Both the position numbers and the translations under genes were made by a program. The notes beneath the pieces are model-generated. The model was not told the origin of the DNA and did no database searches. It worked only from the letters and a program-made list of their open reading frames with translations. Of a stretch of DNA of 64,000 nt, positions 1 to 64,000 are shown in pieces. The stretch is from Janthinobacterium sp. 61 (GTDB lineage Bacteria > Pseudomonadota > Gammaproteobacteria > Burkholderiales > Burkholderiaceae_D). The stretch's first letter is position 1. Each line of letters begins with the position of its first letter. Location of the stretch: NCBI RefSeq assembly GCF_002846335.1, contig NZ_PJMQ01000001.1:3286001-3350000 (forward strand). Direction: 5' to 3'.

Positions 1-54
1 CGCATGATCGGCGTGGCGGCCATGCTGGCCGCCAGCGCGATGGCCATTCTGTAG
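1..54 (+). CDS. C-terminal fragment of an unidentified protein, cut by the left edge
   Basis: Frame 1 is open from the first base and ends at a TAG stop at 52-54, giving 17 residues that finish in a hydrophobic Ala/Met/Leu-rich stretch (ending AASAMAIL). That would fit the last membrane helix of a small membrane protein, such as those often placed beside siderophore receptors, but the fragment is too short to identify. The next gene begins 125 bases later behind its own Fur box, so the two are probably separate transcription units. Confidence 0.4.
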   Translation, partial: RMIGVAAMLAASAMAIL

Positions 55-138
55 AGATAGTCCTGTGCCGCCACGGCGTGGCGGCAAGCGCGTGGCGGCA
101 CAGCAACAGCGCATTGCGCCAGCACGCTCACCGCGCTA

Positions 139-159
139 AAATGAGAATAATTCTTATTT
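139..159 (+). promoter_or_regulatory. Fur box upstream of the ECF sigma factor gene
   Basis: Seen directly: two 10-base arms, AAATGAGAAT (139-148) and ATTCTTATTT (150-159), form an inverted repeat around a single central base with one mismatch. This closely matches the AT-rich GATAAT-type Fur operator. It lies 20 bases before the ATG at 180, so it would sit on the promoter of the sigma/FecR pair and switch them on when iron is scarce. It also rules out the longer reading frame starting at 78 as the real gene start. Confidence 0.85.
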
Positions 160-179
160 GCATTAAGGCCTTCTCCACC

Positions 180-722
180 ATGCCAGGCAGTCCGTTCGCG
201 CCCTCCCCCATGCTTCCCACGCAACTTGAAAGCCATTACCGAGCACACCACGGCTGGCTGGCGCACTGGCTGCAGCGGCGCCTGGGTAATGCTGCCGAGG
301 CGGCTGACCTGATGCAGGATACCTTTACACGCCTGCTGGCCGGCCCCACGGGGCAGCCGCAAACGCCGGCCCTGCGCACGCCGAAGGCCTATCTGGCGAC
401 AGTTGCCAAGCATTTGCTGATCAATCATTTACGGCGCCAGTCGCTGGAACGCGCCTGGGCCGATGCGCTGGCCGCGCAGCCAGAGCAGTACCAGCCCTCC
501 GCCGAGCGGCGCGCGGAAATCCTGCAGGCGCTGCAAGCGGTCGACGCCATGCTCGATGGCTTGAAACCGAAGGTGCGCGCCGTCTTCATCCTGGCGCAGA
601 TCGAAGGCCATGCGTATGCGGACATCGCCGCGCAGCTGGGCATCGGCGAACGCTCCGTGAAGCGTTACATGGCCGAGGCGCTGACCGAATGCGTGCTGCT
701 GGTGCCGGACTTGCCGGCATGA
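180..722 (+). CDS. FecI-type ECF RNA polymerase sigma factor
   Basis: A 180-residue extracytoplasmic-function sigma-70 factor. Region 2 is visible in the segment with HHGWLAHWLQRRLGN and AADLMQDTFTRLL, region 4 in the C-terminal helix-turn-helix (GHAYADIAAQLGIGERSVKRY). This is the pattern of FecI-like factors that turn on TonB-dependent siderophore receptors. I start it at ATG 180, which has AAGG 11 bases upstream and lies just after the Fur box; ATG 210 is possible but has no ribosome site. Its stop overlaps the FecR start (ATGA), so the two are translationally coupled. Iron regulation through Fur is inferred from the operator. Confidence 0.9.
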   Translation: MPGSPFAPSPMLPTQLESHYRAHHGWLAHWLQRRLGNAAEAADLMQDTFTRLLAGPTGQPQTPALRTPKAYLATVAKHLLINHLRRQSLERAWADALAAQPEQYQPSAERRAEILQALQAVDAMLDGLKPKVRAVFILAQIEGHAYADIAAQLGIGERSVKRYMAEALTECVLLVPDLPA

Positions 723-1672
723 GCGCCGCTGCTCCGCTTTATCCTCCTCTGTCGCGCAAGGTGGCGCGCCAGGCCGTCGAATGGTATTTATTGGAGCAAT
801 CGGGCCAGGCCACATCGGATGACCTGACGGCGTCGGCGCAATGGCGCGCACTCGACCCGGAACATGCGCGCGCCTGGAGTAAGGTACAGCAAGTGAGCCA
901 GACGGCCGGCCGGCTGCCGCCGGAGTTGGCCGTGCCCGTATTGCGCCGGCCGCAGCGACGCGCGGCCATGCAGATACTGCTGGCGCTGATGGCGGCACCC
1001 GCCACCTGGCTGCTGGCGCGCCATGAACTGCTGGCCGACTACCGCAGCAGCGTGGGCGAACGGCGCGAGGTGTCCTTGCCCGATGGCGGCACCCTTGTGC
1101 TCAACACGGAAAGCGCCGTCGACCTGGCGTATGGCGCCGACGAACGCCGGCTGACGCTGCGCCACGGCGAAGTACTGATACAGACGCGCCCCGACCACGC
1201 GGGCAGCCGCCCCTTCATCGTCGCCACCTGCCATGGCCGCATCCGCGCGCTGGGCACGCGCTTTACCGTGCGCGTCGACGACGACAGCAGCCGCGTGACG
1301 GTGCTCGAACACGCGGTGGAAATCACGCCGCGCGCGCCCTCGGCCACCGTGCGCACGCTCATGGCGGGACAGCAAAGCCGCTTCGACGCCAGCCACGCCA
1401 GCCTGCCCGCGCCGGCGCCGCCGCAAGCCGATGCATGGGCGCGTGGCATGCTGGCGGCGCAGGACATGCGCCTCGATGCCTTCGCCTTTGAGCTGTCACG
1501 CTACCGCCCCGGCCTGCTGCGCGTGGAACCGCAGGTGGCTGGCTTGCGCCTGACGGGCGCCTTCCAGCTCGACGACACGGACGCCGTGCTGGACAGCCTG
1601 GCGCGCATGCTGCCCGTCGACGTGCTGTACCGCACCCAATACTGGGTCACTCTCGTGGCCCGCAAAAAATAG
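719..1672 (+). CDS. FecR-family anti-sigma / sigma regulator
   Basis: A 317-residue inner-membrane regulator that would relay the receptor signal to the ECF factor. The N-terminal ~75 residues form the cytoplasmic DUF4880-type sigma-binding region (EWYLLEQSG..WRALDPEHARAW), a single membrane helix follows near residues 85-103 (AMQILLALMAAPATWLLA), then the periplasmic FecR domain (REVSLPDGGTLVLNTESAV; LGTRFTVRVD; VTVLEHAVEI) and a C-terminal STN-contacting domain (LSRYRPGLLRV). The start ATG at 719 overlaps the sigma stop by four bases. The gene order sigma-FecR-receptor is the standard cell-surface signalling triad, so the partner receptor is almost certainly the next gene. Confidence 0.92.
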   Translation: MSAAAPLYPPLSRKVARQAVEWYLLEQSGQATSDDLTASAQWRALDPEHARAWSKVQQVSQTAGRLPPELAVPVLRRPQRRAAMQILLALMAAPATWLLARHELLADYRSSVGERREVSLPDGGTLVLNTESAVDLAYGADERRLTLRHGEVLIQTRPDHAGSRPFIVATCHGRIRALGTRFTVRVDDDSSRVTVLEHAVEITPRAPSATVRTLMAGQQSRFDASHASLPAPAPPQADAWARGMLAAQDMRLDAFAFELSRYRPGLLRVEPQVAGLRLTGAFQLDDTDAVLDSLARMLPVDVLYRTQYWVTLVARKK

Positions 1673-1763
1673 TTTATAAAAGATGGCCCTTTTTTTCGGC
1701 ATGGCCTGTCCTGAGGGTATTGCAACGATATCTTCAACGACACTCCACCGGAAAGGCCAGACC

Positions 1764-4214
1764 ATGCACCCACCCCGTTTGACTCCCCTCGCGCGCACCA
1801 TCGGCAGCGCCGTGATCTTGCTGTCGCTGGCGCAGGCGCCGGCCCTGGCGGCAGCTTCCGCCACCGCCCCAGCCAGCACGCAAATCAGTTTCAGCGTGCC
1901 GCCGGGCGAGCTGTCCGCCGCCATCGCCAGCTTTGCCATCGAAGCAAAAGTGAGCGTGGGCGCGGCGGCCGAACTGCTGCAAGGCATGCGCACGCCAGGC
2001 CTGAACGGCAGCTACACGGTGCCGCAGGCACTGGCCCGCCTGCTAACCGGCACAGGACTGGAGGCGCTGCCCAGCGGAGAGCGCAGTTACGTGCTGCGCA
2101 AGGCGGGCGCTGCATCGCACGGCGCGCCGATCGCCGCCACGCTGGACGAAGTAGCCGTCAGCTCCAGCGCCCTGCGCGACGGCACCACGGAAGGCAAGCG
2201 CGGCTACGCAGGCCTGACCAGCGCCACGCGTTTGAACCTGTCGCTGCGCGAAACGCCGCAGGCGGTCAGCGTCATCACGCGCCAGCAGATCGACGACCAG
2301 GGTTTGCGCACGTTGCAGGATGTACTGGTCCAGGCGCCCGGCATCACGGTCGACCATTCGTCGAGCACGCGCGAATACGACCAGGTGTTTTCACGGGGAT
2401 TTGAAGTGACGTCGTACATGTTCGACGGCATCCCGACCAGCAAGAACCTGGAAGCACGCACCTACGACATGGCCATCTACGACAGGGTCGAAATCATCCG
2501 CGGCGCGACGGGCCTGATCAGCGGCACGGGCAGCCCGTCGGCGGCCGTCAACCTGGTGCGCAAGCGCCCGGGCCGCAGCTTTGCCGCCACGGCCGGCGCG
2601 CAGCTCGGTTCGTGGGACCGCTACCGCGTCGAAGGCGATGTCTCGACACCATTGACGTCGGACGGCAAGGTGCGCGCGCGCGTCGTCGCCGCGCATGAAG
2701 ACCAGCGCTCGTTCATCGACCGCTACCAGCAGAAGAAGGACGTGCTGTACGCCATCGTCGAAGCGGACCTGACGCCATCGACAGTGCTCAGCGCCGGCAT
2801 CAACTATCAACAGGAAAAGCTCAAGGGCGCGGGCCGCGACTTCCCCATGTTCTATGCCGATGGCTCGCAGACGCGCTTCCCCCGCTCGATGAACGGCACG
2901 GCCGCGTGGAGCACGTACGAGCGCGAACAGAGCATGCTGTTCGCCACGCTCGACCACTATTTCGACAACGACTGGATCGCCAAGGTCGCAGTCAGCCGCA
3001 GCAGCAACCAGTACGATGCCTTGCAGGGCTTTTCCGGCAATGGCTACCCGGACCGCGTGACGGGCGGCGGCATGCGGCTGTGGCTGGCCAACTGGCACAG
3101 CAAGCCGCAACAGACCTCGCTCGACGCCTATGTCAGCGGCCCGTTCCAGGCCTTCGGCCGCCAGCATGAACTGGTGCTGGGCGTGAGCGCCTCGGAACTC
3201 AAGACGAACAGCCCCATCTATCCGGGCTGGCGCCTCGATGGCTATGACTACACGGTGCCAGATATCCACGCCTGGAATGGCGATATGCCGGTGCCCGACT
3301 ACAGCGGCACGCGTCTGGGCAGTTCGTACGACAAGGAACGGGAAAGCGGCCTGTATTCGACCCTGCGCCTGCGCCCGACGGATGCGCTGTCGGTGATCCT
3401 CGGCGCGCGCCTGTCGTACTGGAAGCGCGACATCCGCAGCGACTATTTCAATGACACGGACCTGTACGATGCGATGCGCGAAAACGGCAAGATCACGCCG
3501 TATGCAGGCCTCGTCTACGACCTGGGCCAGCACTGGTCGGCCTACGCCAGCTACACCAGCATCTTCACGCCGCAAAGCCAGCGCGACGTCAACAGCCGCT
3601 TCCTGGCGCCGCTCGAAGGCAAGAACTACGAAGTGGGCGCCAAGGGCGAATTCTTCGGCGGCAAGCTCACCACCAGTGCCGCCCTCTTCCAGCTGAAACA
3701 GGAAAACCTGGCCGAAGCCGATCCGGGCAATGTCTGGATCATCGGCACGGGCGGCGGTTCCTACGCCTATCACACGGTCAAGGGCGCCACCACGCGCGGC
3801 TTCGAAGCGGAAGTCTCGGGCCAGCTGCGCCCCGACTGGCAACTGACGGCCAGCTATGCCTACAGCCGCATCCGCAATGCTGCCGGCGCGCGCATCCAGA
3901 CCAACCAGCCGCAAGCCATGGCCAAGCTGTGGAGCACCTGGCGCCTGGCGCAAGGCGTGCCGGGCCTGGTGCTGGGCGGCGGCGTGAACTGGCAGAGCAA
4001 TATCTACATGGATGACCGCGGGCCGAACGGCGAACGCTTCACGCAGAAGGCGTATGCCGTGGCGGGACTGATGGCGCAGTATCAGGTCAGCAAGCAGCTG
4101 CTGGCGACCCTGAACGTCAACAACGTCTTCGACAAGAAGTACTACTCGACGGGCATGGGCGGATACTACGGCGATCCGCGCAACGCCGTGCTGTCGCTGC
4201 GCTATCAGTTCTGA
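1764..4214 (+). CDS. TonB-dependent siderophore receptor with N-terminal STN signalling domain
   Basis: An 816-residue outer-membrane ferric-siderophore transporter-transducer. After the signal peptide (cleavage near residue 30, ALAAASA) there is an STN domain (ISFSVPPGELSAAIASFA.. LARLLTGTGLEAL) that would touch FecR, a plug domain (RETPQAVSVITRQQID..; PGITVD; VEIIRGATGLISGTGSP) and a 22-strand barrel ending in the expected terminal Phe (LSLRYQF). Start chosen at ATG 1764, behind GGAAAGG, because the signal peptide begins there; the upstream extension to 1683 has none. The siderophore cannot be told from sequence; the family includes ferrichrome, ferrioxamine, pyoverdine and pyochelin-type receptors. 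Its end overlaps the convergent GGDEF-EAL gene by ten bases. Confidence 0.93.
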   Translation: MHPPRLTPLARTIGSAVILLSLAQAPALAAASATAPASTQISFSVPPGELSAAIASFAIEAKVSVGAAAELLQGMRTPGLNGSYTVPQALARLLTGTGLEALPSGERSYVLRKAGAASHGAPIAATLDEVAVSSSALRDGTTEGKRGYAGLTSATRLNLSLRETPQAVSVITRQQIDDQGLRTLQDVLVQAPGITVDHSSSTREYDQVFSRGFEVTSYMFDGIPTSKNLEARTYDMAIYDRVEIIRGATGLISGTGSPSAAVNLVRKRPGRSFAATAGAQLGSWDRYRVEGDVSTPLTSDGKVRARVVAAHEDQRSFIDRYQQKKDVLYAIVEADLTPSTVLSAGINYQQEKLKGAGRDFPMFYADGSQTRFPRSMNGTAAWSTYEREQSMLFATLDHYFDNDWIAKVAVSRSSNQYDALQGFSGNGYPDRVTGGGMRLWLANWHSKPQQTSLDAYVSGPFQAFGRQHELVLGVSASELKTNSPIYPGWRLDGYDYTVPDIHAWNGDMPVPDYSGTRLGSSYDKERESGLYSTLRLRPTDALSVILGARLSYWKRDIRSDYFNDTDLYDAMRENGKITPYAGLVYDLGQHWSAYASYTSIFTPQSQRDVNSRFLAPLEGKNYEVGAKGEFFGGKLTTSAALFQLKQENLAEADPGNVWIIGTGGGSYAYHTVKGATTRGFEAEVSGQLRPDWQLTASYAYSRIRNAAGARIQTNQPQAMAKLWSTWRLAQGVPGLVLGGGVNWQSNIYMDDRGPNGERFTQKAYAVAGLMAQYQVSKQLLATLNVNNVFDKKYYSTGMGGYYGDPRNAVLSLRYQF

Positions 4215-6019
4215 ATGACTTCACTACTTTTGAGCAGCGCCTCGATGCCCTCGGGCGCCATGGCGCGGCCGAGAAAATAGCCAAACGCCTCGTCGCAGCC
4301 CATCTCGGCGAGCAGTTCCAGCTGCGCGCCGCTTTCCACGCCGCTGGCGATGGTGCGCAGTCCGAGCGTGCGTGCCATCGCGACGATGGCGCGCACCATG
4401 GCACTGTCGTCGCCCGGCTTGCCCAGGTCGTCGACGAAGCACTTTTCGATCTTCACGGCATCCGTGGGAAAGCGTTTCAGGTAGTTGAGCGACGCGTCGC
4501 CCGTGCCAAAGTCGCTGATGGAAACCGACATGCCCAGCTGGCGGAACTGGCGCAATATCAGTTCGCAGTTCTGGTTGCGGTCGATCAGGATGCCGGCGGC
4601 GATTTCCAGCTCGATGCAGTGTCCCGGCACGCCGGCCGCCGCCAGCGCGGCGGCGAAATTGCGCGCAATATCGCGCTGGTAAAACTGGCGCGCCGACAGG
4701 CTGACGGACACCGTTAACACTTGCCCCTGCGCCATCCAGCTGCGTGCCTGTTCCACCGCCGTGGCCATCACCCAGGCCCCCACCGGCAGGATCAAGGCGC
4801 TTTCTTCCAGCACCGGCAAAAAATCGAGCGGCATCATCAGTCCAAGTTCCGGGTGCTTCCAGCGCAGCAACGCCTTCACTCCCGTGATCCTGCGCGTCTT
4901 CAGGTCCATGCGCGGCTGGTAGAACAGGGCGAATTCCTTGCGTTCGAGCGCATGGCGCAGGGCCGTCTCGAGGATGGTGCGCGAATACGACTGCGTCTGC
5001 ATGCGCACGGCGTAACGCAAACAAGTACCCGGCGCATGGCGCTTGGCCGCGTACATGGCCAGGTCGGCCTTTTCGATCAGTGCATTGACGTCGTCGTCAT
5101 CGTCCGGGTAGAGGGCCACGCCCACGCTGGCCGCCACCGACAGACTGTATTCGCTGATGACGAAGGGCGCGGCGATGGCGGCGACGATTTTTTCGGCCAC
5201 CCGCTCGGCATCGTGCGCCGTGCGCAGTTCCGTCAGCAGGATGATGAATTCATCGCCGCCCTGGCGCGCCACCGTATCGACCTTGCGCACGCACTGCTGC
5301 ACCCGACGCGCGAACTCCGTCAGCACCTGGTCGCCCACGTCGTGCCCCAGACTATCGTTGATGGATTTGAAGCGGTCGATGTCGATGAACAGCACGGCCA
5401 GCAAGCCCTGGTGGCGGCGCGCGTAGGCGATGCCGTGCTCAAAGCGGATCTGGAAATGCAGGCGGTTCGGCAAACCCGTCAGGCCGTCGTGGTGGGCGAT
5501 GAATTCCAGTTGCTGCTCGGCGCGCCGGCGGGCCGATACATCGTGCAGCAGCAGCACGGCACCCCGCTGCGCCAGCGGCGCGCAACTGTACTGCACGTCA
5601 ATGCGCTTGCCATCGAGATGGCGCAGCAGCACCGCGCCGCGCGCCACTTCCAGCACTTCCTGCTGCGCCACGCACTCGCGCACCTGGCGCGCCGCATCGA
5701 TGGGCGTGCCGTCCTGGAACAGCGGCAGCAGCTCCGTCACGGGCTGGCCCAGGCCATCGCCGCCCAGCAGCCCACCGATGGCGCTGGCGCGGGGATTCAG
5801 GTACTGCACCACGCCGTCGTGGTCGGTGCCGATGACAGCCGCCGGCAGCGCGTGCAGCAGCGCCAGCGCATCTGCCATGGGCTGCGCCTGCGCCGCCTGC
5901 AGCACTACGCCATTCGCCTGGTGCATGCGCCAGGCGCGCGCCGCATGCCACTGGCAGGCCAGCAGCACGCTGAGCACCACGGCAAGGGCCAGGCACAGCG
6001 CCAGCAGCAGCGCCGTCAT
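4205..6019 (-). CDS. Membrane-anchored PAS-GGDEF-EAL protein with degenerate EAL domain
   Basis: A 604-residue c-di-GMP protein: one membrane helix (about 2-24), PAS domain (about 48-160), GGDEF domain (about 170-335) and EAL domain (about 345-597). The cyclase looks active: GGDEF is intact at 254-258 and an RxxD inhibitory site (R245-D248) precedes it by the usual five residues. The EAL domain does not: the signature is K382-A-L, the Asn before LSARQ is S440, TE after ELEI is A474-A475, DDFGTG is S502-D503, the EGVE glutamate is S559 and the late Gln is F579; only K523 is kept. I infer a diguanylate cyclase with a non-catalytic EAL sensor or binding module. ATG 6019 has GGGTGA upstream. Confidence 0.93.
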   Translation of the reverse strand: MTALLLALCLALAVVLSVLLACQWHAARAWRMHQANGVVLQAAQAQPMADALALLHALPAAVIGTDHDGVVQYLNPRASAIGGLLGGDGLGQPVTELLPLFQDGTPIDAARQVRECVAQQEVLEVARGAVLLRHLDGKRIDVQYSCAPLAQRGAVLLLHDVSARRRAEQQLEFIAHHDGLTGLPNRLHFQIRFEHGIAYARRHQGLLAVLFIDIDRFKSINDSLGHDVGDQVLTEFARRVQQCVRKVDTVARQGGDEFIILLTELRTAHDAERVAEKIVAAIAAPFVISEYSLSVAASVGVALYPDDDDDVNALIEKADLAMYAAKRHAPGTCLRYAVRMQTQSYSRTILETALRHALERKEFALFYQPRMDLKTRRITGVKALLRWKHPELGLMMPLDFLPVLEESALILPVGAWVMATAVEQARSWMAQGQVLTVSVSLSARQFYQRDIARNFAAALAAAGVPGHCIELEIAAGILIDRNQNCELILRQFRQLGMSVSISDFGTGDASLNYLKRFPTDAVKIEKCFVDDLGKPGDDSAMVRAIVAMARTLGLRTIASGVESGAQLELLAEMGCDEAFGYFLGRAMAPEGIEALLKSSEVIQN

Positions 6020-6149
6020 GCGTCACCCGGCAGACGGAAAGTGAGGAACATGGTTTTCCTTTGCAACGCGCGCCATGCGGCCGGGCGCAGATCCATGCGG
6101 AAAGGAAATAGTATAAGAATTTCGCCGAATTTTTTGCCTGATCGGGCAC

Positions 6150-6169
6150 CGCTTGACTGGCATCAAGCG
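6150..6169 (-). other. Hairpin between chemoreceptor and GGDEF-EAL genes
   Basis: Perfect 7-base arms CGCTTGA (6150-6156) and TCAAGCG (6163-6169) around a six-base loop, directly after the chemoreceptor stop on the minus strand. There is no T-run behind it on that strand, so it is not a classical intrinsic terminator; it could pause transcription or protect the 3' end. Confidence 0.4.
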
Positions 6170-6187
6170 CTGCGGGACGGGCCAGCG

Positions 6188-7801
6188 TCAGCTCAGCGAA
6201 AGCCTCCGGGCCGGCGCAGCGACGCCGGGAACAGCATGCAGTTTGAAGATGCTGACAGCGTCAGCCAGGCTGGCTGCCTGCTGCTGCAGCGCGTCCGCAG
6301 CGGCGGCAGCCTGCTCCACCAGAGCCGCGTTCTGCTGCGTCACGCCATCCATCTGGCTGATGGCGATGCTGATCTGCTCGATGCCATCGCGCTGCTCCAC
6401 GCTGGCCACGGCGATCTCGCCGATGATGGCGTTCACGCGCTGCACGCTACTGACCACGTCATCCATCGTGCGCCCCGCCTGGCCGGCAAGCACGCTGCCC
6501 TCTTCCACCGTGCGCACGGATTCGCCGATCAGCTGCTTGATTTCCATGGCCGCCGCGGCCGACCTGTGCGCCAGGCTGCGCACTTCGGTGGCAACGACGG
6601 CGAAGCCGCGTCCCTGCTCGCCCGCGCGCGCTGCTTCCACTGCCGCATTCAAGGCCAGGATATTCGTCTGGAAAGCGATGCCGTCGATGACGGCGATGAT
6701 GTCGACGATGCGCTTCGACGAGGCATTGATATGGCTCATGGTCTGCACCACTTGCGCCACGGCCTCGCCACCCCGCTGCGCCACGTCGGACGCGCCGCCG
6801 GCAAGCTGGCGCGCCTGGTCCGCGTTGTCGTTATTCTGCCGCACGGTGGAGGTCAGCTCGATCATCGAAGCGGCCGTTTCTTCCAGCGAACTGGCCTGTT
6901 CCTCCGTGCGCGAAGACAGGTCCATGTTGCCGCTGGCAATTTCGCTCGACGCCGTGGCGATGGCGTCCGTACCGGCCCGTACCCGTCCCACGATATCGGC
7001 CAGGTTGCCGCTCATTGCCTTCAAGGCACGCAGCAGGTCACCGATTTCATCACGGCTGCTGTCGGCCACGACGGCGCGCAAGTCGCCAGCCGCCACTTGC
7101 TGGGCGATGCCCACGGCCGCACCCAGCGGCACCGTGATGCTGCGGATCAGCCACCACACGGTGATAGACCCCACGACCAGGGTCACCAGCACGGTTGCCA
7201 GCATGGCGATGCTGGCGCTGCGGTGCGCGGCCGTATCCTGCTCCTTCATCTGCGCCATCAGGCTGTGCGACTGCTTGCCGATCGTGGCGACGATGGCGTC
7301 GATCTGGCGCGTCGGTTCGCGGTCCATGCCCTTGACCAGCGCATCGACCGTGTGGGCGCTGTCGGCGCGCGCGCCGTCATACTGCTGCAGCGCCGCCAGG
7401 TAGCTCACGCCCAGCGCGTCGTGCGCCTGCATGGCTTGCGCCACGGGCGCCGTATCGAGATGCAACGCGGCCATCATCGCCTGCAGGCCGGCCAGTTCCT
7501 TGCGCGTCTGCGCGCCGCTGGCCACAAACGCTTCGCGGTAGCGCTGGAAGGCGGCCGCATCGCCGCCGCGCAACAGGATGTTTTTCCATTCCTGCACCTG
7601 GATCTTGAATTCCACCTGCGCGCTGCGCGCCGCGTCGACCGCTTCCGTCAGGGCCACGGAGCGCTGCATGGCATCCGCACTGCGCGCGCTGGCCGCGTCG
7701 AGCGCGCTCCAGCCGCGCACGCCAACGAACACCAGCGCAAGAAAGAAGAAGGCGCCCAACAGACCCAGGCGGACGGAGATTTTCAAATTCGCAAGTTGCA
7801 T
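6188..7801 (-). CDS. Methyl-accepting chemotaxis protein
   Basis: A 537-residue chemoreceptor. It has a short N-terminal cytoplasmic tail, a first membrane helix (about 10-30), a helical periplasmic sensor of four-helix-bundle type (about 35-185, containing [16 protein letters not shown]), a second helix (about 190-213), a HAMP domain and a long signalling domain with the conserved hairpin tip ([21 protein letters not shown]). Methylation-type Glu/Gln pairs occur near [13 protein letters not shown]. The start is ATG 7801, with GGAG nine bases upstream and the membrane helix right after; the longer frame adds an implausible head. No CheR-tethering pentapeptide (NWETF-like) is seen at the C terminus. 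The ligand is unknown. Confidence 0.94.
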
Positions 7802-8028
7802 GTGTTTCTCCAAACGACAAGAACAGGATGGCAACAACGGCGCCGCCAAAAACTATCCAATTCTCACCAAATGGGGAAATCATGCAGCGTGCCCCGTGAA
7901 AAACCAAGCGGCGCTTTCGCTAGAGAAACACTTTCAGCATAGAAACAACAAATTACACGAGAAGGTTGACTGTCTGGCCATATTGCAGGACGCGCAGCAT
8001 GGCCGGGCCGGCAATCTTGCCGATTACG

Positions 8029-9501
8029 CTAGCGCGCCACGGCCGCTCCCGCGAATTCCTCGCGCAGCAGCGGGTATAACCGCCGGTAGCGCGCCAGCCT
8101 ATCGTCCAGCAAGGCGGAGGCTTGCGGCGCGATCGTTTCCTGCACGGGCGGACGCGTGCACACCTGCGCAGGCGGCAAGCCCGTCACTGCCATCTGCGCC
8201 AGGCGCGCCGCGCCCAGGGTGCCGCCGGCCACGCCATGGTCGTGGCGCAGCACGTTCAAGCCCGAGGCATTCGCGCACAGCTGGGCCCAGAAGCGGCTGC
8301 GCGAACCGCCGCCCACGAACGACGCTTCTTCCAGGCGCGTGCCGGCGCTGCGCAGGGCCGCATTGCCGTCAGCCATGGCAAAGGCCACGCCCTCCATCAC
8401 GCTGTAGGCCAGTTCCGCGCGCCCGTGCTCCGTCGACAAACCGAAGAACACGCCGCGCGCCGTGGCGTCGTTGTGCGGCGTGCGTTCGCCGCTCAAATAC
8501 GGCAGGAAGATGGGGGCCATGCGCGCCTCGACGCCTTCGGCAAGGGTCGCCAGTTCACCGATGTCGGACGACTGCGTCAGCCGCGCCACCCAGCTCAGGC
8601 TGGATGCGGCGCTGAGGATCACGCTCATCTGGTGCCAGCGCTCAGGCAGGCAATGGCAGAACGCGTGCACGCCCTGGCCCGGATTGGGCGCAAAGCCATC
8701 GCTGCCGGCGAACAGCACGCCCGAGGTCCCCAGCGACAGCAGTCCGGCGCCCGGCTCCACCACGCCCAGGCCCACGGCGGCCGCCGCGTTATCGCCCGCG
8801 CCGCCGGCCAGCACTACCGTGTGCGCGATGCCCCATTCCTGGCACAGGGCCGGGCGCACCTGCGCCGCGGCGGCGCTACCCTCGACCAGGCGCGGCATAT
8901 GCTCGCGCGTCAGGCCCGTGGCGGCCAGCATGCGTTCGGACCAGTCGCGTTTGGCCACGTCCAGCCACAGTGTGCCGGAAGCGTCGGACATGTCGGACAC
9001 ATACTCGCCCGTCAGGCGCAGCGCCACGTAATCCTTGGGCAGCAAGACCTTGGCCGTGGCACGGAACAGCGACGGCTCGTATTTTTGCAGCCACAGCAGC
9101 TTGGGCGCCGTGAAACCCGGCATGGCCTGATTGCCCGTAATGGCGCGCGACTCGGGCACCAGCGCCTCGAGTTCCACGCATTCGGCAAAGGCACGCGTAT
9201 CGTTCCACAGGATGGCCGCGCGCAGCACGTGCTGCTGCTTGTCGAGCAGGGTGGCGCCATGCATCTGGCCCGACAGGGCAATGCCGCGCAAGCCGGAAAA
9301 CGCCACCGGCTGCGCGGCGCGGATGGCGGCGATGACGTCCAGGGTGGCGTGCCACCAGTCTTCGGGATTTTGCTCCGACCAGCCGGGATGGGGACTCGAC
9401 ACGCGCAGGGTCACGCCGGCGCTGGCAAGGATGGCTTGGGCGTCATCGGTGAGGATGGCCTTGACTTCGGAAGTGCCGATATCGATACCGAGATAAGTCA
9501 T
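8029..9501 (-). CDS. xylB: Xylulokinase
   Basis: A 490-residue FGGY-family sugar kinase that phosphorylates D-xylulose to xylulose 5-phosphate for the pentose phosphate pathway. The N-terminal nucleotide-binding motif is MTYLGIDIGTSEVKAIL, followed by the substrate-side LSGQMHGATLLD and WNDTRA motifs and the C-terminal FVGGGSRS loop; length matches XylB. Start ATG 9501 is where the kinase fold begins; a much longer frame upstream overlaps the AraC gene and is rejected. It is the last gene of the polyol operon, 17 bases behind the AraC gene. The substrate assignment rests on close motif similarity to XylB plus the polyol dehydrogenase in the same operon. Confidence 0.92.
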   Translation of the reverse strand: MTYLGIDIGTSEVKAILTDDAQAILASAGVTLRVSSPHPGWSEQNPEDWWHATLDVIAAIRAAQPVAFSGLRGIALSGQMHGATLLDKQQHVLRAAILWNDTRAFAECVELEALVPESRAITGNQAMPGFTAPKLLWLQKYEPSLFRATAKVLLPKDYVALRLTGEYVSDMSDASGTLWLDVAKRDWSERMLAATGLTREHMPRLVEGSAAAAQVRPALCQEWGIAHTVVLAGGAGDNAAAAVGLGVVEPGAGLLSLGTSGVLFAGSDGFAPNPGQGVHAFCHCLPERWHQMSVILSAASSLSWVARLTQSSDIGELATLAEGVEARMAPIFLPYLSGERTPHNDATARGVFFGLSTEHGRAELAYSVMEGVAFAMADGNAALRSAGTRLEEASFVGGGSRSRFWAQLCANASGLNVLRHDHGVAGGTLGAARLAQMAVTGLPPAQVCTRPPVQETIAPQASALLDDRLARYRRLYPLLREEFAGAAVAR

Positions 9502-9518
9502 TTGATTCCAAGAGAAAG

Positions 9519-10409
9519 TTAAGAATGGCCGTCGCCGGACGGCTCGGGCATGTTCATCAGCAGGCAGGAGCGGAATTTCGACGGCGACATCTGCTTGTGG
9601 GCCAAGAACTGACGGTTGAAATTGGAAAGGTTGTTGAATCCCGTGCGGTAGCAGATATCGGTGACCTTCATGTCCGTGTTCATCAGCAGCTCGCAGGCCA
9701 GCGCGATGCGCTCCTGATTCACGTATTGAATGAACGAGGTGCCCGTATGCTTGCGGAAGAAACGCGTGAACTTGAGCGTGTTCATCTCCGCCACGTCGGC
9801 CACATCCTGCTCGCAAAAATCGAGCGTGATGTTCTGCTTGATATAGGCCAGCACCAGGTTGATGGTCGATGACATATAGCGGCCCGCCTGCGCCAGGTAA
9901 GTGACGCTGGCCAGGGGCCGCCGCTCGCGGCAGTCACACAGCTCGCCGAACAGGCGCGTAAACAGTTCGACCCGGCGCAAGCCCTGCGCCGTCGTCAATT
10001 CCTTCATCAGCGGCACCAGGCGCAGGCCAAGCGCATCGGGAAATTGCAAGCCCCTGCCAGCCTCTCCCAGCAGGGTTTTCAGGGGCGCCATTTCCGGGAA
10101 CAGCAGCGCGCAACGTTCGATGAAGTCGCCGGAAAACTGCAGCACCAGGTCGCGCTCGGGCAAGACCACGCCTTCCGGAAGTTCGCTGACCCAGTTGTGC
10201 GGCAGGTTCGGACCTGTCAAGATCAGATTGCCCGCCCCGTAACTGCCGATATGGTCGCCGATAAAAAATTTGCCGTTCGACGTGATGATGAAGTGCAGTT
10301 CGTATTCAGGATGAAAATGCCATTTCGCCACGGTATGCGGAAAGCCGTGCGCCCATGCGCGAAACGATTCGTGGATCGGTTTGTGGATCAGTTCCAGGTC
10401 AGGCGTCAC
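9519..10409 (-). CDS. AraC-family transcriptional regulator of the polyol operon
   Basis: A 296-residue regulator with an N-terminal cupin sensor (WHFHPEYELHFI, the HxHxxxE-like cluster near residues 31-38) and a C-terminal double helix-turn-helix (FTRFFRKHTGTSFIQYVNQERIALACELL; VTDICYRTGFNNLSNFNRQF). The start is GTG 10409, supported by AAGGGA seven bases upstream. Its position inside the operon, 35 bases after the ATPase and 17 before xylB, says it controls this operon and makes an autoregulatory loop. It probably binds the imported polyol, but the ligand is not readable from sequence. Confidence 0.9.
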   Translation of the reverse strand: MTPDLELIHKPIHESFRAWAHGFPHTVAKWHFHPEYELHFIITSNGKFFIGDHIGSYGAGNLILTGPNLPHNWVSELPEGVVLPERDLVLQFSGDFIERCALLFPEMAPLKTLLGEAGRGLQFPDALGLRLVPLMKELTTAQGLRRVELFTRLFGELCDCRERRPLASVTYLAQAGRYMSSTINLVLAYIKQNITLDFCEQDVADVAEMNTLKFTRFFRKHTGTSFIQYVNQERIALACELLMNTDMKVTDICYRTGFNNLSNFNRQFLAHKQMSPSKFRSCLLMNMPEPSGDGHS

Positions 10410-10444
10410 GGCAGTTCCCTTGCACAGTCTCGGTGCCAGCTATT

Positions 10445-11569
10445 CTAACCACTTAGTTGAGCACTGAGCGCAACTGCCAGCCCGCTGTCGGCATCGAACA
10501 GATGCACGTGCTCTTCATCGAAGGCCAGCGCCAGGGTCTGCCCTACCTGCGCCGCGCTGTTGGCCGCATTCGCCGGCAGCAGCGCCGACAGGCTCAAGGC
10601 GCCGCACTGAAAGCTGATCAGCGCTTCGGCGCCCAGCAGCTCGACCAGGTCAATCACGCACGACAGGCCATGCGTGCCTGCCTGCTCTTGCGGCAGCGCC
10701 GCACGCAAGTGGTTCGGGCGCAGGCCGAAGACCACGCGCGTGCCTGTCGACAAAGCCGCGAAGCGTGACGAAATCAATGGCCAGCGGTAGCCGGCGCACA
10801 CCAGCACCGTTTGCCCGCCGTCTTTTTCGACGACGCCATCGATGAAGTTCATGGCTGGCGTGCCGATGAAGCCTGCCGCAAACAGGGTCCGCGGATGGTT
10901 GTACAGTTCCGCCGGCGTGCCGATCTGCTCGATATGCCCGCCCTTCATCAGCACCACCCTGTCGGCCAGGGTCATGGCCTCGAGCTGGTCGTGCGTGACG
11001 TACAGGGTGGTGGTGCGCAGGCGTCGGTGCAGGCGTTTGATGTCGGCGCGCAGCTGCGCGCGCAGCTTGGCGTCCAGGTTAGACAGCGGTTCATCGAACA
11101 GAAAGACCTGCGGCGTTTTGATCATGGCGCGCGCAATCGCCGTGCGTTGCTGCTGGCCACCCGACATGGCGCGCGGCTTGCGCTCGAGCAGGCTGTCCAG
11201 GCTGAGAATGGCCGCCACCTCGCGCACGCGGCGCTCGATCTCGTCGTTCGGCACCTTCAGGCGGCGCAGGCCGAAGGCGATGTTCTCGTACACCGTCATG
11301 TGCGGATACAAGGCGTAGTTCTGGAATACCATCGCCACGTTGCGCGCACGAGGCGGCAAATCGTTGACGATGGTGCCGCCGATGTGCAGCTCGCCGCCGC
11401 TGATGTCTTCCAGTCCGGCGATCATGCGCAGCAGGGTCGACTTGCCGCAGCCAGATGGCCCCAGCAGGACGATGAATTCGCCGTCGGCTATCTCCAGGTC
11501 GAACGGCTGCAGCACGGCCGTTTTCTCATCATAAGTCTTGTGCAGCTGCCTGCAAGCGATGTTTGCCAT
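10445..11569 (-). CDS. Sugar/polyol ABC transporter ATP-binding protein (MalK/SmoK type)
   Basis: A 374-residue importer ATPase. Walker A (GPSGCGKST), Q-loop (VFQNYALYPHMTV), signature (MSGGQQQR), Walker B (VFLFDEPLSNLDAKLR) and H-loop (VTHDQ) are intact in the first 230 residues; the remainder is the OB-fold regulatory domain typical of MalK/UgpC/SmoK proteins (VFGLRPNHL). ATG 11569 has GGAG eight bases upstream; the 37-codon upstream extension is rejected. It powers the two permeases encoded upstream in the operon. Confidence 0.93.
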   Translation of the reverse strand: MANIACRQLHKTYDEKTAVLQPFDLEIADGEFIVLLGPSGCGKSTLLRMIAGLEDISGGELHIGGTIVNDLPPRARNVAMVFQNYALYPHMTVYENIAFGLRRLKVPNDEIERRVREVAAILSLDSLLERKPRAMSGGQQQRTAIARAMIKTPQVFLFDEPLSNLDAKLRAQLRADIKRLHRRLRTTTLYVTHDQLEAMTLADRVVLMKGGHIEQIGTPAELYNHPRTLFAAGFIGTPAMNFIDGVVEKDGGQTVLVCAGYRWPLISSRFAALSTGTRVVFGLRPNHLRAALPQEQAGTHGLSCVIDLVELLGAEALISFQCGALSLSALLPANAANSAAQVGQTLALAFDEEHVHLFDADSGLAVALSAQLSG

Positions 11570-11600
11570 GGTGTTGTCTCCAGTGTACTGAGTGACTGGC

Positions 11601-12635
11601 TCAAGCCAGTTCGATCTGAATCTTGACGTCGTGCGGATAGCCCTTGGCCGCTTCCTCGAACGCCTGCACGCCATCGGCAAAGCCGAAGGTGCGCGATATG
11701 AAGGGCTTCACGTCGATCTTGCCGGAGGCCAGCAAGGCAATGGCGCGCGGGAAGATGTTCGCGTAGCGGAAGACGGATTCAATACGCACTTCCTTGGCCT
11801 GGATGGCGACGATGTCGAAAGGCACGTTCTCGGGCGGCATGCCGACCAGCACCAGGCAACCGTTCGGGCACAGCAGGTCGACGATATTGTCGTAGGCGCG
11901 CATGCTGCCGCTGGCCTCGAAAACGATGTCGGCGCCCCAGCCTTCTGTCAGGTCGCGCACCGTGTCGGCCAGGCTGGCCTGGCGCACGTCGACCGTAGTC
12001 ACGGCAGGATTGCCGGCGAACAGGGCCAGTTTTTCCGGTACCAGGTCGGCCAGGATGACGCGCGAGCAGCCGCCTGCCAGCGCGGCCAGCGCATTCATGG
12101 CGCCGATGGTGCCGGCGCCGATCACCACCGCCACGTCACCCGGTTTGATGGCCGCCTTCTTGGCTGCCTGCAAGCCGATGGCCAGCGGTTCGACGATGGC
12201 GCCTTCGCCAAAGCTGACGCTGTCGGGCAGCTTGAAGGTAAATGCGGCCGGATGCACGACATAAGGCGTAAGGCAGCCGTGGATGGGTGGCGTGGCCCAG
12301 AAGCGCACGGCCGGATCGAGGTTGTACAGGCCGCGCATGGTGGCTGGAGAATCGAACTGCGGCACGCCCGGCTCCATGCAGACCCGGTCCCCCACTTTCA
12401 GGTGCGTCACCTCATGTCCCACTTCCGCCACCACGCCGGCAGCCTCGTGACCGAGCACCATCGGCGCTTCGACGGCGAAGGGACCGATCTTGCCGTGTTT
12501 GAAATAATGCACATCGCTGCCGCAGATGCCCACCGTGTGGATCTTGATTTTCACATCGCGCGGGCCGACCGCGAGCGGCAGGTCGATATCGCGCAGGGTG
12601 ATGGAATGCGCTTGTTCCAGGACGAGTGCTTGCAT
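11601..12635 (-). CDS. Zinc-dependent xylitol/polyol dehydrogenase (medium-chain, MDR family)
   Basis: A 344-residue NAD-linked alcohol dehydrogenase of the sorbitol/xylitol dehydrogenase branch. Catalytic zinc ligands are in [13 protein letters not shown] and [13 protein letters not shown]; the Rossmann motif is [16 protein letters not shown]. The stretch that normally carries the four structural-zinc cysteines (after EPGVP) has none, so this enzyme lacks the structural zinc. With xylulokinase in the same operon, oxidation of xylitol or D-arabitol to D-xylulose is the likely reaction; sorbitol or mannitol to fructose is an alternative. ATG 12635 follows AAGGAA. Confidence 0.88.
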
Positions 12636-12646
12636 GATTGATTTCC

Positions 12647-13474
12647 TTATTTATGTTTGAGCATGGAGTTGAGCAGGCGTCCCAGGATGCCGACGAACAG
12701 CAGCGGCGGCAGCGCCAGCAGCACGGTGGACGCGTTCACCACGCCCCACGGCACTTCCTGGCCCATCGAGGTAAAGGCCGATGCCACCACCGGCAGGGTC
12801 ATGCTTTTCGACGAGGTGAGCGCCAGCGCGATCATCAGTTCATTCCAGACCAGCACGAAGCTGAAGACGATGCCGCCCATCAGGGACTTCGACGCCACCG
12901 GCAGGGCCACATACCAGAACACCTGATAAGGGCCGTAACCATCGAGCGCGGCCGCTTCCTCGATCTCCTTCGGGATGCGGGCAAACGCGGGAATCGACAG
13001 CCAGATGATGGTCGACAGGGTCACCAGCAGATACGTCACCACCATCGACAGGCGCGAGTCGTACAGGCCCATGTCGATCCAGATCGAGATCAGCGGAATG
13101 GCGACGGCCACGGGTGGCAGAAAGCGCAGGGACAGCAGGAAGAACTGGATATCCTTCTTGGCCGGAATCGGATAGCGGGCAAGCGCATACGCGGCCGGTA
13201 CGCCCAGCACGGCCCCCAACAGCACGGCCACGCCGACGATGGCCACACTGTTACCCAGTCCCGTCAGCACTTCCGGACTGGCCAGCACCTGCTGGTAATT
13301 GGCCAGGGTGGGGCTGAAGAAAAAGCGCGGCACGGGCGTGACGATGTCCATCAGCTCCTTGAAGGAATTGAGCACGGCCCACAGGATGGGGAACAGCGCC
13401 ACCAGCACGATGGCGGTGGTAATGGCCGTGGTGGCGGCATGGTCCACGCCGCGCCGGATAGTCAGTTTTCCCAT
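12647..13474 (-). CDS. Polyol ABC transporter permease, MalG type
   Basis: A 275-residue inner-membrane permease with about six membrane helices. The cytoplasmic EAA loop that docks on the ATPase is clear ([23 protein letters not shown]). Start ATG 13474 is inside the end of the upstream permease gene (13-base overlap), typical of a coupled permease pair, and the N terminus [14 protein letters not shown] leads straight into the first helix. The longer frame running to 13840 is an out-of-frame reading of the other permease. Confidence 0.92.
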
Positions 13475-14352
13475 TTGGCGACCCGCTTCCAGAGTAAAGT
13501 GAAGATGACAGTCGTGGCCAGCATCATCAGCACGGCCATGCTGGACGCGTACGACACCTTGCCCATCAGGCCGATGCCTTGCGCATACGCGTACATATCC
13601 AGGGTTTCGGTGGAGATGCCGGGGCCGCCCTTGGTCATCACGTAGATCAGGTCGAACGAGCGCAGCGACTCGACCATCTTGATGAACACCAGACTCATGA
13701 TGGGTACCTTCAGCATCGGCAGCGCGATGTACGCATACACCTGCAGGGTGCTGGCGTAATCGAGACGCGCCGCTTCCAGCGGTTCGCCAGGCAGGGTTTC
13801 CAGCAGCTTCAGGATGACGGCGCCGAAGAACAGGCCCCACTGCCAGATGTCAACTAGCGCCACCGCGTACAGGGCCGTGGCGGGGTCGGACAGCAAAGCC
13901 GTGCCGCCCAGGCCCACGCATTCGAGCAACCAGTTGAGGATACCCATCAGCGGCGAGTACATGAACTTCCAGATAAAGGCGGCCGAGACGCGCGGCAGCA
14001 GCACGGGCACAATCAGGAGCAGCGCGAGAAGATCACGTGTGCGGCCCTTGACTTTCTCGAACAGGAACACGGCCAGCAGCACGCCGACGATCAGCGAGCC
14101 GACCACGGTCACCACTTCCCAGATGGCCGACACCTGCACGGCATTGACGAAGCGGCGGTCGCCGAAGAGGCGGATGAAATTGGCAAAACCGACGTAGTCG
14201 CTGTCGCTGTAGCGCAGCACGCGGTTTTGCAGGGCCAGGTTGATGGCGGCGATGCTGGGCACCAGGCCCAGTATCAGCAGGACCAGCAGCGGCAGCGTCA
14301 GAAAGACGGCCGGCAGCCAGGTGTGGCGTTTCTTGCGGATGGTATGCGGCAT
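13462..14352 (-). CDS. Polyol ABC transporter permease, MalF type
   Basis: A 296-residue membrane permease, six or more helices, starting with a positively charged tail (MPHTIRKKRHTW) and a hydrophobic segment. The EAA loop reads GEPLEAARLDYASTLQVYAYIALP. A characteristic MTKGGPG..TETLDMYAYAQG segment of the sugar-alcohol/CUT1 permeases follows. It partners with the MalG-type permease it overlaps. A hairpin repeat lies in the 135-base gap between it and the binding-protein gene, so permease expression may be set lower than that of the binding protein. Confidence 0.92.
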   Translation of the reverse strand: MPHTIRKKRHTWLPAVFLTLPLLVLLILGLVPSIAAINLALQNRVLRYSDSDYVGFANFIRLFGDRRFVNAVQVSAIWEVVTVVGSLIVGVLLAVFLFEKVKGRTRDLLALLLIVPVLLPRVSAAFIWKFMYSPLMGILNWLLECVGLGGTALLSDPATALYAVALVDIWQWGLFFGAVILKLLETLPGEPLEAARLDYASTLQVYAYIALPMLKVPIMSLVFIKMVESLRSFDLIYVMTKGGPGISTETLDMYAYAQGIGLMGKVSYASSMAVLMMLATTVIFTLLWKRVAKWEN

Positions 14353-14386
14353 AAGGATCAGCTTTCAGGCTCGTTAGCGTAAATCC

Positions 14387-14452
14387 GGGGTCAGACTCGA
14401 CGGGGGATTGCGCCCCAGTGGGGCGCAATCCGATCGCGAAGCGACTGACCCC
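14387..14452. repeat. Compound hairpin / REP-like element between binding-protein and permease genes
   Basis: Outer arms GGGGTCAG (14387-14394) and CTGACCCC (14445-14452) enclose a perfect 12-base inverted repeat, GGATTGCGCCCC (14405-14416) and GGGGCGCAATCC (14420-14431), with a three-base AGT loop. A related GGGGTC..GACCCC palindrome occurs at 51161-51189, so this looks like a dispersed family. Its position right after the periplasmic binding-protein gene parallels the REP element in the malE-malF gap of E. coli, which raises binding-protein mRNA stability; the same role here is inference. Confidence 0.7.
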
Positions 14453-14487
14453 AGCACTTCCGCCGTTGGGTGAAACGGCGATACGCC

Positions 14488-15759
14488 TTATTTGCGTTTC
14501 TGCGCCCGCTGCATCACTTCCGTGGCGTACTCATTGGCCTCATCGAGAGCGCTCTGCACGTCGCCGCGCGTGCCCGTAAACACCTCTTCTAAAACGACGC
14601 CCAGGTTGTCGCCAATGTCCGGCCATTCGGGACTAGGCCAGATGGTGACGCGCGAGACGGGCGTGGTGTCCGTCAGGCCCGCCTGGATTTGCGGCTTGAC
14701 GTGCTTGCGGAAGTAGTCGCTGGCGATGGTGCTGCTGCGGTTGTAGTCGCTGAAGACATTGTCCTTCAGGCGCGCCTGCTCCTGTTCCTTGCCCGTGGCC
14801 CACGCGATGAACTTGCCGGCCGCCTGGCGCGTGCATTCATCCTTGGCGCCCGTGGCGGAAATGGCCAGGCCGTGGCCATATGCGGCCGATGCCAGCGGCG
14901 CGGGCGGACGCACATAGCCCACCTTGTCGACCACCGAGGATTTTTTCGGGTCTTCCATCCAGTCGGCGAACGGCGTCGACTCGATCATGAATGCCACCTT
15001 GCCCGACCTGAATGCTTCGAGCGCGTTGCTCCAGTCGTAGGTGGCGCCACCGGGAGGCGAATACTTGAACAGGTCGCGGTACAGGGTCGTCGCCTTGACG
15101 GCCTGCGGCGAATTGAAGGTTGGCACGCCATTGTTTTCCCACTTGCCGCCGGCGGCAAGCATGAACGGAGCCCAGCGCCACACATTCATGCCCGAGCCGC
15201 GCTGGCCGCGCGCCGCCCAGCCATACACGTTCGGCGGGCTGTTGATTTTTTTCACGGCGGCGACCAGTTCGTCGAGCGTCTTCGGCACGGCGATGCCAGC
15301 CTTTTCCAGCAGGTCGCGGCGGTAGAACAGGAAGTCGCTGCCGCCGATCAGGGGGGCGAAATACGCCACGCCCTTGTACGAGGCGACGGCGCGGCGGCCC
15401 GGCAGGAAGTCGTCGTAGTCGGCGTCCTTGGGCAGGTATTTGAGCAGGGGAACGACCCAGCCTGCCGTAGCAAACTCGGCCACGTTGGCTTCGTCGATGT
15501 AATAGATCTGGTAGGAGCCGGCCTTGGTGGAAGCGTCCAGGCGGGCCTTGGAGCGGCGGTCGTTTTCGCCGAAATAGCTGATTTGTACCTTGGTGCCGTT
15601 TTTCTTTTCATACTCGGCCAGGGTCTTTTCCATCACGGTCAGGCCCAGGCTTTTTTGCGCCAGCACCTTGAGGACGGGCACCGAGCAGCTTTGCGCCGAA
15701 GCGTCGGCAAACCCGGCGGACATGAGGGCGCCCCATGCAATAGCAGTCATGATTTTCAT
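14488..15759 (-). CDS. Periplasmic polyol-binding protein of ABC transporter (CUT1 family 1)
   Basis: A 423-residue extracellular solute-binding protein. The signal peptide is residues 1-22 (cleavage after DASA). The body shows the usual CUT1 features: LAEYEKKNGTKVQISYFGENDRRSKARLD near the N terminus, the PLIGGSDFLFYRRDLLEKAG hinge segment and VYGWAARGQRGSGMN. It would bind a sugar alcohol in the periplasm and deliver it to the two permeases. It is the first gene of the seven-gene minus-strand operon; GGAG precedes ATG 15759. The nested inverted repeat just upstream is the likely control region. Confidence 0.92.
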   Translation of the reverse strand: MKIMTAIAWGALMSAGFADASAQSCSVPVLKVLAQKSLGLTVMEKTLAEYEKKNGTKVQISYFGENDRRSKARLDASTKAGSYQIYYIDEANVAEFATAGWVVPLLKYLPKDADYDDFLPGRRAVASYKGVAYFAPLIGGSDFLFYRRDLLEKAGIAVPKTLDELVAAVKKINSPPNVYGWAARGQRGSGMNVWRWAPFMLAAGGKWENNGVPTFNSPQAVKATTLYRDLFKYSPPGGATYDWSNALEAFRSGKVAFMIESTPFADWMEDPKKSSVVDKVGYVRPPAPLASAAYGHGLAISATGAKDECTRQAAGKFIAWATGKEQEQARLKDNVFSDYNRSSTIASDYFRKHVKPQIQAGLTDTTPVSRVTIWPSPEWPDIGDNLGVVLEEVFTGTRGDVQSALDEANEYATEVMQRAQKRK

Positions 15760-15771
15760 AACACGTCTCCA

Positions 15772-15816
15772 TTTTTATAGTCCGGCGGTTTTCCACCGGT
15801 ATGCCAACTATAAAAA
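15772..15816 (-). promoter_or_regulatory. Nested inverted repeat in the polyol operon leader
   Basis: TTTTTATAGT (15772-15781) and ACTATAAAAA (15807-15816) are perfect 10-base inverted arms; within them CCGGCGG (15782-15788) and CCACCGG (15793-15799) form a second hairpin around TTTT with one mismatch. On the minus strand the right arm supplies a TATAGT -10 box with no good -35, which fits activator dependence. The structure would fall in the 5' leader of the binding-protein mRNA, ending 12 bases before its start. It may be an operator for the operon's AraC protein or an RNA hairpin. Confidence 0.5.
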
Positions 15817-15895
15817 CAAAGACGGCGCGCCACCACTACAAAAGGCGCGGGTTTCCAAATACTTTTTTTCACTTTCCCGATACGGATTTGCCGCG

Positions 15896-16438
15896 TCAAT
15901 CCAGGCGAAAATCTCTGCGATAGACATTCGTATCCTTGCCATCCGGCTGGCGGCGCGTAAAACGCTCGAAGCGCAGCCCCAGCTTGTTAAGCAAGTTGAT
16001 CGAGGCCTGGTTCTGCAGCGAGGTGATGCCGTACAGGGTGGGCAGGCGCAGCACGTGCTGCGCATGCTGCACGATGGCGGCCGCCGCCTCCCAGGCATAA
16101 CCCTGACCCCAGTAGGCGGGACGCACGGCATAGCCAATATCGGGGCCGGGCAGGCTGTCGCGGCGAACCAGCCCGGCCATACCTACCAAGGCGCCATCGC
16201 TGAGACGTTCGAGGATGTACAGCGAATAGCCATGGTCGCGGAACTGCGCCATGGGTCCCGACTCCAGCGCGGCACTGGCCGCTTCCACGGTGTGGATATT
16301 GCGCTGGCCGATGTTGGCGATCCACGACGGGTCGTTGACCAGTTCCATGTAGAAGGCCGCATCGTCCAGGGTGGCTGTGCGCAGACGCAAACGGGGTGTC
16401 TCGATGACGGTGACCGGCTCTATCGTGGCGCCACTCAT
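15896..16438 (-). CDS. GNAT-family N-acetyltransferase (RimJ/RimL-like)
   Basis: A 180-residue acetyltransferase of the Acetyltransf_3 type: TPRLRLRTATLDDAAFYMELVNDP at the start, the GMAGLVRRDSLPGPDIGYAVRPAYWGQGYAWEAA core with the acetyl-CoA loop, and NQASINLLNKLGLRFE near the end. The N-terminal 155-residue extension in the same frame is the other GNAT gene read out of frame and is excluded. ATG 16438 overlaps the stop of the upstream acetyltransferase (ATGA). The substrate is unknown; related proteins acetylate ribosomal-protein N termini or small amines. Confidence 0.88.
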   Translation of the reverse strand: MSGATIEPVTVIETPRLRLRTATLDDAAFYMELVNDPSWIANIGQRNIHTVEAASAALESGPMAQFRDHGYSLYILERLSDGALVGMAGLVRRDSLPGPDIGYAVRPAYWGQGYAWEAAAAIVQHAQHVLRLPTLYGITSLQNQASINLLNKLGLRFERFTRRQPDGKDTNVYRRDFRLD

Positions 16439-16953
16439 GCCGGCCACTGCATCGGGTCGGTCAACAGCTGGTACATCACGTAGGCGTCGACATAGCCCAG
16501 CTGCGCGTGGCGGTAGGCCAGCGGCAGGGTGGCGACAACCGTGAAGCCCAGTTTTTTCCACAGGGTGACGGCGGCCAGGTTGGTGCTGACGACGAAGTTG
16601 AACTGCATCGCCAGGTAGCCCGCGCGGCGCGCTTCTTCCATGCAGTGCACGCCCAGCAGGCGCCCCACGCCCACGCCCTGCGCGGCGGGATCGACCATGA
16701 ACGAGGCATTGGCCACGTGCGATCCATGGCCCGGCTGGTTCGCCGCCAGCTTGTACATGCCCAGCAGGCGCTCGCTGCCCATCACGGCGACAAAGCTTTG
16801 CACGCCGGGGCCGAACCAGTAGGCGTGGCACTCTTCGCGCGAGGTGTCGGCGGGGAAGGTGTAGGTGTCGCCAGCGGCCACCAGGACCTGGAAGATGGCC
16901 CACATGGCGTCGAAATCGGCTTCGTTGGCCGGACGGATATCAATTTCTTTCAA
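16435..16953 (-). CDS. GNAT-family N-acetyltransferase
   Basis: A 172-residue GNAT acetyltransferase: IRPANEADFDAMWAIFQ at the N terminus, VANASFMVDPAAQGVGVGRLLGVHCMEEA (acetyl-CoA binding loop QGVGVG) in the middle and NLAAVTLWKKLGF near the C terminus. It is read from TTG 16953, which has GGGAG seven bases upstream; no nearby ATG is in frame. It is translationally coupled to the second acetyltransferase and lies 36 bases downstream of the cytosine deaminase gene, so the three may be one operon. Substrate unknown. Confidence 0.87.
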   Translation of the reverse strand: MKEIDIRPANEADFDAMWAIFQVLVAAGDTYTFPADTSREECHAYWFGPGVQSFVAVMGSERLLGMYKLAANQPGHGSHVANASFMVDPAAQGVGVGRLLGVHCMEEARRAGYLAMQFNFVVSTNLAAVTLWKKLGFTVVATLPLAYRHAQLGYVDAYVMYQLLTDPMQWPA

Positions 16954-16989
16954 GGCGGTGCTCCCGATAACAAGTGATGGCTGATTGTA

Positions 16990-18264
16990 TCAGCGCCCCA
17001 GGCGGAAATTGACCGTTTCGGGCCGGCCCGGCAGTTGCAGACGCGATTGCGCGCGCGGCGCCTCGCTGATGATTTTCCCGCGACGCAGCACCAGGCGCCG
17101 CGCCGCGCGCAGGCGCAGCGCTTCCACCGTGGAGCTGCAATCGAGGATCAGCAAGTCTGCATGGCAGCCGGGTGCGATGCCATAACCATCGAGCCCCAGG
17201 ATGCGCGCCGGCGTTTCCGTCACGGCCAGGAAGCAGTCGTGCATGGCTTGCTGGCCCGTCATCTGCGCCACGTGCAAGCCCATGTGCGCCACTTCCAGCA
17301 TGTCGCCCGAACCGAGGCTGTACCACGGGTCCATCACGCAGTCGTGGCCAAAGGCGACAGGAATGCCGGCGGCCAGCATCTCGGGCACGCGCGTCATGCC
17401 GCGCCGTTTCGGATACGTATCGTGGCGCGCCTGCAGGGTAATGTTGATGAGGGGGTTGGCGATGGCCGCCACGCCCGCCTCGCGGATCAGGGGCAGGAGC
17501 TTGCTTACATAATAATTGTCCATCGAATGCATGGACGTCAGGTGCGAGCCCGTTACCCTGCCCTGCATGCCAAGGCGCTGGCTGTGGAAGGCCAGGGTTT
17601 CGATATGGCGCGACAGCGGGTCATCCGACTCGTCGCAGTGCATGTCGACCATCAGGCCCCGCTCGCAGGCGAATTCGCACAGCAGGCGCACGGATTCCGC
17701 GCCATCGGCCATGGTGCGCTCGAAATGCGGGATACCGCCCACCACGTCGACGCCCATGGCAATCGCGCGTTGTAAATTATCGAAGGCGCCGGGACTGCGC
17801 AGGATGCCATCCTGCGGGAAGGCCACCAGTTGCAAATCGAGATACGGCGCTACTTGCCGCTTGACGTCGAGCAGCGCCTCGACGGCCAGCAGGCGCGGGT
17901 CGCAGATATCCACGTGCGAGCGGATGGCCAGCAAGCCGCGCGCCACGGCCCAGTCGCAATACTGCAGGGCGCGCTCCACCAGGGCGTCCTGCGTCAGTTG
18001 CGGTTTCAGCTCGCCCCACAAGGCGATGCCTTCGAGCAGGGTGCCGGACGCGTTCACGCGCGGCAAGCCATAGCTGAGCGTGGCGTCCATGTGGAAGTGC
18101 GCATCGACAAACGGCGGCGTGACCAGGTCGCCGGCGGCGTCGATCTCCTGCGCGCCCTGCACAGGCAAGGCGGGGCCGACGGCGGCGATGCGGCCATCCT
18201 CGATGGCGATATCGATGGCGCGGCGCCCATCGGGCAGGCTGGCATTGCGGATGACTAGGTCCAT
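16990..18264 (-). CDS. codA: Cytosine deaminase
   Basis: A 424-residue metal-dependent amidohydrolase that converts cytosine to uracil and ammonia in pyrimidine salvage. The metal ligands of CodA are all visible: H56 and H58 in DAHFHMD, the MHCDESDDPLSRHIET segment with the catalytic His/Glu, SHLTSMHSMDNYY, and FGHDCVMDPWYSLGSGDMLEVAHMGLH with the final Asp. These stretches are very close to E. coli CodA, so I am fairly sure of the assignment, though related isoguanine or triazine deaminases cannot be excluded. ATG 18264 follows AAGGAG. No CodB permease is adjacent; two acetyltransferase genes follow. Confidence 0.88.
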   Translation of the reverse strand: MDLVIRNASLPDGRRAIDIAIEDGRIAAVGPALPVQGAQEIDAAGDLVTPPFVDAHFHMDATLSYGLPRVNASGTLLEGIALWGELKPQLTQDALVERALQYCDWAVARGLLAIRSHVDICDPRLLAVEALLDVKRQVAPYLDLQLVAFPQDGILRSPGAFDNLQRAIAMGVDVVGGIPHFERTMADGAESVRLLCEFACERGLMVDMHCDESDDPLSRHIETLAFHSQRLGMQGRVTGSHLTSMHSMDNYYVSKLLPLIREAGVAAIANPLINITLQARHDTYPKRRGMTRVPEMLAAGIPVAFGHDCVMDPWYSLGSGDMLEVAHMGLHVAQMTGQQAMHDCFLAVTETPARILGLDGYGIAPGCHADLLILDCSSTVEALRLRAARRLVLRRGKIISEAPRAQSRLQLPGRPETVNFRLGR

Positions 18265-18648
18265 GCGGAAACTCCTTCGGTAGACTACGGTGCCTGGTGC
18301 TTCAAATTAATTGCCATTTCATACATCTTTTGTGAAATGCTGCAGTGCACGAACGGAGCCACTCGCAAAAGCATAGCCATAGATTCGCTTGCAACACCTT
18401 GCGCATGCGCAAACTTCCCGCAAATGCTGCCAGGCGCATGAATAGGGCAAGCATGCGCCGCACGGGCTGAATAAAATAGCTTTCAACTAACTCGAATCAC
18501 CGCTAGAATATTCATATTGCGTTGCATCATAATCAGGCTCTGATCAGTTACTCAGCACGCTACCCACTTTACAAAACGCGGCCAACTCTGGTTTTCGGGA
18601 TTTTGCAGAGCGTTTTGCCAGCATTTTAATCCGTACAAAGGAGTAAAT
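18265..18648. promoter_or_regulatory. 384-base gap with phasin promoter candidates and TGC-rich palindromes
   Basis: No gene is seen here. Toward the phasin, TTCAAC (18482-18487) and TAGAAT (18504-18509) with 16 bases between them form a plausible sigma-70 promoter, giving a leader of about 130 bases. Two TGC-rich palindromic sites are present: TGCTGCAGTGCA at 18338-18349 and the perfect 14-mer TTGCGCATGCGCAA at 18399-18412. Phasin genes are commonly repressed by PhaR through TGC/GCA-rich sites, so these are candidate operators. The codA promoter must also lie here on the minus strand, but I cannot place it. Confidence 0.4.
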
Positions 18649-19521
18649 ATGTTTCCGCTTCCAGAACAAATTTCCAGCGCCGCCAAATCGCAACTGGAAA
18701 GCCAGCTGCAAATCTTCAGCACAGTGACCAGCAAAGTCTTCGAAAGTGCCGAGAAAATCATCGCCCTGAACCTGAACGCAGGCAAGGCCGCCCTGTCGCA
18801 CACGGCGGAAACGGCCCAGCACCTGCTGGAAACGCAAGACCCGCGCGACTTCTTCAGCTACAGCACCAGCCAGGCGCAACCGAATATCGCCAGCCTGCTG
18901 GCCTACAGCCGCCAGCTGTTCGGCATCGCCTCGAGCACCCAGGCTGAATTGCTGGCCTCGGCCAAAGCCCGCCTCGATGCGGCCGCGCCTGCAGCCATTC
19001 CAGCCCCGGCAGCGGCCAAGCCGGCGCTGGCCGTCGCCGCCCCCGTTGCTACCCCTGCACCAGCGCCTGCACCTGCGCCAGCAGCGGCACCTGCGCCCGT
19101 TGCCGCCAAGCCTGCCGAAGTAGCCAAGCCTGCCGCCAAGGCAGTGCCCGCCCCCGCCGCTGTTGCTGCGCCAGCAGCCAAGCCAGCGGCAGCGCCTGCA
19201 AAAGTTGCCGAGAAGGTTGCCGACAAACCCGCAGTTAAAGCGGTCGAAGCCAAGCCAGCGGCCAAGCCTGAAACGGCCAAGCCCGCACCGGCGCCTGCCG
19301 CCGCGCCAGCGAAGGCCGCCGCCCCCGCCCCCGCCAAGCCGGCTGCCAAACCATTTCCATCGAGCAAACCGGTCGCCAAACCGGCCAGCGCCGCCGGCAA
19401 GACTGTGGCCCAAGTAGCCGTCAAGCCAGCCGCCAAGCCGTTGGCCAAGGTTGCACCCAAGGGCATGCCATCGAAACAGCTCGATATGCTGCGCGGCGGC
19501 AAAGGCAGCGGCCGCAAGTAA
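18649..19521 (+). CDS. Phasin-family protein with long Ala/Pro/Lys-rich tail
   Basis: A 290-residue granule-associated protein. Residues 1-118 form an amphipathic helical phasin domain (LPEQISSAAKSQLESQLQIFSTVTSKVFESAEKIIALNLNAGK), which would coat polyhydroxyalkanoate granules. From about residue 119 to the end the chain is almost only Ala, Pro, Lys and Val in AAKP-type repeats, ending MPSKQLDMLRGGKGSGRK; this resembles histone-H1-like tails such as that of Pseudomonas PhaF, which bind DNA. The ribosome site AAAGGAG precedes ATG 18649. The gene is alone, ending in a strong terminator. No PHA synthase gene lies in the window. Confidence 0.88.
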   Translation: MFPLPEQISSAAKSQLESQLQIFSTVTSKVFESAEKIIALNLNAGKAALSHTAETAQHLLETQDPRDFFSYSTSQAQPNIASLLAYSRQLFGIASSTQAELLASAKARLDAAAPAAIPAPAAAKPALAVAAPVATPAPAPAPAPAAAPAPVAAKPAEVAKPAAKAVPAPAAVAAPAAKPAAAPAKVAEKVADKPAVKAVEAKPAAKPETAKPAPAPAAAPAKAAAPAPAKPAAKPFPSSKPVAKPASAAGKTVAQVAVKPAAKPLAKVAPKGMPSKQLDMLRGGKGSGRK

Positions 19522-19552
19522 GTCTCGCGCAAGGCAGTGACGCAGCAAAACA

Positions 19553-19573
19553 ACGGGCTACGGCCCGTTTTTT
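19553..19573 (+). terminator. Rho-independent terminator after the phasin gene
   Basis: Stem ACGGGC (19553-19558) and GCCCGT (19563-19568) with TACG loop, followed at once by six T residues. It lies 32 bases past the phasin stop and separates it from the ABC exporter genes. Confidence 0.9.
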
Positions 19574-19686
19574 GCGTGCCCGTCCACAGCGCGATTTTCC
19601 GCCTTGTTGTATCCTACGCGTACTTTCCGTCCGCGTGCCCGTCCTTCCGCCCCGCGACACCCCATTACTAAAAACAAAAGGTAACC

Positions 19687-21438
19687 ATGAGTTTATCGAG
19701 GCTCATCGCCGGCTTCGTGCGTCAGCATTGGCCGGCGTATGCCGCTGCCGCCGTCATGCTGACCGGCGTGGCAACACTGACCGTCTGGATCCCCCGCCGC
19801 GTGGGCGCCATCATCGACGCGCTGGCCGCACACCGCATGACGACGAACGAACTGTGGCTTGAGCTGCTGACCCTGCTCGCCGTGGGCGTCGTCATCTACT
19901 TCCTGCGCGTGGGCTGGCGCATCACCCTGTTCAAGGCGGCCTACCAGCTGGGCGTGATGCTGCGTACGCGCTTCTACACGCGCATGTCGCAGCAGGGCGC
20001 GGCGTTCTACCAGAACCAGCGCACGGGCGACCTGATGGCGCTGGCGACGAACGACATCGACGCCATCGAAATGGCCGCCGGTGAAGCCATGCTGGCCGGC
20101 TTCGACGGCACCTTGACCTTGCTGATGGTGCTGGGCGTCATGCTGCTGGGCGTGGACTGGCGCCTGGCCTGCATCGCCCTCTTGCCCTTCCCCCTGATGG
20201 GACTGGCCTTCTGGCGCATTTCCAGCCATATCCACACGGCGTCCACGGATTCATTACAGCGCTTTTCCGCGCTGAACGACCATGTGCAGGAATCGCTGTC
20301 GGGCGTGCGTACCCTGCGCGCGCTGGGCCTGGAAGAGCGCAGCAGCAAGCAGTTCTCCACCCTGGCCGGCCATGCAGCCAACGCCAGCCTGACGGCGCAG
20401 CGCTGGGAAGCGGCGTATGAACCGGCCGTCGGCCTGACCCTGACGGCAGCCACGGCGCTGACCCTGGGCCTGGGCGGCTACCTCGTGTGGCAAGACCAGC
20501 TGACCATCGGTGCGCTGACGAGCTTTTCCATGTATCTGGGACAGTTGATCTGGCCCATGTTCGCCGCCGGCTGGGTGCTGTCGTTGATAGAACGGGGGCG
20601 CGCCGCCTGGCAGCGCTTGCAGCCCATGCTCGACGCGCCGCTCGCCATCGACGACCATGGCAGCATCGCCACCCTCACGCCCGGCCCCCTGCAGCTGACG
20701 GACATCGGCTTCGCCTACGCGGGACAGACTGCGCCTGCGCTCTCCGGCATCTCGCTGCGTTTGCAGCCGGGCCAGACCCTGGGCCTGGTTGGCCCCACGG
20801 GCAGCGGCAAGTCGACCCTGCTGCGCGTGCTGCTGCGCCAGGTGACGCCGCAAGCGGGCACGGCCACGTGGAATGGACAGCCGCTGGACGCCTACACCTT
20901 GCATGCGTTGCGCGCGGCCATCAGCTGGGTGCCGCAGGAATCGTTCCTGTTCTCCGCCACCATCGCCGACAATATCGCCCTGGCCCGCCCCGGCGCCACG
21001 CGCGAGGAAGTGGAACGGGCGGCGCAGCTGGCCGACATCCATGCCGATATTTTGCAATTCCCCGATGGCTATCAGACGCACGTGGGCGAGAAAGGCATTA
21101 CCCTGTCCGGCGGCCAGCGCCAGCGCGTGGCGATTGCCCGGGCCCTGCTGGCCGACAACGGCTTGCTGCTGCTCGACGATGCCCTGTCCGCCGTCGACAC
21201 GGGCACGGAAACGCGCATCCTGCAGCATCTGGAAGAACTGCGCGCGCGCCGCCCCGAGCGCAGCGCCATCATCGCCAGCCACCGGCTGAGCGCCGTCGTC
21301 AACGCGGACCTGATCCTGGTGCTGCGCGATGGCCACGTCACGGAAACGGGCAACCACGACGCGCTGATGCAGCGCGACGGCTGGTATGCCAGCCAGTGGC
21401 GCTATCAACAACTGGAGGCCAGCCTCGATGCCATCTAA
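19687..21438 (+). CDS. mdlA: ABC exporter half-transporter, MdlA type (degenerate ATPase site)
   Basis: A 583-residue fused membrane-ATPase protein: six membrane helices in the first ~310 residues, then an ATPase domain with Walker A GPTGSGKST (369-377), signature LSGGQRQR and Walker B LLLLDD. The residue after the Walker B Asp is D498 instead of the catalytic Glu, the hallmark of the degenerate subunit in heterodimeric exporters such as MdlAB and TM287/288. The partner gene overlaps by 11 bases and has the normal Glu. Substrates of the family are varied (drugs, lipids, peptides); none is indicated here. AAAAGG precedes ATG 19687. Confidence 0.88.
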   Translation: MSLSRLIAGFVRQHWPAYAAAAVMLTGVATLTVWIPRRVGAIIDALAAHRMTTNELWLELLTLLAVGVVIYFLRVGWRITLFKAAYQLGVMLRTRFYTRMSQQGAAFYQNQRTGDLMALATNDIDAIEMAAGEAMLAGFDGTLTLLMVLGVMLLGVDWRLACIALLPFPLMGLAFWRISSHIHTASTDSLQRFSALNDHVQESLSGVRTLRALGLEERSSKQFSTLAGHAANASLTAQRWEAAYEPAVGLTLTAATALTLGLGGYLVWQDQLTIGALTSFSMYLGQLIWPMFAAGWVLSLIERGRAAWQRLQPMLDAPLAIDDHGSIATLTPGPLQLTDIGFAYAGQTAPALSGISLRLQPGQTLGLVGPTGSGKSTLLRVLLRQVTPQAGTATWNGQPLDAYTLHALRAAISWVPQESFLFSATIADNIALARPGATREEVERAAQLADIHADILQFPDGYQTHVGEKGITLSGGQRQRVAIARALLADNGLLLLDDALSAVDTGTETRILQHLEELRARRPERSAIIASHRLSAVVNADLILVLRDGHVTETGNHDALMQRDGWYASQWRYQQLEASLDAI

Positions 21439-23239
21439 GACCGACCAAGCCACCACCACCGCCACGCAATCCGTGCGCCGCCAGGCCGTGCAAGCCATCG
21501 GCCTGCTGCGCCGCGCCGCCGCGCCCGACCTGCGCCATTTGTACTGGGCCACGTTCTGGCTGATCCTCGCCGCCGCGCTGGAAGTGACGGGCCCCATCCT
21601 GGGCAAGGCCCTGATCGACCAGCATCTGCTGCCGCGCCACCTGGACTGGACGCGCATGGCGCTGCTGCTGGGCGGCTGCCTGCTGACGGGCTGGGTCGCC
21701 TCCGGCCTGCGCTACCTGCAACTGGTGCGCCTGTCCGGCCTGGCCATGCGCTCGGTGCAGCGCCTGCGCGAAACCGTCTACCAGCACGTGCTGCGCCTGC
21801 CCATGGCCTTCTTCGACCGCGCCATCACGGGCCAGCTGGTCAGCCGCGTCACGAATGACACGGAGGCGGTGAAATCGCTGTACGTGCAGGTGCTGTTCGT
21901 CATCCTCGACAGCTCCATCGTCCTGGTCGGCACCATGGCTGCCATGGCCTTCCTCGACTGGCGCTTGATGCTGATCGTGCTGGCCCTGCTGCCGGCCGTG
22001 CTGGTCATCGTCTTCCTGTACCAGCGCTGGAGCGCGCCCGCCGTCACGCGCGCGCGCGCCCTGCGCAGCGAGATCAATGGGCAGATCGCCGAATCGATCG
22101 GCGGCATGAGCGTACTGCAGGCGAATAATGCGGAACGCCGCTTCGGCACACGCTTCACGGGCATCAACCAGGACCACTACACGGCACGCATGCAGGAATT
22201 GCGCGCCAACGCCTGGCTGCTGCGCCCCGCGCTCGACATGCTCAACATCGTGCTGCTGGCCGTGGTCATCTTCAGCTTCGGCCGGCGCGAGATGGGCGCC
22301 GTGGAAGTGGGCGTGCTGTATGCGTTCATCAGCTACATCGCGCGCGTGATCGAGCCCTTGATCCAGATCACCATGCAGTTCAGCCAGCTGCAGCAGTCGG
22401 TGGTGGCCACGGCGCGCGTCTCGGCCCTGCTGGATGAAACGCAGGCGCTCGAACATGCACAGGGAAGGGAAACACCGGCCCTGCGGCAGACGAAAGCGGA
22501 CATCGACCTGCCCGCCGTCGACATCAAGAACCTGACCTTCGCCTACGTGGAAAACCAGCCCGTGCTGCACGACCTGTCGCTGAGCATACCGCAAGGCGCT
22601 TTCTTCGGCATCGTCGGCCACACGGGCAGCGGCAAGTCGACTTTGCTGTCACTGCTGCTGCGCTTTTACCCCGTCACGCAGGGCAGCATCGCCATCAATG
22701 GCGTCGCCCTCGACAGCATCGACAACGAGCATTTCCGAGCCGACGTGGGCCTGGTGCCGCAAGATCCCTTCCTGCTGGCCGCTTCGGCGCGCGAAAACAT
22801 CGACATGGGGCGCGGCTACACGCAGGTGCAGATCGAAACGGCGGCGCGCGCCGCGCATGCGCACGACTTCATCGCCGCGCTGGAACACGGCTACGATACG
22901 CCGCTGGGCGAAGGCGGCTCGCGCCTGTCGTCGGGGCAGAAGCAGCTGATCGCGATTGCCCGCGCGCTGGCCGGCCAGCCGCGCATCCTGCTGCTGGACG
23001 AAGCGACGTCGCGCATCGATAGCCAGACGGAACAGATCGTGCAGCTGGCCCTGAATGAATTGCGCGGCAAGGTCACCATCATCGCCATCGCCCACCGCCT
23101 GTCGACCATCCGCGAGGCCGACCGGATCATCGTACTCAACCATGGCCGCATCACGGAAGCGGGGCCGCACGAGGCCTTGATGCAGATCGATGGCGGCTTG
23201 TACCAGCGCCTGTATCTGCTGCAGCAGCTGGCGCAATAG
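21428..23239 (+). CDS. mdlB: ABC exporter half-transporter, MdlB type
   Basis: A 603-residue ABC exporter subunit: six helices up to about residue 330 and an ATPase domain with Walker A GHTGSGKST, a signature shortened to RLSSGQKQL, and Walker B ILLLDEATSRIDS with the catalytic E525 present. It forms a heterodimer with the preceding protein, which has Asp at that position, so one composite ATP site would be fully catalytic. I start it at ATG 21428 inside the end of mdlA, giving an 11-base overlap. The pair is followed by a 104-base gap, then the GGDEF gene with its own -10 box. Confidence 0.88.
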   Translation: MPSKTDQATTTATQSVRRQAVQAIGLLRRAAAPDLRHLYWATFWLILAAALEVTGPILGKALIDQHLLPRHLDWTRMALLLGGCLLTGWVASGLRYLQLVRLSGLAMRSVQRLRETVYQHVLRLPMAFFDRAITGQLVSRVTNDTEAVKSLYVQVLFVILDSSIVLVGTMAAMAFLDWRLMLIVLALLPAVLVIVFLYQRWSAPAVTRARALRSEINGQIAESIGGMSVLQANNAERRFGTRFTGINQDHYTARMQELRANAWLLRPALDMLNIVLLAVVIFSFGRREMGAVEVGVLYAFISYIARVIEPLIQITMQFSQLQQSVVATARVSALLDETQALEHAQGRETPALRQTKADIDLPAVDIKNLTFAYVENQPVLHDLSLSIPQGAFFGIVGHTGSGKSTLLSLLLRFYPVTQGSIAINGVALDSIDNEHFRADVGLVPQDPFLLAASARENIDMGRGYTQVQIETAARAAHAHDFIAALEHGYDTPLGEGGSRLSSGQKQLIAIARALAGQPRILLLDEATSRIDSQTEQIVQLALNELRGKVTIIAIAHRLSTIREADRIIVLNHGRITEAGPHEALMQIDGGLYQRLYLLQQLAQ

Positions 23240-23316
23240 AGCGTGTTGTCCATGCCCGCCGTGTGCACTTCCGCACATTTCTGCGCCCCGCATGATATTT
23301 CTTGACTGCAACAGAA

Positions 23317-23322
23317 TATAAT
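23317..23322 (+). promoter_or_regulatory. Perfect -10 box (TATAAT) for the TPR-GGDEF gene
   Basis: TATAAT at 23317-23322 would place transcription start near 23329, only about 15 bases before the GTG at 23344. No good -35 box sits 17 bases upstream; TTGACT at 23302-23307 is only nine bases away. The promoter may need an activator or another sigma factor. Confidence 0.5.
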
Positions 23323-23343
23323 CGTTGCGAAGAGTAGCTCATT

Positions 23344-25503
23344 GTGGGGGGGGGCGGGACGTTGGCAGGCAGACAGAGACGGGCATCGTGGCGAAAAGCG
23401 CATTGGCTGCTGGTCTTGGCCTGCCTGCTGGCGCCTGCCGCCCAGGCCCAGGCCCAGGTCCAAGTCCATGTCGGCAACCTTGAGCAGCATATTGCCGCCG
23501 TGCGCGAAGATGGCCGCTTCGTGCCCACGCGCGCCCTGCAGCGCCTGCAAGAGGTGGAAACGCAGGCGCGCAGCGCGCCCCTGCCAGTGCGCGCGGAATT
23601 CCTTACCCAACTGAGCACCGTGCGCATGCGCCTGGGGCAGAATGACCTCGCCATGCAGCTGGCCGAGGAACTGATCGCCTACGCCCGCCAGAACAAGAAC
23701 GACGTGGCGCTGGCCAAGGGCATACTCAGCAAGGCCTACATCACGTTTGCCCTGAACGAACGCCGCGCCTCGCACCTGCTGGCCTTCGAAGCGGAAAAGA
23801 TCGCCAACCGCACGGACGACCTGCCCGTACGCGTGCAGGCCACCATCAGCGCGGGGCAATCGTGGGCCGAGGAAGGCAATTTCCCTTTTGCGCTGGCCAA
23901 ACTGCAGGCAGCCGTGGACCTGGCGCGCCAGAGCAATTCTCCCTCCAGCCTGGCCGCCGCCCTGAATGCCCTCACCCTGCTGTACACGCAGATGCGCGAG
24001 TACGACAAAGGCTTCGAAGTGCTCGACGAGCTGCTGGCCGTATCAAGCACCCTCGAATCGCCGGGCCGCATGGCGCAGGCGAAAAATACGGAATACGGGC
24101 TGGCGCTCGACGCGCGGCAGCCGCAACGGGGCCAGCGCGCCCTGCTGGCGGCCCTGGCGCTGGAACGCCAGCTGGGCGCCAGCGGCATGGTGGCCGTTAC
24201 CCTCGTCAACCTGTCGGACAGCTACCTGAAAGAAGGCGACTACGCGCGCGCCCTGCGCTATGCGTATGAAGCCATCACGGCGGGGCGCTTGGTCAACAAT
24301 GAACAGGTGGAGGCGACGGCGCGCCTGAACATCGGCCAGGCCCTGATTGGCCAGGGACGCTTGCAGGAAGGCAAGCAAAGCGTGGCCACGGGCCTGGCCT
24401 ACTACGAACGCACGGCCAACCAGCCGGACATGCAGGCCGTGCTGCTGGAATACGGCATGGCGCTGGAAAAGGCCGGTGACATGCGGGGCGCCGTCACGGC
24501 GTATCACCGCGAGCGGGGCATTTCCAACCTGCTGTTCGAGAAGCAGCGGCAAAAAGCCGTGTACGAATTGCAAGAAAAATATGAGGCGGAAAAGAAACAG
24601 CGCCAGATCGAACTGCTCAGCCGCGAGAACCAGCTCAAGAGCACCGAGATCGACAACCGCCGCCTGCAGCAGCGCGTATGGTGGCTGCTGGCGCTGGTGC
24701 TGGCCATGGCGTCCGTCATCGTCGGCTTGCTGTACCGCAAGGTGCGCCACGCGAACGTGCAGCTGAACGTCAAGAACCAGGAACTCAAGCGCCAGAGCTC
24801 GCGCGACCCGCTGACGGCCTTGTACAACCGCCGCCATTTCCAGGAATTCATGCGCAGCCATGCGGGCAAGCCGCTGCCTGCCTATGGCGACGCCGATGTC
24901 GTGGGCGCGCTGTTCCTGCTCGATGTCGACCATTTCAAGCACATCAACGACCGTTACGGCCACGCAGCGGGCGACCTGGTGCTGACGACGATCGCCGAAA
25001 CCTTGCACGACGTGTTGCGCGAAACGGACATGATCGTGCGCTGGGGCGGCGAGGAATTCCTCGCCTTCCTGCCAGCCGTCTCGCGCGACGGACTCGACGA
25101 TATCGCGCGGCGCATCCTCAACGGCATGGCGGCACAGGTCATCCATTACCAGGGACAGGCCATCCAGGTGCACGTGTCCGTGGGCTTTGCGCCCTATCCG
25201 CTGGCGCCTCTGGGAAGGCCGCTCACGTGGGAACGCAGTGTCAACCTGATCGACATGGCGCTGTATCTGGCCAAGGCGCACGGGCGCAACCGGGCGTATG
25301 GCTTGCGCGGTTTCCGGCAGGTGGAAAGAACGACCCTGGAAGCGGTGGAGCAAGACCTGGAACGCGCGTGGCGCGACGGCTATGTGGATTTGAGCGTGGT
25401 GCTCGGGGGAACGGACGGGATGGATAGTACAAATACGGGAACAACGGCGCATGGCAGGCCAGCTGGCGCCAGCGATGGCGTGGCCGCAGCTGCCATCACC
25501 TGA
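23344..25503 (+). CDS. TPR-repeat diguanylate cyclase (periplasmic sensor, GGDEF output)
   Basis: A 719-residue signalling protein: signal-anchor region near residues 20-37, a large TPR array (about 45-425) predicted outside the membrane, a coiled coil, one membrane helix (445-466, WWLLALVLAMASVIVGLL) and a GGDEF domain with GGEEF at 568-572 and an RxxD inhibitory site at 559-562. It should make c-di-GMP. An in-frame stop at 23335 limits the start to GTG 23344 or TTG 23362; no ATG precedes the signal sequence. A run of nine G residues (23346-23354) falls inside or just before the first codons, so slippage could switch translation. A Gly/Ala/Ser tail ends the protein. Confidence 0.85.
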   Translation: MGGGGTLAGRQRRASWRKAHWLLVLACLLAPAAQAQAQVQVHVGNLEQHIAAVREDGRFVPTRALQRLQEVETQARSAPLPVRAEFLTQLSTVRMRLGQNDLAMQLAEELIAYARQNKNDVALAKGILSKAYITFALNERRASHLLAFEAEKIANRTDDLPVRVQATISAGQSWAEEGNFPFALAKLQAAVDLARQSNSPSSLAAALNALTLLYTQMREYDKGFEVLDELLAVSSTLESPGRMAQAKNTEYGLALDARQPQRGQRALLAALALERQLGASGMVAVTLVNLSDSYLKEGDYARALRYAYEAITAGRLVNNEQVEATARLNIGQALIGQGRLQEGKQSVATGLAYYERTANQPDMQAVLLEYGMALEKAGDMRGAVTAYHRERGISNLLFEKQRQKAVYELQEKYEAEKKQRQIELLSRENQLKSTEIDNRRLQQRVWWLLALVLAMASVIVGLLYRKVRHANVQLNVKNQELKRQSSRDPLTALYNRRHFQEFMRSHAGKPLPAYGDADVVGALFLLDVDHFKHINDRYGHAAGDLVLTTIAETLHDVLRETDMIVRWGGEEFLAFLPAVSRDGLDDIARRILNGMAAQVIHYQGQAIQVHVSVGFAPYPLAPLGRPLTWERSVNLIDMALYLAKAHGRNRAYGLRGFRQVERTTLEAVEQDLERAWRDGYVDLSVVLGGTDGMDSTNTGTTAHGRPAGASDGVAAAAIT
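23346..23354 (+). repeat. Homopolymeric G9 tract at the start of the TPR-GGDEF gene
   Basis: Nine consecutive G residues follow the GT of the candidate GTG start. If GTG 23344 is used, any length change shifts the frame; if TTG 23362 is used, it changes the spacing and strength of the ribosome site. Runs of this length are known slippage sites in phase-variable genes. Confidence 0.6.
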
Positions 25504-25520
25504 CGACACCTGCGGGAGCC

Positions 25521-25540
25521 GGGCCGGCGCTGGCCGGCCC
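25521..25540. terminator. Strong hairpin between convergent genes
   Basis: Perfect 8-base stem GGGCCGGC (25521-25528) and GCCGGCCC (25533-25540) with a GCTG loop, located between the stops of the TPR-GGDEF gene and the small lipoprotein gene. No T-run follows on either strand, so termination would be weak or of another type. Confidence 0.45.
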
Positions 25541-25548
25541 TGGCGCGA

Positions 25549-25878
25549 TTACTTGTGCGCGGCGTCCTGCATCTTTTCGCCGGCTTTTTCCACTTTCTTG
25601 CCAACGGCATCGGCCGCTTCGCTCATTTTCTTGTCGGCGTCAGCGGCGACCTGGTCCATCTTGGCGCCCGTGTCGGCAGCGGCCTGGCTCACGGCGGCGT
25701 CAGCCTTGGTAGCGGCGGCCTTGATGTCGGCTTCAGCCTTGGCAGCGGCCGCATCGATCTTTTGGCCCGCTTGTTCCGCAGGACCGGCAGCGACATCATC
25801 TTTCTTCTGGCAGGCAGCCAATGCCACGACCATCATCCCGGCGGCGCACACGGTCATCCAATTTTTGCTTACTTTCAT
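25549..25878 (-). CDS. Small Ala/Lys/Asp-rich lipoprotein with amphipathic repeats
   Basis: A 109-residue predicted lipoprotein: a signal peptide with lipobox LAAC (MKVSKNWMTVCAAGMMVVALAAC) and then an almost uninterrupted amphipathic helix of Ala, Lys, Asp, Glu and Gln (AEADIKAAATKADAAVSQAAADTGAKM.. DADKKMSEAADAVGKKVEKAGEKM) in roughly 11-residue periods, like LEA or apolipoprotein helices. Start ATG 25878 has AAGGGAA upstream; two further in-frame ATGs upstream would only lengthen the signal. Function unknown; such proteins are often stress-induced and membrane- or wall-associated. Confidence 0.75.
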   Translation of the reverse strand: MKVSKNWMTVCAAGMMVVALAACQKKDDVAAGPAEQAGQKIDAAAAKAEADIKAAATKADAAVSQAAADTGAKMDQVAADADKKMSEAADAVGKKVEKAGEKMQDAAHK

Positions 25879-26015
25879 GATATTCCCTTTCATTGTTATC
25901 AAAAGACACAGATCAGTTCGCAATATACACCTGCCTAAAATTTTCTAGCGTGCGCTAACGCACATAAAAACATGCTTTTGTGGCGTAGTTGTAAGCAATG
26001 GTATCTTGATATCTC

Positions 26016-27290
26016 TCAGCCACTCTTTCCCTGCGCCGGGCGCGGCAGCGTATAGCCATCGGTCAAGGTATGCAGGAAAACAATCACGTCGGCGATCTCC
26101 CCTTCGTTCAGGGCGGGCGCCTGGCCCGGCTGGCGGTCGAACGGCGCTTCCACATTCACATTCGCTGCCAGGCCGGGCGGCAGATCGTTGTACTTGTGCA
26201 CCTTGCCACTGCTGTCTTTCGGATACCATTTTTGTGGCGCCGTGTCGCGCTGCACGTAAAAACGCAACACCTGCTCCAGGCTGTCAAAGCTGCCGTTGTG
26301 GAAGAACACCTTGCGCAGGGCGACATTGCGCAGGGACGGTGTCTTGAAACTGCCGCAATACTCCTTGTGCTCCGTCAAATCGGTGCGGTCCGGGCCGCAC
26401 AATCCCAGGTCAAAGAACGCCGGGTCCGCATTCGCCGGCAGTTTGGCATTGCGCGGCACGCCGATATTGATCAAGCCATAGTCGGTAAATTGGGGAAAGG
26501 CGCCGCCTGAGCTCACCTGGCTGATGTGGCAGGACGCGCAATTGCCCTTGCGTTCATCGTTGAACAGGGCCAGGCCTCGCGCTTCCTGCGGCGTCAAGCT
26601 GGCCTGCTTGCGCAGGAAGGCGTCGTACTTGCTGGTGTACGGATAGAAGTCCAACGGGCTTTCCTGGAATACTTCCAGCGACATCAGCGCCCAGCGCAGC
26701 GCCTGGCCAGGCTGCTCGAAGATATCCGCGCCATACGTCTGGCGGAACTGCGCCGCCAGCGGCCCCGCCTGCAGCTTGGCGACCACGGCGGCCGCATCGC
26801 GGTTGCCCATCTCTCGCCTGGATAACAGGGGCGCAAGCGCCTGTTCGTGGCCAGACTGGGCGCGGCCGTCCCAGTTGCGCCCGCCCGTGGGACCCGCGTC
26901 GACGCTGTCGTCGCCATCGTCGTCGTGGTAATGCTCGGTAAACGGGGGGGCATTCTGGAGATAGCGCAGCGACGGCGCGGCGCGCGTGCCCGCATCCTTC
27001 AGTTCCGGGCCGCCCAGCTGCACCGCCAGCGCGTTCGGCGGACCGTAGGCGTGTTCGGGACTGTGGCAACTGGCGCAGGCCAGCTTGCCCGACACGGACA
27101 GGCTGGGTTCGAAAAACATGGCGCGGCCCATGGCCGTCATTGCCGCCACCGAAGGCTGGCGTTTCAGGGTGGGCGCATACGCGCCCGCCAGGTGGGCGGC
27201 GGGCACGGCGGGTGCGTCTTTTTGCGGCGCGGGCTGGCAGGCGGACAGCACGCAAATGGCGAGCAGCAGGGCAGGTATCGTTTTCATCAT
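26016..27290 (-). CDS. Di-heme cytochrome c peroxidase / MauG-family lipoprotein
   Basis: A 424-residue periplasmic di-heme protein with a lipoprotein signal (LLLAICVLSAC). Two heme-c motifs are present, CASCH in LACASCHSPEHAYG and in KGNCASCHISQVSSGG. Family segments such as MGRAMFFEPSLSVSGKLACASC and LRNVALRKVFFHNGSFDSLEQVLRFY place it with the bacterial cytochrome c peroxidase/MauG group, which reduce peroxide or oxidise protein substrates. The start is one of two adjacent ATGs (27290 or 27287). It is divergent from a phosphoesterase gene, with Pho-box-like repeats in the shared 157-base promoter region, so it is probably phosphate-regulated. Confidence 0.88.
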   Translation of the reverse strand: MMKTIPALLLAICVLSACQPAPQKDAPAVPAAHLAGAYAPTLKRQPSVAAMTAMGRAMFFEPSLSVSGKLACASCHSPEHAYGPPNALAVQLGGPELKDAGTRAAPSLRYLQNAPPFTEHYHDDDGDDSVDAGPTGGRNWDGRAQSGHEQALAPLLSRREMGNRDAAAVVAKLQAGPLAAQFRQTYGADIFEQPGQALRWALMSLEVFQESPLDFYPYTSKYDAFLRKQASLTPQEARGLALFNDERKGNCASCHISQVSSGGAFPQFTDYGLINIGVPRNAKLPANADPAFFDLGLCGPDRTDLTEHKEYCGSFKTPSLRNVALRKVFFHNGSFDSLEQVLRFYVQRDTAPQKWYPKDSSGKVHKYNDLPPGLAANVNVEAPFDRQPGQAPALNEGEIADVIVFLHTLTDGYTLPRPAQGKSG

Positions 27291-27314
27291 GGGCTGGCAG
27301 CGTAGCAACGGCAT

Positions 27315-27332
27315 GTGACAACTGCGTGACAA
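27315..27332 (-). promoter_or_regulatory. Candidate Pho box for the di-heme peroxidase gene
   Basis: On the minus strand two identical 7-base units TTGTCAC are separated by four bases (plus-strand GTGACAA at 27315-27321 and 27326-27332, spacer CTGC). This is the PhoB architecture: direct repeats of a CTGTCAC-like unit every 11 bases. It lies 25 bases upstream of the peroxidase start. Confidence 0.6.
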
Positions 27333-27343
27333 GTCCCTGCAAA

Positions 27344-27378
27344 ACGTCATGTATCAAGTCCGTACATTACGTCATGTA
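27344..27378. repeat. Direct 10-base repeat in the divergent promoter region
   Basis: ACGTCATGTA occurs at 27344-27353 and again at 27369-27378, 25 bases apart. It contains GTCAT cores like those in Pho boxes and sits between the two better candidate boxes, so it may hold further PhoB half-sites. Confidence 0.45.
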
Positions 27379-27390
27379 ACAGACGCTGAC

Positions 27391-27408
27391 ATGTCACGCA
27401 GCTGACAT
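27391..27408 (+). promoter_or_regulatory. Candidate Pho box for the phosphoesterase gene
   Basis: ATGTCAC (27391-27397), spacer GCAG, CTGACAT (27402-27408): two PhoB-like half-sites with 11-base periodicity. TAGCAT at 27419-27424 follows at the distance expected for a -10 box when the Pho box replaces the -35. Confidence 0.55.
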
Positions 27409-27447
27409 ATTGCCTGCCTAGCATGCGACGTTTTCCACCCAGAAGGC

Positions 27448-29598
27448 ATGAACATGAACTTGCACGCCAACACCGCTTTACGTCCCGTTTTACATCCCTC
27501 TTTACGGCCCCTGCCGCTGCTACTGTCGCTGGGCCTGGCCGCCTGCGGCAGCAACTACGCCGTCACGCCCCACGTCACGGGCCAGGTCATCGGCAGCTAC
27601 TATGAAAACGCCCAGGTATGCCTGGAAAGCAGCACGAGCAAGCTGACCTGCGACAGCGGCTCGGCCGCCGTGCGCACGGCCGCCGACGGCAGCTATACGC
27701 TCGACGGCCAGGGCGCCGTGCTGGCGACCATCGGCACGGACGCGATCCGCCATGAAACCATGGGCGACGCGGGCAGCAAGGTCACGCAAAAGCTGCTGCT
27801 GCGCGCCCCCGCCGGGCACAGCGCCTTCGTCAGCGCCCTGTCGACGGAACTGGCGCAAATCATGGACGGCAACGGCGGCGACTTTGCGGCGGCCAGCAGC
27901 AAGCTGGCCGCGCGCCTGGGCGTGTCGGAAGCGGGCCTGGCGTCGGACTTCAACAAGGCCAGCGGCGACGAGTTGACAAAACTCAAGGCGGAAAACGCCA
28001 GCGTGACGGCCTTGGTCGCCAGCGCCAGCACACAGGCGGCGCCCGCCGATGCGCTGGCCGCCCTGAACGGCGCCCTTGCGCTGAACAATATTCAGACCAT
28101 CGTCGTCATCTACGCGGAAAACCGTGGCTTCGACAATCTGTACGGCCTGTTTCCGGGCGCGAATGGCGTACCGGGCGTCAACCCCACCTCCAGCACCGCC
28201 TACGTGCCGCAGAAAGACGTCGACGGCAGCACCCTGCCCGTGCTGCCGCCCACCTGGGGCGGCATGACGGCGGCCGGCCAGAGCACCGTCATCACGCAGG
28301 CGCAATCGGCCAATTTGCCCAACAAACCGTTCCAGATCGACGATGCCAGCAGCCCCCTGTACCTGCCGCAATCGGTCATCACGCGCGACCTGGTGCACCG
28401 CTTCTACAATAACCAGATGCAGATCAACGGCGGCGCCAACGACAAGTTCGCCGCGTATTCCGATGCGGGCGGCCTGTCCATGGGCTATTACGACGGCAGC
28501 AAGATGCAGCTGTGGGACATCGCCAAACAATATGCGCTGGCCGACAATCTGTTCATCGGCGCCTTCGGCGGTTCCTTCCTCACGCACCAGTACCTGATCT
28601 GCGCCTGCGCCCCTACCTATCCGAACGCGGACACCTCGGTGGCGAAAGGGTCGATCGCGAAGATCGACGTCGATGCCAAGGGCAATTTCCTGCGCCTGAC
28701 GCCATCCGCCACGGCGCCGACCACCGTGCTGAACGGCGCGCCCGCCTATGCCAACGACGGCGCGCTGACGCCGGCCGACAGCAGCGGCATGTTTTACGCC
28801 GTCAATACCATGCAGCCAGCGTTCCAGCCCAGCAGCAACGCTCCCGCATCCGGCGACAGCAGCAAGCTGTATGCCGACACGGGCAAGGCCAACACCCTGC
28901 CGCCGCAGACGCAGACGAATATCGGCGACTTGTTATCTGGCAAGAACATCGACTGGGCCTGGTATGCGGGCGCCTGGAAGGATACGACGGCCCTGGCCAC
29001 GGCCAGCGCGCGCGCCAGCAGCTTCCCGAACCCGCCGAACTTCCAGTTCCACCACCAGCCGTTCAATTACTTTGCCAACATGGACCCGGTGAAGGCGCCC
29101 GCCTACCGCGCCGCCCACCTGCGCGACTTCGACAGCCAGTTCCTGAGCGATGCCAGCGCCGGCAAGCTGCCGCCCGTGGCCTTCTACAAGCCGCAGGGCA
29201 ATTTGAACCAGCATGCGGGCTACGCCAGCGTGGCCGACGGCGACGCGCATATCGCCGGAGTCATCGCCCAGCTGAAAAAGAGTCCGCAGTGGAAAAACAT
29301 GCTGGTCATCGTCACCTACGATGAAAACGGCGGCTTTTACGATCACGCCGCGCCGCCGAAGGGCGACCGCTGGGGTCCGGGCACGCGCGTGCCGGCCATC
29401 CTCATCTCGCCGTACGTGAAAAAGGGATTGGTTGATCATACGCAATACGATTCGGCGTCCATCCTGCGCGCCATCACGCACCGCTTCGCCCTGCCGGTGC
29501 TCGACGGCCTGAGCACGCGCGACAAGGCGCTGGTGGCCAACGGCGGCAAGCCGATGGGCGACTTCAGCGCGGCGCTGGCCCTGGTGCCGCAAGAGTAA
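27448..29598 (+). CDS. Phosphoesterase-family lipoprotein (acid phosphatase AcpA / phospholipase C superfamily)
   Basis: A 716-residue exported phosphoesterase. The signal peptide has a lipobox (LGLAAC); a ~180-residue N-terminal region precedes the catalytic part. Family motifs are the metal/nucleophile segment VVIYAENRGFDNLYG and the distal VIVTYDENGGFYDHAAPPKGDRWGPGTRVPAILISPYV, as in AcpA-type acid phosphatases and bacterial phospholipases C. It would release phosphate from organic phosphoesters outside the cytoplasm. AGAAGG precedes ATG 27448 (a second ATG is at 27454). Pho-box-like sequence upstream and the divergent di-heme peroxidase suggest a phosphate-starvation unit. A clear terminator follows. 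Confidence 0.88.
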   Translation: MNMNLHANTALRPVLHPSLRPLPLLLSLGLAACGSNYAVTPHVTGQVIGSYYENAQVCLESSTSKLTCDSGSAAVRTAADGSYTLDGQGAVLATIGTDAIRHETMGDAGSKVTQKLLLRAPAGHSAFVSALSTELAQIMDGNGGDFAAASSKLAARLGVSEAGLASDFNKASGDELTKLKAENASVTALVASASTQAAPADALAALNGALALNNIQTIVVIYAENRGFDNLYGLFPGANGVPGVNPTSSTAYVPQKDVDGSTLPVLPPTWGGMTAAGQSTVITQAQSANLPNKPFQIDDASSPLYLPQSVITRDLVHRFYNNQMQINGGANDKFAAYSDAGGLSMGYYDGSKMQLWDIAKQYALADNLFIGAFGGSFLTHQYLICACAPTYPNADTSVAKGSIAKIDVDAKGNFLRLTPSATAPTTVLNGAPAYANDGALTPADSSGMFYAVNTMQPAFQPSSNAPASGDSSKLYADTGKANTLPPQTQTNIGDLLSGKNIDWAWYAGAWKDTTALATASARASSFPNPPNFQFHHQPFNYFANMDPVKAPAYRAAHLRDFDSQFLSDASAGKLPPVAFYKPQGNLNQHAGYASVADGDAHIAGVIAQLKKSPQWKNMLVIVTYDENGGFYDHAAPPKGDRWGPGTRVPAILISPYVKKGLVDHTQYDSASILRAITHRFALPVLDGLSTRDKALVANGGKPMGDFSAALALVPQE

Positions 29599-29621
29599 GC
29601 GTCGATTCAAACGGCAAGATG

Positions 29622-29655
29622 ACGCCCGCCCGGCTTGGCCGCGGCGGGCGTTTTT
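29622..29655 (+). terminator. Rho-independent terminator after the phosphoesterase gene
   Basis: Arms ACGCCCGCC (29622-29630) and GGCGGGCGT (29643-29651) with a 12-base loop, followed by a T-run to 29655, 24 bases past the stop codon. Confidence 0.9.
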
Positions 29656-29665
29656 CCTGCTGGTG

Positions 29666-30643
29666 CTACTGATCCGGGGCAGGGCTTGGAATCGCGTCGA
29701 GTAGCGAGCGTTCAAGCAATTGCGACAGCGACGCGCGCAGCGCCTGCGTGCGCGCCGCCAGTTCCGGCCGCTTGTAGCGCTCGGCGGCGATCAGGCTGTT
29801 TTCCAGGCAGACCCGGTCGCCCTTGGCCAGACAGGCGTCGGCCAGGTCGAGCTGGGCGCTGGCTTGCGCCACTTTCACCCTGGCATCGAGTTCCAGGGTG
29901 TCGGGATCATCGCCCCAGCGCTTCACGTAGATGGCCAGGCGCGTGGCGGCGAGCTCCGGCTTGCCCGCATCAAGCGCCTGCTTGACGCTGTCTTGCAGCG
30001 CCGTCCATGCCTGTGCCCGCTGCTGTTGCCGGTCGCAGGAGGCAGCGGACTTGGTGATGCTCGCCTGCAAGCGCTTGATCTGCGCCGCCGGCGCCTTGGC
30101 GCTTTTCAGCACGGCCAGCGCACTGCGCGCCCCGTCCAGGTCGCACTGCGCCGCCAGCGCAGTGGCAGCCTCGACCTGTTCCGCCACGCTGGCCGGCTTG
30201 TCGGCGGGCTTGTTGAAGAACCAGATACCGGTCAGCACCACGGCCGCAGCGATCCACGTGCGCAAGCGCACGGGCGGGCGCGGTGGTGGCACCGAACCCT
30301 TGGCGGCCGGTTTCGCGGGCGGCGCCTTGGCTGGCGCTGGCGCTGCTGCGGCAGCCGGTGGCGGGACGGGCTGGGGAGCGGGAGTAGGCTGCGGCGCGGG
30401 TTGCGGCGCGGGTTGCGGAGCTGCTTGCGGCATAGGAATGGGCGGGGCGACGGGCACCGGCGGCGGCATGCGCGGCACCGGCGGCGGCGCTGGCACTTTC
30501 TCCAGAACAGGCGCTGCAGCCACCTGGCGCGCGCCGCAAAACGGGCAATGCACCACGCGCAGCGGCAAGCTCCGGCCGCAAGCGGCATTGATGCAAACAT
30601 CATTCACTGTTTCAAGCACATTCCAACCTTTTCCTGGAGTCAT
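29666..30643 (-). CDS. Zinc-ribbon, proline-rich, single-pass membrane protein of unknown function
   Basis: Up to 325 residues. N-terminal cysteines C17, C22, C33 and C36 (CINAAC..HCPFCG) form a zinc-ribbon-like knuckle with an unusual CX4C half. Residues about 48-120 are Pro/Ala-rich with APQPAPQP repeats and PPP runs, then a basic stretch and a membrane helix (about 128-144, RTWIAAAVVLTGIWFF), then about 175 helical residues. The layout suggests a cytoplasmic zinc ribbon tethered by a Pro linker to a periplasmic helical domain. GTG 30619, with AGGAAAAGG upstream, is a good alternative start. I do not recognise the family. Confidence 0.7.
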   Translation of the reverse strand: MTPGKGWNVLETVNDVCINAACGRSLPLRVVHCPFCGARQVAAAPVLEKVPAPPPVPRMPPPVPVAPPIPMPQAAPQPAPQPAPQPTPAPQPVPPPAAAAAPAPAKAPPAKPAAKGSVPPPRPPVRLRTWIAAAVVLTGIWFFNKPADKPASVAEQVEAATALAAQCDLDGARSALAVLKSAKAPAAQIKRLQASITKSAASCDRQQQRAQAWTALQDSVKQALDAGKPELAATRLAIYVKRWGDDPDTLELDARVKVAQASAQLDLADACLAKGDRVCLENSLIAAERYKRPELAARTQALRASLSQLLERSLLDAIPSPAPDQ

Positions 30644-30727
30644 TCCACTGCGTTCTGCCGCAATATTACCTTACGCGCGTACCGCAACGGCGCACCCGCA
30701 GCGAGTTCCACTGCCTTGATACCGATC

Positions 30728-30765
30728 AAAAAAAAGCTCTGTCTCCGGCAAGCAGGGAACAGAGC
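30728..30765 (-). terminator. Rho-independent terminator of the 148-residue hypothetical gene
   Basis: Read on the minus strand, stem GCTCTGT / ACAGAGC (plus coordinates 30759-30765 and 30736-30742) with a 16-base loop is followed by eight T residues (the A-run at 30728-30735). It lies about 90 bases past the stop at 30858. Confidence 0.85.
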
Positions 30766-30857
30766 CAATATTATCGTGATATCAGGGAAGTAGCCGAAAC
30801 GGCAGAGCAAATGCCCAAGGGCAGGCAACAACGCCAGGGGCGATTTATCAGGGTCTC

Positions 30858-31304
30858 TTACACCTTGACCGCATCAACTTTTGCAATCACCGTGCGCGCA
30901 ATGATATCCGTTGCCGGACAAGTCTCCATCGCGTCCGAATAAGCAAGCCAGCGCTGCAGGCTTTCCATGCGGCGGATGGTGATGCCCTTGCCATTGATGT
31001 AGCCGATCTGCTCGAAATTGGCAGGGCTGGTGGTCAGCTTCGAGACGGTGGGCGCATTGTCGACCAGGCGGTCGTAGGCCTTGCGCGCCTTGTGCTCCCA
31101 CTTGGCCAGCACAGGGTCGTCAAAGCGGTTGCTTTCAAAATACACGGTGATAGTGCGGTCGTGATTGGCAAAGCCGACGATTGCCGCACCCTTGCGTATG
31201 GTCAGCAAGACATCTTCCTTGACGCCCGTGACGGGAACGAACACGGCAGCGCGCCCATCCGTATCCGGCCGCTCCATGGGAATATCTTGTCCGATTATGC
31301 TCAT
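30858..31304 (-). CDS. Hypothetical protein
   Basis: A 148-residue soluble protein without signal peptide or membrane helix. It contains a central segment TITVYFESNRFDDPVLAKWEHKARKAYDRLVDNAPTVSKL and a C-terminal part with NGKGITIRRMESLQRWLAYSDAM. Nothing matches a family I know. The real ATG is at 31304; the frame also permits a GTG just before it. A strong terminator downstream and codon use like its neighbours support it as a genuine single-gene unit. Confidence 0.7.
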   Translation of the reverse strand: MSIIGQDIPMERPDTDGRAAVFVPVTGVKEDVLLTIRKGAAIVGFANHDRTITVYFESNRFDDPVLAKWEHKARKAYDRLVDNAPTVSKLTTSPANFEQIGYINGKGITIRRMESLQRWLAYSDAMETCPATDIIARTVIAKVDAVKV

Positions 31305-31518
31305 CACATCACACTCTTAGTCATCGCCTGTTGGCTTGTTGTCCCTGCATCACTGAAAGCGTGGCCTGCACATGCTTGCCTTTGCCGCTGCGACGGGCCA
31401 CTCCCAGGCTGTTTATCAAATAATACATTGCCGGAAAGCACTACACAAGACAATCAGAGGCACGGCAGCCACAGCGCCTCCGCCGGATGGGGAATGGTAT
31501 GCCCTGCGGCAATCACTT

Positions 31519-31524
31519 TATAAT
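31519..31524 (+). promoter_or_regulatory. Perfect -10 box (TATAAT) for the M29-like peptidase gene
   Basis: TATAAT at 31519-31524 puts transcription start near 31531, about 28 bases before ATG 31559. The -35 region is weak. It confirms the short start over the longer frame that begins at 31487. Confidence 0.6.
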
Positions 31525-31558
31525 GCTGCGATTACTTCACGCCAGATACCTCCGCACC

Positions 31559-32629
31559 ATGACGCTTCCCGAGAATGACACCAGCCGGCTCGACGCCATC
31601 AGCGCCGCCGCCACCGAAGTGGCCGCGCAAAACGTGGCCGACCTGCTGGCCATGGCCATCTGCCACCGCCCGGACGAGCCGGCCCTGATCGTCTGCGACA
31701 AGCGCAGCTGGCTCAACGTCGTGTTGACGGAAGCCTATCGTCAGGCCTTGCCGGACGCGAGCTTCATCGATTTCGACGAGGTCACGCCCGACACCGTGCT
31801 GGCCGCGTTTGCCGAGCTGCCCGCCGGCAGCCTCGTCGTGCTGATCCAGTCGACCAGTTTCCGCCTGGAAGCGTTCCGCATCCGCATCGAGCTATTCAAG
31901 CGGGGCCTGAAAGTGATCGAACACGTGCACCTGTCACGCATGCCCGGCGTGCAGGGACTGCACTACATCGCTTCGCTGGCCTACGACCCGGCGTACTACC
32001 GGGGCGTGGGCCATGCGCTCAAGGCGCGCATCGACCGCGCCCGCCACGGCATGGTCGACAGCGGCGGCGAGCAACTGGTATTCGCCTCGCCGTTCGAATC
32101 GGCCAAGCTGAATATCGGCGACTATAGCGGCATGAACAATATCGGCGGCCAGTTCCCCCTGGGCGAAGTGTTTACGGAAGCGCAGGACCTGGAAGCGGTG
32201 AACGGGCGGGTACGCATCTTCGTCTTTGGCGACACGCACTTCATGGTAAACCGCCCCGATACGCCAATCACCCTGATCATCGAAAAGGGCCGCGTGACGG
32301 GCACCGAGCACGCCACGCCCGAATTTACCGCCATGCTGGAGATCATCCGCGCCCATGAAGGCGAAGTGTGGGTGCGCGAACTGGGCTTCGGCATGAACCG
32401 CGCCTTTTCGCGCGAGCAGCTGGTCAACGACATCGGCACGTATGAACGCATGTGCGGCATCCATCTGTCGCTGGGCGCCAAGCATGGCGTCTATACCAAG
32501 CCCCAGTTCAAGCGCAAGGATGCGCGCTATCACGTCGATATCTTCGCCGTTACCGAAGCCGTCTACCTGGACGACGAACGCGTGTATGCCGATGGCGCCT
32601 GGACGGTGGAACCCGTCGCTTTCAGCTGA
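31559..32629 (+). CDS. M29-like (thermophilic aminopeptidase family) metallopeptidase homologue
   Basis: A 356-residue cytoplasmic protein. The C-terminal half resembles the M29 aminopeptidases: RVRIFVFGDTHF, WVRELGFGMN (metal Glu), YERMCGIHLSLGAKHGVY (Glu and His) and YHVDIF (His and Asp). The N-terminal half (LLAMAICHRPDEPALIVCDKRSWLNVVLTEAYRQAL) has the Rossmann-like look of the family's first domain. It probably hydrolyses peptides or peptide-like amides, but the substrate is unknown and a natural-product role is possible for distant members. Start ATG 31559 agrees with the -10 box. It converges with the LysR gene, overlapping its end by eight bases. Confidence 0.65.
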   Translation: MTLPENDTSRLDAISAAATEVAAQNVADLLAMAICHRPDEPALIVCDKRSWLNVVLTEAYRQALPDASFIDFDEVTPDTVLAAFAELPAGSLVVLIQSTSFRLEAFRIRIELFKRGLKVIEHVHLSRMPGVQGLHYIASLAYDPAYYRGVGHALKARIDRARHGMVDSGGEQLVFASPFESAKLNIGDYSGMNNIGGQFPLGEVFTEAQDLEAVNGRVRIFVFGDTHFMVNRPDTPITLIIEKGRVTGTEHATPEFTAMLEIIRAHEGEVWVRELGFGMNRAFSREQLVNDIGTYERMCGIHLSLGAKHGVYTKPQFKRKDARYHVDIFAVTEAVYLDDERVYADGAWTVEPVAFS

Positions 32630-33581
32630 AAAATCCAGCCGCTTCCAGCTCCCGGTCCCAGGGCGGCACGGGCTGGTATTCGGCCACCAGGAAATCGATC
32701 AGCGCGCGCACCTTGGGCGACGGCTGGCGGCTGGCCGGGTACAGCGCGCTCAGGTGATTCAGCGGCAGCTCCCAGTCGGACAGCACGGGCAGCAGGCTGC
32801 CATCGAGCAGATTGCGCCAGGCGAGAAACGTGGTGCTGTAGACGATGCCCAGCCCCCGCTGCGCCGCCTGGTGCAGCACCAGCCCGTTATTCGCCGTGAA
32901 ACCCGCCTGCACGCGCACGCTGGCCTCCTCGCGCTGCTCCGCTGCTCCACGCTGGAAATGCCAGTTCGTGCCGTCGGTCAGGTGGCTGAAATGCAGGCAC
33001 TGATGCTGCAGCAAGTCTTGCGGCGTCTGCGGTACACCCCATTGCGCCAGATAGGCGGGGCTGGCACACAGCACGGCGCGGCATGGCGCCAGCGGGCGCA
33101 TCGCCAGCGCGCTGCTGTCCGGGATGCCGCCCACGCGGATAGTCAGGTCAAAACCATGGCGTATCGGGTCGAGCAGCGCATCGTCGACAAACAAGTCGGC
33201 CTGCACCTGCGGGTGCAACAGGCTGAAACGGGCGACGGCATCGGCCAGCCACGCGCTGCCGAAACTCGATGGCGCCTGGATGCGCAGTGGCCCGGCGAGC
33301 TCCGCCCCCGCTCCCGCCTGCGCCACGTGCGCCACCATGCGCGCCGCTTCCTGCGCCTGGCTAACGGTGGCCATGCACGGCGCCAGGTAGGCGCGGCCCG
33401 CGTCCGTCAAGCTCACTTCGCGCGTGGAACGGTGCAGCAGGCGCGCATGCAGGCGTTCCTCCAACTGCATGATGGTCTTGCTGACCATGGCCCGCGTCAG
33501 GCCCAGGCGTTGCCCGGCCAGCGTGAAGCTGCGCTGGCGCGCCACCTCGACAAAGATTTCCATTGCTTTTAGTTGATCCAT
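32622..33581 (-). CDS. LysR-family transcriptional regulator
   Basis: A 319-residue LTTR. The winged helix-turn-helix is at 1-60 (MDQLKAMEIFVEVARQRSFTLAGQRLGLTRAMVSKTIMQLEERLHARLLHRSTREVSLTDAG), and the periplasmic-binding-like effector domain covers about 90-295. Such CrgA/PA-type LysR proteins usually control a divergent neighbour; here that is the phytanoyl-CoA dioxygenase/isomerase pair, 110 bases away across a perfect ATTGTC-N11-GACAAT dyad. ATG 33581 is the only sensible start. Effector unknown. Confidence 0.92.
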   Translation of the reverse strand: MDQLKAMEIFVEVARQRSFTLAGQRLGLTRAMVSKTIMQLEERLHARLLHRSTREVSLTDAGRAYLAPCMATVSQAQEAARMVAHVAQAGAGAELAGPLRIQAPSSFGSAWLADAVARFSLLHPQVQADLFVDDALLDPIRHGFDLTIRVGGIPDSSALAMRPLAPCRAVLCASPAYLAQWGVPQTPQDLLQHQCLHFSHLTDGTNWHFQRGAAEQREEASVRVQAGFTANNGLVLHQAAQRGLGIVYSTTFLAWRNLLDGSLLPVLSDWELPLNHLSALYPASRQPSPKVRALIDFLVAEYQPVPPWDRELEAAGFFS

Positions 33582-33586
33582 GTCAA

Positions 33587-33634
33587 AGATTGTCTTCGCT
33601 TTGGCGACAATCTGTCAACCGCAGGAAGATTGTC
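33587..33634. promoter_or_regulatory. LysR operator: dyad plus third half-site
   Basis: AGATTGTC (33587-33594) and GACAATCT (33606-33613) are perfect 8-base inverted arms with an 11-base spacer, containing the T-N11-A core of LysR boxes. A third AGATTGTC copy is at 33627-33634, so the array could be a recognition plus an activation site. It lies between the divergent LysR and dioxygenase starts. Confidence 0.75.
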
Positions 33635-33690
33635 TGCCGCCCTCGCCCATCCTACAATGACGCTTTCCATTGACCTCCGGAGCCGCCGCC

Positions 33691-34530
33691 ATGCTAACAA
33701 CTGAACAACAGGAACAATACCAACGCGACGGTTACATCATCCTGCCCGGCTTCAAGGGGGCGGACGAAATCGCCGCCTTGCGCGCGCGCGCCGAGCAGAT
33801 TGTCAACGAATTCGATCCCAGCGTCAGCCAGTCCATCTTCACCACGCGCGACCAGGCCAAGAACACCAACGATTATTTCCTCGCCTCCGACAACACCATC
33901 CGCTGCTTCTTTGAAGAAGAGGCCTTCGGCCCGGACGGCCAGTTAAAGCAGGCAAAATCCCTGTCGATCAACAAGATCGGCCACGCCATGCATGACCTGG
34001 ACCCCGTCTTCCGCAGCTTTTCCAGCGACCCGAAGCTGGCCGAAGTGGCGCGCGACCTGGGCCTGGCAGACGCGCAGGTCTGGCAATCGATGTACATCTT
34101 CAAGCAGCCCGGCATCGGCGGTGAAGTGCGCTGGCACCAGGACGCCACGTATTTCGAGACCACGCCGATCAGCGTGACCACCTTCTGGTTCGCACTGGAA
34201 GACGCGACCCTGGACAACGGCTGCCTGTGGGCGGAACCGGGCGGCCACCGCGGCCCCTTGCGCGAACGCTTCATCCGCAACGGCGACCAGGTTCGCGTGG
34301 AAAAACTCGATGCCATGCCCTGGCCCGACGACAGTACGGCTGTGCCCTTGGAAGTGAAGGCGGGCGCCCTCGTCTGCTTCCACGGCTTGCTGCCCCATTA
34401 CAGCGCGCCGAACCGCTCGTCCGTCTCGCGCCACGCCTATACTTTGCACGCCACCGACGGCCAGACGGAATATGCCGCCCACAACTGGATACAGCGCGAT
34501 GCAGCGTTCCCCGTGCGGGGCTTCGTCTGA
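33691..34530 (+). CDS. Phytanoyl-CoA dioxygenase (PhyH) family oxygenase
   Basis: A 279-residue Fe(II)/2-oxoglutarate-dependent oxygenase. The family opening YQRDGYIILPGF, the iron ligands H149 and D151 in WHQDATYF, and the distal His and Arg in HYSAPNRSSVSRHAYTLH are all present. The bacterial members hydroxylate diverse small molecules, so the substrate is open. I start at ATG 33691, with CCGGAG ten bases upstream, excluding an upstream TTG. Its stop overlaps the next start (TGATG), so it is coupled to the sugar-isomerase-like gene. Divergent LysR control is inferred from the dyad upstream. Confidence 0.88.
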   Translation: MLTTEQQEQYQRDGYIILPGFKGADEIAALRARAEQIVNEFDPSVSQSIFTTRDQAKNTNDYFLASDNTIRCFFEEEAFGPDGQLKQAKSLSINKIGHAMHDLDPVFRSFSSDPKLAEVARDLGLADAQVWQSMYIFKQPGIGGEVRWHQDATYFETTPISVTTFWFALEDATLDNGCLWAEPGGHRGPLRERFIRNGDQVRVEKLDAMPWPDDSTAVPLEVKAGALVCFHGLLPHYSAPNRSSVSRHAYTLHATDGQTEYAAHNWIQRDAAFPVRGFV

Positions 34531-35348
34531 TGCGCATCGAAGTCTACGCCGCCCACTGGGGCAATAACGAGCTGCCGCCCGAGGTCTTCATCGACAAGGT
34601 ACTGGAGGCCGGCTTCGACGGCATCGAGATGTCGCTGCCGCTGGATGCGGCCCTGCGCGAGGAATGGACGGACCGCATCGCCAAGTCTGGACTGCAACTG
34701 ATCGCCGCGCAGTGGGAAACCGTGTTCCACAGCGACTTCGAACTGCACCGCGCCGCCCTGGCGGAACTGCTGGAAAACGCCTGCCTGGCGCGGCCCGTGC
34801 TGGTCAACACGCACACGGGCAAGGATTACTATAGCCAGGCGCAGAACGCGCAACTGCTCGACCTGGCCGCCGCCATCTCGGCAAAGCACGGCGTGCCCAT
34901 CGTGCACGAAATTCATCGCAGCCGCTTCAGCGGCCACCCGATGCTGCTGCTGCCTTACCTGGCGCAGTATCCCGCGCTGCCATTGACGGCCGACCTGTCG
35001 CACTGGTGCTGCGCCTGCGAATCGCTGCTGGAAGACCAGCCGCAGACCCTGGCGCAGGTGCTGCCGCTGGTGCGCCATGTGCACGCGCGCGTGGGCCACG
35101 CGCAGGGTCCGCAGGTAGCCGACTTCCGCGCGCCGGAAGCGAAGGCGGCGCTCGACGCCCACCTGGCCTGGTGGGATGCCATCGTCGCCCTGCGCCGCGC
35201 GGCCGGCGCCGAGCGCATGACATTCACGCCGGAATTCGGCCCCGCGCCGTACACGCAAACCCTGCCCTGGACACAGCAACCCGTGACGGATGCCTGGGAA
35301 CAGAACGTCGCCATGCTCAATGTGCTGCGCGCGCGCTACGCCGGATAG
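34530..35348 (+). CDS. Sugar phosphate isomerase/epimerase-like TIM-barrel protein
   Basis: A 272-residue xylose-isomerase-like (AP endonuclease 2 superfamily) TIM barrel. Strand and ligand motifs are visible: AGFDGIEMSLP, VNTHTGKDYY, VPIVHEIHRSRFSG, LTADLSHWCC, VRHVHARVGHAQGPQ and FTPEFGPAPY, with the Glu/His/Asp metal residues typical of the fold. Start ATG 34530 overlaps the PhyH stop by one base. Coupling to a PhyH oxygenase suggests a two-step catabolic pathway for a hydroxylatable polyol or sugar-like compound, but this is inference. A 20-base palindrome follows the gene. Confidence 0.85.
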   Translation: MRIEVYAAHWGNNELPPEVFIDKVLEAGFDGIEMSLPLDAALREEWTDRIAKSGLQLIAAQWETVFHSDFELHRAALAELLENACLARPVLVNTHTGKDYYSQAQNAQLLDLAAAISAKHGVPIVHEIHRSRFSGHPMLLLPYLAQYPALPLTADLSHWCCACESLLEDQPQTLAQVLPLVRHVHARVGHAQGPQVADFRAPEAKAALDAHLAWWDAIVALRRAAGAERMTFTPEFGPAPYTQTLPWTQQPVTDAWEQNVAMLNVLRARYAG

Positions 35349-35354
35349 GTAGCC

Positions 35355-35374
35355 GCGATCCGGCGCCGGATCGC
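35355..35374. terminator. 20-base perfect palindrome after the isomerase gene
   Basis: GCGATCCGGCGCCGGATCGC is a perfect palindrome with no spacer, seven bases after the stop at 35348. As RNA it would form a strong GC hairpin with a small forced loop; there is no T-run, so it may end transcription only partly. Confidence 0.4.
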
Positions 35375-35392
35375 CAGGTCCGGCGCCGCGCA

Positions 35393-35421
35393 TTGCTATT
35401 AAGTAGCGCACTATATATACT
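35393..35421 (+). promoter_or_regulatory. Sigma-70 promoter of the OhrR-like gene, predicting a leaderless mRNA
   Basis: TTGCTA (35393-35398) and TATACT (35416-35421) are separated by exactly 17 bases. Transcription would start about seven bases after the -10, at or next to the ATG at 35428. Confidence 0.65.
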
Positions 35422-35427
35422 GTGCCC

Positions 35428-35889
<462 letters not shown>

Positions 35890-35935
35890 AAGCCCCGCTT
35901 TTCCGAGCAAAATCAGGCAAAGCATCCCCCTCACA

Positions 35936-35956
35936 GCGCCAGGCAAAAGCTGGCGC
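35936..35956 (+). terminator. Hairpin downstream of the OhrR-like gene
   Basis: GCGCCAG (35936-35942) and CTGGCGC (35950-35956) pair around a seven-base loop, followed by AAAATCTGCCTTTCTTTATT, only loosely T-rich. A weak terminator candidate before the M1 peptidase gene. Confidence 0.4.
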
Positions 35957-36054
35957 AAAATCTGCCTTTCTTTATTACAAATCGATACAAGGATGGCCTC
36001 ACCCTGCGTATAGAATAGTTGCCACTATTTCCTTACAACAACATCAGGGTGAAT

Positions 36055-38430
36055 ATGCGCTTACCTTTCGGCTCCGTAGCCTCGTTGGCTCTCTGCTTTA
36101 CCGTGTCGGCCTTCGCTGCCGAACCATTCGACGACAAGTTCCGCCAGCTCGAAGAGGTGCTGCCCACCCCGAACACCTACCGCACCGCTTCCGGCGCGCC
36201 AGGCCACGCCTATTGGCAGCAACGCGCCGACTACAGCATCCGCGCCACGCTGGATGAGGCCAAACGCGAGATCGCCGGCAGCGGCACCATCACCTACCAT
36301 AACCAGTCGCCCGACACCCTCGCTTACCTGTGGGTGCAGCTGGACCAGAATATCTACAAGCAGGACTCCGACGCGCGCCGCATGACCACGGCGCCATCGC
36401 GCCAGGCGTGGGCCAGGACGACGGGCGAAGAGACCATGAAATTCGAAGGCTTGCGCGGCATGCTGGCGCGCGGCGACTTCCAGGGCGGCTTCAATATCCG
36501 CGCCCTGAAGGGCGCCGATGGCCAGCCCTTGAAATATGTAGTAAACCGCACGATGATGCGCATCGACCTGCCCCAGCCCCTGAAGCCGGGCCAGGACTTC
36601 GTCTTCCAGATCGACTGGGATTACCGCATCAATGAACAGAAAGTGCTGGGTGGACGCGCCGGCTATGAAGTCTTCGACGACAAGAACGCCCTGTTCGAAG
36701 TGGCGCAGTGGTTCCCCCGCATGGCGGCCTACTACGACGCGGCCGGCTGGCAGCACAAGCAGTTCCTGGGATCGGGCGAATTCACGCTGGAGTTTGGCGA
36801 CTACGACGTGCAGCTGACCGTCCCCGCCGACCATATCGTCGCCTCCACCGGCGAGCTGCAAAATCCGCAGGACGTGCTGTCTTCCGCGCAGCGCGAGCGC
36901 CTGGAAAAAGCCCGCAGCAGCGACAAGCCCGTCATCATCGTCACGCAAAAAGAGGCCGAAGCGTCCGAAAAATCCGTCAGCCGCGCGCAAAAGACCTGGC
37001 ACTTCAAGGCGTCCAACGTGCGCGACTTCGCCTGGGCCTCGAGCCGCAAGTTCATCTGGGATGCGCAGGGCTACAACAAGGGCGGCAGCAAGCTGATGGC
37101 CATGTCCTACTATCCGAAGGAGGGCAACCCGCTGTGGGAAAAGTACAGCACGCAAGCCATCGTGCACACGATAGAACAGTACAACAAGTACAGCATAGCC
37201 TACCCGTACCCGACGGCCATTTCCGTCAACGGCCCCGTGGGCGGCATGGAGTATCCGATGATCTCGTTCAACGGTCCCCGTCCGGTGAAAGACAAAAAGA
37301 CGGGCGAGCTGACCTACTCCAAGCGCACCAAATATGGGCTGATCGGCGTGATCATCCACGAAGTGGGCCACAACTACTATCCGATGATCATCAACTCGGA
37401 CGAGCGCCAGTGGACCTGGATGGATGAAGGCTTGAACACCTTCGTGCAGTACCTGGCGCAGCAGGCGTGGGAAGAAAACTACCCGGCCTCGCGCGGCGAG
37501 CCACGCGAGATCGTCGACTACATGCGTAGCCGCGACCAGGTGCCCATCATGACCAACTCCGAATCGTTGCTGCAATTCGGTAACAACGCCTACGCCAAGC
37601 CGGCGGCGGGCCTGAATATCCTGCGCGAGACCATCCTCGGGCGCGAATTGTTCGACTACGCCTTCAAGGAATACGCGCAGCGCTGGAAATTCAAGCGCCC
37701 CACGCCCGCCGACTTTTTCCGCACCATGGAAGATGCCTCCGGCACGGACCTGGACTGGTTCTGGCGCGGCTGGTTTTATACCACCGATCCGGTCGACATC
37801 AGCATCGACGGCATCAGCGAATACGGCGTGAGTTCCAAAAATCCGGAAACGGAAAAAGCCTGGAAAAAGGCGCAGAAGGACGCCCAGCCGGAATCCGTTA
37901 CGAGCCGCGCCAACAAGGGCATGCCGCGCCGCGTCGACGCGCATCCGGAACTGAAGGATTTCTACAACCAGCATGACGACTTCACGGTGACCAACAAGGA
38001 CCGCAACGCCTACACCGAAGCGCTGGCTGGCCTGGAACCGTGGGAAAAGGATTTGCTGAAACAGGGCAAGCACCTGTACCTGGTCGACCTGTCGAACCTG
38101 GGCGGCATGGTGATGCCCTTGATCCTGGAAATCGAACTCAAAAGCGGCAAGAAGTACGTCGAGCGCGTGCCGGCCGAAGTGTGGCGCTACTCGCCGAAAA
38201 AGATCACCAAGGTCGTCATCACCGATGAACCGATGGTGGGCCTGGTGCAGGATCCGTACTGGGAAACGGCCGATATCGACACCAGCAACAACGCCTGGCC
38301 GAGAAAAATCACGCCCTCGCGCCTGGAACTGTTCAAGAGCGAAAAATCGCCCAAGGATAACCTGATGCACGACTTCAAGACGCCGTTGAAAGGCAGGAAC
38401 GGCGGCTCCGACAAGGGCGACGAGGCGTGA
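36055..38430 (+). CDS. Exported M1-family zinc metallopeptidase
   Basis: A 791-residue aminopeptidase-like protein with a signal peptide (cleavage after AFAA, residue 20). The zinc site is H435-E436-x-x-H439 with E458 nineteen residues on (HEVGHNYYP.. WMDEGLNTF), the M1 arrangement; the exopeptidase motif GAMEN reads GGMEY. The N-terminal beta domain and a C-terminal extension of about 200 residues follow the family plan. It should cleave peptides in the periplasm or outside. Start ATG 36055 is placed at the signal peptide. Its stop overlaps the next gene (TGATG), and a TonB receptor follows, so the three may form one uptake-related unit. Confidence 0.9.
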   Translation: MRLPFGSVASLALCFTVSAFAAEPFDDKFRQLEEVLPTPNTYRTASGAPGHAYWQQRADYSIRATLDEAKREIAGSGTITYHNQSPDTLAYLWVQLDQNIYKQDSDARRMTTAPSRQAWARTTGEETMKFEGLRGMLARGDFQGGFNIRALKGADGQPLKYVVNRTMMRIDLPQPLKPGQDFVFQIDWDYRINEQKVLGGRAGYEVFDDKNALFEVAQWFPRMAAYYDAAGWQHKQFLGSGEFTLEFGDYDVQLTVPADHIVASTGELQNPQDVLSSAQRERLEKARSSDKPVIIVTQKEAEASEKSVSRAQKTWHFKASNVRDFAWASSRKFIWDAQGYNKGGSKLMAMSYYPKEGNPLWEKYSTQAIVHTIEQYNKYSIAYPYPTAISVNGPVGGMEYPMISFNGPRPVKDKKTGELTYSKRTKYGLIGVIIHEVGHNYYPMIINSDERQWTWMDEGLNTFVQYLAQQAWEENYPASRGEPREIVDYMRSRDQVPIMTNSESLLQFGNNAYAKPAAGLNILRETILGRELFDYAFKEYAQRWKFKRPTPADFFRTMEDASGTDLDWFWRGWFYTTDPVDISIDGISEYGVSSKNPETEKAWKKAQKDAQPESVTSRANKGMPRRVDAHPELKDFYNQHDDFTVTNKDRNAYTEALAGLEPWEKDLLKQGKHLYLVDLSNLGGMVMPLILEIELKSGKKYVERVPAEVWRYSPKKITKVVITDEPMVGLVQDPYWETADIDTSNNAWPRKITPSRLELFKSEKSPKDNLMHDFKTPLKGRNGGSDKGDEA

Positions 38431-38915
38431 TGCGCTGGCGCACGTTCGCGGCAAGCCTGCTGGCCTGCGCCAGCACGGCGGCTGGTGCCCACAACTTCCA
38501 CATGGGTATCGCCGACATCAGCTATAACGCGGCCAGCGGCAGCACGGAGGTGGTGCACACCTACACGGGCCATGACGTGGAAGCGCTGCTGACGAATCTG
38601 TACCAGCGCCAATTCGACCTGGGCCAGGAAAACAGCGAAGCGGCGCTGCGCCGCTATATCGAAAAACAGTTCTACCTCGTGGGGCCGGATGGCAAGCGCC
38701 TGCGCCTGAACTGGGTCGGCATGAAGGTCAACGCCGACAACGTGGTGATCTTCCAGGAGATCGAACGTACGCGCCTGGCCCCCGCCACGCGCATCCACAA
38801 CCAGTTGCTGATCGATTTCCTCCCCAGCCAGAGAAATACCCTCAACGTTCAGGACAGCGGCAAGATCCAGACGCTGATTTTCGACAGCCAGAATACGGAA
38901 CTGCCGATCCGTTAA
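38430..38915 (+). CDS. DUF6702-family periplasmic protein
   Basis: A 161-residue exported protein: signal peptide of about 20 residues ending AGA, then HNFHMGIADISYNAASGSTEVVHTYTGHDVEALL, the opening typical of DUF6702 proteins, and a beta-rich remainder with GKRLRLNWVGMKVNADNVVIFQEI. Function unknown for the family. The His-rich mature N terminus (HNFH) could bind metal; this is speculation. ATG 38430 overlaps the stop of the M1 peptidase, giving tight coupling, and a TonB receptor follows 43 bases later. Confidence 0.8.
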   Translation: MRWRTFAASLLACASTAAGAHNFHMGIADISYNAASGSTEVVHTYTGHDVEALLTNLYQRQFDLGQENSEAALRRYIEKQFYLVGPDGKRLRLNWVGMKVNADNVVIFQEIERTRLAPATRIHNQLLIDFLPSQRNTLNVQDSGKIQTLIFDSQNTELPIR

Positions 38916-38958
38916 GCACTGGCGGGACACTACCCTTCGCCGCCACACCCATATACCC

Positions 38959-40992
38959 ATGACGCCACGCTATCTCCCCCTCCTCCTCGCCGTCCTGTTT
39001 CCAGGCGCCGCCCACGCCGACGACATCTTCCAGCGCGTGCTGGTCGACGGTTCGCGCATGAACCAGCTGGGCGTGGCCGATTCGGCCAACGCGGGCAGCG
39101 TCACGCAGCAGCAGCTCGCGGCGCGCACCAGCTACCGGCCCGGCGAATTGCTCGAAGCCGTGCCGGGGCTGATCGTCAGCCAGCATAGCGGCGAGGGCAA
39201 GGCCAACCAGTTCTACCTGCGCGGCTTCAACCTCGATCACGGCACGGACTTGCGCACGACCGTTGACGAAATGCCCGTCAACCAGCGCAGCCATGGCCAC
39301 GGACAGGGCTGGACGGACCTGAACTTCCTGATCCCCGAACTAGCCATGCGCCTCGATTATAAAAAGGGCCCGTATTCGGCTGCGCAAGGCGATTTTTCCT
39401 CGGCCGGAGCGGCATCCGTCGTCTATGCGAACCGCCTGACGCAGGGCATCGCCAGCGTGGGCGTCGGACAAAACGGCTTTCGCCGCGCCCTGCTGGCCGA
39501 TACACTCGATGCGGGCGACGGCAGCTTGCTGTACGCGCTCGAAGCGCAGCATAACGATGGGCCGTTCACGCAGCCGGACCGCTACCACAAGCTCAATGGC
39601 GTGCTGCGCTACAGCGAAGGCTATGCCAACAACGGTTTCAACGTCACGGCCATGGCGTACGACGCCAGCTGGCATGCCACCGACCAGATTCCGCGGCGCG
39701 CCGTGCAGGACGGCACGCTGGGCCGCTTCGACGCCATCGATGCCAGCGACGGCGGCAAGGCGCAGCGCTACAGCCTGTCGGGCGCCTGGCGACAGACGAC
39801 GGACGACATATCGTCCAAGGTCAGCGCATATGTGATCGCCAACCGCCTGGCCCTGTTCTCGAATTTTACGTATGCGATGGACGACCCCGACAACGGCGAC
39901 CAGTTCGCCCAGCCCGACCGGCGCGTGACAGCCGGCCTCGATGCCAGCCACACCTGGCACCGCCATACGGACAGGGGCAGCAGTGACACCACCATCGGTC
40001 TGCAGCTACAGAACGACAATATCCACAATGGCCTGTACAACACACGCCAGCGGCAGATCGTATCAAGCACGCGGCAAGACCATATCGTCGAAACCAGCAT
40101 CGGCGTCTATGCCGAAAACAGCACCCGCTGGTCGCGCTGGCTGCGCAGCGTGGCCGGCCTGCGCGCGGACGCCTACCGCTTCGACGTGCGCAGCGACCGT
40201 GCGGCCAATTCGGGTACGGCCAGCGACCATTTGTTCAGCCCCAGCCTGAGCGTGATCGCCGGACCGTGGCGCGAGACGGAAGCGTATGTCAACATAGGCA
40301 ATGGTTTTCACAGCAACGACGCGCGCGGCACGACGATCACGGTCGACCCGAAGACGGGTGCAGCGGCCGACAAGGTCACGCCTTTGGTGCGCTCGCGCGC
40401 TCTGGAACTGGGCTTGCGCAGTGCCGCCATCGCCGGCCTGCAAACGTCGCTGTCGCTGTACCGCCTGGACTTCGATTCCGAACTGCTGTTCATCGGCGAC
40501 GCCGGCGCCACCGAGGCGGGCCGCCCCAGTCGGCGCTACGGCGTCGAGTTTTCCAGCTACTACAAGGCGGCCAGCTGGCTGTCGCTGGACCTGGACCTGG
40601 CGTATGCGCGGGCACGCTCGCGCGGCAGCGACCCGGCGGGCGACTTCATCCCGGGCGCCATCGAAGGTGTGGCCCAGCTGGCCATGACGGTGACGCCGCC
40701 AGGGCCATGGTCGGGCTCTTTGCGCCTGCGCTACTTCGGCCCGCGGCCCCTGATCGAAGATAACAGCGTGCGCTCCGCAGCCAGCGTGGGCTTGAACGGG
40801 CGCGTCGCCTACCAGATCGACAATACCTTGCGCGTGGAGCTCGAAGGCTACAACCTGGCCAACCGGCGCGACTCGGCCATCGATTACTACTATGCCTCGC
40901 GCCTGCCAGGCGAAGCGCAGCCGGTCGACGATATCCACTTCCATCCGGTGGAATCGCGCTCGCTGCGCCTGACCCTGGTAAAGAATTTTTAA
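38959..40992 (+). CDS. TonB-dependent outer-membrane receptor (substrate unknown)
   Basis: A 677-residue receptor: signal peptide (to about residue 21, AHAD), plug domain (RPGELLEAVPGLIVSQHSGEGKANQFYLRGFNLDHGTDLRTTVDEMPVN) and a beta barrel ending in Phe (LRLTLVKNF). There is no STN domain. HGHGQGWTDLNFLIPEL in the plug is a His/Gly-rich loop seen in receptors of this subgroup. It follows the M1 peptidase and DUF6702 genes; that grouping, rather than a siderophore gene context, suggests import of a metal, a peptide or another small molecule. No Fur box is visible upstream. Confidence 0.88.
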   Translation: MTPRYLPLLLAVLFPGAAHADDIFQRVLVDGSRMNQLGVADSANAGSVTQQQLAARTSYRPGELLEAVPGLIVSQHSGEGKANQFYLRGFNLDHGTDLRTTVDEMPVNQRSHGHGQGWTDLNFLIPELAMRLDYKKGPYSAAQGDFSSAGAASVVYANRLTQGIASVGVGQNGFRRALLADTLDAGDGSLLYALEAQHNDGPFTQPDRYHKLNGVLRYSEGYANNGFNVTAMAYDASWHATDQIPRRAVQDGTLGRFDAIDASDGGKAQRYSLSGAWRQTTDDISSKVSAYVIANRLALFSNFTYAMDDPDNGDQFAQPDRRVTAGLDASHTWHRHTDRGSSDTTIGLQLQNDNIHNGLYNTRQRQIVSSTRQDHIVETSIGVYAENSTRWSRWLRSVAGLRADAYRFDVRSDRAANSGTASDHLFSPSLSVIAGPWRETEAYVNIGNGFHSNDARGTTITVDPKTGAAADKVTPLVRSRALELGLRSAAIAGLQTSLSLYRLDFDSELLFIGDAGATEAGRPSRRYGVEFSSYYKAASWLSLDLDLAYARARSRGSDPAGDFIPGAIEGVAQLAMTVTPPGPWSGSLRLRYFGPRPLIEDNSVRSAASVGLNGRVAYQIDNTLRVELEGYNLANRRDSAIDYYYASRLPGEAQPVDDIHFHPVESRSLRLTLVKNF

Positions 40993-41097
40993 CTCAACAA
41001 GCATAATTCCTGGCGGACATAACACAGGAGTCGCCGCGAAGTCGTAGAATGCCAGGCTGGATAAACTGATACAGGCCGCGTTCCGGCCCGCACCGCC

Positions 41098-41832
41098 ATG
41101 AGCACTTCCGCACCGATCTTTACCGACCCGTCCCATCTCAAGGACGCCTTGCGCGATGACGGCTATGCCGTCCTGCGCCCGCAGGATGTGGCGGCGCTGG
41201 CCGGCTGCCCGCTAGCCGCGCTGCGCGCGCTCGAACCCAGCTGGAACACGCTGGCGCTGGACAATTACCTGAAAGATGGCGGCCGCTATCGCCGCCGGCG
41301 CCACTCGTGCTTCGTGCAGGATGGCGCGCGCCTGACGCAGACGGCGCACCGCCCGCACTGGCAACCGGTCGAATACAACGCCCTGCACGGCGGCATGCAC
41401 CGCCTGTTCGAGCCGATCGAGCCGGCCATCGTCACACAGCCAGCCTGGCAGCAGCTGATCCGCGCGCTCGGTGACGCCTGCTCGCAGGTCAAGGGCAGCC
41501 AGCCGTGGTTCATCGAGGCGCACCAGTTCCGCATCGATACGACCGATGGCATCGGCCGCCCCACGCCGGAAGGTGCGCACCGCGACGGCGTCGATTTCGT
41601 CGCCGTGCTGCTGATCGGGCGCGAACAGGTCAAGGGCGGCGAGACGCGCATCTTCGAAGCCAATGGTCCCAACGGCAAGCGCTTTACCCTGACGGAGCCG
41701 TGGTCGCTGCTGCTGCTCGACGATGCGTCTGTCATCCACGAATCGACGCCGATCCAGCCCATCGGCGAGCATGGCCACCGCGATACGCTGGTGCTGACAT
41801 ATCGCGCTGGCCAGTTCCAGGGCGAGAATTAA
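41098..41832 (+). CDS. 2OG-Fe dioxygenase family protein (IDO-like)
   Basis: A 244-residue member of the 2OG-Fe_Dioxygenase family (the group containing L-isoleucine 4-hydroxylase). The iron-binding H161 and D163 (EGAHRDGVDFVAVLLIGR) and distal H214 (DASVIHESTPIQP) are present, with a basic RYRRRRHSCF loop near residue 62. It probably hydroxylates a free amino acid or similar small substrate; which one is not readable. ATG 41098 begins directly after the promoter region. A hairpin follows the stop. Confidence 0.82.
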   Translation: MSTSAPIFTDPSHLKDALRDDGYAVLRPQDVAALAGCPLAALRALEPSWNTLALDNYLKDGGRYRRRRHSCFVQDGARLTQTAHRPHWQPVEYNALHGGMHRLFEPIEPAIVTQPAWQQLIRALGDACSQVKGSQPWFIEAHQFRIDTTDGIGRPTPEGAHRDGVDFVAVLLIGREQVKGGETRIFEANGPNGKRFTLTEPWSLLLLDDASVIHESTPIQPIGEHGHRDTLVLTYRAGQFQGEN

Positions 41833-41835
41833 GCG

Positions 41836-41861
41836 TTGGCCACAGCATTCCCTGTGGCCAA
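41836..41861 (+). terminator. Perfect 10-base hairpin after the 2OG-Fe dioxygenase gene
   Basis: TTGGCCACAG (41836-41845) and CTGTGGCCAA (41852-41861) with a six-base loop, three bases past the stop codon. The following AATAGTTACT is not a T-run, so termination strength is uncertain. Confidence 0.5.
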
Positions 41862-41901
41862 AATAGTTACTTGCAAGTTACTTTTGCAGACTTAAATCCG
41901 A

Positions 41902-41907
41902 TATAGT
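41902..41907 (+). promoter_or_regulatory. Candidate -10 box for the receiver-kinase gene
   Basis: TATAGT at 41902-41907, with a weak TTACTT at 41878-41883 (18-base spacer), would give a leader of about 60 bases. Confidence 0.35.
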
Positions 41908-41974
41908 CACAGGATGTCGATATTGCGCGCTCACCGCGCCCAGCATCACCACACTGAAATTCTAGGAGAGGTCT

Positions 41975-43336
41975 GTGGACTCCAACAATCAAATCAAGCC
42001 TGACGAAATCGAGATCCTGATCGTCGAGGACAGCCCGACCCAGGCGGAGCGCTTGCGCCGCCTGATCCAGTCGCTGCACTACAATGCGCGCGTGGCGGCG
42101 AATGGCCAGCTGGCCCTGGCCGCCATCCGCGAGCGCAAGCCACACCTGGTGCTGTCCGATATCGTCATGCCTGAAATGAATGGCTACGACCTGTGCCGCG
42201 CCATCAAGTCCGACCCGACCCTGCGCGACATTCCCGTGATCCTCGTCACCTCACTTAACGACCCGAAGGACATCATCCGCGGCATCGAGTGTGGCGCCGA
42301 CAATTTCATCCGCAAGCCCTACGCGGAAGACTACCTGCTCAACCGCATCAGCCACATGCTGATGAACCAGAAGCTGCGCAAGAACCAGAACGTGGAAATC
42401 GGCATCGCCCTGTACCTGGGCGACCAGAAGCACTTCATCAATGCGGAGCGCCAGCAAATCCTCGATTTGCTCATTTCCACGTATGAACAGGCGGTGCAGG
42501 TCAACGGCGAACTGCAGGCGCGCGAACGCCAGGTGATCGAACTGAACATGCGCCTGGCGCACCATGCGGCAGAACTGGAAACCATCAACCGCGAAATCGC
42601 CCTGAAAAACCTGGAGCTGGCCGAAGCGAGCCGCATGAAGTCCGCCTTCATCGCCAATATGTCGCATGAACTGCGCACGCCGCTGAACGCCATCATCGGC
42701 TTCACGGGCGCGCTGCTGATGAAACTTCCCGGCCCCCTGACGTCCGACCAGGACAAGCAACTGAACACCATCCGCGCCAGCGCGCGCCATCTGCTCTCGC
42801 TGATCAACGACATCCTCGACGTGGCCAAGATCGAAGCGGGCAAGCTGACCCTGTCGATCGAGCCCGTGCACTGCCAGGAACTGATGGTTGAAGTGGCCGA
42901 CACCTTGCGCCCCCTGGCCCAGCAAAAGGGCCTGGCATTGGAAATGGCACTGGGAGAAGCAGGCCGCCCGCCCGCCATCATCGACACGGACCGCCGCGCG
43001 CTGACGCAAATCCTCATCAACCTGCTCAATAACGCCATCAAGTTCACGGAACAGGGTACGGTGCGCATCAGCCTGGCCCAGCGCGAGGAAGACGACGTGC
43101 TGGTGACGGAAATGAGCATCGCCGACAGTGGCGCCGGCATCAAGGAAGAAGACCAGGCCAAGCTGTTCCAGGCCTTCTCGCAGCTCGATTCCACCTCCAC
43201 GCGCCACGTGGAAGGCGCGGGACTGGGCCTGTACCTGTGCCAGAACCTGGCCAACGCCATCGGCGGCGCCCTGTTCTTCAATAGCGACTATGGCTCGGGC
43301 AGCACCTTTACGCTGGCCCTGCGCAGCAAACGCTGA
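41975..43336 (+). CDS. Hybrid response regulator-histidine kinase
   Basis: A 453-residue soluble two-component protein with an N-terminal receiver (phospho-acceptor D62 in LVLSDIVMPEMNGYD; IEILIVEDSPTQAER), a coiled-coil linker (about 165-220), a HisKA domain with H231 (NMSHELRTPLN) and a HATPase domain (LINLLNNAIKF; DSGAGI; GAGLGLYLCQNL). With no membrane segment or sensor domain, it is probably fed by another kinase through the receiver. It starts at GTG 41975, seven bases after GGAGAGG. The partner regulator is not adjacent. The small-RNA candidate follows the gene. Confidence 0.92.
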   Translation: MDSNNQIKPDEIEILIVEDSPTQAERLRRLIQSLHYNARVAANGQLALAAIRERKPHLVLSDIVMPEMNGYDLCRAIKSDPTLRDIPVILVTSLNDPKDIIRGIECGADNFIRKPYAEDYLLNRISHMLMNQKLRKNQNVEIGIALYLGDQKHFINAERQQILDLLISTYEQAVQVNGELQARERQVIELNMRLAHHAAELETINREIALKNLELAEASRMKSAFIANMSHELRTPLNAIIGFTGALLMKLPGPLTSDQDKQLNTIRASARHLLSLINDILDVAKIEAGKLTLSIEPVHCQELMVEVADTLRPLAQQKGLALEMALGEAGRPPAIIDTDRRALTQILINLLNNAIKFTEQGTVRISLAQREEDDVLVTEMSIADSGAGIKEEDQAKLFQAFSQLDSTSTRHVEGAGLGLYLCQNLANAIGGALFFNSDYGSGSTFTLALRSKR

Positions 43337-43408
43337 GCTTCTGTGCGACGCAACATAAAGTTTGATTTTTTGCCATCCATGACAAGTTCATACAGTAGTT
43401 TTACGGTA

Positions 43409-43437
43409 TTGCACCGCACCATTTTTAGCGCTATAGT
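43409..43437 (+). promoter_or_regulatory. Strong sigma-70 promoter of the candidate small RNA
   Basis: TTGCAC (43409-43414) and TATAGT (43432-43437) with exactly 17 bases between them; predicted start near 43444. No reading frame with a ribosome site begins before the terminator. Confidence 0.75.
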
Positions 43438-43443
43438 GGAACT

Positions 43444-43506
43444 GTCTCCTCCAATTCGTTCTCCGAACATTGGATTCGGCCCGCGCTAGTACGCGGGCTT
43501 TTTTTT
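43444..43506 (+). ncRNA. Candidate 63-nt small RNA with anti-Shine-Dalgarno motifs
   Basis: Between a sigma-70 promoter and a rho-independent terminator lies a short transcript of two hairpins. The first pairs TCCAAT (43450-43455) with ATTGGA (43469-43474) and GTTC (43458-43461) with GAAC (43465-43468), exposing TCC in the loop; the second is the terminator. UCUCC occurs twice: in the 5' tail and around the first loop, complementary to GGAGA-type ribosome sites. This suggests a base-pairing regulator. It could instead be a short terminated leader for the TetR gene downstream. No small-RNA family is recognised by eye. Confidence 0.65.
43479..43506 (+). terminator. Rho-independent terminator of the candidate small RNA
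   Basis: GCCCGCG (43479-43485) and CGCGGGC (43492-43498) with loop CTAGTA, followed by eight T residues. Confidence 0.92.
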
Positions 43507-43538
43507 GCCTGCGTTTTCCACGCATCTTCATCTTTCCT

Positions 43539-43562
43539 TAACTAAATCAACCGATTTAGTTA
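43539..43562. promoter_or_regulatory. TetR operator palindrome upstream of the efflux operon
   Basis: Perfect 10-base arms TAACTAAATC (43539-43548) and GATTTAGTTA (43553-43562) around AACC. A second partial dyad, TATATC (43561-43566) and GATATA (43577-43582), follows. The site is 37 bases before the TetR start and probably covers the operon promoter. Confidence 0.8.
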
Positions 43563-43598
43563 TATCAATCGTTTGAGATATATGATTAAATCTCCGGC

Positions 43599-44327
43599 AT
43601 GATTGAAAAAAACGCCATCCCAACTCCCCATGCCGACGACGGGCGCAAGCCCCGTTCCGATGGCGAGCAATCGCGCGAGCGGCTGCTGCATAGCGCCATC
43701 CGCCTGTTTGCCGAACAGGGTTACGCCAAGACCTCCACGCGCGAACTGGCGCAGGCGGCCGGCACGAACGCGGCAGCCATCAGCTACTATTTTGGCGACA
43801 AGGCGGGCCTGTACCGCGCCGCCTTTGTCCAGCAATCGTCGAATCCGCAAGACAATATCGCCCTGTACGAGCAGCCCCATTTCACCCTGCGCCAAAGCCT
43901 GGAAGGCTTTTATGCGCAAATGCTCGCGCCCATGCAGCAGGGCGAGATTGCGCGCGACTGCATGCGCCTGTGGTGCCGCGAGATGCTCGAACCGACGGGC
44001 CTGTGGGCACGCGAGATCGACCAGAACATCCGTCCCGAACACGAGGCGCTCACCCGCGTGCTGGCGCGCCATCTTGGCGCGCCCGACAACAGCGACGACA
44101 TGCACCGCCTGGCGTTTTCCATCGCTTCGCTGGCCCTGCAACACATGGTGGGCGCCGAAGTGCTGCAAACTTTGCGCCCGCAGTTGCTGGAAACGCCGCA
44201 CGCCATCGACACCTGGCTGTCGCGCATGACCGACTACGCACTGGCCATGGCCGAAGTGGAACGCCAGCGCATGGGCCTCCCCACTTCTACCACTACCGCT
44301 CAACGACAAGCAGAAGGACCAGCATGA
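43599..44327 (+). CDS. TetR-family repressor of RND efflux operon (CecR-like, DUF1956 C-terminal domain)
   Basis: A 242-residue regulator with a TetR helix-turn-helix (RERLLHSAIRLFAEQGYAKTSTRELAQAAGTNAAAISYYFGDKAGLYRAAF, about 25-75) and a DUF1956-type ligand domain (LQHMVGAEVLQTLRP near residue 195). It is the first gene of the efflux operon, and a palindromic operator precedes it, so it should repress itself and the pump and be released by a drug or metabolite. Its stop overlaps the outer-membrane factor start (ATGA). Start ATG 43599 is the first in frame after the operator. Confidence 0.9.
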   Translation: MIEKNAIPTPHADDGRKPRSDGEQSRERLLHSAIRLFAEQGYAKTSTRELAQAAGTNAAAISYYFGDKAGLYRAAFVQQSSNPQDNIALYEQPHFTLRQSLEGFYAQMLAPMQQGEIARDCMRLWCREMLEPTGLWAREIDQNIRPEHEALTRVLARHLGAPDNSDDMHRLAFSIASLALQHMVGAEVLQTLRPQLLETPHAIDTWLSRMTDYALAMAEVERQRMGLPTSTTTAQRQAEGPA

Positions 44328-45745
44328 CGACTATTCGATGCACCGTTCAACGCGCCCTGGCCGCCAGCATCGTGCTGGCGCTGGGTGGCTGCGCCCTGCA
44401 GGGTCCGCCCGCAGTGGTGGCCGCCAGCGCACCCGCGCAGTGGCAGGCGCCGCTGCCGCACAATGGCAAGCTGACGGACCTGGCCAGTTGGTGGCAGGGC
44501 CAGGGCGACAGCCTGCTGGTGCAATTGATCACCGATGCGCAGCAGGTCAGCCCCACGATCGCCGCTGCCAGCACGCGCATCGTGCAGGCGCGCGCGGACA
44601 GGGTCGCCAGCGGCGCCGCGCTGGCGCCCGCCCTCGACGCGACGGGCAGCGTGGTACGCACCAGCCAGCAATCGGCACAGCCCAGCGGCACCACCTCGCA
44701 GGCGGCCTTGCAAGCCTCGTGGGAAATCGATGTGTTTGGCGCCAACCGTGCCACGCGCGATGCGGCGCAGGAGCGCTACGACAGCGCCCGCGCGGGATGG
44801 CATGAGGCCCGCGTCTCGGTGGCCGCCGAAGTGGCGAACCAGTACTACGCCTTGCGCACCTGCCAGCAACTGCAGGCCGTGGCCGAACAGGATGCCGTCT
44901 CTCGCCGCGATTCGTCACGCCTGACGGAACTGAGCGCAGGCGCCGGCTTCCAGCCGCCCGCCAACGCCGCCCTGGCCCGCGCCAGCGCTGCCGAAGGCGC
45001 CAGCCGCGCCATCGAACAGCGCGCCGCCTGCGATGTGAATGTCAAGGCGCTGGTGGCCCTGTCGGCCATGCCGGAAGAGACGCTGCGCCAGAAGCTGGCG
45101 ACCAGCCCCGCCGTTCTTCCCTCGCCCGTGGCGATTGCGGAACTGCCGGCGCAAACACTGGGCCAGCGTCCCGACATTTACAGCGCCGAACGCGAAGTGG
45201 CGGCAGCCAGCTTCGAAGTACGCGGCGCGCAGGCGCAGCGCTATCCTCGTCTGAGCCTGGCCGGCTCCATCGGCAAGGGTAATATCCGCGCCGGCGGCAC
45301 CAGCATCACGGCCAGTACCTGGAGCATCGGCCCGCTGGCCGTCAGCCTGCCCATCTTCGACGGCGGCACCCGCCGCGCCCAGGTCGATGCAGCCACGGCG
45401 CGCTACGACGAAGCGGTGGTGAAATACCGCGCCGGCGTGCGCCAGGCCGTGCGAGAAGTGGAAGAAGCCTTGGTCAACCTGGCCAGCACGGACGAGCGCA
45501 GCGGCCACGCGAAAACGGCACTGGAAGGCTACCGCGTGTCGTTCGTCGCCACCGAGGACCGTTACAAGAATGGCCTGGCCAGCCTGATCGAACTGGAAGA
45601 CGCGCGCCGCACGCGCCTGGCCGCCGAAAACACTGTGGTCAACCTGGAGCGCGAACGCAGCGCCGCCTGGGTAGCGCTGTACCGCGCCGCCGGCGGCGGC
45701 TGGAACAGCAGCAGCCCCAATGCCCTCGCCAACAACGCCCCCTGA
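44324..45745 (+). CDS. RND efflux outer-membrane lipoprotein (NodT/OprM type)
   Basis: A 473-residue outer-membrane channel of the TolC superfamily. The signal peptide ends in a lipobox (VLALGGC), and two OEP repeats follow (WWQGQGDSLLVQLITDAQQ.. ASWEIDVFGANRATRDAAQERYDSA; RPDIYSAEREVAAASFEVRGAQAQRYPRLSLAGSIG). AGAAGG precedes ATG 44324, which overlaps the repressor stop. It provides the exit duct for the RND pump encoded downstream. The order TetR-OMF-MFP-RND is less common than OMF last. Confidence 0.92.
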   Translation: MTTIRCTVQRALAASIVLALGGCALQGPPAVVAASAPAQWQAPLPHNGKLTDLASWWQGQGDSLLVQLITDAQQVSPTIAAASTRIVQARADRVASGAALAPALDATGSVVRTSQQSAQPSGTTSQAALQASWEIDVFGANRATRDAAQERYDSARAGWHEARVSVAAEVANQYYALRTCQQLQAVAEQDAVSRRDSSRLTELSAGAGFQPPANAALARASAAEGASRAIEQRAACDVNVKALVALSAMPEETLRQKLATSPAVLPSPVAIAELPAQTLGQRPDIYSAEREVAAASFEVRGAQAQRYPRLSLAGSIGKGNIRAGGTSITASTWSIGPLAVSLPIFDGGTRRAQVDAATARYDEAVVKYRAGVRQAVREVEEALVNLASTDERSGHAKTALEGYRVSFVATEDRYKNGLASLIELEDARRTRLAAENTVVNLERERSAAWVALYRAAGGGWNSSSPNALANNAP

Positions 45746-45758
45746 CGGATACGACAAT

Positions 45759-46934
45759 ATGAAAAAAATGACCTTGAAACCCGTGGCACTCGCCCTTGCC
45801 GCCCTTTGCGTGATGCTGGGCGCGGGCGTGGCCCTGTACCCCTCGGCTTCCACTGCGGCCAACGATGCCAAAGACAAGAACGCAGCGCAAAAACCGGCCC
45901 TGACCGTCACCACGGCCAAGCCGCAAACGGCCAGCCTGCCCATCAAGCTGAGCGCCAACGGCAACGTGGCCGCCTGGCAGGAAGCCGTCATCGGCAGCGA
46001 ATCGAACGGCTTGCGCCTCACCGAGGTTCGCGTGAATGTCGGCGACGTGGTGCGCGCTGGCCAGGTGCTGGCCGTCTTCTCGAACGACACGGTGAACGCC
46101 GACGTGGCACAGGCGAAAGCGGCGGTACTGGAAGCGGAAGCAAATGCGCTTGAGGCGGCCGCCAACGCGCAGCGCGCCCGGTCGCTGCAAAGCACGGGCG
46201 CCATCAGCGCCCAGCAGATCAGCCAGTACCTGACGGCCGAACAGACGGCCAATGCGCGCATCGCGTCGGCCAAGGCGCAGCTGGCATCGCAGCAGCTGCG
46301 CCTGAAATACACGCAGGTGGTCGCCCCCGACAGCGGCATCATCTCCTCGCGCTCGGCCACCGTCGGTTCCGTCGTGGGCACCGGAACGGAGCTGTTCCGC
46401 ATGATCCGCCAGGGCCGCCTCGAATGGCGCGCCGAAGTGACGGCCACCGAGCTGCTGAATTTAAAACCGGGCACCCTGGCGCAGGTCAAGGCAGCCAATG
46501 GCAGCGTTTTGACAGGCAAGGTGCGCATGATCGCCCCTACCGTCGATCCGCAGACGCGTTCGGCCCTCGTGTATGTAGACCTGCCGGCCAGCACGGGCAA
46601 CAATGCGCCATTCAAGGCCGGCATGTACGCCAGCGGCGAATTTGAACTGGGCACATCGGGCGCGTTGACGGTGCCGCAGCAGGCCATCGCCGTGCGCGAT
46701 GGTTTCAGCTATGTCTTCCGCCTGAATGCCGACCAGCGTGTCAGCCAGATCAAGGTGCAAGCCGGGCGGCGCCTGAGCGACCGCATCGAGATTGTAGGCG
46801 GCATCGCGGCCGACACCACCATCGTCGTCAGCGGCGCAGGCTTCCTCAATGACGGCGACCTGGTACGGAATGTACAAAACCCGGTCGTGCCACCAGCAGC
46901 CAAGACTGCGGCAGCATCTGCCGTGAAAAAATAG
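45759..46934 (+). CDS. RND efflux periplasmic adaptor (membrane fusion protein)
   Basis: A 391-residue HlyD/AcrA-family adaptor: N-terminal membrane segment (LALAALCVMLGAGVAL), lipoyl half-motifs (ANGNVAAWQEAVIGSESNGLRLTEVRVNVGDVVRAGQVLAVF; VVAPDSGIISSRSATVGSVV), a helical hairpin with many Ala/Gln residues, and a beta-barrel and C-terminal part (PQQAIAVRDGFSYVFRL). ATG 45759 is 13 bases after the channel gene stop. It bridges pump and channel. Confidence 0.92.
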   Translation: MKKMTLKPVALALAALCVMLGAGVALYPSASTAANDAKDKNAAQKPALTVTTAKPQTASLPIKLSANGNVAAWQEAVIGSESNGLRLTEVRVNVGDVVRAGQVLAVFSNDTVNADVAQAKAAVLEAEANALEAAANAQRARSLQSTGAISAQQISQYLTAEQTANARIASAKAQLASQQLRLKYTQVVAPDSGIISSRSATVGSVVGTGTELFRMIRQGRLEWRAEVTATELLNLKPGTLAQVKAANGSVLTGKVRMIAPTVDPQTRSALVYVDLPASTGNNAPFKAGMYASGEFELGTSGALTVPQQAIAVRDGFSYVFRLNADQRVSQIKVQAGRRLSDRIEIVGGIAADTTIVVSGAGFLNDGDLVRNVQNPVVPPAAKTAAASAVKK

Positions 46935-46943
46935 GGGGAGGCC

Positions 46944-49900
46944 ATGAACTTTTCCTCCCTATCGATCAAGAACCCGATTCCGGCCATCATGCTGTTCGCG
47001 CTGCTGACCCTGGCCGGTCTGCTGGCCTACAAGGCCAATCCGGTGCAGGATTTCCCTGACATCGAACTGCCCATCGTCACCGTCAGCGCGGTGCTGCCGG
47101 GCGCGGCGCCGGCCCAGCTGGAAACGGAGGTGGCGCGCAAGATCGAAGACTCCGTCGCCACCCTGCAAGGCGTGAAAAACATCTACACCAAGGTGCTCGA
47201 TGGCGTCGTCACGGTGACCGTTGAATTCATCCTGGAAAAGCAGATCGCCGAAGCCGTCAACGATGTGCGCGACGCCGTCGCCCGCGTAAAGGCGGACATG
47301 CCGGCCGAACTGCGCGACCCTACCGTCACCAAGGCGTCCACCGCCGGGCGCGTGGTGCTGACCTTTATCGCCACGGCGAAACCCGGCGTGGACAACCCGC
47401 TCGACGCTCCCGACCTGTCCTGGTTCGTTGACAACACGGTGGCCAAGCGCCTGCTGACCGTGCCCGGCGTGGGCGCCGTCAACCGCGTGGGTGGCGTTTA
47501 CCGCGAAATCCAGGTGGAGCTCGACGAAGCGCGCATGGCCGCATTGAAAGTGTCGGCCCTCGACGTCTCGCGCCAGCTGCGCCTGGTGCAGCGCGAAGCG
47601 CCTGGTGGACGGGGCGACATCAGCGGCGCCGAGCAGTCGGTGCGCACCATCGCCACCGTCAAGACGGCCGAAGAATTGTCACGCGTGGAAGTGCCGCTGC
47701 CGGACGGCCGCCATGTGCGCCTCGACCAGGTGGCCACCGTGCGCGACACGATCGCCGAACCGCGCGCGCTGGCCGAGCAGGATGGCAAGACCGTGGTCGC
47801 CTTTGAAGTGTTCCGCACCAAGGGCGCCAGCGAAGTGGCCGTCGCCAAGGGCGCGCGCGCGGCCATCGCCGATCTGCAGAAGGAAAACCCCAACGTGGTG
47901 CTGCAGCAGTCGATCGACAATGCCTTCCCCGTCGAGGAAAACTTCGACGGCTCGATGGAACTGCTGTACGAAGGCGCGCTGCTGGCCGTGCTGGTAGTGT
48001 GGTGGTTCCTGCGCGACTGGCGCGCTACCCTGGTGGCCGCAGCCGCGCTGCCCCTGTCCGTGATGCCGGCATTCCTCGGCATCTACTGGTTCGGCTATAC
48101 GCTCAATACCGTCACCCTGCTGTCGCTGGCCCTGGTCGTCGGCGTGCTGGTCGACGACGCCATCGTCGAAATCGAAAATATCGAACGCCATCTGCGCATG
48201 GGCAAGTCGCCCATGGAAGCGGCCATGGAAGCGGCCGATGAAATCGGCATGGCGGTCATCGCCACTACCTTCGCGCTGGTGGCCGTGTTCTTGCCAACGG
48301 CCTTCATGAGCGGCATTCCCGGCCTGTTCTTCAAGCAGTTCGGCTGGACGGCCGTGCTGGCCGTGCTCGCCTCACTGGTAGTGGCACGACTGCTCACGCC
48401 GATGATGGCCGCCTACATCCTGAAACCCCTGCCGCACAAGGAAGAACAGGATGGCTGGCTGATGACGCGCTACCTGACGGTCATGCGCTGGTGCCTGAAC
48501 CATCGCGGCATCACGGCTATCGCCGCAGCCCTGTTCTTTATCGGCGCCATCGCGCTCGTGCCGCTGCTGCCGACGGGCTTCGTGCCGGCCGCCGACCGCG
48601 CGCAGACGCAGATCAACCTGGAACTGCCGCCCGGTTCTACCCTGGCCGAAACGCAGGCCGTGGCGGCCATGGCACGCGATGCAGCCATGCAGACGCCGGG
48701 CATCAAGGGCGTTTTCAGCTCGATTGGCGGCGGCTCCAGCGGCGACGCCTTCGCCCCCGGCGCGGCGGCCGAGGCGCGCCGCGCCGTGCTGACACTGACC
48801 ACCGTGCACCGCACGGAGCGCAAGGAATCGATGGCGGGCCTGGAAACGCAGCTGCGCCACAAGCTCGATACGATACCTGGCGCCCGCTTCACGGTGGGGC
48901 CGCCCGACACGGGCGTCAAGATGCAGCTGGTGCTGCGCTCGGAAGACCCGGTGGCACTGATGGCGGCGGCACAAAAGGTCGAGCGCGAACTGCGCGGCCT
49001 GAAAGGCATTGGCAACGTCAACTCCAGCGCATCGCTGGTACGTCCGGAAATCATCGTGCGGCCCGACTTTGCCAAGGCGGCAGACCTGGGCGTGACGGCG
49101 GCGGCCATCGGCGAGACGGTGCGCGTGGCCACGGCCGGCGATTACGACACGGACCTGACCAAAATGAACCTGCCCGAGCGGCAAGTGCCAATCCGCGTCA
49201 AGCTGCCCAACAGCGTGCGCGCCGACCTGGCCGCCATCGAGCGCCTGACCGTACCCGGCAAGAACGGCCCCGTGCGCCTGGCGAACGTTGCCACCGTGAC
49301 GATGGAAAGCGGCCCGGCGCAGATCGACCGCCTGAACCGCAGCCGCAACGTGACGCTCGACGTCGAACTCGGTTCGCGCACCCTCGGGGAATTGAATGAA
49401 GAAGCGCGCGCGCTGCCGTCGATGAAGAATTTGCCGCCGTCCGTGAAGATCGCCGAACTGGGCGACGCGCAGGAAATGGCTTCGCTGTTTGCCAGCTTCG
49501 GCCTGGCCATGCTGATCGGCGTGTTGTGCATCTATTGCGTGCTGGTGCTACTGTTCAAGGACTTCATGCAGCCGGTGACCATCCTGGCGGCGCTGCCGCT
49601 GTCCATCGGCGGCGCCTTCGTGGCGCTCCTGATCACGGGCAGCGCTTTGTCCATGCCGTCGATGATCGGCCTGATCATGCTGATGGGGATCGTCACCAAG
49701 AACTCCATCCTGCTGGTCGATTATGCGATCCTGGCGCGCCAGGCCGGCATGAACCGCTTCGATGCGCTGGTCGACGCCTGCCACAAGCGCAGCCGCCCCA
49801 TCCTGATGACGACGATCGCCATGGGCGCCGGCATGATGCCGCTGGCACTGGGCTGGGGCGCCGACCCGAGCTTCCGTTCGCCGATGGCCATCACCGTCAT

Positions 49901-50060
49901 CGGCGGCCTGATCACCTCGACCTTGCTCAGTCTGCTGGTGGTGCCGGCCGTGTTCACCTATATCGACGACCTGGAGCACCTGCTCAAGCGCGGCATGGCG
50001 AAGCTGCGCCGCCACAAGGCGCCGCTGCGGCGCGATGACAAGGTGGCGCTGGAAAAATAA
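46944..50060 (+). CDS. RND-family efflux pump inner-membrane permease (HAE1-like)
   Basis: A 1038-residue proton-driven drug/amphiphile exporter with twelve membrane helices and two large periplasmic loops. The proton-relay acidic pair lies in helix 4 (VVGVLVDDAIVEIENIERH). The N terminus MNFSSLSIKNPIPAIMLF and PVQDFPDIELPIVTVSAVLPGA are standard. It is in operon with the adaptor (10-base gap, AGGGGGAGG ribosome site) and channel. The subgroup resembles MdtB/MdtC or MexF-like pumps; substrates are not predictable. Confidence 0.94.
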   Translation: MNFSSLSIKNPIPAIMLFALLTLAGLLAYKANPVQDFPDIELPIVTVSAVLPGAAPAQLETEVARKIEDSVATLQGVKNIYTKVLDGVVTVTVEFILEKQIAEAVNDVRDAVARVKADMPAELRDPTVTKASTAGRVVLTFIATAKPGVDNPLDAPDLSWFVDNTVAKRLLTVPGVGAVNRVGGVYREIQVELDEARMAALKVSALDVSRQLRLVQREAPGGRGDISGAEQSVRTIATVKTAEELSRVEVPLPDGRHVRLDQVATVRDTIAEPRALAEQDGKTVVAFEVFRTKGASEVAVAKGARAAIADLQKENPNVVLQQSIDNAFPVEENFDGSMELLYEGALLAVLVVWWFLRDWRATLVAAAALPLSVMPAFLGIYWFGYTLNTVTLLSLALVVGVLVDDAIVEIENIERHLRMGKSPMEAAMEAADEIGMAVIATTFALVAVFLPTAFMSGIPGLFFKQFGWTAVLAVLASLVVARLLTPMMAAYILKPLPHKEEQDGWLMTRYLTVMRWCLNHRGITAIAAALFFIGAIALVPLLPTGFVPAADRAQTQINLELPPGSTLAETQAVAAMARDAAMQTPGIKGVFSSIGGGSSGDAFAPGAAAEARRAVLTLTTVHRTERKESMAGLETQLRHKLDTIPGARFTVGPPDTGVKMQLVLRSEDPVALMAAAQKVERELRGLKGIGNVNSSASLVRPEIIVRPDFAKAADLGVTAAAIGETVRVATAGDYDTDLTKMNLPERQVPIRVKLPNSVRADLAAIERLTVPGKNGPVRLANVATVTMESGPAQIDRLNRSRNVTLDVELGSRTLGELNEEARALPSMKNLPPSVKIAELGDAQEMASLFASFGLAMLIGVLCIYCVLVLLFKDFMQPVTILAALPLSIGGAFVALLITGSALSMPSMIGLIMLMGIVTKNSILLVDYAILARQAGMNRFDALVDACHKRSRPILMTTIAMGAGMMPLALGWGADPSFRSPMAITVIGGLITSTLLSLLVVPAVFTYIDDLEHLLKRGMAKLRRHKAPLRRDDKVALEK

Positions 50061-50099
50061 GCGCCGCCATTGTTTGCAAAATCGCCCCCAGCGGGCAAG

Positions 50100-50141
50100 G
50101 AAGCGAAGGACCGGCCGGCAGGCCGCGCTCCCTCGCTTCCA
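50100..50141 (+). terminator. Hairpin downstream of the RND operon
   Basis: GGAAGCGA (50100-50107) and TCGCTTCC (50134-50141) enclose a 26-base GC-rich loop that contains GGCCGGC-type pairs. No T-run follows; a weak or factor-dependent terminator is possible. Confidence 0.35.
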
Positions 50142-50191
50142 TCTATCTGGCATACTGCGCCCATTCTCCATGAACGCAATCTGCCCTGCCT

Positions 50192-51160
50192 ATGAATTAC
50201 CGCACCCCGCTCGTCCTGCTACTGGTATCCGCACTGCTCGGCGCCTGCTCGGACAAGACCGCCCCCGCCAGCGCCGACGTGGCAGCTGACGTGGTAGCCG
50301 ATGTCCCCGCCGCCGCAGATACGGCATCGGCAGAGCACGTGCCGCCGCCGGCCGCCACCGCGCCCAAGACGGAAGAGATGAACACGCCGCAAGCACGCAA
50401 GCGCGAGGCGGGCATGATGCGCGCCGTGTTTGGCAAGGACTACCGTGGCGACAGCGACGATGCGCTGGCCGACCTGTCCGATCCGGACAACCATGTCGAC
50501 AAACTCAGTTATGTGGTCAGTGCCATCAGCCACAAGCTGCTGCCCGATGGCCGCGCCATCCTGGTGGCGAATGCGGAAACGGCCAACACGGAAGGCACGG
50601 CAGAATCGGCGCACGCCTCGCCGGGCTTGTTGAATGTCTTTTTCCTGGCGCCCAAGGGCCAGCCGGAAGACGGCCAGTGGCAAGTCGTGAAGCGGTTGGA
50701 AAACATCGCCGCCCTGGGTTCATCAGGGCAGCTGGGTGAAGTCCACTGGGTCATGCTGGGCGCGAACAAGCCGGGACTGGCGATACGCCACGGCTATACG
50801 GGCCAGGGCTACACCATCACGCAGCTTGCCCTGTTTGAAATCGGCGACGGCAAGGTGACCGCGCTCGATGGCGGCATCGACCTGTACTCGGACAATATGG
50901 GCGCCTGCACGCCGGACATGGACGAGTGCTGGATGGTCGACGGCAAGTGGCGCTTCGCCCCCGCGCGCAACGGCGGCGCCTACGACGACTTGCTGCTCGA
51001 TTTCACGGGCGCGTCCGAAAAGATCAAGCCCGGCGTCACGGTCAAGCCGGACGAAGACCCGCCGCGCATCGCCACGCCACTGAACGGTCGCGCGCGCTAT
51101 GCTTTCGATGGCAAGGGGTACAAACTGGTTGAAGGCAAGAATACGGTGCCTGGCGTCTAA
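50192..51160 (+). CDS. Hypothetical lipoprotein
   Basis: A 322-residue exported lipoprotein (signal with LLGAC lipobox) with an Ala/Val/Asp/Pro-rich spacer to about residue 60, then a globular beta-rich domain (HKLLPDGRAILVANAETAN; GLLNVFFLAPKG; GEVHWVMLGANKPGLAIRHGYTGQGYTITQLALFEI; GACTPDMDECWMVDGKWRF with a Cys pair). I do not recognise a family. It stands alone; a GGGGTC palindrome begins directly after its stop. Confidence 0.78.
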   Translation: MNYRTPLVLLLVSALLGACSDKTAPASADVAADVVADVPAAADTASAEHVPPPAATAPKTEEMNTPQARKREAGMMRAVFGKDYRGDSDDALADLSDPDNHVDKLSYVVSAISHKLLPDGRAILVANAETANTEGTAESAHASPGLLNVFFLAPKGQPEDGQWQVVKRLENIAALGSSGQLGEVHWVMLGANKPGLAIRHGYTGQGYTITQLALFEIGDGKVTALDGGIDLYSDNMGACTPDMDECWMVDGKWRFAPARNGGAYDDLLLDFTGASEKIKPGVTVKPDEDPPRIATPLNGRARYAFDGKGYKLVEGKNTVPGV

Positions 51161-51189
51161 TGGGGTCCGACCCGCCGGGTCTGACCCCA
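51161..51189. repeat. GGGGTC..GACCCC palindrome between convergent genes
   Basis: TGGGGTCCGACCCG (51161-51174) and CGGGTCTGACCCCA (51176-51189) are inverted with one mismatch and a one-base spacer. The core matches the outer arms of the element at 14387-14452. It begins on the base after the lipoprotein stop and 11 bases before the convergent TPR gene ends, so it may serve as a shared terminator or 3' stabiliser. Confidence 0.7.
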
Positions 51190-51199
51190 CGCAAGCCAG

Positions 51200-51940
51200 C
51201 TATCGGCGTGCCGCTTCCAGGCGCACCAGCAGCGGCGCATACATGGCACGCGTATGGCTGCTCCAGCGGGCCATGGCGCTGTCGATATCGAGCAGCAGGC
51301 GCTCCGACAACACCTTGTCGCCCTGCTGCAGCGCCCAGATCGCGCACTCGGCGCGGCACTCGAAGCTGTTGTAGCGCGTCAGCGCCTCGTCGAACTCCGC
51401 CTTCGCTTCCGCCTGGCGCCCGCTTTGCGCCAGCGCGCGGGCCGTCAGCAGGGACACCATCTCGGGACGGAAATGGGTGTCGTTGCGGCGGATGAATTCG
51501 AGGTGCGTCAAGGCCTCGGCGCCGCGCCCGCATTCCAGGTAGGCACGTGCCGCGCCCAGGCGAATTTCCAGGTCCGATGAAAACGCCCCCTGCAGGCAGG
51601 CTTCATACGTCGAAGCCGCAGCCTGCGCATCGCCCGCTTCGAGCAGCGCACTGGCCAGGCGCATCTGGTTTTGCGCCGTCGGCGTGTACTCGAAAGCGGC
51701 CTTCGCCTCGCGCAGTTCGCGGTTCGGGTCGAGCACCTGCACGGCCACAGACGCAACCTTGCGCGCGCCCTGCGGCAGGCGCGAATTGGGCAGGTAGATG
51801 GCGAAGAAATACACCACGCTGCCCAGCAGCGGGAACATGAATAAAATGAGCAGCCAGTACAGCTGCTGCCCGTTGCGCACCACGTGAATCGCAAAAAATA
51901 CCGCGATCAGGATGTGGATACCTATGCCAAAAATTGTCAT
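51200..51940 (-). CDS. TPR-repeat membrane protein with PLDc_N-like N terminus
   Basis: A 246-residue protein. Two N-terminal membrane helices (IGIHILIAVFFAIHVV and LYWLLILFMFPLLGSVVYFFAIYLP) resemble the phospholipase-D nuclease N-terminal domain found in cardiolipin synthases, but no PLD catalytic HKD motif follows. Instead residues about 85-235 are TPR-like helices (QMRLASALLEAGDAQAAASTYEACLQG; EIRLGAARAYLECGRGAEALTHLEFI; LLTARALAQSGRQAEAKAEFDEAL). ATG 51940 has GAGG upstream; the 14-codon extension is rejected. Probably a scaffold at the inner membrane; function unknown. Confidence 0.8.
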   Translation of the reverse strand: MTIFGIGIHILIAVFFAIHVVRNGQQLYWLLILFMFPLLGSVVYFFAIYLPNSRLPQGARKVASVAVQVLDPNRELREAKAAFEYTPTAQNQMRLASALLEAGDAQAAASTYEACLQGAFSSDLEIRLGAARAYLECGRGAEALTHLEFIRRNDTHFRPEMVSLLTARALAQSGRQAEAKAEFDEALTRYNSFECRAECAIWALQQGDKVLSERLLLDIDSAMARWSSHTRAMYAPLLVRLEAARR

Positions 51941-52006
51941 GCTGCGACCTCGTTCGTTCGTGACGGCAGCGGCTGGCACCATGCCGCCGCTTCTCCAGGC
52001 CAGATA

Positions 52007-52288
52007 TTACACCGGCCGGTGGCACAGGCTGCGCCGGACACGCGGGCGCGACAAGTCGACCGAAGCGACGAGGATGCGCGCTTTCAGCGGCAGCAAGCCC
52101 GCGTCGGCGCTCCAGAGGGTAGGCTGCGCGTTCGCCAAGGCCGCCGCCAAAGCCTGCTTGTTAAGCACCACGGAATGCACGCTTTGCCGGGCAATGTCGA
52201 GTTTGGCCCGCGCCGGCATCAGCAGTAAAAGCCAAGCAACAGCCAAGCAACAGCGAAACAGGCGCTGGCGGCACAAGAGCCTGACCAT
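52007..52288 (-). CDS. Small exported protein of unknown function, possibly a gene remnant
   Basis: A 93-residue frame with a plausible signal peptide (LFRCCLAVAWLLLLMPARA) and a short mature part (KLDIARQSVHSVVLNKQALAAALANAQPTLW...). ATG 52288 has AAGG six bases upstream and lies eight bases after the glycosyltransferase stop, so it looks like the last gene of that operon. The mature part is too short to assign and could be what is left of a larger polysaccharide-related protein. Confidence 0.4.
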   Translation of the reverse strand: MVRLLCRQRLFRCCLAVAWLLLLMPARAKLDIARQSVHSVVLNKQALAAALANAQPTLWSADAGLLPLKARILVASVDLSRPRVRRSLCHRPV

Positions 52289-52296
52289 TGCCAGCC

Positions 52297-53427
52297 TTAC
52301 ATCGCTGCCACTTCCCGGAACAATGCCGCGTAGACCCGACCCAAGGCTGGTCCCGAAAACAGGGCTTCGTAGCGTGCTCTGGCGGCACATCCCATGCGAT
52401 GCGCCAGCCCCTCATCGAGCAGCAGGGTCTGCATTGCGCGACGCAGCGCATCCGGCGACTCGGGCTGCACGACAAAGCCCGTTTCCTCGTGTGCGTTGAC
52501 AAAGGAAGTCCCGGTGCCGATTTCGCAGGAAATGAGCGGACGCCCGAACATCGAGGCCTCCACCAGCACCATGCCAAACGCCTCCGAGCGCAAGTGCGAA
52601 GGCAGGACCAGGGCGCGGCAACGTTGCAGCAAGGCGACTTTTTCAGCATCGCTGACCTGGCCGGCAAACACCACATTGTCCGCGGCGGCCTCCCTGGCCT
52701 GGTTGCGCAGGCTCGCTCCCATCGGTCCCGAACCGACAATGACGATCTTGGCGCCGAGGTTTTTGGCCGCCCGTATCAGGAACTCTAGGCCCTTGTAGTA
52801 GCGCAAGACGCCGATGAAGAGAAAAAATGGCTGATCCTCGGCCAGTCCCAGGCGCGAAAATATCTGTGAATCGCCGATTTTGGAATAGGAACTTTCCTCG
52901 ATTCCCAGCGGAATGATACGTACCTTGTCGCGGATATCGCGATGCGACAGGATCGGGCTGGTTTCGGCATACACGGGCGCATTGGCCACGATCAGGCGCA
53001 TCGAGCGCAGGGTACGCCACATCAGGGGCGCATAGGCCGGCCCCAGAAAGCGTTGTCGCACCACATCGGAAATATAGGTCATGACCGCCGGGCGGTCGGG
53101 GCGCACGGCGGCATGCAGGACATCGGCAAACGGCCATGGAAACAGCAGATGCAGCACATCTGCTTCGCGCGCCAGCCGGGCGTAAGTGGAAAACGCAGCG
53201 GGACCGCCAAGGTCGCAGGAAGCCGGCGCCAGCCACGAACGGCAACGCACCACCCGCGCCTCAGGGGCTGCCAGCACGGCAGGCACCGGCTGTGGCGACA
53301 GGGTGAAAATCGTATTCTTGATACCTTGCTGTCCCGTGCAGAGGGCGATCTGACGTATCGCTTCTTGCAGGCCGCCGGGCGGATCAGGGAAATACGTGCG
53401 GTACACATGCAAAACTGCTGGGTTCAA
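52297..53427 (-). CDS. Glycosyltransferase family 4
   Basis: A 376-residue GT-B fold retaining glycosyltransferase. The acceptor domain starts VLHVYRTYFPDPPGGLQEAIRQIA, and the donor domain has FIGVLRYYKGLEFLIRAAK, IVGSGPMG and the EX7E motif (SEAFGMVLVEASMFGRP). Start is TTG 53427, with GAGGAG eight bases upstream; no in-frame ATG is available. Given neighbouring GDP-rhamnose genes, it probably adds D-rhamnose or mannose to a cell-surface polysaccharide at the cytoplasmic face. Confidence 0.88.
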   Translation of the reverse strand: MNPAVLHVYRTYFPDPPGGLQEAIRQIALCTGQQGIKNTIFTLSPQPVPAVLAAPEARVVRCRSWLAPASCDLGGPAAFSTYARLAREADVLHLLFPWPFADVLHAAVRPDRPAVMTYISDVVRQRFLGPAYAPLMWRTLRSMRLIVANAPVYAETSPILSHRDIRDKVRIIPLGIEESSYSKIGDSQIFSRLGLAEDQPFFLFIGVLRYYKGLEFLIRAAKNLGAKIVIVGSGPMGASLRNQAREAAADNVVFAGQVSDAEKVALLQRCRALVLPSHLRSEAFGMVLVEASMFGRPLISCEIGTGTSFVNAHEETGFVVQPESPDALRRAMQTLLLDEGLAHRMGCAARARYEALFSGPALGRVYAALFREVAAM

Positions 53428-53536
53428 ACTGACTGCTCCTCTTACTTATCAATGGACGCGCGCGCCCTGTTCCAGCCTGGAGCCTGCTGCCTGGGCAGGC
53501 GCGGGCGGACCAAAAAGAAATAGCGCTCCCGGCGGC

Positions 53537-54679
53537 TCAGGCCTTTGCGCCCAGTACCTGGCGGTAAGCCGCGACGGTCTTTTCCGCGCACAGGTCCCAG
53601 GTGAACTGTTTGCTACGCGCCAGGGCCTTGGCCGACAGCACTGCCCGCAGCGCGTCATCTTCCAGCAATTCGGTGATGGCGTTTGCCAAGCCATCCACAT
53701 CGCCCGGATCGATCGCCAGGCCCGTGTCGCCCACTACTTCAGGCAGCGAGGACACATTCGATGCGATCACCGGCACGCCGCAAGCCATGGCCTCCAGCGG
53801 CGGCAAGCCAAAGCCCTCGTAAATGGAGGGGTAAATCAGGGTTTTCGCGCCGGCCAGCAAGATGGCCAGATCCTCGCGCGACAAATAGCCCAGCTGGCGC
53901 ACTTCCCCGGAACGCAGCAAGGGTGCGATCTGCTGTTCCAGGGCCGAGGTGTGCCAGCCCTTCATGCCCACCAGCAGCAAGGGATAACGCTTCCTCAAGG
54001 CGGGCGGCAGCAACATGAAGGCATGCAGGGCAGACTGCAGGTTTTTCCTCGGTTCCAGCGTCCCCACGGCGATCAGATACTCGCCGTGCTGCAAGCCATG
54101 GACTTGCAGCAGGGCCAGCGTTTCGGCTGGCGAGCGGGGGCGAAACATGGACTCGACGCCCAGCGCCACCGGCACGATGCGCTCCGGGGCGATCTGGAAG
54201 ACATCGATCAGTTCGCGTTTGACGAAGGCCGAATCGGTGAGTATCAGGGCCACCTGGGACAGGCTTTTTTCAAAGAACTGGTTCATCGCCCGCACGCGCT
54301 TCACCGGATGCGTATGCGGATAGCGTATCCAGGACAAATCATGCACCGTGATGATCGATGGCGGCTTGCATTTGAACGCCAGGAAATTGGGCTCATGATA
54401 AACGTCAGGCTGCTGCGCCCGAATGCCGGACTGGAAGCGAATCTGCTGCACAAACCGCCCTACGGCATATGGGTTCGGCACGAAGCGGGTAATCAGGGAC
54501 TTGATGGTCAGAATGCCCGGCGCCGCCTGGCTGCGCAACTGCCGGCTCCAGCCCGTGCCATAGAAAAAATTCAGATCGACGTCGCCCCGCGCCTGCAGCG
54601 CTTGCGCAAGCTGATAGCTATATTGCCCGATACCCGTCAGCGGCGACAGCAGCGAGGTTGCATTAAAGGCAACCCGCAT
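53537..54679 (-). CDS. Glycosyltransferase family 4 (mannosyl/rhamnosyltransferase-like)
   Basis: A 380-residue GT4 enzyme: [28 protein letters not shown] opening, [25 protein letters not shown], the GTLEPRKNL donor-domain motif and EX7E ([17 protein letters not shown]). This pattern is common in mannosyl- and D-rhamnosyltransferases of O-antigen clusters. ATG 54679 overlaps the rmd stop (TGATG), so it is coupled to the GDP-rhamnose gene. A 109-base gap with no clear terminator separates it from the other glycosyltransferase. Confidence 0.9.
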
Positions 54680-55542
54680 CACACCCTGCCGCTGGCGGCA
54701 TGCTCAAGCATCCAAACCAAGGTTTCGCGCAGGGGGGGCTGGCTGAGGCCGGGCGCAACGGCGTCCAGCTTGGCCGAGGAGCCGGACAGGCGGTGAATTT
54801 CGTTGGCGCGTACAAAAGCGGGGTTGACGCTGACCTCCAGTTGGTGGCCGGTAATGTCGGCCAGCAGCGCCAACACCGAACGCAGGGTCGCCGGACGTCC
54901 GCCGCAGATATTGTACATTTCACCGGCTTGCGCATGGCCGAGCAATTGCAGATAGGCATCACACACGAAGCGCACATCGTTGAACTCGCGCTCGACGTCG
55001 AGATTGCCCAGCTCTATCCTGTCTGCCCGGCGGGCAAAGTGATCGACCAGCTTGGGGATCAGGAACGACGAAGCCTGGCCAGGGCCGGTGTAATTGAAGG
55101 GACGGGTAAAGAAGATCGGCAAACGGTCCAGATAAGTGCGCGCCATATGCTCCATCGCCAGCTTGCTGGTGGCGTAATGGTTCACCGGCGCCGGCGGCTG
55201 CGTCTCCGCTATCGGCGATTGCAGGCAATTGCCGTACACATTGGCACTACTGGCCAGCAATACGCTGCGCGGCGGCTGCGCCAGCCCGGCCAGGGCATCG
55301 AGCAGATTGAGCGTGCCGATCACGTTCACGTCATAAAAGCTGCCGGGGTCGGCATGGCCGACAAAGCTGATGGCAGCCAGATGCACCACCGCTTCCGGCG
55401 CCGCCTCAGCCACTTCGGCGGCCAGGGCGGCCCGGTCATCGAGCTTGGCCCGCAGGGACACAATCTCGTGGCCACAAGCGCGCGCGCGCGCGACAAAATG
55501 CTGCCCCGTGAAACCGCTCGCGCCTGTGACTAGCAGCTTCAA
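54679..55542 (-). CDS. rmd: GDP-4-dehydro-6-deoxy-D-mannose reductase
   Basis: A 287-residue short-chain NAD(P)-dependent reductase that converts GDP-4-keto-6-deoxymannose to GDP-D-rhamnose. The Rossmann motif [17 protein letters not shown] and the catalytic YxxxK (HYATSK) are present, with [20 protein letters not shown]. The start is TTG 55542, forming a TTGA overlap with the gmd stop and directly preceding [12 protein letters not shown]; an upstream ATG would add 18 residues inside gmd. The pair gmd-rmd defines the D-rhamnose rather than L-fucose branch, though other 4-keto reductases of similar sequence are hard to exclude. Confidence 0.85.
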
Positions 55543-56573
55543 AATGAAAAGCCGTGCGTATTGCGCTGTACATCGGCATGCACCATCATCTGGCACAGCT
55601 GTTCCAGCGTCGTCGTTGGTTCCCAGCCCAGTTTCTCTTTCGCCTTGAGCGGATTACCAATGAGCAACTCCACTTCGGCCGGACGATAGAACTTCGGATT
55701 GACGCGCATCACGGTCTTGCCGGTCGCAACATCGATTGCGACCTCATCTTCCGCGCTGCCCTTGAATTCAAGCGCGATGCCGACTGCCTTGAAGGCCATG
55801 GAGACAAAGTCGCGCACGGTTTCGGTGCGGTTGGTCGCCAGCACGAAGGTATCGGGCTCATCGACCTGCAGCATGCGCCACATGCCTTCCACATATTCCT
55901 TGGCATAGCCCCAGTCGCGCTTCGCGTCGATGTTGCCCAGTTCCATGCAATCGAGCTTGCCCAACTTGATCTTGGCCACCGCATCCGTGATTTTGCGCGT
56001 CACAAACTCACGTCCGCGCAATGGGCTTTCATGGTTGAACAAGATACCGCTGGCGCCGAAAATACCATAGCTTTCGCGATAGTTAACGGTCATCCAATGC
56101 GCATACAGCTTGGCCACGCCGTAAGGGCTGCGTGGGTAAAATGGCGTGCTCTCGACCTGCGGCACAGCCTGCACCTTGCCAAACATTTCCGATGTCGACG
56201 CTTGATAGAAGCGGATCTTCGGATTCACCAGACGAATCGCTTCCAGCAAATTGAGTGCGCCGATGCCGGTGATATGGGCCGTCGCTGCCGGCTGATCGAA
56301 ACTCACGCCGACGAAGCTCTGGGCGGCCAGGTTGTAAATTTCATCAGGCTGGACGCGCTGTACCAGGGCAATGTTGGAACCGGCATCCGTCAGGTCATAC
56401 TCCACCAGATGCAGATTCGGATGGTCCTGGATGCCCAGCTCTTCGATACGCCAGAAATTAACCGAGCTGGTGCGACGATACGTGCCGTAAACGGTATATC
56501 CCTTTTCCAGTAAAAGCTGGGCCAGATAGGCCCCGTCCTGGCCGGAAATACCGGTGATGATGGCTTTTTTCAA
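55539..56573 (-). CDS. gmd: GDP-mannose 4,6-dehydratase
   Basis: A 344-residue extended SDR enzyme that makes GDP-4-dehydro-6-deoxy-D-mannose from GDP-mannose. [48 protein letters not shown] (YxxxK) and [15 protein letters not shown] are near-invariant in the family. The frame allows GTG 56582, but TTG 56573 has TTGGAG eight bases upstream and begins KKAIITG, so I prefer it. Followed by rmd with a four-base overlap. The two supply activated deoxy-sugar to the glycosyltransferases. Confidence 0.94.
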
Positions 56574-56876
56574 CTTAGGCACTCCAATTGTAATATATTT
56601 TCAGCAAATAATTGCTGTATTGCTAACAGGTAAAGGCAGGCGGCATTCAGGCGCCCATGACGACGCTGCGCCCGGCCTGCGGGCTACTGCCAGGGCCAGA
56701 CAGTTTCCGTCGGTGCGGCGCCTGCAAAGTGACGCGAGGTGCGATGGGGAAGCTTGCCGCAGCAGCTGCCGGTGGCACGCCTATGCTATCTCAGCGGACA
56801 TTATACTGAAGGAAGCCCCGCACGATAAAAAATACTGGCAGGGTAGCAGCACGCCGCCTGGCAACTTCAATGTATT
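56574..56876. promoter_or_regulatory. 303-base gap between manC and gmd with a small dyad
   Basis: No gene is seen. CAGCAA (56602-56607) and TTGCTG (56612-56617) form a perfect dyad with an ATAA centre in an AT-rich patch 30-45 bases before gmd on the minus strand, where the promoter or an operator would be expected; TATATT-like -10 sequences are present but no convincing -35. The rest (56640-56876) is ordinary GC-rich sequence with no recognised signal. Confidence 0.4.
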
Positions 56877-58301
56877 TCAGACACGTCCATAATTATCCTG
56901 GAAGCGGACGATATCGTCCTCGCCCAGATAATCGCCGCTCTGCACTTCGATCATGACAAGGTCGAGCACACCAGGATTTTCCAGCCGGTGCTTGTGGCCT
57001 GCCGGAATATAGGTGGACTCATTGGTGCTGACAAACAATTCACGCTCGCCGTTGACGACCTTGGCCATACCGCTCACCACGATCCAGTGTTCGCTGCGGT
57101 GATGATGCATTTGCAGGCTCAGGCTGGCGCCAGGCTTGACTTCGATGCGCTTGATCTTGAAACGCGTGCTGTCTTCCAGTACCGTGTACGTGCCCCACGG
57201 ACGGTGCACGGTGCGGTGCAGCTTGTGAGCGTCATGCCCGCGCGACTTCAGGCTGGCATACAAGTGCTTGACATCCTGCGCATGGCGGCGGTCGGCCACC
57301 AGCAAGGCATCCGGCGTATCGACGATGATCAGATTATCGATGCCGACGGCGCCGACCAGGCGCTCCTTGCTCTGTATGAAACAATTACTCACGCCATGCA
57401 ATTGCACTTCGGCATCGACACGGTTGCCATCGGCGTCCGGTTCGATCAGTTCACCCACCGCATTCCAGGAACCGATATCGCTCCAGCCTATGCTGCAGGG
57501 CACGACCGCGACCTTGCCCGATTTTTCCATCACGGCATAATCGATCGAATCGTCGGCCACCTGCTCAAAGGCCTGGGCATCGAGTTCAATCTGCTGGAAG
57601 TTCTTGCCCTGTGCCGTGCTCGACTGCTCCAGGCATAGACGGGTGGCGGCCAAAATCTCGGGGCAGTGCAACTCCATCTCACTGATCATCGCGCCGGCGG
57701 CAAAGCAGAACATGCCGGAATTCCACAGGTAACGACCGCTTTGCAGGTACTCCCTGGCTTTTTCCAGCGATGGTTTTTCAACGAAGCGCAGCACTTTATT
57801 GCCTTCGGCCTCGATGTAGCCGAAGCCGGTTTCCGGTGCTTCGGGCTGAATGCCGAAGGTGACCAGCAAGCCCTCGCGGGCCAGCGGCACGGCTTGCGCC
57901 ACGGCAGCGCCAAACGCCGCCTCGTCATGTATCAAATGGTCGGCAGCCAACACCAGCAGCAAGGCATCTGGCCCATGGGTCGCGGCCACATGCAAGGCGG
58001 CGACGGCAATCGCCGGCGCCGTATTGCGTCCGCATGGTTCCAGGATATAACTATTATTGAGGGCCAGACCAGGCTTGCCGGCGACGGCACGGTATTCGTC
58101 GGCCGTCTTGAAAAACAATTCGCGATTCGTTACCGTGAGCACTTCTGCAACATCGGGCAATACGGCGCCACGCAACCAGGCTTTTTGCAGCAGGCTGTGA
58201 CCGTCGGCCAGGCGGATGAAAGGCTTCGGATGCAGTTCCCTGGAGACTGGCCACAGACGCGATCCCGCGCCGCCGCATAATATAGTTGGTATGAGTTTCA
58301 A
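56877..58301 (-). CDS. manC: Bifunctional mannose-1-phosphate guanylyltransferase / mannose-6-phosphate isomerase
   Basis: A 474-residue type II enzyme making GDP-mannose. The pyrophosphorylase signature is at the N terminus (ILCGGAGSRLWPVSRELHPKPF), with LVLAADHLIHD, FGYIEAEG and FVEKP in the middle; the C-terminal cupin isomerase half has HRPWGTYTVLEDS and the zinc-site HHHRSEHWIVVSG. The start is TTG 58301 with AAGGGAG five bases upstream, unambiguous. It supplies Gmd. No phosphomannomutase gene is in the window. Confidence 0.94.
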   Translation of the reverse strand: MKLIPTILCGGAGSRLWPVSRELHPKPFIRLADGHSLLQKAWLRGAVLPDVAEVLTVTNRELFFKTADEYRAVAGKPGLALNNSYILEPCGRNTAPAIAVAALHVAATHGPDALLLVLAADHLIHDEAAFGAAVAQAVPLAREGLLVTFGIQPEAPETGFGYIEAEGNKVLRFVEKPSLEKAREYLQSGRYLWNSGMFCFAAGAMISEMELHCPEILAATRLCLEQSSTAQGKNFQQIELDAQAFEQVADDSIDYAVMEKSGKVAVVPCSIGWSDIGSWNAVGELIEPDADGNRVDAEVQLHGVSNCFIQSKERLVGAVGIDNLIIVDTPDALLVADRRHAQDVKHLYASLKSRGHDAHKLHRTVHRPWGTYTVLEDSTRFKIKRIEVKPGASLSLQMHHHRSEHWIVVSGMAKVVNGERELFVSTNESTYIPAGHKHRLENPGVLDLVMIEVQSGDYLGEDDIVRFQDNYGRV

Positions 58302-58408
58302 TGATGCTCCCTTAATTGCATGCTCGCCGAAGCTTAAACCTCAAATTGTATCCATAACGGACAGAAAGGGGAATTGCTTCGGGCAATCAATTGTAACAAT
58401 AACAAACA

Positions 58409-58425
58409 CCGGGCATATAGCCCGG
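58409..58425 (-). terminator. Hairpin after the acyltransferase gene
   Basis: CCGGGC (58409-58414) and GCCCGG (58420-58425) with a five-base loop; on the minus strand it is followed by TGTTTGTTATTGTT, a broken T-rich stretch, so a modest intrinsic terminator for the acyltransferase gene is plausible. Confidence 0.5.
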
Positions 58426-58490
58426 GAAATTAGAGTATTTGATCAGGCATCAACTAAATACCGGGAGACGGATGATTCGCCGCAATTATT

Positions 58491-59642
58491 TCATTTGCTG
58501 CTGGCGACGCCGCCTGTGACAGCAACTGGCGCAGCTTGTCCCGCCCCCTTGTCCATGCCCGATGTGCCGTAGTTGCGGCGCATGCGCAGGAAGGGTTCTT
58601 CGATGGCGCTATAGCTCAGGGTGGCAAGCGCCCAGGTGGCAGCGTAGCTCAGGACCAGCAGGATGGCCGCATTGAGCCAGACGCCGGGCACGATGGAGAC
58701 CAGGCCAAACCATTGCTGTAGCAGATGGATCAAGGCCATGTGCAAGAGATAGAACGAGTAGCTGACCTTGCCACCGTGGTTGAGCATGCGCTCCAGCCAG
58801 GCTGGCAACAGCGAGCGTTCGCGCGCCAGCCATGCGACGATGAAGCAGGCCCAGCCGCCGCTTTCCAGCATCGACCAGAATATCCAGAACGCCGACTTGG
58901 GCGCAGCGCCGAAGGCGGCATAGTGCGACTGCGCCGCACTGTTGCCAAACACCAGCAAGGCTGCAGCCGGCAGCAGCCAGATGGCGTAAGCCTGCAACCT
59001 GGCGTGGTGGCGCTGGTAGAGCAAGGCCGCCAGCATACCAATCAAAAATTGATCGAAACGGCCGACGAAGGTGCTGAAATACATCAGCTCGCTATTCTCA
59101 TTGACCGTATAGGCTGCCAGCTTGAAGAACAACATCAAGGCCAGCAGTTTGAGCAGATAGCGCGGCCCCTGCTCCATGGCAAAGCGGGCCAGGAAGGGGA
59201 AAACCATATAAAACAGGAATTCGAGCGAGATGCACCAGGCCGCCCCGGTAACAACCGTGCCCGACGTCGGCGACATGCCGAGGTTGGTGGTGAACAGGTA
59301 CAAAATATCCTGCGGCTGAAATTTATCGCGGCCGATCGAGGTCGCCAGCAGGAAAATCGTCAGGAACAGGGGAAAAATGCGCAGCAAGCGGTTGCGCACG
59401 AAATGGCCATACTCGATGGTGCGCTGGTGCAGCGCGATTTGCATGAACAGGAAACCGGACAGCGTAAAGAACAGGCCGACCCCGGTATGCCCTTCGCTCA
59501 CCAGGCCGAACCAGGAGCTACCCAGCGCGGCACCGCCAGAACCGCGATAGGCCAGATAGAAATGGAACAGAAACACCAGCATGGCGGCCAGCCAGCGCAA
59601 TTGATCGATGCGGGGATTATAGGGAAGATTCAGAGATTTCAT
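58491..59642 (-). CDS. Acyltransferase family 3 (OafA/OpgC-like) membrane protein
   Basis: A 383-residue multi-helix inner-membrane acyltransferase. The family signature R-x10-H is R16..H27 (RWLAAMLVFLFHF), followed by GHTGVGLFFTLSGFLFM and RNRLLRIFPLF. Such proteins O-acetylate or otherwise acylate cell-surface polysaccharides, here probably the D-rhamnose-containing polymer made by neighbouring genes. No clear ribosome site precedes ATG 59642. It lies between the secretion genes and manC, with terminators on both sides, so it may be a separate unit. Confidence 0.9.
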   Translation of the reverse strand: MKSLNLPYNPRIDQLRWLAAMLVFLFHFYLAYRGSGGAALGSSWFGLVSEGHTGVGLFFTLSGFLFMQIALHQRTIEYGHFVRNRLLRIFPLFLTIFLLATSIGRDKFQPQDILYLFTTNLGMSPTSGTVVTGAAWCISLEFLFYMVFPFLARFAMEQGPRYLLKLLALMLFFKLAAYTVNENSELMYFSTFVGRFDQFLIGMLAALLYQRHHARLQAYAIWLLPAAALLVFGNSAAQSHYAAFGAAPKSAFWIFWSMLESGGWACFIVAWLARERSLLPAWLERMLNHGGKVSYSFYLLHMALIHLLQQWFGLVSIVPGVWLNAAILLVLSYAATWALATLSYSAIEEPFLRMRRNYGTSGMDKGAGQAAPVAVTGGVASSK

Positions 59643-59702
59643 CAGAACAATACCGGGCTGCTGGGGAACGTCATTATACGGCGCTGTCCACGCCAGCCAG
59701 CG

Positions 59703-59746
59703 AAAAAAACGACCGGCGCCGTCAGCATGGGCGCCGGTCGCTTTTT
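59703..59746 (-). terminator. Strong bidirectional-type terminator after the type I secretion operon
   Basis: Perfect 11-base stem CGACCGGCGCC (59710-59720) and GGCGCCGGTCG (59730-59740) with a nine-base loop; an A-run on the left (59703-59709) gives a T-run on the minus strand, and CTTTTT follows on the plus strand. It ends the secretion operon 42 bases past the TolC stop. Confidence 0.92.
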
Positions 59747-59787
59747 CACTGTCTACGCCAGGTCCGGCTATTGGCTGATGCTGGGTA

Positions 59788-61164
59788 TCAACGGAAATAG
59801 TTGGCGATTTCCGTCACGTCGGCACCGTTCAAGGTACCGGCGGCGGCCTTCAGGCGCACCACACCGAGTAGATAGCTATAGCGCGCCTGCGCCAGGTCGC
59901 GCTGGCTGGTCACCAGTTGCTGCTGCGCATTCAGCAGGTCGAGGTTGATGCGCACCCCGCCCTTGATGCTTTGCTCGGTCGCCTTCATCAGCATGGTGCC
60001 CGAATCGACCGCCTTGAGCAGCGCGTCGACCTTGGCCATGCTGCTCACCACCACGCTGTGGGCCTTGCGCAGCTCTACCAGCATCCGGTTGGTGCGCACA
60101 TCGAGCTCGGACTTGTAGCGCTCGGTCGTGGCAACTGCCTGGCGCGATGTCGCACTCACCTGCCCGCCGGAATACAGGGGAATATTCAACTGGAAACCAA
60201 GCGAGCGGTTCAGCGTACTCTGGTTAACCGTGGTGATGGAGTCGGAATCGCTGTTGCTGTAGGTCGCAACAAAGTCGAGCCGCGGCATGTGGCCGGCCCG
60301 CGCCTTCTGGATTTCCTGCTCGTAGATTTCCACGGTATGACGCGCCGCCCTCAGCTCCGGGTTGTTCGCCATCGCGATAGTGCGCCACTCCTCGTAGCTG
60401 GCCGGCAGCAAACGCTCGACTCGGAAATTCGGCGCCAGCGGCGCAAGGTTATCCACTTCCATGCCGACCACGCCTTCGAGCGCGTTACGCGCGGCGGTCA
60501 CGGCGTCGCGCCCTTCTATCACCTGGGCCTCCGCCAAGTCCAGCCGGGCCTCGATTTCCAGCATGTCGGTCTTGGTCCCCTCGCCTTTTTCAAACATGCG
60601 CTTGGTGACCTTCCTGTGCTCTTCAAGTGCATCGCGCTGCGCCAGCACCAGCGCCACCTGGTCACTCGCAAACAGCATGTCGAAGTAGGCGCTCACCACA
60701 CGCATGGCCACATCGCTGCCGCTGAGTTCGTACTTGGCCTCGGCTTCCTTGCTTTGCGCAACGCCCTGGCGATAGCGCGCCAGCGCGTCCATGGCAAACA
60801 GCGGCTGGCGCAGCTGCAGCACGGCGGAACGGCTGAGGTATTGCGGATGGCTCTCTGACTTATACGTGCCCAGGCCCTTGGGCAGGGTCTGGATTACGGT
60901 CTGGTCGGCACGATTGCGGCTGCCGCTATAACTTGCACTCAAGCTGGGCAACAGGCCGGCGCGCCCGATGACGCGGCTCTCCTTGCCTGCCTCGCTTTCA
61001 TAAAAACCCATCTTGTAGGTCGGGTCGTTCTTCAGCGCCGCATCGTATGCCTGCTGCAGATTGAGCGCTGCGGCAGAGCCGGCCCCCATGGCCATCAGGG
61101 CGCCAAGGGCACACGCCATGGCGCGCAGGCGAAACTGTTGAGTCGTCTTGGTCAAAATCGGCAC
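59788..61164 (-). CDS. TolC-family outer-membrane channel of type I secretion system
   Basis: A 458-residue outer-membrane channel: signal peptide (cleavage near residue 33, SAAA), then two repeated OEP segments of long helices and strands (LNLQQAYDAALKNDPTYKMGFYESEAGKESRVIGRAGLLPSLS; DAVTAARNALEGVVGMEVDNLAPLAP; GFQLNIPLYSGGQVSATSRQA). GTG 61164, with GAGGAA seven bases upstream, two bases after the HlyD stop. It completes the exporter with the HlyD and ABC genes in the order ABC-HlyD-TolC. Confidence 0.92.
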   Translation of the reverse strand: MPILTKTTQQFRLRAMACALGALMAMGAGSAAALNLQQAYDAALKNDPTYKMGFYESEAGKESRVIGRAGLLPSLSASYSGSRNRADQTVIQTLPKGLGTYKSESHPQYLSRSAVLQLRQPLFAMDALARYRQGVAQSKEAEAKYELSGSDVAMRVVSAYFDMLFASDQVALVLAQRDALEEHRKVTKRMFEKGEGTKTDMLEIEARLDLAEAQVIEGRDAVTAARNALEGVVGMEVDNLAPLAPNFRVERLLPASYEEWRTIAMANNPELRAARHTVEIYEQEIQKARAGHMPRLDFVATYSNSDSDSITTVNQSTLNRSLGFQLNIPLYSGGQVSATSRQAVATTERYKSELDVRTNRMLVELRKAHSVVVSSMAKVDALLKAVDSGTMLMKATEQSIKGGVRINLDLLNAQQQLVTSQRDLAQARYSYLLGVVRLKAAAGTLNGADVTEIANYFR

Positions 61165-61166
61165 GG

Positions 61167-62528
61167 TTATTCCTCGCTCAGCGACGACTTCGACCGGTCG
61201 AAGACAGGCTTCAACAGATAGTTCATCATCGTGCGTTCGCCCGTCTTGACGAACAGCTCCACCGGCATGCCGGACTGAATGGCCAGCTTATGCTTGGCGA
61301 TCAGCACCGCACCTGCGGGCGTCACCTTGACGCGCACTTTATAGTAGGCAAAGCCGGTGCGCTCTTCGACTGTCCGGTCGGCGGCGACGTTGACTACCTG
61401 TCCCGGAATATGCGGCGTGCGGTTGGTATTAAAAGCCGAGAATATCAGCTCCACCGGCAAGCCAGCATGCACCCGGTCCACCAGGTTGACCGGCAATTGG
61501 CCCTCGACGACGAAGGGGTCGCCGCTAGGCACGATATCCATCATGCGAAAGCCCGAGGGCACGACGCCGCCGTTGGTGAATACATTCAGACCGACCACGA
61601 TGCCGTCGACCGGCGCCTTGACATCCGCATTGGCCAATTCATATTCCTGCGCATCCATGCGGCTGGCCAGCGCTTCCGCTTCCTTCTGCACGTCGGTAAG
61701 GGTCGTGCGCACTTCTTTTTGATAATCCTGTATGCGCTGGCTGCGGCGCAAGCCGTATTCGATGATCTGGTGCTGTACGCGGCCGATCTGGCCGAGATCG
61801 TCCGACACGGAACCATTCACCTGGGCGTAAGTACGCTCGAGTTCGAGCAAGCGGTTGCGGGCCACATAGCCTTCCTTGGCCAGGTCGCGCATGCCGGCCA
61901 GCTGCTCCGTCAACATGCCCAGCTGAAGCTTCTTGTTTGCAAGAGATTCCTTGATGCCGGCCAGCTGCTGCGTCAGGCCGGCGACGGTCTGGTCGTACGC
62001 GCCCAGCTCATTTTGCAGCGAAGACTGGCGCGAGCTGAACAACTGACGCTGCAAACCCATCACTTCCAGGACCCGCGGATCGTCCTTCTTGGCTAGCAAT
62101 TCGGCCGGGAAAGCAGGCTGCTTGGCGCCGTCGCGTTCGGCGACCAGGCGCGCCTCGGTGGCGCGCGCCGTCACATACTGGCCACGCGAGATGTCCGTCT
62201 GCGACTGTGCCGTCACCGGATTCATGCGCACCAGCACCTGGCCCGCCTTCACCACCGAACCTTCATGCACCAGGATCTCGCGCACCGTGCCACCGGACAA
62301 ATGCTGCACCGCCTGGCGGTTCGATTCGCTCGCCACCACGCCAGACAGGGGCACGCCCTTGTCGAGCGGTGCAAACAAGGCCCACAGCATGAAACCGCCA
62401 AAGCCGAACAGCACCAGGAACCAGCCGAACCTGGTGTAGCTCCTGGCATCGGTATCCACCGTGACCGGCGTGACTTCATGCGTGACGACCTCGGCCGCCT
62501 CTGTTTTTTGTTTCATCAAATTGCGCAT
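61167..62528 (-). CDS. HlyD-family type I secretion periplasmic adaptor
   Basis: A 453-residue adaptor: cytoplasmic tail of about 32 residues, one membrane helix (FGWFLVLFGFGGFMLWALFAPLD), a lipoyl half-motif (GVVASESNRQAVQHLSGGTVREILVHEGSVVKAGQVLVRM), long coiled coil (about 110-300), second lipoyl half (NADVKAPVDGIVVGLNVFTNGGVVPSG) and a beta domain ending VELFVKTGERTMMNYLLKPV. It links the ABC transporter and TolC channel. ATG 62528 overlaps the ABC stop (TAATG). Confidence 0.93.
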   Translation of the reverse strand: MRNLMKQKTEAAEVVTHEVTPVTVDTDARSYTRFGWFLVLFGFGGFMLWALFAPLDKGVPLSGVVASESNRQAVQHLSGGTVREILVHEGSVVKAGQVLVRMNPVTAQSQTDISRGQYVTARATEARLVAERDGAKQPAFPAELLAKKDDPRVLEVMGLQRQLFSSRQSSLQNELGAYDQTVAGLTQQLAGIKESLANKKLQLGMLTEQLAGMRDLAKEGYVARNRLLELERTYAQVNGSVSDDLGQIGRVQHQIIEYGLRRSQRIQDYQKEVRTTLTDVQKEAEALASRMDAQEYELANADVKAPVDGIVVGLNVFTNGGVVPSGFRMMDIVPSGDPFVVEGQLPVNLVDRVHAGLPVELIFSAFNTNRTPHIPGQVVNVAADRTVEERTGFAYYKVRVKVTPAGAVLIAKHKLAIQSGMPVELFVKTGERTMMNYLLKPVFDRSKSSLSEE

Positions 62529-64000
62529 TATTGATCCTGTTCCGTCGTTACTTGTGCCGCCGCCTGCGCGGCAGCCAGTTGCGCCGCATGCCGATGGGCC
62601 GCCTCCTGCTGCGCCAGCGCCACCTTCTGCGCCTGCTCCGTCAATGCCGCCAGCACCTTGTCGGTAGGGCCGAACATCTGCACCTCGCCTTCACGCAACA
62701 GCAACAGCTTGGTAGTGGCGCTGATGATGTTGGTACGGTGGGTAATCATGATGATGGTCTTGCCGCGGGCCCGCAGGTCGGCAATGGCTTTCACCAGGGC
62801 TTGTTCGCCCACTTCATCCAGATTCGAGTTGGGCTCGTCGAGCACAATCACGGACGGATCGCCATACATCGCGCGCGCCAGTCCCAAACGCTGCTTCTGC
62901 CCGCCGGACAGGCCGGCGCCGCCGTCGCCCAAACGGGTGTCATACCCTTCCGGCAGGTGCAAAATCATGTCGTGCACGCCGGCGCGCTTGGCCGCGAGCA
63001 CCACTTTTTCAGGATCGATGTCGCCGAAGCGGGCGATATTTTCGCTCACCGTGCCACCGAACAATTCAATATCCTGCGGCAGATAGCCCATGTTAGGGCC
63101 CAGTTCGGCCTTGTTCCACTGATAGATATCGGCGCCATCGAGACGCACCTTGCCTATTGCCGCCGGCCACACGCCCACCAGCAGACGCGCCAGTGTCGAC
63201 TTGCCCGAGCCGCTGGCGCCGATGACGCCCAGCACGTCGCCCGGCACGATCGCAAAGTTAATATTCCGGATCACTGCATTGCGGGTGCCTGGCGGCGCGG
63301 CAGTCACGCCTTCCACGCTCAGGGCGCCGCTCGGCTTGGGCAAGGGCATGCCAGCATCGCGTGCAGGGTTGTCGCTCAGCAGGCTGGTCAGGCGATCATA
63401 GGCGCTGCGGGTGCTGCTGAAGCTCTTCCACACGCCGATCACTTGCTGCACCGGTGCCAGCGCGCGCCCCACCAGGATGGAGGCGGCAATCATCATGCCG
63501 GCCGTAATTTTATTTTCAAGCACCAGTAGCGCGCCGAAGCCCAGCACCAGCGACTGCAAGGAAGTCTGCACGAATTTGGTGGCCGCCTGGATCTTGCTGG
63601 CCTTCTCGCTGGCCTCGGCCTGCAACTTCAGGAATTTTGAGTGCAGCTTGTACCAGCGCCCCATCAAATTGGGCAGCATGCCCATCGACTCGATCACTTC
63701 GGCGTTGCGCAAGTTGTTGGTGGCCAGGGTGCCGGCCTCGATCGCCATGCTGTTTGCAGCCTTGAGCGGGTCCTTGGTGACGCGTTCGTTAACATAGGCC
63801 AGCACCACCAGGACCGCCGTGCCACACAGGGCGAAGACACCCAGCTGGGGTTCAAAGAAGAAAATAACGATCAGGTAGACGGGGAACCAGGGCGCATCGA
63901 AGAAGGCGAACAGGGCGTTGCCAGTCAGGAACTGGCGCACGCTGGTCAGGTCCGACAGCGACTGGCCGGCATTGGCGCCTGTCTGCTTCAAATTCTGCTC
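62528..64000 (-). CDS. Type I secretion ABC transporter (PrtD-type permease/ATPase), 5' end beyond the window
   Basis: At least 490 residues, open to the right edge, so the N terminus and first membrane helices are missing. The visible membrane part begins EQNLKQTGANAGQSLSDLTSVRQFLTGNALFAFFDAPWFPVYLI, typical of PrtD/HlyB-family exporters. The ATPase has Walker A GASGSGKST, signature LSGGQKQR and Walker B VIVLDEPNSNLD. The C-terminal tail is unusually rich in Ala, Gln and His (about 50 residues after the H-loop region). Any C39-like domain would lie outside. It exports a C-terminal-signal protein such as an S-layer or RTX protein, probably encoded further right. Confidence 0.93.
   Translation of the reverse strand, partial: EQNLKQTGANAGQSLSDLTSVRQFLTGNALFAFFDAPWFPVYLIVIFFFEPQLGVFALCGTAVLVVLAYVNERVTKDPLKAANSMAIEAGTLATNNLRNAEVIESMGMLPNLMGRWYKLHSKFLKLQAEASEKASKIQAATKFVQTSLQSLVLGFGALLVLENKITAGMMIAASILVGRALAPVQQVIGVWKSFSSTRSAYDRLTSLLSDNPARDAGMPLPKPSGALSVEGVTAAPPGTRNAVIRNINFAIVPGDVLGVIGASGSGKSTLARLLVGVWPAAIGKVRLDGADIYQWNKAELGPNMGYLPQDIELFGGTVSENIARFGDIDPEKVVLAAKRAGVHDMILHLPEGYDTRLGDGGAGLSGGQKQRLGLARAMYGDPSVIVLDEPNSNLDEVGEQALVKAIADLRARGKTIIMITHRTNIISATTKLLLLREGEVQMFGPTDKVLAALTEQAQKVALAQQEAAHRHAAQLAAAQAAAQVTTEQDQ

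Follow-up and report, generated by a model that had tools for sequence, protein, structure and literature searches.

The locus lies within a 64,000-nucleotide stretch of the 6.0 Mb genome of Janthinobacterium sp. 61, which we call the window. Two genes on the forward strand flank it. The upstream neighbour (41975–43336) encodes a receiver domain and a histidine kinase (PF00072, PF00512 and PF02518), the downstream one (43599–44327) a TetR/CecR-type regulator (PF00440 and PF09209). In the gap between them, a -35 hexamer TTGCAC (43409–43414) and a -10 hexamer TATAGT (43432–43437) are present on the forward strand, with the exact 17-base spacing given in the preliminary description. Taken alone the -35 hexamer is weak, matching three of the six consensus positions, and a consensus promoter scan over the locus found no promoter.

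Just downstream of the -10 hexamer, a small RNA is predicted at about 43443–43506 on the same strand. Its first seven bases, UGUCUCC (43443–43449), are unpaired in folds and would form a single-stranded 5' seed. The first hairpin (43450–43474) is made by UCCAAU and AUUGGA, with an inner GUUC-UCC-GAAC, and the intrinsic terminator (43478–43506) consists of a hairpin (43478–43499) and a tract of eight T residues (43499–43506). The predicted transcript folds with −23 kcal/mol (z = −4.0), and none of 200 shuffled sequences folded equally well. No frame examined inside the sRNA region is plausible as a gene. The short predicted transcript of about 63 bases, the succession of hairpin and terminator and the lack of an internal open frame, as originally reported, are all borne out. 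Of the two UCUCC motifs that were said to be exposed, the one in the 5' tail is; the loop of the first hairpin displays UCC only, and half of the loci compared across genera (12 of 24) have a second TCTCC, so the 5' tail is the only firm seed. Between the terminator and the TetR gene, and separate from the sRNA, there is a conserved perfect inverted repeat with 10-bp arms (TAACTAAATC-AACC-GATTTAGTTA, 43539–43562), possibly the operator of the TetR gene.

When the whole window was run through cmscan, a single match scored above cut-off, to Rfam family RF02278 (Betaproteobacteria toxic sRNA). It covers 43443–43506 on the forward strand and model positions 1–64, with 52.6 bits against a gathering score of 50. 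As the match is full-length and exceeds the gathering score, the sRNA signal is not due to chance, and the segment looks like a genuine member of a known sRNA family. No existing family had been recognised at first; the RNA belongs to RF02278, the "double-hairpin RNAs" of Burkholderia. Two hairpins, the second being a terminator with a U tract, and a free CU-rich 5' tail are all found, as are several copies in the same genome (nine matches, eight over the cut-off). RF02278 matches were present in all 40 genus genomes searched (3 to 12 each) and in 107 of 116 family genomes (102 over the cut-off), against none of 14 control genomes. The Burkholderia authors noted a structural similarity of double-hairpin RNAs to the Neisseria NmsR sRNAs (RF02877), but the window sRNA scores only 24.6 bits against that family's cut-off of 52 and is not assigned to it. 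All other Rfam families considered (NmsRb, SorY, anti-hemB, OmrA-B and others) score far below their cut-offs.

Four double-hairpin RNAs, ncS03, ncS05, ncS27 and ncS62, have been described in Burkholderia cenocepacia, with targets predicted in carbon and amino-acid metabolism (PMC5688073). According to a review, ncS27 has an effect on the catabolism of phenylalanine and tyrosine and on carbohydrate transport. The window sRNA resembles these RNAs in its full-length covariance match, its two hairpins, its CU-rich anti-ribosome-site seed and the several copies per genome (PMC5688073); it differs from them in the inner GUUC/GAAC stem of the first hairpin, and in a promoter palindrome and a putative tie to a PAS-LuxR regulon. 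It is also like S17 of Bordetella pertussis, a 67-nt RNA with regions complementary to the ribosome sites of many genes, the 5' end of which is homologous to the RF02278 family according to its authors (PMC11722255). S17 depends on Hfq and was shown to repress one tested gene directly, and most genes that rise in its absence have ribosome-site complementarity (PMC11722255). The form named S17S arises through RNase E processing of a 190-nt precursor (PMC11722255), whereas the window sRNA has a promoter just upstream of its predicted 5' end. Papers citing the RF02278 work report that over-expression in E. coli inhibits growth, and S17 is not toxic in E. coli BL21 (PMC11722255). Toxicity thus does not extend to all relatives. 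Herbaspirillum is another genus of the Oxalobacteraceae. The RNAs Hsnc59, Hsnc63, Hsnc86 and Hsnc107 of Herbaspirillum seropedicae are RF02278 members, for which the source consulted describes no promoter site or regulator (PMC7011215).

Of 40 genus genomes searched with a 262-base query, 38 gave an orthologue-like match and two (G037 and G045) paralogue-like matches only. An exact search with the promoter and 5' end of the sRNA matched 16 named contigs, every one from Janthinobacterium. Synteny and conservation were analysed in 30 loci (that of the window and those of 29 relatives) from the 40 genomes. All 30 have the kinase gene before (88–100% identity) and the TetR gene after (77–100%). 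Mean identity to the window is 64% in the flank (43337–43391) and 91% in the sRNA, the variable part of which is the terminator loop. Conservation within the gap is highest (98–100%) in the -35, the -10, the 5' tail and the stem: five of the six -35 positions are invariant, all 30 loci have TATAGT, 29 have TATTGCAC and 30 have [TC]GTCTCCTCCAA. In the loop, GTTCTCCGAAC is kept in 26. Folding was done for 24 loci, namely that of the window, five other Janthinobacterium and 18 other-genus loci, with L175 left out due to an unmatched terminator pattern. Two hairpins and an unpaired seven-base 5' end were obtained in 24 of 24 (mean z −3.9); each sequence was folded singly, because a MAFFT alignment of the 24 sRNAs misplaces the variable loop, as judged by eye. 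Predicted hairpins and promoter are kept in relatives, as had been expected of a real sRNA. Family membership, the conserved promoter and tail, the folds and the published relatives together lend good support to an independently transcribed anti-Shine-Dalgarno sRNA.

An imperfect inverted repeat, ACAGTAG-TT-TTACGGT (43392–43407, forward strand), precedes the promoter and abuts the -35, its core GTANTTNTACNGTATTG being at 43395–43411; many relatives have the form ACCGTAG-TT-CTACGGT. This putative PAS-LuxR operator is the sole match within the window on either strand, allowing three mismatches, and is conserved here and at two other promoters. The pattern CNGTAGTTNTACNGTATTG, with at most one mismatch, was sought in 17 Janthinobacterium genomes: 16 have three sites each, and the remaining one, 82% complete, has two. 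These 50 sites compare with three matches to a reversed-pattern control. In the genome of the window, the site at 887779 is located before the gene for 3-oxoacid CoA-transferase subunit A (scoA; TIGR02429, above cut-off), in a gap from which a gene for a 188-aa PAS-LuxR protein diverges. The site at 4469053 precedes a livG-like ABC-transporter gene run, which ends on the same strand in a 3HB-oligomer hydrolase gene (PF10605; examined in this genome only). By eye, the three promoters share one layout: palindrome, TTG-containing -35, 17 bases and -10. Thirty operator loci of the genus were fetched and 28 parsed (L142 and L147 were not); eight belong to the sRNA, 12 to scoA and eight to livG, with none elsewhere.

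Across the family, the operator–promoter–sRNA unit (up to three mismatches) is present in 25 of 116 genomes and six of 44 genera, with no match to the reversed pattern; five further matches are the livG promoter, all in Janthinobacterium genomes. An order-wide sample of 300 genomes, 10 of them from the same family, had the unit in five, all of that family. Thirty core-site loci across the family, the fetched ones rather than a random draw, comprise 23 scoA/PAS-LuxR loci, six livG loci and one RF02278-like RNA (by eye). The sRNA arm was read in six genera and all three arms in two, namely Janthinobacterium and a second genus represented by a single genome (G091; L173, L212 and L250). A looser match at C1:393537 on the minus strand (L130) is a possible fourth operator site; by eye, the start of the gene after it resembles a GntR/MocR-type regulator. 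A relaxed fourth-site match was seen in four of six Janthinobacterium genomes compared (this one and three others). The CrbR/ACTU acetate motif (PMC5715377) was also considered, and its sites, such as TACTACCATCGTCGAAT, are unlike the palindrome by eye.

Of the 116 family genomes, 79 have a homologue of the PAS-LuxR protein (E up to 1e-20), and the 25 genomes with the sRNA unit are all among them. The exact core is present in 75 genomes, all with the regulator; that is, in 75 of 79 regulator-bearing against none of 37 regulator-less genomes, a co-occurrence that is partly built in because one site adjoins the regulator gene, and counted over related genomes that are not independent, so that the hypergeometric values calculated for it overstate the evidence. 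The reversed-pattern core gave five matches in the 116 genomes. One of the four regulator-bearing genomes without the exact core has a match at a contig edge. Thirty regulator loci were fetched from among the 79 genomes that carry the gene. In every one the exact core is in the gap between the PAS-LuxR gene and scoA; the core of L223 extends a few bases into the aligned start of the regulator. From these sites we infer that the PAS-LuxR regulator drives the sRNA. The position of the site and the weak -35 point to activation rather than repression, and the operator shared with genes of organic-acid uptake and breakdown suggests what switches the sRNA on.

It is also conceivable, if unlikely, that the sRNA and its action are as described here while the palindrome is bound by another factor, kinase-linked or another LuxR-type protein, so that the regulon would not concern ketone acids. 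The PAS-LuxR assignment is based on adjacency and co-occurrence only, and a kinase match is kept at nine of 19 other-genus loci with the unit; against this, no kinase match lies within about 1.5 kb of the remaining 10, the exact core is missing from every regulator-less genome and it stood beside the regulator wherever that locus was fetched.

The preliminary description had offered an attenuator-like leader of the TetR operon as the alternative. The RNA is indeed on the same strand as the TetR-RND operon and upstream of TetR, with a terminator at its end, and TetR follows it at all 30 Janthinobacterium loci. This explanation is nevertheless highly improbable, considering that at 15 of 19 other-genus loci with the unit no TetR match occurs within about 1.5 kb, that the terminator ends 92 bases before TetR with the inverted repeat (43539–43562) in between, and that the RNA matches over its full length a family described as acting in trans, to which the genome has nine matches in unrelated places. 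Just as little credit can be given to a degenerate or silent paralogue surviving only as the terminator of the kinase gene. The poor -35 would agree with it, as would the Rfam score, a mere 2.6 bits above gathering. Of the 19 other-genus operator loci, 16 were scanned; eight counterparts reach the RF02278 gathering score and eight are below, which makes the operator-bearing subgroup divergent and borderline for the Rfam model. A silent remnant is, however, difficult to reconcile with the near-invariant -35, -10, 5' tail and stem in the 30 loci, or with the existence of the unit in other genera, where over half of the loci have no kinase match nearby.

The tail of the predicted trans-acting sRNA, UGUCUCC, is fully complementary to GGAGACA. 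Blocking of GGAGA ribosome sites, as proposed initially, would fit the published relatives, and such complementarity includes the start site of livG, AGGAGACACGATG, found in nine of nine Janthinobacterium livG loci read. Of six livG loci read across the family, all have GGAGAC and four have GGAGACA. When 97 genes were ranked by duplex energy with the 5' tail (heuristic ORFs of at least 150 aa with uncertain starts, from the window and other stretches of the same genome), livG came 11th, which means that many strong ribosome sites compete and that livG is a good but unexceptional target; livG as the exclusive target is not supported. GGAGACA precedes a candidate start in four of these 97 genes. 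The ten-base complement GGAGGAGACA is found 2–10 bases before an ATG six times in the genome, against none for the reversed pattern; as this control is not ribosome-site-like, the six are candidates only. One of them corresponds to the antisense strand of an RF02278 copy. The other five precede genes for an ABC substrate-binding protein, a flavin monooxygenase-like protein, an XylR-like regulator, 4-hydroxyphenylpyruvate dioxygenase and a sugar-type ABC ATPase, candidate targets whose functions recall those reported for ncS27. In one other genus (L238 and L240), the ribosome site of scoA itself is GGAGACA, and the CoA-transferase may be an sRNA target there.

The eight other RF02278 matches of the genome are without this operator. 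They have the same or nearly the same seed and different promoters; same-seed siblings lacking the operator would probably report different signals. Six of them have a different palindrome, of the ATGCTGCAACGCGGCAT type, within 110 bases upstream (first spotted by eye; the search included some spelled-out variants). It is near the -10 region of these six (L009, L010, L012, L013, L014 and L015), and may be the shared upstream motif that has been reported in Burkholderia. Five RF02278 copies are clustered in 13 kb (C1:2184301–2197336), on one strand and between different genes (L047: 4302–4362, 9822–9882, 12465–12526, 14859–14919 and 17276–17337). Match coordinates show similar clusters in relatives of the genus, and in another genus a second copy is located 0.4–0.6 kb upstream of the operator-driven one (L170:983–1050 and L171:1171–1238).

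Taken as a whole, we consider it quite probable that the locus encodes a trans-acting RF02278 sRNA of about 64 nt, activated by the PAS-LuxR regulator, directed against ribosome sites and damping the livG run. Judging by the conserved sites, the regulator encoded beside the CoA-transferase gene would bind the palindrome abutting the weak -35, and would activate the sRNA, the CoA-transferase gene and the livG-like run together, the signal probably being the use of ketone acids or 3-hydroxybutyrate. The free UGUCUCC tail would then pair with GGAGACA-type ribosome sites, presumably with Hfq as in the published relatives. Such pairing would block the translation of many carbon-uptake and catabolism genes, an effect proposed or demonstrated in those relatives. 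With AGGAGACACGATG at its own start, livG would be open to this pairing too, and the sRNA probably damps the livG run as well, which would constitute an incoherent feed-forward loop.

In the literature consulted, no transcription factor is named as directly driving an RF02278 RNA, and no RF02278 RNA is described under a PAS-LuxR regulator or in Janthinobacterium; the S17 paper postulates repression of the S17 promoter by a factor that it leaves unnamed (PMC11722255). The new part appears to be the wiring, in which a conserved operator would tie an RF02278 member to a specific regulator, an unusually clean regulatory connection. More tentatively, and with chances that we put slightly below even, the three sites may form a three-armed regulon of the Oxalobacteraceae. 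One PAS-LuxR activator would turn on ketone-acid CoA transfer, an ABC transporter and an anti-Shine-Dalgarno sRNA that damps the transporter and silences competing carbon-uptake genes. This would be a carbon-hierarchy switch, with same-seed siblings wired to other signals. RF02278 RNAs are widespread in the family, and the conserved operator links one of them to a specific regulator and a coherent metabolic role. It also suggests a reason for the many same-seed copies per genome, which would have different promoters and overlapping targets.
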